From the NCBI GenBank assembly GCA_019236975.1, contig JAFAHZ010000334.1, positions 1 through 33,599 of the forward strand: a stretch of 33,599 nt of DNA. Reading direction: 5' to 3'. Position 1 is the first letter of the stretch. Every line of letters starts with the position of its first letter. The position numbers and the translations under genes are program-made. This document shows positions 1 through 33,599 of the stretch, piece by piece. Below the pieces are notes generated by a model. It worked only from the letters and a program-made list of their open reading frames with translations. It did no database searches and was not told the DNA's origin. The stretch comes from Vulcanimicrobiota bacterium. GTDB lineage: Bacteria > Vulcanimicrobiota > Vulcanimicrobiia > Vulcanimicrobiales > Vulcanimicrobiaceae.

Positions 1-944
1 AGCGTGCCGATCGCAATGCGCACTTCGGGGAGCCAGCGCTGCGGCGAGATGAAGCCTTCGATCGTACCGGCCACGATAAGCATCGATGCGACGCCGAGAA
101 TCAATGTCCCCGCTCGTCGCGCGTTGGCAGCGATGGCGTCGCGCCGCCGCATGCGACCCGGAAAGACGACGCCGGCGGCGATCAGCAGACCTGCCGCTCC
201 CGCAATCTGAACCGCCGTCAACTCGATAACGCCGTGCGGAGCGATCGTCGCCCAGAAGTCGTAGCCGAAACCGGCGTTGGTAAAGAGCGCGCCCAATCCG
301 CCCAGCATGAGGCCATTGTAGGCGATGATGTAGATCGTCAAAGCACCGAGCGTAATCGATCCGGCAAACGCGGTGATTGCGACCTTGACGTTGTTGGCGA
401 TGATCATTGCCGACATCGCCGGCGCGTAACTGCGATCGAATCCGAAGTTGGAATCGTGCAGACTCTTTCGGATTTCGTCCGGAATGAGTTCCTTGGGCAA
501 CAGCGCGTACGCCTCCGCCGGGTGCGAACGAATGAGAGCGTAGGCGACGACGGCGCACGCCACCGTGATCGCGGTGCAAATCGCGAAGTACGCAAACGAT
601 CGGCGGAACTCGTTCGGAAACGTCTGCGAGAAGAACCGCCCGAGGCGCTCGCCGCCGCTCTCCGCGGAGCTGCCGTAGACGTAAGCGTGCGCGCGCGCCG
701 TCAGGCGATTGAGATAGGTCGTGAGCGCCCCGTCGTAACCGCTGCCGCGCGCGTAGGCAAGGTCGCTGGTAACGGCGCGGTACGTGCGGCTCAGTTCTGC
801 GATTTGGGCCGCGTTCAAGCGGCGGACGCCGCGACGCGCCGCAACGTTGAGCAGCTCTTCGAGCCGATCCCAGCTCTGCTGCCTCCTGCCCACAAAAATC
901 TGCTCGCGCACCGTCGTAAACTTTGTCAACCTCCGCCCCGCCAC
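1..944 (-). CDS. SpoIIM-family (DUF95) integral membrane protein, partial
   Basis: I found this gene by reading the minus strand by hand. It has a non-ATG start and runs off the left edge, so the C-terminus is missing. About 309 codons stay open from the TTG at 929; an in-frame GTG at 944 is five codons upstream, and the true start is uncertain between them. The N-terminus contains VREQIFVGRRQQSWDRLEEL, the soluble helical head usual for SpoIIM-like proteins. Several membrane segments follow, with the family-type motifs IIANNVKVAITAFAGSITLG and APHGVIELTAVQIAGAAG. SpoIIM proteins are membrane proteins; in sporulating Firmicutes the namesake acts in engulfment, but the family is widespread in non-sporulators with unknown role. 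It is divergent from an RDD-family gene, a common pairing often found near MoxR/DUF58 genes. Family assignment is fairly sure; cellular function is not. Confidence 0.88.
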   Translation of the reverse strand, partial: MAGRRLTKFTTVREQIFVGRRQQSWDRLEELLNVAARRGVRRLNAAQIAELSRTYRAVTSDLAYARGSGYDGALTTYLNRLTARAHAYVYGSSAESGGERLGRFFSQTFPNEFRRSFAYFAICTAITVACAVVAYALIRSHPAEAYALLPKELIPDEIRKSLHDSNFGFDRSYAPAMSAMIIANNVKVAITAFAGSITLGALTIYIIAYNGLMLGGLGALFTNAGFGYDFWATIAPHGVIELTAVQIAGAAGLLIAAGVVFPGRMRRRDAIAANARRAGTLILGVASMLIVAGTIEGFISPQRWLPEVRIAIGT

Positions 945-958
945 ATGCAGAGATGGTT

Positions 959-970
959 TAGGGCGCCCTA
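959..970. promoter_or_regulatory. 12-bp perfect palindrome in divergent spoIIM/RDD gap
   Basis: TAGGGCGCCCTA is a perfect 12-bp palindrome in the 73-bp gap between the divergent SpoIIM-family and RDD genes. Its position is right for an operator serving both promoters. No clear -35/-10 pair is visible, so the regulatory role is inference. Chance occurrence is possible in GC-rich DNA. Confidence 0.3.
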
Positions 971-1017
971 GGGGAATCTTGGGGGGCGCGTAGGCTAGGC
1001 CGGAGCGCCTTTTAAAC

Positions 1018-1755
1018 ATGGATCGCGACATCGATATCCGTACGCCGGAGAGCATCGAGTTCAACTACGAGCTTGCGGGACTGGGCAGCCGTTTTCTCGC
1101 GCTCGTGGTCGACCAGGTGATTCAGATCGCCGTTCTGCTGGGCATCTTCTTTGCCATCGTCGCGGCGGCGTCGCGTCTTTCCGAGGGCCGTGCGGTCGCG
1201 GCGAGCGCCGAAGCGGAAAAGATTGGAGGCGCGATTCTCGTCGCGCTCGTCGTGATCGTCGTTTTCACGATCTTGTTCGGGTATTTCATCGCTTTCGAGG
1301 CGCTTTGGAACGGCCAGACGCCCGGGAAAAAGCTGCTCGGCATTCGGGTCGTTCGGGACGGCGGGTATCCGGTGGATTTCGGCGCGGCGCTGATTCGCAA
1401 CCTGATTCGCGTCGGCGAGTTCGCCCTCGGGTATTACCTCCTAGCCGCACTCAGTACGGTGCTGTCTCCAGAAAATAAACGCTTAGGCGACTACGCCGCC
1501 GGGACGATCGTGGTTCGCGACGCAAAACTCGGACTCGCGCGCCGTCGAGACGCGCTTATGCCGCCGGAATACGCTCCCACGCTCTATCTCAGCGGCGAGG
1601 AGCGTGCACTCATCAAACGGTTCTTAGAACGGCGCGACGTTCTCGATCCAAGCAAACGGCGAGAGCTCGCCGCGAAGCTGGCCGAACGAGTTCGCGATCG
1701 CCTGTCGCCGGAGTTGCGTCGCCTGGACCCCGAATCGCTGCTCGAACGCCTCTAG
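1018..1755 (+). CDS. RDD-family membrane protein
   Basis: The 245-residue product has an RDD domain. A first membrane helix (about residues 22-54) begins with the Arg/Asp signature in SRFLALVVDQ, and a second helix spans about 69-96. The conserved GQTPGKKLLGIRVVRDGG loop follows, then another hydrophobic segment (about 138-152) and a GDYAAGTIVV motif. The C-terminal 70 residues are charged and cytoplasmic-looking (FLERRDVLDPSKRRELAAKL). RDD proteins are small membrane proteins of mostly unknown function; some have been linked to ion or osmolyte transport. The ATG at 1018 has a GGAG about 11 bases upstream. It is divergent from the SpoIIM-family gene, and its stop lies ten bases before a palindromic repeat array. 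Family is clear, function unknown. Confidence 0.9.
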   Translation: MDRDIDIRTPESIEFNYELAGLGSRFLALVVDQVIQIAVLLGIFFAIVAAASRLSEGRAVAASAEAEKIGGAILVALVVIVVFTILFGYFIAFEALWNGQTPGKKLLGIRVVRDGGYPVDFGAALIRNLIRVGEFALGYYLLAALSTVLSPENKRLGDYAAGTIVVRDAKLGLARRRDALMPPEYAPTLYLSGEERALIKRFLERRDVLDPSKRRELAAKLAERVRDRLSPELRRLDPESLLERL

Positions 1756-1764
1756 GTTAAATCA

Positions 1765-1911
1765 GCGAGCGGGTAGCCCGCACGAGCGATTAACCTGAAA
1801 CAAAGCGAGTGCGGGCTACCCCGAGCGAAAAGCCCGCACGAGCGATTAACCTACAAACAAAGCGAGTGCGGGCTACCCCAAGCGAAATGTGCGGGCTACC
1901 CCGAGCGAAAA
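1765..1911. repeat. Palindromic repeat array (two full units plus a third right arm)
   Basis: Unit A has left arm GGTAGCCCGCAC (1772-1783), core 1784-1808 and right arm GTGCGGGCTACC (1809-1820). Unit B has a shortened left arm (1831-1839), core 1840-1865 and right arm 1866-1877. A third copy keeps only the right arm (1889-1900). Each core starts GAGCGATTAA and ends AAAGCGA, with a 25- or 26-base length. Copies are bounded by CGAGCG-type boxes (GCGAGCGG at 1765; CGAGCGAAA or AAGCGAAA after each right arm). A single copy with different arm sequence is at 33395-33459. The array fills the gap between convergent RDD and DUF697 genes and provides the last four codons and stop of the latter. It could act as a two-way terminator, a REP/BIME-like element or a protein-binding array; no transposase was seen nearby. 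Confidence 0.9.
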
Positions 1912-2879
1912 CGCGAGGCGAGCTCGCGTGCGAAGCGCATCACGTCGTTCTTCGTGCGGTCGTAGATCTGCGCGGCTTGCGTCTTGCTCATGTGCTTGCC
2001 GTGCTCCAGGAAAAACGCGACGCCTTCGCCGACGACCATCGTGCCCGCATACGCAATTGCGCCCTTGAGCGCGATACCCGCGACGGGTAAAAATCCGACC
2101 AGTTCGCGCGCGAGCGCGCGCCAGCCGAATCCCGCGCCGACGACGGGCAAAAGCTGCCAGACGCGCTGCACGTCCGGATCGCGGCCGTATGCCGCTTCGA
2201 TATGCAGCATGAGCATCGTCTGAATCCCGGTGATGGCGACCATGTCCCCGGCCGATGCGACGGCTCCGAGGACGACGCCCAGGACCGGAACGTGATCGAT
2301 GACGGCGCTCGCTATCGACACTTTGAGCGCGTTGTTGGCGGCGTCGCGCGTCAACTTGGCAGCCACCGCTTCGCGCATCGGCGGCAAGCGGCGGCCGACC
2401 GCGATTTCGACGCCGCGCGCAGCGTCGACCAGGTGCGGGAAGACGCGCCCGCGCAGCGCTTCGCGCGTCAGCGCCGGCACGACGTAGTGCCCCACCGCTC
2501 CGGGAGCGGCTGCGGAAGCGGGAACGGACGGCGCGGCGTCGGCATCCACCGCGATCGCGAAGATGGGGACCTTCAGCGCCGCAAGCGTTTCGAGCTGCGG
2601 CGAGTCGCCGCGGCGCCCGAGAAAGAGGATCGCGCGGACGTCGGCCGGGTCGTCTACGACCCCGTTGGGATAGAGCGTCTCCAAACACGCGGCGGCGTCC
2701 AGCGGGACGCTGTCGTCGGTATGGCCGGAAAGCAGCAATCCGCGCAGCTCCGAAATGAGTGCCGGATCGCCGCACAGCAGAAACCGGAACGGCCGGCGCA
2801 CGTGCGCCTGAACCGAACGAACGTCGAGCCGTTGCCGCACCATCCGAAAGAGGTCGCGGGCACCCATTGCCGTGGCCAT
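1896..2879 (-). CDS. DUF697-family membrane-associated protein with degenerate G-domain-like N-terminus
   Basis: The 327-residue product has two parts. Residues about 30-170 look like a Rossmann or G-domain fold (RPFRFLLCGDPALISELRG, later LKVPIFAIAVDADAAP). Where a P-loop GxxxxGK[S/T] would be, the sequence reads GDPALISEL, so nucleotide binding is unlikely. Residues about 185-310 match DUF697, the hydrophobic helical domain often fused to small GTPases: VIDHVPVLGVVLGAVASAG, QTMLMLHIEAAYGRD, LLPVVGAGFGWRALARELV and a final AYAGTMVVGEG helix. Start ATG 2879 has no good ribosome-binding site, and ATG 2867 is an alternative. The last four codons and TAG stop lie inside the repeat array. It is 33 bases downstream of the M48 protease gene and may be co-transcribed. 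Function unknown. Confidence 0.78.
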   Translation of the reverse strand: MATAMGARDLFRMVRQRLDVRSVQAHVRRPFRFLLCGDPALISELRGLLLSGHTDDSVPLDAAACLETLYPNGVVDDPADVRAILFLGRRGDSPQLETLAALKVPIFAIAVDADAAPSVPASAAAPGAVGHYVVPALTREALRGRVFPHLVDAARGVEIAVGRRLPPMREAVAAKLTRDAANNALKVSIASAVIDHVPVLGVVLGAVASAGDMVAITGIQTMLMLHIEAAYGRDPDVQRVWQLLPVVGAGFGWRALARELVGFLPVAGIALKGAIAYAGTMVVGEGVAFFLEHGKHMSKTQAAQIYDRTKNDVMRFARELASRFRSG

Positions 2880-2912
2880 ACTGATTTCTACCCGCCTACC
2901 GGGAGAATTGTG

Positions 2913-4967
2913 TCAGGGCAGGCCCAGTGCGGTGACGGTCTGATTGCCGTCCGAACCGCTGTGATGCAGCTCCTTGCTGGGATCGTCGGTGTAATCCAGG
3001 TATACCAGACCGAGGAAGATCTCGAGCGGCCACGCGTGCATCCCGTGGGCGTTGGCAACGTCGACGATCGACTGATCGCCGCTGCGGGCTTCGGCCACGA
3101 TCGCTTCCGGCGTGCTCTTGATGTCCGCCGCCACGATGGTCGCTACCGTTACGTCGCCGGGCGTGAGACCGTCGCGCAGCATCGTTCGATAATCGATACC
3201 CGGGGAACCGAAGCGCCGCTGCAGCGCGTACTGCAGCGTTGCATAGCGCTGCGGCGAGTTCCCTAGGCCGAGCAACGTAATGCGTGCCGATAACTGCCGC
3301 GAACGCGCGAGATTGTAGAGCTGCGATGCCTCGGACGCCGCGGTGGCAGCCGAGTTGAACTCCGTAAGGGTTTTGTTCATCACCGGCTCCAGGCCCAAAT
3401 ACTCGCTTTCCGGGATATCGCCGTTGAAGCTGAAATGAACGGTATCCAGCCGCTTGAGGAACTCGTCCAAATCCCCCACGGTTTGATCGAGCATCGTCAG
3501 CGATGCGCGCGAGGCGTCGACCGAGCGCAGCATGTCGCCGTCGGCGACCGATAACTGCGACAAGATTTGCGGATACGACGGCAGGATCGCCACGGATTCC
3601 GTCGGCACGGGAGTGACCGCCAGCGGCGCCAGCATCTCGGAGTAGATGTCCGCCGTTTCTTTGAGCAGTCCGCTTTCTTTGTTTTTCTCGAGCGATCCGA
3701 CGCCGCCGATTGCGTCGCCGGCATCTTGTAAGGCACTGTCGATAGAACGCGACATGAGCGTAAGGTTCTTGACGACCGCCTCGATCTTCGAACCGCGCTT
3801 GATGTTGACGCGGCTGAGATCGGGGATCTCGTATTCGAGGCTGTTGATGCGCGTGTTGATCGCTTTGACTTGGTCTTTTCCTTCGGCCGCGCGCGCCTGT
3901 ACTTGGGTTGCGGTGTTGACGTGCGAGGCTTGCGCCGCCTGCAGATCGCCCTGCAGCTTCGAGAGATTCGGATGGGTCAGACTGACGCGCTGCACTTCCA
4001 TTTGCCGCAGCTGTGCGATACGTAGATTGGCTTCGGCGCGCGTCTGGGCGGAGCCGAGTTGTGCGGCTTCGGCCAGCGTCTGCTCGCTCTTGCTGGTCAA
4101 CCCGAGCGCGAGGTCGGCCTGACCCTCTTCGAGCAGCGCTTCGGAGTTTTGGGGATTCTCTTTGAGGACTTCCGACAACCGCAGCGACGCGAACTCATAG
4201 CGTGCGCGCTCGAGGTCGCTCGACGCGTCGACCAGATTCTGAGACGCCGTCACGTTCTTGGGATCCAGCTCCGGATAGCCCATCAGGTGCGCCACGCGCT
4301 TTTGCGGTTCCGGATGATCTTCGAGATACTTCGTGATGAGATCGCTGTGCTCGTCGCCCATCATGCCGAGGTGCGCCATCATCGTGACCATCGCGTCGGG
4401 GTCGTAACCCGCGCGCGACATCAGCTGCAGGCCATAGCGGTCGGCTTGGTTTTCGTTCTCGCGCGACACTTTGGCCATGATCCCGGCTTCGGCCAGACCG
4501 CCGAAGTTATAGATCAGCGGCGAGAAGATCGACGCAATGCCGAACAGGATATTCAGAATCTGCGCCTTGGAGTTCGCGGTAATCACGTGGCGGCGCTCGA
4601 TGTGACCGGTTTCGTGTCCGATCACGCTCGCCAGCTCGTCGTCGGACTGGACGAAATCGACGAGCCCCTCGTTGATGTAGACGAAACCCCCCATCGTTGC
4701 AAACGAGTTGATTTCGTTATCCTTGAGAACCTTGACGGAGTAGGGCAAGTCTTTACGGGCGACCTGGTTCCACAAGTTCTCGGCGATGCCGGAGACGTAC
4801 GCGTTCAGCAGAGGGTCGGTTTCGACGACGCTGCTTTGCACGATTTGCTGATCCTCTTGCTGGCCGAGTGCGATCTCGGCCGCGGTCGACATCGCCAGCG
4901 ATCGCGCCGGCAATGCGGCTGCAATCAAAGCGACGATGACGAATGCGTTGACGGTGCGGCGCAACAT
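2913..4967 (-). CDS. Secreted M48-family zinc metalloprotease with long C-terminal coiled-coil region
   Basis: The 684-residue product starts with a signal peptide (basic MLRRTVNAF, hydrophobic core, ALPARSLA). The M48 domain has the zinc site HETGH (about residues 118-122) and the third ligand in ENQAD (Glu about 172), so it should be active. Architecture resembles BepA/YfgC-type periplasmic proteases involved in outer-membrane protein quality control. After a TPR-like stretch (about 250-330) there is a long helical, Ala/Gln/Glu-rich region and a C-terminal domain I do not recognise; BepA itself is about 490 residues, so this protein is long. Start choice: the ATG at 4967 has AGGAG four bases upstream (4972-4976), whereas the ATG at 4982 has none. 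It is divergent from minC with a 46-base gap. Confidence 0.88.
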   Translation of the reverse strand: MLRRTVNAFVIVALIAAALPARSLAMSTAAEIALGQQEDQQIVQSSVVETDPLLNAYVSGIAENLWNQVARKDLPYSVKVLKDNEINSFATMGGFVYINEGLVDFVQSDDELASVIGHETGHIERRHVITANSKAQILNILFGIASIFSPLIYNFGGLAEAGIMAKVSRENENQADRYGLQLMSRAGYDPDAMVTMMAHLGMMGDEHSDLITKYLEDHPEPQKRVAHLMGYPELDPKNVTASQNLVDASSDLERARYEFASLRLSEVLKENPQNSEALLEEGQADLALGLTSKSEQTLAEAAQLGSAQTRAEANLRIAQLRQMEVQRVSLTHPNLSKLQGDLQAAQASHVNTATQVQARAAEGKDQVKAINTRINSLEYEIPDLSRVNIKRGSKIEAVVKNLTLMSRSIDSALQDAGDAIGGVGSLEKNKESGLLKETADIYSEMLAPLAVTPVPTESVAILPSYPQILSQLSVADGDMLRSVDASRASLTMLDQTVGDLDEFLKRLDTVHFSFNGDIPESEYLGLEPVMNKTLTEFNSAATAASEASQLYNLARSRQLSARITLLGLGNSPQRYATLQYALQRRFGSPGIDYRTMLRDGLTPGDVTVATIVAADIKSTPEAIVAEARSGDQSIVDVANAHGMHAWPLEIFLGLVYLDYTDDPSKELHHSGSDGNQTVTALGLP

Positions 4968-5013
4968 GGTGCTCCTGTGCATTGGATGTGGATAAGCGGA
5001 AGAACTTGCGAAC

Positions 5014-5940
5014 GTGGTGTGGATTTTAAAAGGTGTTCCTTACAAGCGCCTCGGAACCGGCCGCGTGGCGCTCTTACGCGGCAAGGGACTCGGTCTGGAG
5101 CTGGTCTTCGCCGGGCGCGAACTCGAAGATGCTTTTGACGAGCTGGAAGCTCGCCTTGCCGAGCGTCCGGGCTTCTATCGCGGTACCTCCGCTACTATCA
5201 ACTTCGGGAACAGCGCTCCGAGTTCCGACGCCGTGACCAAACTCCAATCGCTTCTGAATGCGGCGGGCATCGAGGTACGCGCGCTCGCCGGCGGCGCCGG
5301 GGTCGAGGAGTTGGCGCGCGCCAGCGGACTGGGCTTCGAGGCCGTCGCCGGCGAGGCTCCCGAACTCGAGCGGCGGCGCGCCCTCCGGCCGCGCGCGCAG
5401 ATCCGCCTCTCCGATTCGGCCCGGTCGCTCGTGGCGGACTTCGCCGGCGCCCGGGCCGACATCGCCCAGCGTCGCAAACGCGGCGAAGCAAGCGTTCCGC
5501 AGCTCGAACTGCCTGCCGCCGAGGTGCCTCCGGACCGGCCGCGGGCGGCGTCGCTGCACGTCGTCGAAGCGACGCCCGGAACGCTGTACCATGCCGGGAC
5601 GCTTCGCGGCGGTCAGACGCTTCACCATGCGGGCAACGTCGTGGTCGTCGGAGACGTCAATCCCGGTGCGGAGATCGTCGGCACCGGCGACGTCGTGGTG
5701 TTCGGCCGGTTGGCCGGCGTCGCGCACGCCGGGGCACAAGGGGACGCGAACGCGCGCGTGTACGCGATTGCTTTGGACCCGACGCAGCTGCGCATCGCGA
5801 CGTTTATCGCCGCCGACGCGGTACCGGCGGGACGCCGCGGGCCCGAAGTGGCGCTGGTGCGCGACGACCGCATCGTGGTCGTCGCGTTCGATCGACTCGA
5901 CCACCTTTCCGAACGAGGATTGCAAGAGCGAGAATCATGA
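5014..5940 (+). CDS. minC: Septum site-determining protein MinC
   Basis: MinC blocks FtsZ polymerisation away from midcell and is recruited to the membrane by MinD. The 308-residue product has an N-terminal FtsZ-inhibiting domain (about 1-100: WILKGVPYKRLGTG, ELEARLAERPGFYRGTSATI). A long charged Ala/Arg linker follows. The C-terminal beta-helix (about 195-300) shows TLYHAGTLRGGQTLHHAGNV, VVGDVNPGAEIVGTGDVVVF and AHAGAQGDANARVYA. The family RSGQ loop that contacts MinD appears here as RGGQ. Start is GTG 5014, with GTG 5017 equally possible. Its TGA overlaps the minD-1 start (ATGA at 5937-5940), implying translational coupling in a min operon. Confidence 0.94.
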   Translation: MVWILKGVPYKRLGTGRVALLRGKGLGLELVFAGRELEDAFDELEARLAERPGFYRGTSATINFGNSAPSSDAVTKLQSLLNAAGIEVRALAGGAGVEELARASGLGFEAVAGEAPELERRRALRPRAQIRLSDSARSLVADFAGARADIAQRRKRGEASVPQLELPAAEVPPDRPRAASLHVVEATPGTLYHAGTLRGGQTLHHAGNVVVVGDVNPGAEIVGTGDVVVFGRLAGVAHAGAQGDANARVYAIALDPTQLRIATFIAADAVPAGRRGPEVALVRDDRIVVVAFDRLDHLSERGLQERES

Positions 5941-6728
5941 GTTCGCGTAGAATCGTCATTACGTCGGGCAAGGGCGGCGTCGGTAAAACGACGACCACCG
6001 CCAATCTCGGCGCGGCACTGGCCAAACGCGGCAAGCGAGTCGTACTCGTCGATGCCGACATCGGCCTGCGCAATCTCGATCTCGTCCTCGGGCTCGAAAA
6101 GCGCATCGTCTTCGATCTGGTCGAGGTGGCGGAAGGCCGCTGCCAGTTACGGCAGGCGCTGATCAAAGACAAGCGTTTCGACGCCCTTTCGATCTTGCCG
6201 GCCGCGCAAACTCGCGAAAAGGACGCGATTACCGAAGAGCAGTTTGCGTCGATCGTCGAAAAAGCGGCCGAAGTTGCGGACTACGTGTTGATCGATTGTC
6301 CCGCCGGTATCGAAGCGGGTTTTCGCAACGCCGTCGCCGGCGCCGCCGAAGCCATCGTCGTAACGACGCCCGAAGTCAGCGCGATCCGCGACGCCGACCG
6401 CGTCGTGGGTAAACTCAACGATCGCGGCAAGCCCATTCGGTTGATCGTGAACCGTTTGCGCCAGGAGATGGTGCGCAGCGGCGACATGCTGTCGGTCGAA
6501 GACGTCTGCGAGGTGCTCGCCGTCGAGCTGATCGGGATCGTGCCCGACGACGAAGAGATCATCGATACGACCAACCGCGGCGAACCGATCGTTCTCGACG
6601 AAAACAGCCGGCTGCGTCCGATCTACGACAAGATCGTACGCCGTCTCGAAGGCGAGATCGTTCCGTTTACCAACTTCGACCAGCCTGGATTCTTCGGACG
6701 TCTCTTAGACGCATTAAAGGCGGGATAA
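5937..6728 (+). CDS. minD: Septum site-determining ATPase MinD, first copy
   Basis: MinD is a membrane-associated ParA/MinD-type ATPase that dimerises on ATP binding and recruits MinC and MinE. The 263-residue product has the deviant Walker A SGKGGVGKTT (residues 10-19, signature Lys12), switch I DADIGLRNLD, and switch II IDCPAGIEAGFRNAVAG. NRLRQEMVRSGDMLSVED is the usual late motif. The C-terminus ends in a short amphipathic stretch (GFFGRLLDALKAG) fit for membrane targeting. It overlaps minC by four bases and is followed three bases later by a second, distinct minD. Both copies look catalytically intact, so which interacts with MinC or MinE cannot be told from sequence. Confidence 0.95.
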   Translation: MSSRRIVITSGKGGVGKTTTTANLGAALAKRGKRVVLVDADIGLRNLDLVLGLEKRIVFDLVEVAEGRCQLRQALIKDKRFDALSILPAAQTREKDAITEEQFASIVEKAAEVADYVLIDCPAGIEAGFRNAVAGAAEAIVVTTPEVSAIRDADRVVGKLNDRGKPIRLIVNRLRQEMVRSGDMLSVEDVCEVLAVELIGIVPDDEEIIDTTNRGEPIVLDENSRLRPIYDKIVRRLEGEIVPFTNFDQPGFFGRLLDALKAG

Positions 6729-6731
6729 AAC

Positions 6732-7577
6732 ATGCATCAACTGCAGCCTTCGTTCGAAGGGGCGGCGTCCGAACCGGTGCGCCGCTTGGGACGCGCGATC
6801 GTCGTGACGTCCGGCAAGGGCGGCGTCGGTAAGACGACGACGACCGCGAACCTGGGAACCGCGCTCGCGCAGCGCGGGGTCTCGGTCGCGCTGGTCGACG
6901 CCGACGTCGGTTTACGCAATCTCGACATCGTGCTCGGGCTGGAGAACCGCATCAAGCATCACCTGCTCGACGTGCTCGAAGAGCGCGTGACGCTGGACGA
7001 AGCGCTCGTACCCGACAAGCACAGCGACCGACTGGTGCTGCTCGCCGCCGCGCAAGCGCGCGAAAAAGACGAGGTCGACACGGAAAAGATGCGCGCGCTC
7101 ATCGCGTCACTGCGCGAGCGATACGAGTACGTCCTAATCGACTGCCCCGCGGGCATCGAGCTCGGTTTTCGTAACGCCGTCGCCGGCGCGGACGAAGCGA
7201 TCGTGGTCTGTACGCCCGAAGTGTCGGCCGTGCGCGACGTCGATCGCGTCGTCGGCTTGCTCGGCAACCGCTTCCGTCCGCAGCTCGTGATTAACCGGCT
7301 GCGCCCGCAGCTCGTGAAAAAAGGCAAGATGCTTTCGGTCGACGACGTCAACGCGATTTTGCGCTTGCCGCTGCTTGGCGTGATTGCCGACGAGCCGGAG
7401 ATTATCGTTACGACGAATAAGGGCGAGCCGCTGGCGCTGCGCAAAGACGCGCCGACGGGGGCCGCCTATCACGCCATCGCTGCGCGCATCGCCGGCGACG
7501 ACGTACCGCCACCGATGCCGGCGACGAAAGAGTCGTTTCTCGAGCGGCTCGGGTCGATGTTCGGAGGGAAGAAATGA
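6732..7577 (+). CDS. minD: Septum site-determining ATPase MinD, second tandem copy
   Basis: This 281-residue paralogue follows minD-1 by three bases. An extra 20-residue N-terminus (HQLQPSFEGAASEPVRRLGR) precedes the deviant Walker A SGKGGVGKTT (residues 27-36, signature Lys29). Switch motifs DADVGLRNLD and IDCPAGIELGFRNAVAG are intact. The C-terminal helix SFLERLGSMFGGKK is close to the classical MinD membrane-targeting sequence, closer than that of copy 1. The two copies share all motifs but differ widely elsewhere, so the duplication is not recent. The ATGA at 7574-7577 couples it to minE. The N-terminal extension is unusual for MinD; the ATG at 6732 is the only ATG before the Walker motif, though GTG starts are possible. 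Confidence 0.94.
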   Translation: MHQLQPSFEGAASEPVRRLGRAIVVTSGKGGVGKTTTTANLGTALAQRGVSVALVDADVGLRNLDIVLGLENRIKHHLLDVLEERVTLDEALVPDKHSDRLVLLAAAQAREKDEVDTEKMRALIASLRERYEYVLIDCPAGIELGFRNAVAGADEAIVVCTPEVSAVRDVDRVVGLLGNRFRPQLVINRLRPQLVKKGKMLSVDDVNAILRLPLLGVIADEPEIIVTTNKGEPLALRKDAPTGAAYHAIAARIAGDDVPPPMPATKESFLERLGSMFGGKK

Positions 7578-8038
7578 TCGATTTTCTCAAGCGGCTGTTC
7601 GGTCAAACCGGCTCCAGCGCGACCGCCAAAGAGCGGCTGCGCTTGGTGCTGATGACCGACCATCTCGAACTAGCTCCGGACATGATCGACGCGATGAAAC
7701 GGGATCTCGTCGACGTCATCTCTCGTTACGTCGAAGTCGATCGCGATCGAATCGAAGTGAACTTCGAGCAACAGGACCGGGCGCTCGCCATGCTTGCGAA
7801 CATCCCGATTCTTTCGGTCAACCGGCCGCCGGTTAACCGGGCCGGTAACGGCAACGGCAACGGCAACGGCCACGGCAGAGCGGCGGAGCCCGCGCAGGCT
7901 GCAGCCGTCGCGGCCGCGCCGAACGTGTCGTCGCCCGGCGCCCAAGCGGCCACCGACAGTATCGTGACGCGCCGCCGGCGCCGCAGAAAGAAAAACCAGT
8001 CGATCCCGGCAGGGGCAAAACCGGCGACCGCGCATTAA
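7574..8038 (+). CDS. minE: Cell division topological specificity factor MinE, with long basic C-terminal tail
   Basis: MinE stimulates MinD ATPase and restricts MinCD to the poles. Of 154 residues, the first 80 or so are canonical: amphipathic N-terminus MIDFLKRLFGQTG, anti-MinCD segment AKERLRLVLMTDHLELAP, and dimerisation region DVISRYVEVDRDRIEVNFE. Typical MinE is about 80-100 residues. The remaining 70 are low-complexity: a Gly-Asn run (GNGNGNGNGHG) from hexanucleotide repeats, an Ala/Pro stretch, then a cluster of Arg and Lys (TRRRRRRKKNQS) and a short end. The basic tail might bind membrane, RNA or another protein; that is inference. Coupled by ATGA to minD-2. Confidence 0.92.
   Translation: MIDFLKRLFGQTGSSATAKERLRLVLMTDHLELAPDMIDAMKRDLVDVISRYVEVDRDRIEVNFEQQDRALAMLANIPILSVNRPPVNRAGNGNGNGNGHGRAAEPAQAAAVAAAPNVSSPGAQAATDSIVTRRRRRRKKNQSIPAGAKPATAH
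7844..7873 (+). repeat. Hexanucleotide tandem repeat (GGCAAC-type) inside minE
   Basis: Five consecutive hexamers, GGTAAC, GGCAAC, GGCAAC, GGCAAC and GGCCAC, encode the Gly-Asn run of the MinE tail. Because the unit is six bases, copy-number change would alter tail length without a frameshift. Length variation between strains is predicted, not shown. Confidence 0.85.
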
Positions 8039-8050
8039 AGTTCCCCTTTA

Positions 8051-9184
8051 TTGGCGACGCTCACCCTAAGAACCGGCGCGCGGCGATTCGCGCGAACGTT
8101 CAACTGGCCGCTGGCAATCGCGGCGACCGCAATTACCGTCATCGGCATCGTGTGCATCTCGTCGGCGGGATTGCACAATCCGGCGTTTGCCGGCGAAGCG
8201 CGCCGGCAAGCCGTTTATGTCGCACTTGGGATACCGCTCATGCTGGGCTTCTCGTTCGTCGACTATCGTAACTGGCAGCGTTGGGCTCCGGGACTCTACG
8301 CGGCGAACCTCCTGCTGCTGCTGTTCATCTTGCGCGGCGGCCACTCGGCGTTGGGCGCGCAGAGGTGGATTTCGCTCGGGCCGTTCGGCACGTTCCAGCC
8401 CTCCGAGCCCGCGAAACTCGTTTTGGCGATCTCGCTCGCTGCGGTGATGTGTAAGGGCACCTACGAAAACCTACAAGATCTGTGGAAGCCGTTGCTGACC
8501 GTCGCCATTCCGGCGCTCTTGGTGCTCAAGCAGCCCGACTTGGGAACGGCGCTCGTGATGCTGGCGATCCTCACGGTCGTGCTCTTCTTCGGATTGCCGA
8601 AGCTGAGCGACTTTGCGATCTACGCGTTCGGCGTCGTTCTCGTCGCCGCCACGGCGGTCGGAACCAATGCCGTGCTCAAACCGTTCCAAAAAGCGCGTCT
8701 ATTGGTGTTTCTGAACCCCAAACTCGATCCGCTGGGTGCCGGGTACAATCTCAATCAATCCAAAATCGCGGTCGGCAGCGGCGAATGGATCGGCCGCGGC
8801 TTTCATCAAGGCACGCAAACGCAACTCGGGTTCGTGCCCGAGAATTCCACCGATTTTATCTTTACGGTGCTCGCCGAAGAATGGGGTTTTGCCGGCGCAC
8901 TCGCGCTGCTCGCCTTGTACGTCACGCTGCTTTACGGCGGGATTCGCACGATGCTGGCAGCCCGCGATCGCTTCGGATTCTTGCTCGCCGCGGGACTGGT
9001 CGGGATGTTCTTTTTCCACGTGCTAGTCAACGTCGGCATGACGATTGGGATGATGCCTATTACGGGCATACCGCTGCCGTTCGTTTCGTACGGCGGCTCC
9101 GCGATCCTCACCGGTTTCGCATCGATCGGCGTGCTGCTCAACATCTACTCGCAGAAGGACCGGGACGTTCTCGGCAACGCGTAG
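8051..9184 (+). CDS. rodA: Rod shape-determining SEDS glycosyltransferase RodA
   Basis: SEDS proteins polymerise peptidoglycan glycan strands from lipid II with a partner penicillin-binding protein; RodA serves lateral wall growth. The 377-residue polytopic product has about ten membrane segments and the family motifs GAQRWISLGPFGTFQPSEPA, LKQPDLGTALV, and LVNVGMTIGMMPITGIPLPF followed by VSYGGSA. The size and the GAQRWI...TFQPSEPA form favour RodA over FtsW. The TTG at 8051 is the first usable start and has no visible ribosome-binding site, so the exact N-terminus is unsure. It lies 12 bases after minE, placing cell-wall elongation and division-site placement in one transcription unit. Confidence 0.92.
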   Translation: MATLTLRTGARRFARTFNWPLAIAATAITVIGIVCISSAGLHNPAFAGEARRQAVYVALGIPLMLGFSFVDYRNWQRWAPGLYAANLLLLLFILRGGHSALGAQRWISLGPFGTFQPSEPAKLVLAISLAAVMCKGTYENLQDLWKPLLTVAIPALLVLKQPDLGTALVMLAILTVVLFFGLPKLSDFAIYAFGVVLVAATAVGTNAVLKPFQKARLLVFLNPKLDPLGAGYNLNQSKIAVGSGEWIGRGFHQGTQTQLGFVPENSTDFIFTVLAEEWGFAGALALLALYVTLLYGGIRTMLAARDRFGFLLAAGLVGMFFFHVLVNVGMTIGMMPITGIPLPFVSYGGSAILTGFASIGVLLNIYSQKDRDVLGNA

Positions 9185-9220
9185 AAGCTGCCGCCAGGCC
9201 GACAGTTCTGGGAGCGTTTG

Positions 9221-11443
9221 GTGACCAACGTTTCGCGCTATCCGTGGCCCTGGATCGTCGCGACGCTTGCCATCGCGATCGTTCTCTACGCGCTTGCCTT
9301 GCTCTATGCGAGCGCCCGGATCACCGACGTGCGGCGCCAATCCCTAACCCAGCAGCAAACGCGTCTGAATCAGGAAGCGCTGCGCCTCGAAGACGAGGCC
9401 GGTATCGCGGTGCAGCTGGCGCACATCGCTACCGTGACCCTGCGCGGCGACCGGCGCCGCGAAGACCTCGAGCGCGACGTTCGTCGATTGCTCGCGGCTT
9501 CGGACCGTTCGGTGATTTATGGCGTCGGCGTGTTTTACGCGCCGTTTGCGTTCGACCGCGACGCCATGCGGTTCGGAGTGTACCGCTATGCGTCTCGCGG
9601 TCGGGACGTCGAACAGTGGGTGTTACCCGGGAACGCTTACGATTACGTACCGCGGCCGTGGTACGTCGCGGCGCTGCACGCGCGAGGGAAACCGGCCTTC
9701 ACGGGTCCGTACGAGTCGGCGCACGGGTTGTCGTTCATCGGAGCGAGCGAAGCCTTCGATATCGGCGGCCGCCCGGGCGGCGTCGTGCTCGTCGAAGCCA
9801 CGCAACCGGCGCTCGACGCGATGCTGACCTCGACGCTCTCCGCCGGCGAGCTCGTTTGGGTCACCGATAAGAGCGGCGTCATTCTCGGAAAGCGACCGGT
9901 TTCGACCTACGGCGACAACACTGCATCGACGCATCTTTCCATCGCGCCGTGGACGCTGTATCTCGCGTCGAGCTTTCCACTCGTCGACGCGGCGCGCAGA
10001 GATGCCTGGGCGATCGGCCTCCCGGTGACGATCTTCTATTGGATCGCCGTCGGGCTCACCATCTACGCACTGATTCGCTATCGCCGTCTGCAGTTGCGGA
10101 CCATCGCGCTGCAAGAGACCGCGTCGCGCGACGGACTGACCGGGTTGCGCAACCGCGCTTATATGCTCGGGCGGCTGGATCGCGCGCTGGGATCGTTTGC
10201 GAGCGATCCCCAGCGCAACTTCGGCATCCTGTTCGTCGATCTCGACCGCTTCGCGGTCGTCAACGACAGTCTGGGTCACGCGGTCGGCGACAAACTCTTG
10301 TGTGCGATCGCACAGCGTATGCTGGCCATTTTGCCCGACGGCGCCGAGCTCGGCAGGATCGGCGGTGACGAGTTCGTCGCGCATCTGCCGTTAACCGGCG
10401 TAGCCGCCGCCGAACTGATCGCCGATCTCGTCATTCGTTCGCTCAACCAGCCGTTTGAAGTGGACGAGCGCGAAGTCTATATCAGCGCTTCGATCGGGAT
10501 TCTCATGAGCGCGCCGCGCTACGCCGCTGCGGGCGAGATGCTGCGCGACGCCGACACCGCGATGTACGCCGCCAAGAACTCCGGGCGCAGCCGCTTCGCA
10601 ATTTTCGACGAAAAGATGCGCGAGAACGTCCTGGCGCGCCACTCGCTCGAGAACGCGCTGCGCCGGGCCGTCTCGAACGGCAGGCTGTTCGCGCGCTACC
10701 AGCCGATCGTCAACCTGCGAACCGGGCGCGTCGCCTCGATGGAAGCGCTCGCGCGGTGGACGACGGAAGACGGTCAAAGCATTCCGCCGTCCGTCTTCAT
10801 TCCGTTGGCCGAGCAGACGGGAGCGATCGAGTCCGTCGACACGATCGTGCTCGAGCAAGCCTGTGCCGCCGCTAAGGGTTTTCAACGGTGCGCTCCCGGC
10901 ATCACCATGTCGGTCAATTTTTCCGCGACGCGCCTGCATCGGGGCGATCTCGCGGCGAAAACGAGCGCGGCCGCCGAGGATGCCGGCCTCGACCCCAGGC
11001 TGCTCAAAGTCGAGCTCACCGAAACCGCGATCATGGATCGTCCCGACGACGGACTCGGCGTCTTGGAGCGGCTGCGCGACTTAGGAATGCAAGTCATCAT
11101 CGACGATTTCGGGACCGGTCATTCCTCGCTCAGCTACGCGCAGCGCCTTCCGGTTGCGGGTCTGAAAATCGACCGGTCGTTCGTCGAGCCGATGGCGCGC
11201 GACCGGCAGTCGCTGGCTATCGTCCGGGCAGTGGTGGCGCTGGCCAAAACGCTGGGCCTGTACGTCGTGGCCGAGGGTGTGGAGGACGAGGATCAAGTCG
11301 AAAAACTGCGGACGATGGGCGTCGAATACGGTCAGGGCTATTACTTCGCACCCGCGCTCGCCATCGACGAAATGGAATCGTTCATCGCGCTGCGCGAAAG
11401 CTTGTATACGATTCCACCCGGAAGCGTCGCAACCGCTTCGTAG
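9221..11443 (+). CDS. Membrane GGDEF-EAL protein with periplasmic sensor (c-di-GMP turnover)
   Basis: The 740-residue product has one membrane helix (about 9-30), a periplasmic region of about 230 residues and a second helix (about 265-287). The periplasmic part looks Cache-like (YVPRPWYVAALHARGKPAF, GPYESAHGLSFIGASEAF). A GGDEF domain follows with RIGGDEF intact near residue 381 but no RxxD inhibitory site in front, then an EAL domain (EAL about 508). EAL-domain residues ELTETAIM, DDFGTGHSSLSY, KIDRSF and AEGVED are all present, so both diguanylate cyclase and phosphodiesterase activities are possible. Start GTG 9221 is chosen because GGAG sits six bases upstream; TTG 9218 is too close to it. 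It may be in the min-rodA operon. The 3' end overlaps a convergent methyltransferase gene. Confidence 0.92.
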   Translation: MTNVSRYPWPWIVATLAIAIVLYALALLYASARITDVRRQSLTQQQTRLNQEALRLEDEAGIAVQLAHIATVTLRGDRRREDLERDVRRLLAASDRSVIYGVGVFYAPFAFDRDAMRFGVYRYASRGRDVEQWVLPGNAYDYVPRPWYVAALHARGKPAFTGPYESAHGLSFIGASEAFDIGGRPGGVVLVEATQPALDAMLTSTLSAGELVWVTDKSGVILGKRPVSTYGDNTASTHLSIAPWTLYLASSFPLVDAARRDAWAIGLPVTIFYWIAVGLTIYALIRYRRLQLRTIALQETASRDGLTGLRNRAYMLGRLDRALGSFASDPQRNFGILFVDLDRFAVVNDSLGHAVGDKLLCAIAQRMLAILPDGAELGRIGGDEFVAHLPLTGVAAAELIADLVIRSLNQPFEVDEREVYISASIGILMSAPRYAAAGEMLRDADTAMYAAKNSGRSRFAIFDEKMRENVLARHSLENALRRAVSNGRLFARYQPIVNLRTGRVASMEALARWTTEDGQSIPPSVFIPLAEQTGAIESVDTIVLEQACAAAKGFQRCAPGITMSVNFSATRLHRGDLAAKTSAAAEDAGLDPRLLKVELTETAIMDRPDDGLGVLERLRDLGMQVIIDDFGTGHSSLSYAQRLPVAGLKIDRSFVEPMARDRQSLAIVRAVVALAKTLGLYVVAEGVEDEDQVEKLRTMGVEYGQGYYFAPALAIDEMESFIALRESLYTIPPGSVATAS

Positions 11444-12009
11444 CCCCGTCCGATCACGCGTTCGGCGTGTACCGGCGTGTGGTACAGGATCCACGTGGTG
11501 TTGCCGCGCGCATCGTCGATGCGATCGAGTACGCCGTCGAGCGCCTGCCCGTCGAACGGATTGTAGAGAAACACGACGAGATCTCCGCGCGGGAAACGCC
11601 GCCGCCGCGCGTCGGCGCGGATGAGACGTACGTCGCGGCACGCAACCGTGAATCCGCGCGCTTTAGCGAGATTATCGCGTGCGATTTCGTAAAGGTGCGG
11701 CGACAGCTCGATGCCGACGATTTGCTTGAACGGGTACTCGCGCGCCACGAGCACGGCCCGCCCCATGCCGGCGCCGACGTCGACGAAGGTCGCGTCGCGC
11801 ATCGCCTCCTTCGGCACGCGCCGCACGAGGTCGCGAAACTCGGCCACGGGAACCGGCTCGTAGTGCGTGACGTGCGCGTATGCTTCCGAGCGGCTCGTGC
11901 CCAGCTCGCTCAAAAAGAGCAACGCTTGCGTCGTGACCCCGTGCTCCCGGTCGAAGCGCCGTCCTCCGGCGCGCTTGGTCGTGCCCACGCCCCATGAGTA
12001 TTCCACCAT
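11341..12009 (-). CDS. Class I SAM-dependent methyltransferase
   Basis: The 222-residue product has SAM-binding motif I TFVDVGAGMGRAVLVA, then IVGIELSPHLYEIARDN and a post-II LVVFLYNPFD. The N-terminal RFDREHGVTT and YEPVPVAEFRDLVRRVP match a family of stand-alone methyltransferases with unknown substrate. ATG 12009 is taken as start; ATG 12024 would run into the divergent gene and GTG 11988 is a shorter option. None has a clear ribosome-binding site. The 3' end overlaps the GGDEF-EAL gene by 103 bases tail to tail. Its start codon also overlaps that of the divergent leucine-rich-repeat gene. Methylated substrate unknown. Confidence 0.82.
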   Translation of the reverse strand: MVEYSWGVGTTKRAGGRRFDREHGVTTQALLFLSELGTSRSEAYAHVTHYEPVPVAEFRDLVRRVPKEAMRDATFVDVGAGMGRAVLVAREYPFKQIVGIELSPHLYEIARDNLAKARGFTVACRDVRLIRADARRRRFPRGDLVVFLYNPFDGQALDGVLDRIDDARGNTTWILYHTPVHAERVIGRGYEAVATLPGGIVYKLSRSAMNDSISSMASAGAK

Positions 12010-12874
12010 GAGCCGCCATCCCATAGACGTCGTCGAACTCCGCGGTACCGTGACCGCGGAACGCCTCGCCGCTTTACCGCCCCAAACGCGTTTACAGTGG
12101 CGCGATCCGCTCGCGGCGCCGGCACTGGACGCTATCGCGCGACGAAGCTCGGGCGGGACGGCAATCCGGCTGTACGGCAGCGCGTGCGCGCAAATAGACG
12201 ACGTGCTCGAAAGGATTCCCGTGCGGCGTTTAGCCTTCGACGCGCGTCGCGTTCGGCGCCCGCCGCGAGCGCCCGGCGTGCGCGAGCTCGCGATCGAAGG
12301 CGTGCCGAACGACGCAACGTTCTTGCATGCCTTCGATTCGCTGGAAGCGTTGCGCGTGGACGCGCACGGCGCGCCGTTCGATCTGCGCGTGCTTCGCGAG
12401 GTACCGAACCTCCGGCGCCTCTCGATCGTCGCCGCGAAGATTGCCGGACTGCTTTTTATCGGAGAGGTGCACCGGCTCGACGTTCTCGAGATAAGCCACT
12501 GCGTCGCCGGCGACGTCGACCCAGTGCTGAGTCATCGCAACGTTACCGCGCTGCGGTTGGCCGCAATCGACGGCGTCCGTTCGATTCGTGCCGTCGCCGA
12601 CAATACTGTGCTGCGGGTCTTGGAACTCGATCGGCTGCTCCATCTCGATAGTTTGGCTCCGCTGGGAACGCTGCACTCGCTCCAATCGCTCGCATTACGC
12701 GAATTGTGGCAGTTCAACGTCGGAGACGCCCACTGCATCGTGGGATTGAACGGCTTGCGACGGCTTGCCGTCGATATCGGAGGCGCGCGCAAGAACGTCG
12801 AGATCGTTAAGCAGATGCGCCTCCCGCCGGCGGAGCCGTTCGATGCCGACGACTACGATTTGACGACGTCGTAA
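12008..12874 (+). CDS. Leucine-rich-repeat-like protein
   Basis: The 288-residue product has no signal peptide or membrane helix. From about residue 85 it shows spaced L-x-x-L-x-I/L units: LEALRVDAHG, LRRLSIVAAK, LDVLEISHC, VTALRLAAIDG, LRVLELDRLLHLDSLAPLGT, LQSLALREL and LRRLAVDIG. This is typical of a short, irregular leucine-rich-repeat solenoid used in protein binding. The N-terminal third (VVELRGTVTAERLAALPPQT) is not recognised. The ATG at 12008 overlaps, on the opposite strand, the ATG of the methyltransferase, and no ribosome-binding site is seen. The 3' end overlaps the convergent lipoprotein gene by 22 bases. Partner and role unknown. Confidence 0.68.
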   Translation: MSRHPIDVVELRGTVTAERLAALPPQTRLQWRDPLAAPALDAIARRSSGGTAIRLYGSACAQIDDVLERIPVRRLAFDARRVRRPPRAPGVRELAIEGVPNDATFLHAFDSLEALRVDAHGAPFDLRVLREVPNLRRLSIVAAKIAGLLFIGEVHRLDVLEISHCVAGDVDPVLSHRNVTALRLAAIDGVRSIRAVADNTVLRVLELDRLLHLDSLAPLGTLHSLQSLALRELWQFNVGDAHCIVGLNGLRRLAVDIGGARKNVEIVKQMRLPPAEPFDADDYDLTTS

Positions 12875-13263
12875 CCGTTGGGCGTGCACAGAACGCCGCC
12901 GTACTTATCGTCCGTCACGACCAAGGGTTCGGCGGCCGGATTCTGCGACGAAAACGGCGGCGTGTAGAGCGTCACGCGCGCCGGCAAGCGAACCGCATTT
13001 CCTCGCGAGATTTCGCGATCGATGGCGGCCGCGTCGTTGTCGCGAATCGCCGCCGCAAGCGGTTTGCAATCGAGCGCCACGACGACGTCGCGCTTCGTCA
13101 CGAGCACCGTCGTCGACATCTCCACCAGCGTGTCGTCCGGCAGCTTCCCACTATACGGCCCGCCGCCCGCGTGCGAGGGTCCGGGGGCGGCCGAGCATCC
13201 CCAAAGGATGAGGGCGGCGGCAGCGGCAGCTCGCCGGGCGAGCCGGCGCGGGCCAAGAGACAT
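12853..13263 (-). CDS. Small predicted lipoprotein, unknown function
   Basis: The 136-residue product starts at ATG 13263 with an Arg-rich n-region (MSLGPRRLARR), an Ala/Leu hydrophobic core and a lipobox-like LWGC; Trp before Gly is not the standard residue. The mature part includes DDTLVEMSTTVLVTKRDVVV, LDCKPLAAAIRDNDAAAIDR and a C-terminal LVVTDDKYGGVLCTPNGYDV. No family is recognised. A longer reading from 13383 is possible but its extra N-terminus is GC-rich and lacks family character. The gene is divergent from the RNase E/G gene across a 252-base gap and overlaps the LRR gene tail to tail by 22 bases. Confidence 0.6.
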   Translation of the reverse strand: MSLGPRRLARRAAAAAALILWGCSAAPGPSHAGGGPYSGKLPDDTLVEMSTTVLVTKRDVVVALDCKPLAAAIRDNDAAAIDREISRGNAVRLPARVTLYTPPFSSQNPAAEPLVVTDDKYGGVLCTPNGYDVVKS

Positions 13264-13515
13264 GGGCACGGAGATACGGAGGGGCGCGCAGGTCCGCCTT
13301 CGGAGCGGCGGGAAGGATGGCGCGACCGGGCCGGCCCCCCGCTTCGCTCCCATATATGGCAGGGCGACGCTGGTGCAGGCCACCCGCGATCAAATTTTAT
13401 TACTAGAAGGCTTTTACGAGAGCCGCCCCCCGCGGCGCGAAGGCGCGCCGACCGCCGCAGGCGCGCGTCGCCCGGCCGGAAGCGGGCCTGGCTCCGGGAC
13501 AATTGAGGGTTTAAC
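13264..13515. promoter_or_regulatory. Divergent intergenic region before RNase E/G gene
   Basis: This 252-base gap is the largest in the window. It is very GC-rich except for an AT-rich island at about 13390-13416 (CAAATTTTATTACTAG and TTTTACG), the likeliest promoter region for the divergent lipoprotein and RNase genes. From 13416 to 13500 are dense GC-rich inverted stretches (for example GGCGCGCC and CCCGGCCGG) that would form a structured 5' leader. RNase E leaders in enterobacteria mediate autoregulation; a similar role here is only inference. A GAGG (13505-13508) precedes the TTG start by seven bases. Confidence 0.35.
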
Positions 13516-16197
13516 TTGGCTAGCGAGATTTTGATCTCGAGCGACCCCTGGGAAAACCGGGTTGCAATTTTGGAAGACGGCGACCTCGCCGAACTCTATA
13601 TCGAACGCGAAGAACGCGTTATCGGCTCGATCTACAAGGGAAAAGTGCAGAACGTGCTCCCGGGGATGGGAGCCGCCTTCGTCGACATCGGCCTCGGCCG
13701 CAACGCATTTCTCTACGTCGACGACATCAACAAGCAGCCGCTGAACATCGGCGACGTGGAGATCACGTCCGGGCATAGCGGCTTCACCATCAGCGAGAAG
13801 GTCAAAAAAGGCGACGACATCCTCGTCCAGATCGTCAAGGAGCCGCGCGGCCTCAAGGGGGCGCGCATCTCGACCAACATCTCGCTGCCGGGCCGTTACC
13901 TGATCTTGATGCCGACCGGCAAGTACTCCGGCGTCTCGCGCAAGATCGACTCGGCCGACGAGCGCAATCGCCTGAAGGCGGTCATGAAGCGTATTCGCCC
14001 CGAAGGCATGGCGACCGTGGTTCGCACGGCCGCAGCCGGCGTCAGCGAAGCCGAACTGATCGCGGACTTGGGCGTGCTCATTCGAATGTGGCACGGCATC
14101 CTCGAAACCTACAAGCGCGCACCGTCGCCGTCGCTGCTGCACAAGGATATGAACCTGGTCTACAAGGCCGCGCGCGATTTCATTACTTCCGACGTCGAGC
14201 GCGTCCTCATCGACGACGAAGAAGAGTTCCGCAAAGTTCGCGACTTCTTGCAGCTGCTCGGTCCTCAGTACTTGAGCAGGCTCGAGTATTACAACTCCGG
14301 ACGCTCGCTGTTCGAAGACTACCGCATCAACGACGAGCTGCAAAAGCTCATGAAGCCGAAGATCGCGCTGCCGTCCGGGGGCAGCATCGTCATCGAATCG
14401 ACCGAAGCGCTGACGGTCATCGACGTCAACTCCGGCAAGTTTACCGGCGGCCGCAACCTCGAAGACACGATTCTCAAGACGAACCTCGAAGCGGCGCACG
14501 AAATCGCGCGCCAAGTGCGCTTGCGCGACATCGGCGGCATCATCGTCGTCGATTTCATCGACATGTCGTCCGAAGCGTCGCGCAGCAAGGTGATCAAAGC
14601 GCTCGAAGACGGTTTGCGCCGCGATCGCACGCGCGCGACCATTCAGTCGTTCTCCAACCTCGGGCTGCTCGAGTTTACGCGCAAGCGCGTCGGAAAAGAT
14701 CTGGGCGCCCAGCTTCGCGGCTCCTGCCCCACGTGTGCCGGTATGGGCAGCGTCATGTCGTCGCAGTCCGTCGCGATCGAAACCTTCCGCCAGATTCGCA
14801 AACAAGCGTCCAACGGGCACTCCGGCGGCGACGTCGTCGCGCACGTAGCCCCGACGGTCGCCGCCCAGATGGAATTCTGGTACGAAGACGAGTGTCAGGA
14901 GCTGGCACGCTCGGTCGAGCGCCACATTCACGTACGCGTCGATCCGATGCTCCACCCGGAAAAGGCGCGAATCGACGTAGGCGCGGCCGGTAAGGACAAG
15001 CACGTGGTGCGCGTCGGCGACGAGTACGACGTCGACCTTCTGCCGGGACGTTTGCCAAACGCGACCTCGGCCGCAGCGGTCGTCGAAGGCCGCATGGCCG
15101 AGGTCGAGAACGCGGCCAACAATGCCGGCAACTTCGCACGCATACGCGTCCTCGACGTCGACGACGCCGACGATTACGTGCTGGCGGAACTCGTCACCGT
15201 CGGCGCACCGGCCGGCGAGAAGAAGAAACGCCGTCGCGGCGGACGCGGACGCAAACGCGAACTCACCGCTGCCGAGCAGACCAAACAACTGCGGGAGCTG
15301 GCCGAAGAAGCGGCCGCCTCGCATCGCGCGCGCCCGCCGATCGGCATCACGACCATCACCGAAGAGGAAGAGGCGGAAGACAAAGCCCTCATTGCCGAGC
15401 GCCGCGGTGAAGAGCAGGCCCACGCGATCATCATCGCCGAGGGCGAGGTAACCCACGGCGAAGCCGAAGACGACGGGCAGCACAAGCGCCGCCGGCGTCG
15501 CCGCCGCGGCGGACGCGGACGCGGGCGAGGCGGCCAGCACGGCGCACATCGCGATGGCAACGTGGCTTCCGCCCCGTTCGCGCCGCCGGTTACCGATGAA
15601 GAAGACGAAGACGGCCGCCAGCCGGAGCATCGCCAGGCCGACGTTCCGGCAGGTGAAGGCGGACGGCATCACCGCCGTCGCCGGCGCCGTCGCCGCGGTC
15701 GCGGCGGCCAGCCCGATGGTGCGGCGGGGCAGGCGGGTCCGCAGGGTTTCGAACCGCTGACGGGGTCGCTGCCGGTGACGCCGACGGTCCCCGACCGGCA
15801 TATCTTCCGAGTCGGCTCCGACGGTGCCGCGCACCCGACCGGGTCGCTTGCCCCAAAAGAGCCCTCGCGCGCGATCGCACCGCGCCACGCGCAGCCGCCG
15901 GCGGTCGAGCCCCCGCCGCCCAGCTTGACCGTGCCCCCGGAAGAGGCGCGAAAAACGAAGCCGGCACGGCGCCGCCGTGCGGCACCCGCCGGCGTCGCCG
16001 GAGAGCTGGAAGCGTCTGCGATGGCCGCGCTTCCCGCACCGGAGAGCAAGACGAAGCGCACGCGCAAAAAGGCCGTTGCGGAAAGCGGCGAGCCAGAACG
16101 CCCGGCAACGCGGCGCACGCGAACGAAGAAATCCGACGGCGCAGCAAGCGAAGGAGAGGTGAAAAAGACGGCGCGCAAGCGCAAGACCGCGAAATGA
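13516..16197 (+). CDS. Ribonuclease E/G family endoribonuclease with Arg/Gly-rich C-terminal tail
   Basis: RNase E/G cuts single-stranded RNA in mRNA decay and rRNA processing. The 893-residue product has an S1 RNA-binding domain near 36-120 (IGSIYKGKVQNVLPGMGAAF) and a DNase I-like catalytic core. The metal-binding Asp residues lie in TVIDVNSGKF (about 305) and IIVVDFIDM (about 350), and the zinc-link motif SCPTCAGMG is at about 408. Beyond about 430 is a variable region and then three Arg/Gly blocks (KKRRRGGRGRKRE; KRRRRRRRGGRGRGRGG; RRRRRRRRGRGG) and a Lys/Arg end, resembling disordered RNA- or partner-binding tails of RNase E. The TTG start has GAGG seven bases before it. It is followed four bases later by hddA. 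I do not assign rne versus rng firmly. Confidence 0.94.
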   Translation: MASEILISSDPWENRVAILEDGDLAELYIEREERVIGSIYKGKVQNVLPGMGAAFVDIGLGRNAFLYVDDINKQPLNIGDVEITSGHSGFTISEKVKKGDDILVQIVKEPRGLKGARISTNISLPGRYLILMPTGKYSGVSRKIDSADERNRLKAVMKRIRPEGMATVVRTAAAGVSEAELIADLGVLIRMWHGILETYKRAPSPSLLHKDMNLVYKAARDFITSDVERVLIDDEEEFRKVRDFLQLLGPQYLSRLEYYNSGRSLFEDYRINDELQKLMKPKIALPSGGSIVIESTEALTVIDVNSGKFTGGRNLEDTILKTNLEAAHEIARQVRLRDIGGIIVVDFIDMSSEASRSKVIKALEDGLRRDRTRATIQSFSNLGLLEFTRKRVGKDLGAQLRGSCPTCAGMGSVMSSQSVAIETFRQIRKQASNGHSGGDVVAHVAPTVAAQMEFWYEDECQELARSVERHIHVRVDPMLHPEKARIDVGAAGKDKHVVRVGDEYDVDLLPGRLPNATSAAAVVEGRMAEVENAANNAGNFARIRVLDVDDADDYVLAELVTVGAPAGEKKKRRRGGRGRKRELTAAEQTKQLRELAEEAAASHRARPPIGITTITEEEEAEDKALIAERRGEEQAHAIIIAEGEVTHGEAEDDGQHKRRRRRRRGGRGRGRGGQHGAHRDGNVASAPFAPPVTDEEDEDGRQPEHRQADVPAGEGGRHHRRRRRRRRGRGGQPDGAAGQAGPQGFEPLTGSLPVTPTVPDRHIFRVGSDGAAHPTGSLAPKEPSRAIAPRHAQPPAVEPPPPSLTVPPEEARKTKPARRRRAAPAGVAGELEASAMAALPAPESKTKRTRKKAVAESGEPERPATRRTRTKKSDGAASEGEVKKTARKRKTAK

Positions 16198-16201
16198 AGA
16201 C

Positions 16202-17221
16202 GTGATTCTCACGCGCACGCCCTTTCGCGTCACGCTCGGCGGCGGCGGTACCGATCTTCCCAGCTTCTACGAAAAGCACGGCGGCTACGTGCTGGCTTGC
16301 GCGATGGACAAGTACATGTTCGTCGCGCTGAACGTACCGCTGGCAGATCGGCTCGTGCGCCTGCATTACACGCAGAGCGAAACGGTTGAAGATGCGTCCG
16401 CGCTCAAGCACGAGTTGGCGCGCGAAGCGCTGCTGCGCTACGGCATTCGCGATGCGGTCGAGATCGCGTCGCTCGCCGATCTTCCCGCCGGGACCGGATT
16501 GGGCTCCTCCAGCAGCTATCTGGTGGGCCTGCTCAACGCGGTGCGCAGCTATCTGGAACGCTCGGGCACGGCGGCGGAACTCGCCGAAGAAGCGTGCGAC
16601 ATCGAACTGAACGTCCTGCGAAAGCCGATCGGAAAGCAGGATCAGTATATGGCGGCGTTCGGCGGCCTGACCGAGCTGCGAATCGACCGCAGCGGCAGCG
16701 TTACCGTCGAACGCTTCCAGCTGCCGGCACACGCCATCGCCGAGTTCGTATCCAAGACGCACCTGTATTACACGAACGTTCGTCGCGACGCTGCCGACAT
16801 TCTCGCCGGTCAGGATCGTGCGCTGCGCGCTGGGAAAGACGGCGGCGTCGAAGATTCGCTCGTCGAAATCAAAGCAATCGGCGAGCGCATCGGCGATGCC
16901 TTCCGCGCCGCCGACTTCGACCGCTTCGGCGATCTGATGCACCGGCATTGGCTGGCGAAAAAGCGGCTATCGAAGGACGTGAGCGTCGAGCCCATGGAGC
17001 GTCTGTACGATCGCACGCGCCGCGAGTTCGGCGTGACCGGCGGAAAGATCGCCGGCGCGGGCGGCGGCGGGTTTATCATGCTGTACTGCCCCGGCGACGG
17101 AAAGGCGCTGACGGAGTTCATGGCCGCGCAAGGCTTCGAGCGCTTGAGCTGGACCGTCGATTTCAGCGGAAGCCGCGTCGTAAGCAACCTGCTCGTGACC
17201 CGCAGCCAAAAACGGCATTAG
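16202..17221 (+). CDS. hddA: GHMP kinase, D-glycero-D-manno-heptose 7-phosphate 1-kinase type
   Basis: HddA phosphorylates C1 of D-glycero-D-manno-heptose 7-phosphate in the GDP-heptose pathway. The 339-residue product has the N-terminal RTPFRVTLGGGGTDLPSFYE, typical of HddA-like kinases. GHMP motif 2 is PAGTGLGSSSSYLVGLL (about 94-110), followed by DIELNVLRKPIGKQDQYMAA and motif 3 VTGGKIAGAGGGGFIM. These distinguish it from galactokinase or mevalonate kinase. The start is GTG 16202, four bases after the RNase stop, and the next gene begins two bases after its stop, so it sits in a tight operon. gmhA and gmhB of the same pathway are 9 kb downstream, which supports the assignment. Sugar specificity is inferred. 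Confidence 0.87.
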   Translation: MILTRTPFRVTLGGGGTDLPSFYEKHGGYVLACAMDKYMFVALNVPLADRLVRLHYTQSETVEDASALKHELAREALLRYGIRDAVEIASLADLPAGTGLGSSSSYLVGLLNAVRSYLERSGTAAELAEEACDIELNVLRKPIGKQDQYMAAFGGLTELRIDRSGSVTVERFQLPAHAIAEFVSKTHLYYTNVRRDAADILAGQDRALRAGKDGGVEDSLVEIKAIGERIGDAFRAADFDRFGDLMHRHWLAKKRLSKDVSVEPMERLYDRTRREFGVTGGKIAGAGGGGFIMLYCPGDGKALTEFMAAQGFERLSWTVDFSGSRVVSNLLVTRSQKRH

Positions 17222-17222
17222 C

Positions 17223-17678
17223 GTGATCGACTTCGCACGCCGCTTTTACGCGGAGAAGAGCTGGCCGTTTCAGCTGGCGCGCTACCTGTCGATCGGCGGC
17301 ATCGTCACGTGTTTGGATTTCGGGTCGTTTGCGCTATTACTTCGTGCGGGGTGGCCGCTCTTGGGAGTGATCACCGGGTCGTGGGTCGTCGCGATCGTGA
17401 GCCACTTCGCGCTCAATAAGTACGTCAACTTTCGCGCTCACGACCGCCCGGCGCACCATCAAGCGACGACGTACGGCGTGGTAGCCCTCGTCGTTTGGCT
17501 CACGACCACGGGAATCGTCAAAGGAGCCGTCGCGTTGGGAGCTCCGGCGCTTTTAGGCAAATGCGTGGCCATTGCGTTCAACATCCCGATCGGATTTCTC
17601 GGGCACCGCTACCTCACGTTCGGCCGCGGCATCGTCGCCACGCTGCGCGGCGCGCTCGAACGGAGAGACCACGCGTGA
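17223..17678 (+). CDS. GtrA-like small membrane protein
   Basis: The 151-residue product has four membrane helices and GtrA-family features: QLARYLSIGGIVTCLDFGSF, SHFALNKYVNF and FNIPIGFLGHRYLTF. GtrA proteins are thought to flip or help transfer undecaprenyl-phosphate-linked sugars across the membrane for glycan modification. Start GTG 17223 follows hddA by one base. Its stop overlaps the epimerase start (GTGA at 17675-17678). The position between a heptose kinase and sugar-modifying enzymes fits a role in lipid-linked sugar export or glycan decoration. Confidence 0.88.
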   Translation: MIDFARRFYAEKSWPFQLARYLSIGGIVTCLDFGSFALLLRAGWPLLGVITGSWVVAIVSHFALNKYVNFRAHDRPAHHQATTYGVVALVVWLTTTGIVKGAVALGAPALLGKCVAIAFNIPIGFLGHRYLTFGRGIVATLRGALERRDHA

Positions 17679-18604
17679 AACGAATCGGCATCACCGGCAT
17701 TGCGGGGTTCATCGGCAGCAACTTGGCCGACCGGCTGCTGTCGGCCGGTTACGACGTCGTCGGGTACGACAACCTCGCATACGGCGTTCGCGAACAAGTT
17801 CCCGACGGCGTCGAGTTTCACGAAGTGGACGTGCGGGGTCGCGAAATATACGATCTCTTCGAGCGGGTCGACGTTCTCTTCCATCTGGCGGCCAAGAACT
17901 GCATAGCCGACTGCCAAGAGGATCCCGTAGAAACCGCCGACGTCAACGTCACCGGAACGGTCAACGTCTTCGAAGCGGCGCGCCGAGCGGGTGTAGGAAA
18001 GATTGTCTACGCCGAATCCTCGGCGCTGTACGAAGGATCGCAAAGCTTGCCGACGCCCGAGAGCGACGTGTGTCCGGAAAGTTTTTATGCAACCAGCAAG
18101 CTTGCCGGAATGGCATTTGCGCAGGCATACCGGCGATTTTTCGAGACCCGTACGACCGCGTTGCGGTATTTCTGCGTCTACGGCCCGCGCCAGGATTACC
18201 GGCGCACCATTCCGCCGGTGATGAGCGCATTCATCATCAACCTCCTGCGCGGCCGGCGCCCCGTGATTTACGGAACGGGTGAGAAGCGCCGCGACTTCGT
18301 TTACGTCGACGACGTGAACGACTTTCATCTGCGCTGTATCGAGGATCGTGCGACCGACGGGCATACGTTCAACCTCGGAAGCGGCGTCAACTACAGCATC
18401 GGAGAGCTGTTCGCAATCGTTGCCGACTTGCTCGGCAGCAATCTTCAACCGGAGTATCGCCCGGATCTCCCGGGCGAAGCGCGCGAGAATCTTGCGGACA
18501 TCTCGGCCGCGCGCGCGCTCGGCTGGGAGCCGCGGACGGGTCTGCGCGAGGGGCTGCGCCGTTCGGTCGCCTATATCAAGGGCGAACTCTCGAAAATCGC
18601 ATGA
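17675..18604 (+). CDS. NAD(P)-dependent sugar epimerase/dehydratase (extended SDR)
   Basis: The 309-residue product has the nucleotide-binding GITGIAGFIGSNLADRLL, FHLAAKNCIADCQEDP, active-site region YAESSALYEG and catalytic YATSK, then RYFCVYGPRQDYRR and the substrate-side RRDFVYVDDV. These are typical of NDP-sugar epimerases and dehydratases such as GalE or GDP-sugar enzymes. The exact substrate cannot be read; given the neighbours, an NDP-heptose or NDP-hexose is plausible. The GTG at 17675 has GGAGAG about eight bases upstream and overlaps the gtrA-like stop, and its own stop overlaps the methyltransferase start (ATGA, 18601-18604). Confidence 0.9.
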   Translation: MKRIGITGIAGFIGSNLADRLLSAGYDVVGYDNLAYGVREQVPDGVEFHEVDVRGREIYDLFERVDVLFHLAAKNCIADCQEDPVETADVNVTGTVNVFEAARRAGVGKIVYAESSALYEGSQSLPTPESDVCPESFYATSKLAGMAFAQAYRRFFETRTTALRYFCVYGPRQDYRRTIPPVMSAFIINLLRGRRPVIYGTGEKRRDFVYVDDVNDFHLRCIEDRATDGHTFNLGSGVNYSIGELFAIVADLLGSNLQPEYRPDLPGEARENLADISAARALGWEPRTGLREGLRRSVAYIKGELSKIA

Positions 18605-19515
18605 CGGTCGCCGATCCGGCCTGCCCGATTTGCGGCTCGCGGACGTCGGCCGCCGGCATAAAGAAGAGCGCGCTGCGTGCGTATCACCTGCGGACGTGCG
18701 AGACGTGCGGTTTTTCGTACGTCGCCGACCCCGATACGGCGAATCCTTACGACGACGGCTACTATCGCGGAAAGGGCGCGGACCGTCTCGTCGATTACGT
18801 TTTCGACGCCGATCACCCCGGCGCCACGGTGCGCGAGCTGGAGTGGCGCGGAACCTACGCCATCGTCTCCTCGTGTAAGGCGATAGGCGCAGAAACGCGA
18901 TGGCTCGATTACGGCTGCGGGACCGGCGGCTTTCTGCGATGGCTCGCGAGGAACGCGCCCGTTTCGAGCGCCGGTTACGATGTAGGACGCGGCGCGGAAC
19001 TCGCGCGAGAACGCGGCGTCGACGTGCTCGACGATGCCGGTCTTGCCGCTGCCGGACCGTTCGACGTCGTTACCGCGATCGAAGTGCTCGAGCATCTCGT
19101 CGATCCGCAGCGCACGATCGACCGGATCGCAAGCTTGCTCGCACCGGGCGGACTGTTCTTTTACACCACCGGCAACGCGGCTCGTCACCGCGGTTCGCTG
19201 GCGGCGTGGTCGTACGTCGTGCCCCAAATCCACATCGCGTTCTTCGAGCCCCGAACCATGGAACGCGCGTTGCGCGCAGCCGGTTTAGAGCCGGCGCCGG
19301 CTTCCTGGTCCCGCGGCTTCTCGGACGTCGTCGCGTACAAGATCCTCAAGAACCTCGGCGTGCACCGCAAGTCGTCGCCGCTAACGGCATTGCCATGGCA
19401 GTGCGTCACCGCTGTGGTCGATCGTCTCTTCGGCATCTCGGCGTTCCCCGCGGGTGTCAAACCCGGCGGTCATTGCGAAAGCGGTACCACGACGCCGTCG
19501 CGCGCGGACGCGTAA
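18601..19515 (+). CDS. Zinc-ribbon SAM methyltransferase, likely sugar or glycan modifying
   Basis: The 304-residue product begins with a putative zinc ribbon (CPIC at 8-11 and CETC at 33-36). A class I methyltransferase domain follows: motif I WLDYGCGTGGFLRWL (about 101-115), then FDVVTAIEVLEHLVDPQRTI and LLAPGGLFFYTTGN. This organisation is common in sugar C- or O-methyltransferases of surface-polysaccharide clusters. A distal region (YVVPQIHIAFFEPRTMERAL) completes the fold. It is coupled to the epimerase by ATGA. The 3' end overlaps the convergent oxidoreductase gene by 46 bases. Substrate is unknown. Confidence 0.87.
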   Translation: MTVADPACPICGSRTSAAGIKKSALRAYHLRTCETCGFSYVADPDTANPYDDGYYRGKGADRLVDYVFDADHPGATVRELEWRGTYAIVSSCKAIGAETRWLDYGCGTGGFLRWLARNAPVSSAGYDVGRGAELARERGVDVLDDAGLAAAGPFDVVTAIEVLEHLVDPQRTIDRIASLLAPGGLFFYTTGNAARHRGSLAAWSYVVPQIHIAFFEPRTMERALRAAGLEPAPASWSRGFSDVVAYKILKNLGVHRKSSPLTALPWQCVTAVVDRLFGISAFPAGVKPGGHCESGTTTPSRADA

Positions 19516-20504
19516 AGCGCGTTCACGATGCGCATCGCGGCAACACCGTCGGCGGGCGTTCCCCAATACGGCGTTCTCTGCTCGATGGCGTCGACGAACT
19601 GATGCCACTCGACCGCCCACGAGCGGTCCGGTCCTTCGAAGACTTCCTCGCGCATCGAAGGAGCGCCGCCCGCCCGATTTCGCGTGGCGACGATCAAACG
19701 TTCCGTGCCGTAGCTTCCGCCCAGGCCGTCGATCGACAGCGAGCCCGCTTCGCCGAAGATCTCGAACGAAAACAGGTTTTTCCATTGCGTCCACGAGGTG
19801 TGCACGCTGGCGATGACGCCGCTGCGGTAGCGCAGCAAGCCGAAGGCGTTATCCTCTAACGGTGCGATCGGCCAGACCGCGCTCTGGAGAAAGGCGAACG
19901 CCTCGTCCGGCACGCCGGCAAACCATGCCAGCAGGTCGGCGACGTGTACGCCTTGATCGAGAAGTTCGCCGCCCCCCGACAGCGCGGGATCGCAGCGCCA
20001 CTCTTTTTCGTAGCCCGGCCTTCCGCCGTGCCCGTAGCGTGCGCGAACCGAGATGGTCCGGCCGACTTCGCCTCGATCGAGCAGCTCCTTGGCCTTGGAA
20101 ATTGCGGGATGGTAACGGTGGTTGAAACCGACTTTGAAAATTCCCGTCGACGCGGCGGCGGCAGCGGCGAGCGCTTCGGCTTGCGCGAGATTGCAGCCCA
20201 TCGGCTTTTCTACGAGGAGGTGTTTGCCGCGCGCGAGCGCGGCGAGCGCGATATCGTAAACGGCGGCATTCGGCGTGCAAATCACGATCGCGTCGATACG
20301 CTCGTCGTCGACGGCTATGCGCCAATCCGTCGACCAAGCCGCACCGTAGCGCTCGGCAGTCTGCCGCGCGGGACTCTGCGACGTGTCGATGCAGAGAATG
20401 AGCCGCGAACGGCTGTGCAGCGACGTCTCCTCGGCGCGGCGGGCCCCGATCAAGCCGCAGCCGACAACGGCCGTGCGCAGCCGCTCCTGATCGATTACTG
20501 CCAA
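19470..20504 (-). CDS. Gfo/Idh/MocA-family oxidoreductase
   Basis: The 344-residue product has an N-terminal Rossmann domain (RTAVVGCGLIGARRAEE), DAIVICTPNAAVYDIAL and the conserved GKHLLVEKPM. The C-terminal catalytic domain has GFNHRYHPAISKAKEL, GGELLDQGVHVADLLAWF and SWAVEWHQFVDAIE. These NAD(P)-dependent enzymes oxidise or reduce sugars, often NDP-sugars. The reading frame extends far upstream into the SDR gene. The TTG at 20504 is chosen because GAGG lies six bases ahead and the family fold begins within nine residues of it. It overlaps the SDR by ten bases and belongs to the three-gene minus block. Confidence 0.88.
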   Translation of the reverse strand: MAVIDQERLRTAVVGCGLIGARRAEETSLHSRSRLILCIDTSQSPARQTAERYGAAWSTDWRIAVDDERIDAIVICTPNAAVYDIALAALARGKHLLVEKPMGCNLAQAEALAAAAAASTGIFKVGFNHRYHPAISKAKELLDRGEVGRTISVRARYGHGGRPGYEKEWRCDPALSGGGELLDQGVHVADLLAWFAGVPDEAFAFLQSAVWPIAPLEDNAFGLLRYRSGVIASVHTSWTQWKNLFSFEIFGEAGSLSIDGLGGSYGTERLIVATRNRAGGAPSMREEVFEGPDRSWAVEWHQFVDAIEQRTPYWGTPADGVAAMRIVNALYASARDGVVVPLSQ

Positions 20505-21331
20505 TCCATGCCTCGGTCGCGCGGCACGATACGCCGCAGCGTGAAGGCGTCGCCATCTTGCAGCTCGTCGAGATGGTGCGGCCAGCGAGCGTAATCGTCG
20601 TGCACGGCAGAGACGAACTTTCCGGTTATCCCGGAAGCCGCATCGGAGACCAAGAAAGCGGCGGCGCGCGCCGCAAGTTCCGGGCCGACCGGTGCGGGAG
20701 CGCCGCTCGTATCGACGCCGGAGCGGCGGGTCGTTTCGACCATGCGCGTCAACACCAAACCGGGTGCGAGCGCGTTGATTTCGATGCCGAACGGCCGCAT
20801 TTCGATTGCGGCGGTCTCCGCAAACCGCACCACCGCGACTTTGCTGCACGCGTACGCCGTGTGGCTCGGATACGGCGTCGAGGCGCCGCCTCCGGCAAAG
20901 AGTACGATCCGTCCGCCACGCGCTCGCATCCGCAAACACGCCTCGCGCGCCAGCACGAACGTACCGAAGAGATCGATTTGCAGGGTGCGCAGCCACTCGC
21001 CGGGGTCGACGTCGAGAATCGTCCCGATCGGTTCGATGACCGCGGCGCAATGGATGGCGCCGTGCACCCTACCGAAACGCCGCTCGGCACCGTCGAAGAG
21101 TGCCGATACTTGCGCCGCATCGGAAACGTCGGCCGTCAAAGCGGCCACGCGATTCGGAAAGGCCTCGCGTAACTGCAGTGCAGTCGCTTCCAGCGTAGGG
21201 GCGCCGCGCGCGCAGATCGTGACGTTCGCTCCGCTCTCGAGGCACGCACGTGCGACGGCAGCTCCGATCCCCATGCTGCCGCCGGTGAGAACGACTGACT
21301 TTGCAGACAGATCGACGGGAGCGTTCTTCAC
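20495..21331 (-). CDS. Short-chain dehydrogenase/reductase (classical SDR)
   Basis: The 278-residue product has the cofactor motif TGGSMGIG near residue 16, the HCAAVIEPIGT region, and catalytic YACSK (Tyr, Lys) with a preceding FAGGGAST that supplies the Ser. EINALAPGLVLTRMVETTRR follows. The C-terminal extension after ITGKFVSAVHDDYARW is longer than in minimal SDRs. Substrate unknown; its place between a sugar nucleotidyltransferase and a Gfo/Idh oxidoreductase suggests a sugar intermediate. GTG 21331 overlaps the stop of the nucleotidyltransferase (GTGA), so the minus block is translationally coupled. Confidence 0.9.
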   Translation of the reverse strand: MKNAPVDLSAKSVVLTGGSMGIGAAVARACLESGANVTICARGAPTLEATALQLREAFPNRVAALTADVSDAAQVSALFDGAERRFGRVHGAIHCAAVIEPIGTILDVDPGEWLRTLQIDLFGTFVLAREACLRMRARGGRIVLFAGGGASTPYPSHTAYACSKVAVVRFAETAAIEMRPFGIEINALAPGLVLTRMVETTRRSGVDTSGAPAPVGPELAARAAAFLVSDAASGITGKFVSAVHDDYARWPHHLDELQDGDAFTLRRIVPRDRGMDWQ

Positions 21332-22041
21332 GCCCGCTTACCTTCGAAATCGGCTCTCGTGCGCTCGTAATCGGCCGGCGAATCGATCCACCACAAGCGT
21401 TCCGTCATGCGGTACGCGTAAACGGCCGCACCCGCGCCGAGAAGCGCCGGAATAACGTCCCGGGCGAAATCGGACGGCCGATCGCTAGGAATACGATCGA
21501 GAATAGTGCTGCGCGCGATCAAGTACCCGGCATTCACCCAGCGGCTGAAGACTTCATGCTCGGCCGGTTTTTCGAGAAAGTCCGTTACGCGATCGTCGCC
21601 GTCGAGCGCCGCTATCCCGCTCGCCGCCGGATCCTCGCGATGGTACACGGCCATCGTGAGATCGGCGAATTTCTCGCGATGGCGTGCGATTGCTGCGGTC
21701 AGATCGATCGTCGATAGGTTATCGCCGTAAACGACCAAGAAATCGTCGCCGCGCAGGAACTCCGCGACGTTGCGCGCGGCGCCCGCCGTGCCGAGCAGCA
21801 CCGGTTCGTACGAGTAGGTAAGCGCCATTCCGAACGCGCTTCCGTCGCCGAAAAAACCCCGAATGACGTCGGGCATATAGTGGAGATTGACGGCGGTTTC
21901 GCGCACGCCGGCGCGCGCCAGCAGTTCGAGATTGTACTGCAGTATCGGTTTTCCGCCGATCTCGATCATCGGCTTGGGGCGATCGGCCGTGAGCGGCCGA
22001 AGCCGTTCGCCGCTTCCTGCCGCTAAAACGAGTGCGCGCAA
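21328..22041 (-). CDS. Sugar-1-phosphate nucleotidyltransferase, HddC-like
   Basis: The 237-residue product has the nucleotidyltransferase signature LVLAAGSGERLRPLTADRPK (KPM follows), GKPILQYNLELLARAG, LLGTAGAARNV, VVYGDNLST with the metal-binding Asp, and FLEKP. This fold covers mannose- and heptose-1-phosphate guanylyltransferases and glucose-1-phosphate thymidylyltransferases. With hddA, gmhA and gmhB in the region, D-glycero-D-manno-heptose 1-phosphate guanylyltransferase is the leading idea, but nucleotide and sugar specificity are not proven by sequence. The start is TTG 22041 without an obvious ribosome-binding site. It is the first gene of the minus block, divergent from the GT-C genes across 64 bases. 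Confidence 0.85.
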   Translation of the reverse strand: MRALVLAAGSGERLRPLTADRPKPMIEIGGKPILQYNLELLARAGVRETAVNLHYMPDVIRGFFGDGSAFGMALTYSYEPVLLGTAGAARNVAEFLRGDDFLVVYGDNLSTIDLTAAIARHREKFADLTMAVYHREDPAASGIAALDGDDRVTDFLEKPAEHEVFSRWVNAGYLIARSTILDRIPSDRPSDFARDVIPALLGAGAAVYAYRMTERLWWIDSPADYERTRADFEGKRA

Positions 22042-22105
22042 CGGCGTTCGGATTCGCGAGTTCGGGGAGCGGACCTGGCCGAAGCCGAACGTCGCACGGC
22101 GACGG

Positions 22106-23419
22106 ATGATCGTTTTTCTGCCGTGCTACGTCGCCGTGCTTGCGCTGCTGTACTTGGAGCTGCGCGGCGTTGCGGTCGTTCCGTCGATCCGGTTGCCGCG
22201 GTGGCCGGCGTGGGCGTGGATTGCCGTGCTCGTCGTCTCCTACGCCGCATCGCTCGGCATCGTGTGGTACGCGGCAGCGACGGTTGCCGCAGCCGTTCCC
22301 TGGCGGCAGTCCCTGCCGATTCCCGTTGCCGAACACGGGATGGCGCACCCGGACGCGGTCGAGGCGGCGCTGCTGGCCTTGGCAGCGGTGCAAACGTTTG
22401 CGCTCGCCGGCCTTTACCAGTCGGCGGCTAGCCGTGCGGTGCTGACCGCCGGGCTGCTCGGCATCCTCGCGCTTTCGCTGGCGGCGCCGGCGTTCGTTAG
22501 TCCCGACCCGTATGCGTACGTCGGCGATGCGCTGCTGGGGCGTGCCGCTTACGCACCGCCCGTCGCGCCGTTCGCCGGTGAATTCGCGTCGATCGATAGG
22601 CTTTTTCATCCGCTGCTGCCGGCGCCGTACGGCCCCGTTTGGCTGGCGCTGGCGCGCTGGGTTACGGATCCGTTTCCGGCACTCGCCGGCAAGCTCATGG
22701 CGCTGCGTGCCTTAGGTGCGCTTTCGTACCTCGGCTTGCTCGCGGCGCTGCGAGCGTACGGCGTACCGTCGCGGATTCTTGCCGTTGCGGCCGTCAATCC
22801 GCTGCTCGCACAACAATACGTTGCCGACGCGCACAACGACCTGCTCGGCATTGCCGTCATCGTCGCTGCGGCGGCGCTGTTGCGCGTTCGACGGACCGAC
22901 GACGGTGCGATAGCCGTCGCCGTCTCCGCGCTCGTCAAGCTTCCGTTCGTTGCGATTGCGCTGCCGATTTTTGCGCGCATTCGAGGTCGCGCCGCGCGGT
23001 GCGCGTGGTACGCAGCCACGGTTGCGGCGGCTGTTTTGGTATCGTGGTGGGGCGGCGGCGCGGCCTACTTCCGCGGGCTCACGGTGCACGTTCCGGCCGC
23101 CGGCGCCGTCTATTTCTTCAACGCCGCGGTAGCGATAGCCGCGATCTCGCTGTTGGTCCTGGCGGCTGCCGGGGCGCGGCGTCTGGCGAGTGCGTTGTGG
23201 ATCGTACCCATGATGGGCTCGTACGTTGCGACGTGGTACATGCTGTACGGCCTGCCGTACGCGCTCGCGCGGCGCCGGCTTCTCGCCTACTTGCTGATTG
23301 CGCTGCCGGTCGCATCCGCGCTCGTCGATGCGAAGTTCATGCGGCCTTGGACGTATTTCGCGGCTTTACCGGTAACGCTGGCCGTTTCGCTCTTGTTCGC
23401 GCGCCGCCGATGGGTCTGA
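22106..23419 (+). CDS. GT-C-type polyprenyl-phosphate-sugar glycosyltransferase, copy 1
   Basis: The 437-residue polytopic product resembles MptA/MptB-like mannosyltransferases, which use polyprenyl-phosphate sugars outside the membrane. Diagnostic pieces are SPDPYAYVGDALLG (acidic residues after the first helices), APYGPVWLALARW, NPLLAQQYVADAHNDLLG and SALVKLPF, followed by paired helices and an MGSYVATWYMLYGLPYAL end. The frame is open far upstream, but the ATG at 22106 starts directly before the first membrane helix (MIVFLPCYVAVLALLYLEL). It is the first of three tandem paralogues and overlaps copy 2 by ten bases. Sugar and acceptor unknown. Confidence 0.8.
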   Translation: MIVFLPCYVAVLALLYLELRGVAVVPSIRLPRWPAWAWIAVLVVSYAASLGIVWYAAATVAAAVPWRQSLPIPVAEHGMAHPDAVEAALLALAAVQTFALAGLYQSAASRAVLTAGLLGILALSLAAPAFVSPDPYAYVGDALLGRAAYAPPVAPFAGEFASIDRLFHPLLPAPYGPVWLALARWVTDPFPALAGKLMALRALGALSYLGLLAALRAYGVPSRILAVAAVNPLLAQQYVADAHNDLLGIAVIVAAAALLRVRRTDDGAIAVAVSALVKLPFVAIALPIFARIRGRAARCAWYAATVAAAVLVSWWGGGAAYFRGLTVHVPAAGAVYFFNAAVAIAAISLLVLAAAGARRLASALWIVPMMGSYVATWYMLYGLPYALARRRLLAYLLIALPVASALVDAKFMRPWTYFAALPVTLAVSLLFARRRWV

Positions 23420-24741
23420 GCGCGCTTTTCGCCGTATTCTACGCTGCCGCACTGGTGCTGTGCGCCGCCGACATCGTTGGCAAAGGCGAATCGCAGCCGA
23501 AACGCTTCTCCGCGGGAAGTGCGGTGCCGTACGTGGCGGTGCTGCTTGCGAGCTACGCGGCAACGCTGCTGCTCGTGTGGTATGCCGCAACGCATCAACA
23601 TCCGTGGCCGGCGTGGCGCACGAATCTGCCGTTCCCCGTCGTTGCGCGCACGGCGGACAGTGCCCAGTTGATCGCCGCCGCGATGCTCGGGTTAGGCGCG
23701 GTGCAGTGCTGGGCGCTCGTCGCGGTGTATCGGCGGCGCGTCCCGCGCGCCGCGCTCGTGACGGGCGTCGCCGTGCTGCTGCTGCTTTCGCTCTGCGAAC
23801 CGGCGCTGATCAGTCCCGACCCGTATTCGTACGTCGCCGACGCCCTGTTAGGACCGTCCGCCTACGCGCCGCCCGCGACGCGTTTCGCCGGCGAATACGG
23901 TGCGATCAACGACGGCCTCGGAGTGCCGCTGCCGCCATCGCCGTACGGTCCGCTCTGGATCGCACTCGCGCGTATGACGATCTTAGCGGCATCGTCGCTG
24001 GTGTGGCAAGTTCTCGCCTTCCGCGCGCTCGGTGCCGCGCTCTTCCTCGCGTTTCTGGCCGGTCTGGCCGCGCTCCGCGTGCCCGCGCGCATCTTTGCCG
24101 TGGCCGCGCTCAACCCTGGATTGATGCTGCAATACGTGATGAACGCGCACAACGAAATCTTCTGTATTACCTGCGTGGTCTGGGCAGCCGCCGTCGTGCG
24201 CCGAACTCCAGCGGGTGCTGCCGCCGCACTCGTCGTCGCCGCACTCGTCAAACTGCCTTTCGCGCTTCTGGGCTTGCCCATTTTCGTTGCGGTCCGCTCG
24301 ATCGCGATGCGTTGGACGCTGGCCGTCGCGGTGATTGCCGCTGCGTGCGCGCTGTCGTGGTTGGGGGGCGGCCCGGCGTATCTCCGCGCGCTCACGCATC
24401 ACCTGCCGTTTGCCGGGATCGCCGACATCCTGGGAGTAGCGGCGTCCGCTTGCGCTCTCCTAGCCATTGCGGGCGGCGTGGCGATGCGAAGACGATGGCG
24501 CTCCGCCGTTTGGCTGTTTCCGCTGATGGGCTCCTATCCGACCCCTTGGTATGCGGCGTGGGGCCTCGGATATGCGTTGAAAAGCCGCACGGTGACGGCG
24601 TACCTGCTGGTTTGGTTTCCCTTGGCGTCGCTGCTCGTCGATACCATGTTCATGCAAGTGTGGACGCTCGAATTCGTCGTTCCGGCCATCGCCCTAGCGT
24701 GCGCCGTCGGACTTAGCCGGGCGGAACGCAAGCCGTCGTGA
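23410..24741 (+). CDS. GT-C-type polyprenyl-phosphate-sugar glycosyltransferase, copy 2
   Basis: This 443-residue paralogue carries the same motif order as copy 1: SPDPYSYVADALLGPSAYAP, PPSPYGPLWIALARM, NPGLMLQYVMNAHNEIF and AALVKLPFALLGLP, ending in MGSYPTPWYAAWGLGYAL. In the middle motif HNE replaces the HND of copies 1 and 3. ATG 23410 is chosen because it begins just before the first hydrophobic segment (MGLSALFAVFYAAALVL) and overlaps copy 1 by ten bases; a much longer upstream frame is an antisense-like shadow of copy 1. Its stop overlaps copy 3 by GTGA. Function is as for copy 1, unproven. Confidence 0.8.
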   Translation: MGLSALFAVFYAAALVLCAADIVGKGESQPKRFSAGSAVPYVAVLLASYAATLLLVWYAATHQHPWPAWRTNLPFPVVARTADSAQLIAAAMLGLGAVQCWALVAVYRRRVPRAALVTGVAVLLLLSLCEPALISPDPYSYVADALLGPSAYAPPATRFAGEYGAINDGLGVPLPPSPYGPLWIALARMTILAASSLVWQVLAFRALGAALFLAFLAGLAALRVPARIFAVAALNPGLMLQYVMNAHNEIFCITCVVWAAAVVRRTPAGAAAALVVAALVKLPFALLGLPIFVAVRSIAMRWTLAVAVIAAACALSWLGGGPAYLRALTHHLPFAGIADILGVAASACALLAIAGGVAMRRRWRSAVWLFPLMGSYPTPWYAAWGLGYALKSRTVTAYLLVWFPLASLLVDTMFMQVWTLEFVVPAIALACAVGLSRAERKPS

Positions 24742-26075
24742 ATTTCTTGTTGACGCCGTACGTCGCGGCGCTCGTTCTCTACATCGCAGAGTTGCGCGGC
24801 CGGCTCACGCGCGATCGTCTTTCGTTACCACTTCCGTCGCCGCCGGCGCTCGTTGCGATCCTTATGGCTAGTTACGCCGCTCAGTTGGCCATTCTGTGCG
24901 TGGTGGCAACGTCCACGGCGCGTTATCACGCCATCGCGCAGGACGGTTGGGTGATGCCGCTGCCGGTGATCTTTCCCAACTTTCCGCACGCCGGACCCCT
25001 TTGCGCCGCTTTTCTGTCGCTCGGTGCGCTGCAATCCGCGGCGCTCGTTGCGTTATACCGGCTGCCCGTTTCCCGGACGCTGTTGTGGTCCGGTTGCGCT
25101 CTCAACCTGGCCATCTCGGTTGCGGCACCGGTTCTCGGAAGCTTCGATTTGTACGGGTACGTGCAAAATGCGATGCTGGGACGCGGTGCCTACTCGCCGC
25201 CGAGCGTGCCGTTTCCAGGCGAGTACCACATCATCGATCTCTGGTTCGGCGAGCCGACGACGACGCTCTACGGTCCGCTCTGGATCCCGATCGTGCAGAT
25301 GGTGATGGGTTTGGCGCCGACGCTCGTCACGAAGATGCTCGCCTTTCGCGCGTTCTCCGCCGCACTGTTCCTCGCGCTGCTCGCCATGCTCGCCGGGAAC
25401 GGTCAGCCGCGGCGCGTTCTTGCCGTCATTGCCGTCAATCCGGCGATGGCGTTCTTGACGGTGGCGAACGCGCACAACGACTTGCTCGCGCTAGCGATCC
25501 TTGCGGCCGCGGCCGCACTGGTACGACGTTTTCCGGTGCTCGCCGTGGCCGCGATCGCGCTCGCCGGACTGATCAAGCTGCCGTACGCGCTACTGGGCTT
25601 ACCGATTCTGTCGGCCGTTCGATCGAGCGTGCTGCGGTGGACCGGTGCGGTCGCCGCGGTCGCCGCCGCCGTTGGTTTCTCATGGCTCGGTGCCGGTCCG
25701 GCATATTTCCGCGCGCTCCAGCGTCACGCGGGCGCCCTCGACGCGGGAGAGGTCGTGCGCGCGGCCATCATCCTCTTTGCGATCGTTGCAATCGTGAGCG
25801 CCGTGGCGCGCCGTCCGCGGCGCGTGACGGCCGTCTGGCTCATGCCGTCGCTGGGGGCGTTTCGCGTAGCGCTGATGTTCCCGTGGTACGCGCTGTTTGC
25901 GTTTCCCTACGCGCTGGGCCGGCGGCGCGTTCTGCGCTATCTCATGGTTTCGCTGCCGTTCGTTACGGCTTTGATCACGCCGGAGATGATGCAGACCTGG
26001 AGTTTCGCGTTCGCCATTCCCTTAGCCGTCATTCTCTCGCTGCGGCTGCCAGGTAAAGCTCCCGAACGCGCGTAA
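24738..26075 (+). CDS. GT-C-type polyprenyl-phosphate-sugar glycosyltransferase, copy 3
   Basis: The 445-residue product is the most diverged of the three. SFDLYGYVQNAMLGRGAYSP replaces the SPDPY form, and TTLYGPLWIPIVQMVMG, NPAMAFLTVANAHNDLLALA and AGLIKLPYALLGLP keep the pattern. The terminal MFPWYALFAFPYAL matches the WY motif of the others. GTG 24738 overlaps the preceding stop. Three tandem, unequal copies suggest successive sugar additions to one lipid-linked or surface glycan. gmhA follows 12 bases after its stop, linking the trio to heptose synthesis. Confidence 0.8.
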   Translation: MNFLLTPYVAALVLYIAELRGRLTRDRLSLPLPSPPALVAILMASYAAQLAILCVVATSTARYHAIAQDGWVMPLPVIFPNFPHAGPLCAAFLSLGALQSAALVALYRLPVSRTLLWSGCALNLAISVAAPVLGSFDLYGYVQNAMLGRGAYSPPSVPFPGEYHIIDLWFGEPTTTLYGPLWIPIVQMVMGLAPTLVTKMLAFRAFSAALFLALLAMLAGNGQPRRVLAVIAVNPAMAFLTVANAHNDLLALAILAAAAALVRRFPVLAVAAIALAGLIKLPYALLGLPILSAVRSSVLRWTGAVAAVAAAVGFSWLGAGPAYFRALQRHAGALDAGEVVRAAIILFAIVAIVSAVARRPRRVTAVWLMPSLGAFRVALMFPWYALFAFPYALGRRRVLRYLMVSLPFVTALITPEMMQTWSFAFAIPLAVILSLRLPGKAPERA

Positions 26076-26087
26076 GGCCATTGCGCC

Positions 26088-26690
26088 GTGTCCGAAACGT
26101 TCTTTGCCGTATATCTCGCCGAAGCTCGCCGCGTGATCGACGAGCTCGATGCCGCCGCCGCCGAGCGCGTTGCCGCGGCCTTGAGCGCGGTGCGCGAGCG
26201 CGGCGGCCGGCTTTTCATCCTGGGCGTCGGCGGGAGCGCGGGAAACGCTTCGCATGCGGTCAACGACTTTCGCAAGATTTGCGGACTCGAGGCGTACGCG
26301 CCGACGGATAACGTCTCGGAACTAACGGCGCGCACGAACGACGACGGCTGGGCGACCGTGTTCGAGGAATGGCTGAAGGTCAGCCGCTTGAACGCGCGCG
26401 ACGCCGTTCTCGTCTTTTCCGTGGGCGGGGGCGACGAAGAAAAGAACGTTAGCCCGAACTTGGTGCGCGCGCTGAGATTCGCCAAGAGCTCGGGGGCGAC
26501 GATTCTCGGCGTCGTCGGGCGCGACGGCGGCTACACGGCAAAGGTTGCCGACGCCTGCGTCATCGTACCGACGGTGAATGCCGCGCACGTCACGCCGCAC
26601 AGCGAAGCGTTTCAGGCGGTGATCTGGCACGGCCTAGTTACGCATCCGAAGCTCAAGCGCACGGAGACGACGTGGGAAGCGCGCGGTTGA
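26088..26690 (+). CDS. gmhA: SIS-domain sugar isomerase, probable phosphoheptose isomerase
   Basis: GmhA isomerises sedoheptulose 7-phosphate to D-glycero-D-manno-heptose 7-phosphate. The 200-residue product is a single SIS domain: LFILGVGGSAGNASHAVNDF (phosphosugar loop), VLVFSVGGGDEEKN and a C-terminal NAAHVTPHSEAFQAVIWH, the last close to the conserved catalytic His/Glu region of GmhA. The N-terminal loop differs from the E. coli enzyme, where an Glu in FAEEL is catalytic; here AVNDF occupies the place. Assignment rests on size, the C-terminal motif and adjacent gmhB and hddA. GTG 26088 is the start; AAGG lies ten bases ahead. The stop overlaps gmhB. Confidence 0.76.
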   Translation: MSETFFAVYLAEARRVIDELDAAAAERVAAALSAVRERGGRLFILGVGGSAGNASHAVNDFRKICGLEAYAPTDNVSELTARTNDDGWATVFEEWLKVSRLNARDAVLVFSVGGGDEEKNVSPNLVRALRFAKSSGATILGVVGRDGGYTAKVADACVIVPTVNAAHVTPHSEAFQAVIWHGLVTHPKLKRTETTWEARG

Positions 26691-27226
26691 AGCGCGCGGT
26701 TTTCTTCGACCGCGACGGGGTATTGAACGAAGCCGAACTGCGCGGGGGCACGCCCCATCCGCCGGCATCCGCCGAGCGCGTGCGCGTCGTTGCGGCGGCT
26801 GCCGAGTCGGTGCGGCGAATTCACGGCGCGGGTTATCTGGCCATCGTGGTTACCAATCAGCCGGACGTCGCGCGAGGGACGGCTACGAGGCGCGACGTCG
26901 AAGCGATAAACGCCGCGGTTGCGGCACAAACCGGCGTCGACGCCGTCTATACGTGCTACCACGACGACGACGATGCGTGCACGTGCCGCAAGCCGAAGAC
27001 GGGGCTCATCGAGCAGGCGGCGCGCGATTACGGCGTCGACGTGCGTGGAAGTTTCGTCGTGGGCGATCGCGCGAGGGACGTTCGATGCGGACGTACCGCG
27101 GGCTGTACGACCGTGTTCCTGGATTTGGGTTATCCCGAAACGCCGGCGCATCTCGACGCGGACTTCGTCGTGAGCTCGCTACCCGAAGCGGTCGATGCGA
27201 TTCTCGGCGTCCGGTCGGCGTCGTGA
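26687..27226 (+). CDS. gmhB: D-glycero-D-manno-heptose bisphosphate 7-phosphatase
   Basis: GmhB removes the C7 phosphate of heptose 1,7-bisphosphate. The 179-residue product has the HAD motif VFFDRDGVLNE, the GmhB-type VVTNQPDVARG, the zinc-binding cluster CYHDDDDACTCRKPKTG and the late HAD motif VVGDRARDVRCG with an Asp pair. The zinc site separates it from most other HAD phosphatases. The TTG at 26687 forms TTGA with the gmhA stop, matching the coupling used elsewhere here; GTG 26672 in the same frame is an alternative and would add five residues. Its stop overlaps the transaldolase start. Confidence 0.87.
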   Translation: MKRAVFFDRDGVLNEAELRGGTPHPPASAERVRVVAAAAESVRRIHGAGYLAIVVTNQPDVARGTATRRDVEAINAAVAAQTGVDAVYTCYHDDDDACTCRKPKTGLIEQAARDYGVDVRGSFVVGDRARDVRCGRTAGCTTVFLDLGYPETPAHLDADFVVSSLPEAVDAILGVRSAS

Positions 27227-27936
27227 AGCTCGACGAGCTGCGCGTCAAAATCTTTGCCGACGGCGCGGATAAGGCCGGCATGCTCGAGATGTATCGTCAT
27301 CCCGCAATCGCCGGCTTCACCACGAACCCGACGCTCATGCACAAGGCCGGCATCACCGATTTCGAGGCGTTCGCCCGCGACGTGCTGGCCGCTATTCCCG
27401 ATCGCCCGATTTCGTTCGAGGTCTTTTCCGATGAGTTTGACGAGATGGAGCGTCAAGCGCGCCGTATTGCAGCCTGGGGCGAGAACGTCTACGTGAAGAT
27501 TCCGGTAACCGACACGCACGGTACGAGCAGCGCGCCGACGATCGCGCGCCTCGCCGGCGAAGGCATTAAGCTGAACGTGACGGCGCTGATGACGGCGGCC
27601 CAGGTGGAAACGGTTTCGCGAGCGTTAGCCAGCGGGCCGAGTGCGTTCGTGTCGGTGTTTGCCGGCCGCATCGCCGATAGCGGCCGCGATCCGGTTCCGA
27701 TCATGCGCGACGCACTCTCGGTACTCCGCCGCTATCCGTCGCAGGAGCTCATTTGGGCGAGTCCGCGCGAAGTGCTCAACGTCGTTCAAGCGGACGCGAT
27801 CGGCGTACACGTGATTACCGTCACGAACGACTTGATTGCCAAACTCGCAACGCTGGGAAAGGACCTCGACGAGTTTTCGCTCGATACGGTGCGGATGTTT
27901 TACCGCGACGGCCGGGCGGCGGGATTCCGGTTGTAG
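27223..27936 (+). CDS. Transaldolase (short TalC/MipB-like type)
   Basis: Transaldolase moves a dihydroxyacetone unit between sugars and so makes or consumes sedoheptulose 7-phosphate. The 237-residue product has the barrel motifs KIFADGADKAGM, GFTTNPTLMHKAG, ISFEVFSDEFDEM, NVYVKIPVT with the likely Schiff-base Lys92, LNVTALMTAAQ and SVFAGRIADSGRDP. The length fits short transaldolases and fructose-6-phosphate aldolases, so aldolase activity is the alternative. GTG 27223 overlaps gmhB by four bases. Being last in the gmhA-gmhB unit, it probably supplies the heptose precursor. The 3' end overlaps the convergent GT87 gene by 37 bases. Confidence 0.9.
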   Translation: MKLDELRVKIFADGADKAGMLEMYRHPAIAGFTTNPTLMHKAGITDFEAFARDVLAAIPDRPISFEVFSDEFDEMERQARRIAAWGENVYVKIPVTDTHGTSSAPTIARLAGEGIKLNVTALMTAAQVETVSRALASGPSAFVSVFAGRIADSGRDPVPIMRDALSVLRRYPSQELIWASPREVLNVVQADAIGVHVITVTNDLIAKLATLGKDLDEFSLDTVRMFYRDGRAAGFRL

Positions 27937-29306
27937 CTCGCGCTTTGCGCGATCGCCGTTCCCAGAAGAACCAGCAGAGCGATTGCGGTGGGGACGCGCG
28001 AGAACCAGCCGGTCGTGCGATCCCCTGCGGCTCTGGCAAAAGCGCCCCAACGCGTTTCGGCCAACGCGTCGAGCGGCATCGGCAGGTTCGTTGGAACGGC
28101 TCGAGCTGCTGCGAGCTGCACCTCGGCCGCGTGTGCCGCGCGATACGCTTCCAGCGAGCCGGCGGCGATCGCGGCGACGATTGCGGCGGTCGCTATGGGC
28201 GGCAGCGCTCCGATTGCATCGACGACGACGAGCAAAAACGGTATCGTGAAGGCCGCGGAGATGCCCGCGTCGTGCGCGAGATACTGCCACGGAACGACGA
28301 TCGCGATCGCAGCGAAGCGCGCCGCGATGCGTTCCGGTGCGGCGGCGTACAGCATGAACGCTAACGGCAGCGCAAAGCCGAGGTCCAGGGAGTGGACGAA
28401 CGGCGATCCTACGACGCCGAATGCCATCGCCGATGCGAGTATCCAGTGGTCGCCGCCATAATGCGCGCGCAATCGAATGCCTACTGCAATGCCGGCGGCT
28501 GCGAGCGCCGCATAGAGCACGGCCGACAGCGCTAGCGCGGTCTGTGTAGACGCGCCCAGACCCGCCAACCACGTCGCCGAGCCCATTTGCCAGAACGCAC
28601 CGAGCTCGGATCTTCCGTGGGCCGGCAACACGCCGTCGAAGTATTGCAACGTCGCGTGGGTGCCGACGCACGCGACGGAAAGTGCGAGCAGTCCCAACCC
28701 ACAGCACGTCAACGGTAAGCGCATCCGCGGCACGAAGACGAACGCCGCGATCCACGCCGGAAGGGCAAAGTTGGGAAGCAGCGCGGCAATGCAGAGACCG
28801 AAGGCTGCGAACAACCATCGCCGCTCCCGAACGAGCTCCAGCGCGCACGTCGCTCCGCCGACGGCGATGGGAACGAGTTGCCCGAGTGCCAGACTCGGAA
28901 TCAGCACGAGGGCGACGATCGCGCTCGCGGTCAGGCTCGTCTCAAGCGACGTTAGGCGCGAAAGCGCACGCGCTGCGAGCGCCGCCGCACCGATTGCGAG
29001 CGCCGACCACATCGCGAAGGCGATGGATTCGGGCAAACTCGCGGCCGCCGCAAAAAGCGCCATTGCATAGGGAGGATGCGGCGCCGGAACGGTCAGCGAC
29101 GGAAGCAATCCCCGTGCCAATTCGCAGTCGTGCAGCGAACGGTCGAGATAGGGATCTTGTCCGTGCAGCACCGCAAGCCCGGCGCAGCGAAACGCGACGT
29201 AATCGATGTGAAACGTGCGCGTCAGCTGGACGGCATACCACGGGAGCATGGCCAGCGCGCAGACGGCGGCAATGACGAGAATCGGCTGAGAAACGCGAAA
29301 GCGCAT
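27900..29306 (-). CDS. GT87-family-like (DUF2029) membrane glycosyltransferase
   Basis: The 468-residue polytopic protein has an N-terminal helix followed by IDYVAFRCAGLAVLHGQDPY, the acidic loop typical of GT87/DUF2029 polyprenyl-phosphate-mannose transferases. APHPPYAMALFAAAASLP and GSPFVHSLDLGFALPLAFML also fit. It has about ten or more membrane segments and a C-terminal cytoplasmic-like region (LAETRWGAFARAAGDRTTG) before a final helix. The ATG at 29306 lies within the 3' arm of an 11-bp perfect hairpin on its own mRNA, and no ribosome-binding site is visible. It is the last gene of the minus block, 51 bases after the S41 gene. Acceptor unknown. Confidence 0.8.
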   Translation of the reverse strand: MRFRVSQPILVIAAVCALAMLPWYAVQLTRTFHIDYVAFRCAGLAVLHGQDPYLDRSLHDCELARGLLPSLTVPAPHPPYAMALFAAAASLPESIAFAMWSALAIGAAALAARALSRLTSLETSLTASAIVALVLIPSLALGQLVPIAVGGATCALELVRERRWLFAAFGLCIAALLPNFALPAWIAAFVFVPRMRLPLTCCGLGLLALSVACVGTHATLQYFDGVLPAHGRSELGAFWQMGSATWLAGLGASTQTALALSAVLYAALAAAGIAVGIRLRAHYGGDHWILASAMAFGVVGSPFVHSLDLGFALPLAFMLYAAAPERIAARFAAIAIVVPWQYLAHDAGISAAFTIPFLLVVVDAIGALPPIATAAIVAAIAAGSLEAYRAAHAAEVQLAAARAVPTNLPMPLDALAETRWGAFARAAGDRTTGWFSRVPTAIALLVLLGTAIAQSASYNRNPAARPSR

Positions 29307-29327
29307 CGGTCGTACGATGCGCTTTCG
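29296..29327 (-). promoter_or_regulatory. 11-bp perfect inverted repeat covering the GT87 start codon
   Basis: CGAAAGCGCAT (29296-29306) and ATGCGCTTTCG (29317-29327) are perfect reverse complements with a 10-base loop. In the minus-strand transcript the ATG start and the next codons form the 3' arm, so the folded RNA would bury the start codon. No T-run follows, which argues against a simple terminator. A translational switch or attenuator is possible; function is inference. Confidence 0.6.
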
Positions 29328-29357
29328 TCGGTTGGCCGTTCGCGCCCCGCGTGAGCC

Positions 29358-30740
29358 TTAGGGATTGGAAGAGGGCTGCGCTACGGGCTGCTGCGGGTCG
29401 CCGAGCTTTGCCAACTTTTGATCGAGCAGCTGCAGCGCTTGAGCGAGCTGATCGTCTTTTGTCGGCGTGCCGAACTGCGGATGCTTGTTTTCGGAGACGA
29501 CGAGATCGGGCGTAATGCCGAGGTGGTTGATGTCGCGATTGCGCGGCGTGAGGTAACGCGCCGTCGTGATCTTGATGGCCGAACCGTCCGGCAGCGGGTA
29601 GATCGTCTGCACGACGCCCTTGCCGAACGTTTTCGTCCCGACGATCGTCCCGACGCCGCTGTCTTGAATCGCCCCGGAAGTGATCTCCGACGCCGACGCG
29701 GTGTATCCGTTGACCAGGACCGCGAGGGGGACCGGCGTGATGGCGGTGTCGTCGGCTTCGAGCGTGGTAATGTTCGACGCGCGCGATTCCACCGAGACGA
29801 TCGGGCCGCTCGAGATGAACTTCGAGCTGACCGCGACCGCGGCTTCCAGGTAGCCGCCGCCGTTGTCGCGCAAGTCGAGGACGAGCGCTCGGGCGCCTTC
29901 CTGTTGAAGACGATCGAGTGCGGTGTCGAGTTCGGTGCCGGTATCGCGGCCGAAGACGGTGACGTCGACGTAGCCGATCTTGCCGGGCAGCATCTTCTCG
30001 TAGACGCTGAGCTGATGAATCTTCGCGCGAGTAATCGTGATGGGCGACACCTGCGTTCCTTCGCGCGCGATGCCGAGCGTGACGTTCGTCCCTTCTTTCC
30101 CACGCAGCTTCGAGCTCGCCTGCTGAACGCTCATGCCCTTCGTCGGCGCTCCGTCGATCGTCGTAATCAAATCGTCTTGCTGCACGCCCGCCTTATCGGC
30201 CGGGCCATTGGGAACGACATTCTCGACGACGATTTGCTTGGTTTGATCGTCGACTTGAATGACGATGCCGGTACCACCGAAATCGCCGCCGTCGAGATCC
30301 TGATTCAATCCGGCGAACTCTTTGGGTGTCAGGAAGACCGTGTAACGGTCTTTCACCGACTTCATCATCCCGTCGAGCGCGATGTAGCTGAGCTGCGCGA
30401 CGGTGAACTTACCGTGCGACTCGCCGGCGGCGTCCTCGACCTCGTGCTCGATTGTCCGAACGTTCGAGTCTCCGATGTCGCTCGCGCGCGCCGTCGGCAG
30501 CGAAGCGTTCTTGACGCCGGCCGTGCGCATCGCCAGCAAGAGCTGGCCGCGAACGGTGTCGAGCACCGTCTGCGGATCGACTTTTTGATAGAATTCTGTG
30601 GTGAGGTGCGTGTAGCCGGTCGAAATCTCGCTCGCCTCGAGCGACGACAAGTGCGCCGCCGGCGCCGCGGAAGCGGCCGGCAGTTGGAGGATCGTACCGG
30701 CCAGCGTGCCGGCGAGCAACAGGGCATAAAGACGTTTCAT
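29358..30740 (-). CDS. S41-family C-terminal processing protease, copy 2 of tandem pair
   Basis: The 460-residue product starts with a signal peptide (MKRLYALLLAGTLAGTILQL). A helical N-terminal region follows, then a PDZ domain near 160-240 (GGTGIVIQVDDQ, VPNGPADKAGVQQDDLITTI) and the S41 catalytic domain: LVLDLRDNGGG, the nucleophile Ser in TASASEITSGAI and the Lys of FGKGVVQTIYPLP. It cleaves C-termini of envelope proteins. ATG 30740 is chosen over GTG 30749, since GTGGA lies four bases ahead. The C-terminus is Pro/Gln-rich. It follows the other S41 gene after 11 bases. Confidence 0.9.
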   Translation of the reverse strand: MKRLYALLLAGTLAGTILQLPAASAAPAAHLSSLEASEISTGYTHLTTEFYQKVDPQTVLDTVRGQLLLAMRTAGVKNASLPTARASDIGDSNVRTIEHEVEDAAGESHGKFTVAQLSYIALDGMMKSVKDRYTVFLTPKEFAGLNQDLDGGDFGGTGIVIQVDDQTKQIVVENVVPNGPADKAGVQQDDLITTIDGAPTKGMSVQQASSKLRGKEGTNVTLGIAREGTQVSPITITRAKIHQLSVYEKMLPGKIGYVDVTVFGRDTGTELDTALDRLQQEGARALVLDLRDNGGGYLEAAVAVSSKFISSGPIVSVESRASNITTLEADDTAITPVPLAVLVNGYTASASEITSGAIQDSGVGTIVGTKTFGKGVVQTIYPLPDGSAIKITTARYLTPRNRDINHLGITPDLVVSENKHPQFGTPTKDDQLAQALQLLDQKLAKLGDPQQPVAQPSSNP

Positions 30741-30751
30741 CGTGTCCACGT

Positions 30752-32128
30752 TTAGCGAAGCAGTGAGTGAAGGCGGGCCTTGGCAGCGGCGAGCTGCTTG
30801 TCCGCCGGCGTATCGATGAGCGAAGGATCGGCGTCTTGATCGATCACGATATCTGGAACGATACCGTGATGCTGAATGTCGCGGCCCAGCGGCGTGACGT
30901 ACCGCGCGGTCGTAATCTTCAGCGCGCCGTTGTCGGGAAGCGGGTAGATGCTCTGAACGACGCCTTTGCCGAAAGTGCGCGTTCCGATGAGGGTTGCGAG
31001 GTGGTAATCCTGCAGGGCGCCGGACGTAATTTCCGACGCGCTGGCAGTGTACTTGTTGACGAGGATCACGAGCGGATGCAGCCCGGGAATCGCCGTTCCG
31101 AGTGCTTCTTCGCTGGTGCTGGTACCGTCGCGGCGAATCGTCGAAACGATCGTTCCTTGCGGCACGAAGAGGCTGGAAATCTGAACTGCCGCGTCGAGCA
31201 GCCCGCCGCCGTTGTCGCGGAGATCGAGAATGTAGCCCTTCGCACCTTTCGCTTGGCCGTCGAGCAGCGCCTTACGCACTTCCTCGCCCGAGGTGGTGCC
31301 GAAATCGGACAGCCGGATGTAATCCAAGCCGTCTTCCATCTTCGCGCGCACGGTCGGGACGTGAATGATCTCGCGGACGATCGCATAGCTGCGTTCGCCG
31401 CCTTTTCCATTGTAGGGATGCGTCGTCAGCCGCACCGACGTGCCCGATTCGCCGCGAATCATTTCCTCGACCCGATCGAGCGGCAAACCCTTGACGGCCT
31501 TTCCGTCGACCGTGTCGACGACTTCGCCGGGTTTCATTCCGGCGCGAAACGCCGGCATCGCTTCGATCGGCTGCACCACGATGCGGCCGTCTTTGAGCTG
31601 ATAGATATAGACGCCGATACCGCCGAAATTTCCGCCGTCGAGCGATTCGTTGAGCCCTTGAATCTCGCGCGGAGAGAGGTAGACCGTGTACGGATCCTTC
31701 ACCGAAGCCATGATGCCGCGCAGTGCCGCGTCGGTTAGATCGGCGTCGCCGTGCGGGCCGAGCTTTCCGGAATAATGCGCTTGTGCGTACGAAAGAACGT
31801 TGGCCGCGGACGACGCGGGAAACGATGCGGCGGCAACGTGTTTGGAATGCAGGTATCCGCGCAGAGCGCCGACTTCTCCGGCGACGGGCGTTTGCGGATC
31901 GACCGGTTTGTAATACGCACTTTCGAGTTTTTGCAGCGCCAGATCGACAAGCCGCGTGCCGCCGGCCCCGGCGTCGTCGAACAGCGTGCTGATGTCGCCG
32001 GTCGTCGCCACGTCGATGCCACGCTGACCCGCGAGCACGCCGGTGCGATATCCGATAAACAAGGCGCTCGCTGCGGATACGGCGACGATAACGAGCGCCG
32101 CAAGCAGGGCACGGATTCCTACGGTCAT
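30752..32128 (-). CDS. S41-family C-terminal processing protease, copy 1 of tandem pair
   Basis: The 458-residue product has an N-terminal membrane segment (LLAALVIVAVSAASALFIGY) serving as anchor or signal peptide. The PDZ domain (GGIGVYIYQLKDGR, PAFRAGMKPGEVVDTVDGKA) is followed by the catalytic domain with ILDLRDNGGGLLDAAV, the Ser in TASASEITSGALQ and the Lys in FGKGVVQSIYPLP. Both pair members keep the Ser-Lys dyad. GAGG lies eight bases before ATG 32128. The 92 bases between it and the M23 gene show no convincing promoter or terminator. S41 proteases next to M23 peptidases often act together in wall remodelling. Confidence 0.92.
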   Translation of the reverse strand: MTVGIRALLAALVIVAVSAASALFIGYRTGVLAGQRGIDVATTGDISTLFDDAGAGGTRLVDLALQKLESAYYKPVDPQTPVAGEVGALRGYLHSKHVAAASFPASSAANVLSYAQAHYSGKLGPHGDADLTDAALRGIMASVKDPYTVYLSPREIQGLNESLDGGNFGGIGVYIYQLKDGRIVVQPIEAMPAFRAGMKPGEVVDTVDGKAVKGLPLDRVEEMIRGESGTSVRLTTHPYNGKGGERSYAIVREIIHVPTVRAKMEDGLDYIRLSDFGTTSGEEVRKALLDGQAKGAKGYILDLRDNGGGLLDAAVQISSLFVPQGTIVSTIRRDGTSTSEEALGTAIPGLHPLVILVNKYTASASEITSGALQDYHLATLIGTRTFGKGVVQSIYPLPDNGALKITTARYVTPLGRDIQHHGIVPDIVIDQDADPSLIDTPADKQLAAAKARLHSLLR

Positions 32129-32220
32129 TCTGGTCCTCTTCAGTGCGAGGTGCTAGCCTACCCCAACTACCGCGAATTACCCGCCGGAGGTTGCCGCCCC
32201 ACGAAGATACTCGCTAAGTC

Positions 32221-33465
32221 TTAATGAAGGCGGGGGGCCGGGTCAACTGGTTTGCCGTTAATTCGGACCTCGAAGTGCAGATGCGGGCCCGTCGACTGCC
32301 CGGTGGACCCGACGGCGCCGATGGCCTGCCCGCGCGTAACGGTCTGACCCGACGACACGTAGATGGCGGAGAGGTGACCGTAACCGGTCGAGTAGCCGCC
32401 CCCATGGTCGATGAGAATGTAGTTGCCGTACCCCCCGTACCACTGCGCCATGATCACGGTGCCGCCGGCGGCCGCGGCGACCGTCGTTCCGGTCGGCGCT
32501 GCGATGTCCAGGCCCTGATGAAACTCGGGGGAGCCGCCGAAGGGGTTCGAGCGCCAGCCAAAGGGCGAGGTAATCGTTCCGGTTACCGGCCACGAGAAGC
32601 TTCCGGGTCCGCCGGCGCTCTCGACGCCGCCGGAGATGCCGGCGGCGCGACGCTGCGCCTCAAGCTCTCGCTCGCGTTCGCGGATCAGCGACTCGAGCTC
32701 CGCCTCCTCGGCCGCCGACAGGTCTTCCATTTCGGCGACCTGCGCGGCGACGTGCCGGCGCTGCTGTCCCGCAAGTTCGACCAAGTTCGCGCGTTCGGAA
32801 GCCAGCGAGTCCAGTTGACTGCGCGCCTGTTGCTGCTCTTCTTGCTGCGCCGCGAGCTGCAGCCGCGTGCGTTCCAAATCGGCTTCGACGGAAGCCACGC
32901 GCTGCTCCGCGGCCTTGCGCGCGCGAATCGCGCGCTCGTTAGCGGCGATGAGCAGGCGTAAATCCTCCCAGCGCTCCACGAACTCGCTGAACGAACGTAC
33001 CGAAATCAGAACGTTGAGATAGCTTAAGTCGCCGTTTTCGTAAATGTTGACCAGCCGGCGCTTCAGCAGTTCGTCGTGGAGGGCCAGCGATTTCTTGGCC
33101 GCGTCGAGCTGAACCGTGTTCCAATCGATCTTGCGCTGCGTCGAATCGGCCTGCGTTTGCAAATCGCCGATCCTCCCGTTGACCACGCCGATTGCGGCAT
33201 TGGTCTCGCCCAGCTGATGCTGCAAATCGTTGTACCGCAGCGTCACCGTCCCCAGCTCCGCGCGCTTGGATTGCAGCCGCGCTTGTATCTGCGCCGCCTT
33301 CTCTTTCTCAGCCCGAATTCGAGCGTCGATCGAAGTCTGCGCGACGGCCCCGTGGGGAAGTGCCGTTAACGCAAAGACGATCGCCAACGAGATCGCGAGC
33401 GGGTGTTTCTCCCGAGCGATTAAACATAGAAAAAAGCGAGGGAGAAACACTCCGAGCGATCTCAC
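32221..33465 (-). CDS. M23-family peptidoglycan endopeptidase with coiled coil (EnvC/NlpD-like)
   Basis: The product (about 414 residues) has a signal peptide ending LTALPHGAVAQ, a long coiled coil (about 45-265, Glu/Gln/Arg-rich) and a LytM/M23 domain: SPFGWRSNPFGG, EFHQGLDIAAP (zinc His and Asp), GHLSAIYVSSGQ and PHLHFEV (zinc/catalytic His). EnvC-like proteins regulate or perform wall cleavage at division, often with FtsEX; no ftsEX is seen here. Start is uncertain. GTG 33465 lies eight bases after the upstream stop; ATG 33525 is in frame but deep inside the upstream gene. The palindromic repeat at 33395-33459 is read through here and encodes the first part of the signal peptide. Confidence 0.88.
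   Translation of the reverse strand: MRSLGVFLPRFFLCLIAREKHPLAISLAIVFALTALPHGAVAQTSIDARIRAEKEKAAQIQARLQSKRAELGTVTLRYNDLQHQLGETNAAIGVVNGRIGDLQTQADSTQRKIDWNTVQLDAAKKSLALHDELLKRRLVNIYENGDLSYLNVLISVRSFSEFVERWEDLRLLIAANERAIRARKAAEQRVASVEADLERTRLQLAAQQEEQQQARSQLDSLASERANLVELAGQQRRHVAAQVAEMEDLSAAEEAELESLIRERERELEAQRRAAGISGGVESAGGPGSFSWPVTGTITSPFGWRSNPFGGSPEFHQGLDIAAPTGTTVAAAAGGTVIMAQWYGGYGNYILIDHGGGYSTGYGHLSAIYVSSGQTVTRGQAIGAVGSTGQSTGPHLHFEVRINGKPVDPAPRLH
33395..33459. repeat. Single copy of the palindromic repeat with different arms
   Basis: Outer GCGAGCGG and left arm GTGTTTCTCCC (33403-33413) precede a 26-base core (33414-33439) that starts GAGCGATTAA and ends AAAGCGA. The right arm is GGGAGAAACAC (33440-33450), followed by TCCGAGCGA. 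Core and outer boxes match the 1765-1911 array, but the arms share no sequence with it and still pair perfectly. An extra outer pairing (GAGATCGC with GCGATCTC) exists at this copy only. It overlaps the 5' end of the M23 gene. Confidence 0.88.
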
Positions 33466-33472
33466 GAGACCG

Positions 33473-33599
33473 TCATTGCCTCCGTTTGTCTTTGATATAC
33501 ACGGACCCCACGACAGACTTCGCATAGCGCTTCAATTCGGCCGCCTTCTCTCCGATCTGTGCGTAGTTGGTCACCTGACCGCCGTCGTTCGTAACGATA
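33473..33599 (-). CDS. C-terminal end of an unidentified protein, partial
   Basis: The last 41 codons of a gene entering from the right edge read IVTNDGGQVTNYAQIGEKAA and end SVYIKDKRRQ, with TGA at 33473-33475. The final residues are basic. It is not an FtsX C-terminus, which would be a membrane helix. No family can be named from so little. Its stop forms ATGA (33473-33476) with an ATG that has GGAGG two bases upstream but meets a stop after four codons. Confidence 0.55.
   Translation of the reverse strand, partial: IVTNDGGQVTNYAQIGEKAAELKRYAKSVVGSVYIKDKRRQ

Follow-up and report, generated by a model that had tools for sequence, protein, structure and literature searches.

The described elements closest to the locus analyzed here are palindromes and folded strands found between or within genes. 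Rickettsia palindromic elements are inserted in frame in protein genes, and attC sites follow the stop codons of cassettes and carry two boxes, R'' (RYYYAAC) and R' (GTTRRRY), at their two ends. The attC sites are reported to be poorly conserved in sequence, with the folded bottom strand serving as the substrate (PMC2727003), and REP sequences are described, in the cases studied, as being recognized on one strand through the loop or through mismatches (PMC8266576). Repetitive hairpin-forming elements have also been reported from sponge mitochondria, as scattered gap insertions of patchy distribution (PMC2800124). Here we describe a short repeat array between two convergent genes of a Vulcanimicrobiota bacterium, and the hairpin family to which it belongs.

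A repeat array in a convergent gap

The window, i.e. the whole stretch of DNA analyzed (33,599 nt), corresponds to the entire contig C181; the draft genome to which it belongs measures 3.19 Mb. Near its start, a plus-strand gene for an RDD-family membrane protein (1018..1755; Pfam PF06271, 87 bits, E 1.9e-24) converges with a minus-strand gene for a conserved protein without a named family (1896..2879), and the two stops lie 140 bases apart (1756-1895). A sequence-only reading had described this gap as occupied by a repeat array, and the array, at 1763-1910, does lie inside and over it. The 3' end of the minus-strand gene reads GCC TCG CGT TTT CGC TCG GGG TAG, of which the final TTT CGC TCG GGG and the stop TAG sit within a third, partial repeat; the array thus encodes the FRSG terminus and stop, as had been proposed. 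The gap was also correctly singled out as the only non-overlapping convergent one of the window, the four remaining convergent pairs overlapping by 103, 22, 46 and 37 bp in gene calls made by simple codon-usage scoring with the window as training set, a method blind to tRNA genes. The label DUF697 given to the minus-strand protein is unconfirmed: the protein matches nothing in Pfam at E<=0.001 (the best entry being EcsC, E 0.21) and nothing in NCBIfam at E<=1. It has a relative in 37 of the 38 genomes searched, its own included. TRF finds two more short tandem repeats in the window, at 7266-7317 and 7843-7877, with 27-base and 6-base units.

The array combines a complete copy of a dispersed hairpin of about 68 nt with two incomplete ones. 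The complete copy (1763..1830, plus strand, GA orientation) scores 86.3 bits (genome-wide E 3.6e-19) against R1, the covariance model described below, and is one of the 14 copies that built that model. On the plus strand it comprises an outer motif GCGAGC (1765-1770), a left arm GGGTAGCCCGCAC (1771-1783), an inner motif and loop CGAGCGATTAACCTGAAACAAAGCGAG (1783-1809), a right arm GTGCGGGCTACCC (1809-1821) that is complementary to the left at 13 of 13 positions, and an outer motif CGAGC (1822-1826). The second copy (1831..1887, plus strand; R1 42.2 bits, model positions 13-56) is without the outer-left motif and the start of the left arm, and the third (1889..1910, plus strand) retains only the right arm and outer motif (GTGCGGGCTACCCCGAGCGAAA), an exact match to the repeat pattern. 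TRF assigns these copies periods of 57 (1775-1887, 94% matches) and 23 (1866-1910, 95%), respectively. An inverted copy may have left a remnant, AGGTTAAATC, on the minus strand at 1754..1763; its reverse complement resembles the loop letters GATTAACCT, and the match is weak (70% complementary over 20 nt).

Chance does not account for the array, because its fold is more stable than those of shuffled sequences and its loop pattern is absent from them. Over 160 nt, the plus strand folds with z = -5.6 (none of 200 shuffles being equally stable) and the minus strand with z = -2.8 (2 of 200), and the loop pattern, present three times in the window, is missing from 100 of 100 shuffles. A second window locus of the hairpin family lies at 33393..33461 (plus strand, R1 85.6 bits) between two minus-strand genes; it lies 11 nt past the stop of the upstream gene and bears an added outer stem.

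Form, distribution and probable gain and loss of the hairpin

A DNA search of the source genome with the array returned scattered, partly alike hairpins. Fourteen of these copies, aligned without structural help, share the form GCGAGC-GGGT-stem-CGAGCGATTAA.C....AGCGAG-stem'-ACCC-CGAGC. The loop (CGAGCGATTAA-C....AGCGAG) is nearly fixed. It rests on a C-GA-G/C-GA-G step, which frequently recurs at the base of the hairpin; C-GA-G opposite C-GA-G forms a stable tandem G.A step in both DNA and RNA. Stem letters differ between copies yet pair: among the 14 copies, 97.6% of cells pair and 12 of 18 pairs show both-sided changes. The covariation score is 0.477; shuffles give 0.152, none of 500 attaining the observed value, and sliding the partner by 1-3 columns gives at most 0.124. 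The model R1 was built from these 14 copies.

In the source genome, R1 gives 21 matches at E<=0.01, or about 18 loci once the two rows of the array and two loci each present on two contigs are merged. At the same threshold it matches 6 of 60 genomes (the source included), the lone match outside the taxonomic family being weak (E 0.006). At E<=0.001, carriers make up 24 of the 99 genomes of that family and represent 6 of its 38 genera, the richest genome having 20 matches, and in a 149-genome sample of the phylum its 23 carriers at E<=1e-4 all fall inside the family, with no genome outside it matching. Carriage is patchy inside genera, with 7 of the 18 genomes of genus g36 being carriers (one of them, G064, doubtful). 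In genus g25, each of the 7 species searched has 3 to 14 matches. The single copy of G064, counted among the 24 carriers, is nearly letter-for-letter that of the source bin (G000); L064 (G000) and L214 (G064) stand on near-identical contigs in the two bins, with copy flanks 98-100% alike, and the G064 copy may be a binning error. In genus g24, clusters are dense and mixed in orientation, with five copies in G079 (L300, 8906-9596) and two in G084 (L301), downstream of recA-/recX-like genes named by eye. The window copy and a copy on contig C211 have common stem letters and unlike flanks. The exact loop letters were not found in viral contigs, and a search of the open-access literature, phylum name included, returned no title or abstract describing the hairpin repeat.

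The congener G001, which has 3 R1 matches genome-wide, was compared at 11 loci of the source genome. It is element-free with both flanks aligned at L045, L046, L053, L056 and L061, and it shows no element at L054, L055, L057, L058 and L064, where the bases beside the site align badly (the left flank not being located at L054 and L057). Losses also occur: G001 has half an element at one of the 11 loci (L048), and L052/L073 is filled in both species by a full copy whose stem letters differ. By eye, the stop in element-free G001 matches in position, exactly or to within one codon, at L045, L056, L058 and L061, and CGAGC, which occurs twice around the L045 element, is present once in the empty site. 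On grounds of parsimony, as relatives G002-G024 have no R1 match, some copies would have been gained in this lineage.

The hairpin is also present in a coding sequence. Relative to G001, in which the positions of query residues 437 and 473 are 3 nt apart, the carB gene on contig C316 of the source genome has about 35 extra codons inserted in frame; the sequence of other relatives is likewise shorter at this point. The hairpin, at 3191-3259 of C316 (L050/L135), is missing from a second carB of the same bin on contig C288 (L134): C288 reads GTCGCTCG-CTCTGG where C316 reads GTCGCTCG, 57 nt ending in GCTCG, and CTCTGG, and C288 retains part of the remaining insert. This core enzyme gene tolerates an in-frame hairpin. 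Co-binned contig pairs such as these, which carry differing versions of one locus, suggest that the draft genome mixes two related strains; L048 and L051 form such a pair, and L059/L060 represent a single locus found on two contigs. The window copy at 33393-33461 and L051 (contig C162, 181-249), co-binned forms of one locus, have nearly the same loop, four paired stem differences and outer stems that are wholly different.

At the RDD junction itself, the gap is -48 to +57 bases in 21 of the 25 records from relatives in which both genes could be measured and 390-887 bases in the other 4, the records coming from two sources that share genomes and representing fewer than 25 species. The minus-strand protein of relatives terminates no more than about 5 residues from the end at residue 327 (numbering of the source protein). 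These near-closed gaps and similar protein ends indicate that the array took the place of just the final few codons and brought a new stop near the old one, in support of the earlier suggestion that it had inserted over the 3' end of the minus-strand gene, for which just this comparison of C-termini and gaps had been advised. In G001 the minus-strand gene has a different convergent neighbor and the array is absent. At L106 (G014, another genus), the RDD junction has a gap of 57 bases with, by eye, a different inverted repeat.

The folded strand and its place at gene ends

Stems that tolerate G.T and do not tolerate A.C on a given strand point to that strand as the one whose fold is kept. Among the matches listed, the first nine pairs of 105 distinct arms (copies with repeated arms or an unparsed motif dropped) comprise 856 standard, 55 G.T, 9 A.C and 25 other combinations, and the 59 distinct arms with exact loop letters comprise 461, 36, 6 and 28, respectively. 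Folding favors the GA strand in 132 of 140 copies under RNA parameters and in 129 of 140 under DNA parameters, again among the matches listed; such counts carry a bias, since R1 favors G.U over A.C and every copy was initially detected by R1 or by DNA similarity. The loop-closing pair has changed on both sides, from G-C to A-T, in 10 of the 126 parsed copies among the matches listed, 19 unparsed rows being left out of the loop-letter tally.

Comparison of orthologous copies gives a sharper view. Flanks sort the loci, among the matches listed, into 29 cross-species sets. Counted over all cross-genome pairs of these ortholog groups, without a flank-identity filter, one-sided changes gave rise to G.T 53 times (31 against G-C, 22 against A-T) and to A.C once. 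A one-way mutation bias, e.g. cytosine loss, is alone insufficient because G.T arises against both G-C and A-T, and from the 53:1 excess the GA-rich strand seems to be the one kept for its fold. When comparisons are limited to pairs whose better flank is at least 70% alike (n=47), arms diverge on average only slightly faster than flanks, mean identities being 81% for flanks (better side), 76% for arms and 83% for loops, and arm identity in single comparisons ranges from 40% to 100%. Out of 470 stem positions, 334 are unchanged; the 136 changed ones include 80 both-sided paired changes and 45 one-sided wobbles, so that 125 still pair, and 11 unpaired changes (6 one-sided, 5 two-sided), with the qualification that pairwise counts may register one change repeatedly and orthologous loci are not independent. 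Homogenization between loci would lead to common stem letters; each locus instead mostly pairs with its own letters.

Palindromes free of any function could also stay perfect through template switching between their arms during replication, a process reported to homogenize inverted-repeat arms (PMC8604942). The arms of the hairpin do change together, and at one locus the outer stems are wholly different, as such copying would produce; however, an excess of wobbles on one strand, from G-C and A-T alike, is not expected of arm-to-arm copying, and loop letters remain near-constant while stems change. We regard this explanation as distinctly improbable.

Placement was analyzed in 145 copies from 24 genomes, compiled from earlier finds and from 100 regions fetched around copies elsewhere; they are the earlier copies plus those among the matches listed, and the hairpin family numbers at least 145. 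Among the matches listed, 126 of the 145 lie outside called ORFs and 19 inside. With 29 copies set aside because they fall within an ORF or adjoin an open contig end, 116 intergenic copies among the matches listed remain, of which 51 have a stop codon within 12 nt (9% under uniform insertion) and 18 lie in divergent gaps (38.5% predicted), the control consisting of element-free gaps from stretches of G102, G099, G079, G084 and G067 and from the window only. The nearest boundary of these 116 is a stop with the GA strand antisense in 62 cases, a stop with the GA strand sense in 18 and a start in 36. In tandem contexts (73 copies among the matches listed), the GA strand is antisense 49 times and sense 24 times (p 0.005, uncorrected for shared ancestry); the bias is thus two to one in the larger set, weaker than in the source genome, where all 7 of 7 tandem-context copies are antisense. 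At five loci examined with ARAGORN, a tRNA-Leu, a tRNA-Gln and a tRNA-Leu end 6, 1 and 4 nt before L076, L079 and L220, respectively; the GA strand is antisense in all three copies, and L076 and L220 are orthologous. Head-to-head pairs of copies, minus then plus, occur in seven genomes among the matches listed, some being the same locus in two species. As to the replication strand, GC skew was taken in 20 windows (20 kb each, from G102 and G099) holding 23 copies. In 16 of 23 the GA strand coincides with the strand of negative skew (two-sided binomial 0.09), a weak bias that gene direction would equally give; insertion may nevertheless be linked to replication.

Such placement might reflect a two-way transcription terminator, as the sequence-only reading had offered for the array, or a stabilizer of mRNA 3' ends between convergent genes. 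The hairpins are stable on both strands, and copies favor stop codons, with three just past tRNA genes; stem-loops and REPs are reported to gather after stops in many bacteria (PMC1590033). Against termination, a T-tract near the hairpin end is present in only 9 of 145 copies after the GA strand and 13 of 145 after the other strand, among the matches listed. Within the array, the plus strand has no 8-base window with 5 T, such windows on the minus strand sit in loops or between units, and a terminator scan of window positions 1-4000 reports no site at 1754-1910. An ordinary terminator shape is, by eye, present in the same genome at L057. Furthermore, pairing is kept on the strand that is mostly antisense to the touching gene, and the mRNA there has A.C where the other strand has G.T. 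We consider a terminator or stabilizer unlikely, and the earlier reading was half right: insertion at a gene end holds, and the two-way terminator, with T-tracts rare and the kept fold mostly antisense, is not supported.

The kept GA strand might instead be transcribed, as a small structured RNA family or a set of RNA motifs. Compensatory evolution through G.U intermediates and nearly fixed loop letters are what such an RNA would show. However, Rfam yields no window match at curated score and nothing convincing at seven element loci, which give only sub-threshold hits and nothing usable at permissive thresholds, and both neighbors are antisense to the GA strand in 49 of 116 closed contexts among the matches listed. 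The carB copy, moreover, is in frame, and congener sites are without the element. One consensus scan for a promoter of a GA-strand RNA, covering the window start, found none. A structured RNA is, in our estimate, also an unlikely reading.

Comparison with known palindromic elements

The hairpin is absent at several congener loci, favors stops beyond uniform insertion, and has its GA-strand pairing kept copy by copy. The array is probably a locally reiterated copy of a dispersed palindromic element, specific to the taxonomic family, that has spread and been kept as a folded GA strand. The congener absences would on this reading be gains in the present lineage, with the element spreading as a folded single strand recognized through its loop and GA steps, in a REP-like manner yet presumably by some other enzyme. 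Landing just past stops may mean that few other sites are tolerated in compact genomes, or that stops are targeted, and retention at gene ends would come from some use of the folded GA strand. At the window junction, the element would have inserted where the convergent genes left almost no space, taking the place of the final codons of the minus-strand gene, with a partial tandem duplication following afterwards. A more far-reaching proposal, which we put forward only tentatively, is that this is a new kind of dispersed element, in which a folded and mostly antisense strand is selected at 3' ends, the loop and GA steps are read by a protein, the stem changes pair by pair with species divergence, and single-strand spread is driven by something other than a Y1 enzyme. 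If the preferred reading is right, the element would owe its retention to its shape, on the strand opposite to the majority of neighboring messages, and would be datable locus by locus. Genus g25 offers a natural experiment on the spread and retention of palindromes, and the family as a whole cautions against taking every hairpin behind a stop codon for a terminator.

Among described elements, MITEs, which combine conserved terminal inverted repeats with target-site duplication, offer a first comparison: the inverted arms of the hairpin are not conserved in sequence, and CGAGC direct repeats flank many units. CGAGC is single in the empty L045 and C288 carB sites, the only places where this was seen against an empty site, and GA steps stand at both ends of 71 of 145 copies among the matches listed; the direct repeat could be structure rather than target duplication. 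The sponge mitochondrial elements resemble the hairpin in being scattered in gaps with patchy occurrence; they belong to organelle genomes, and the abstract of that report (PMC2800124) makes no mention of strand-specific pairing. Rickettsia palindromic elements share with the carB copy an in-frame palindrome; however, copies of the hairpin are mostly intergenic (126 of 145 among the matches listed) and their stem letters vary. The attC sites are alike in their weakly conserved sequence and folded strand, and they differ in that the neighbors of the hairpin, e.g. carB, are core genes and not cassettes; R'' and R' boxes occur together in 0 of the 145 copies among the matches listed.

REP/BIME sequences with their TnpA_REP (RAYT) transposase share the most with the hairpin, both being short dispersed hairpins near stops, sometimes in inverted pairs, and both being palindromes of mostly noncoding location (126 of 145 copies outside ORFs among the matches listed). 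In REPs the stem letters are conserved, whereas in the hairpin family they vary, and GTAG stands 5' of the hairpin in only 2 of 145 copies on the GA strand and 14 of 145 on the other, among the matches listed. The Y1 transposase (TnpA_REP, PF01797) was detected in 0 of 24 carriers and in 4 of 75 non-carriers, many of these genomes being incomplete, and no transposase was recognized by eye around the densest cluster (the five copies of G079, from the recX-like gene to a response regulator). Because GTAG and the Y1 transposase are missing, we do not file the hairpin family as REP. If the preferred reading above is right, the family would represent a REP-like palindrome that dispenses with the signature letters and transposase of REPs, which nonetheless remain its closest parallel.
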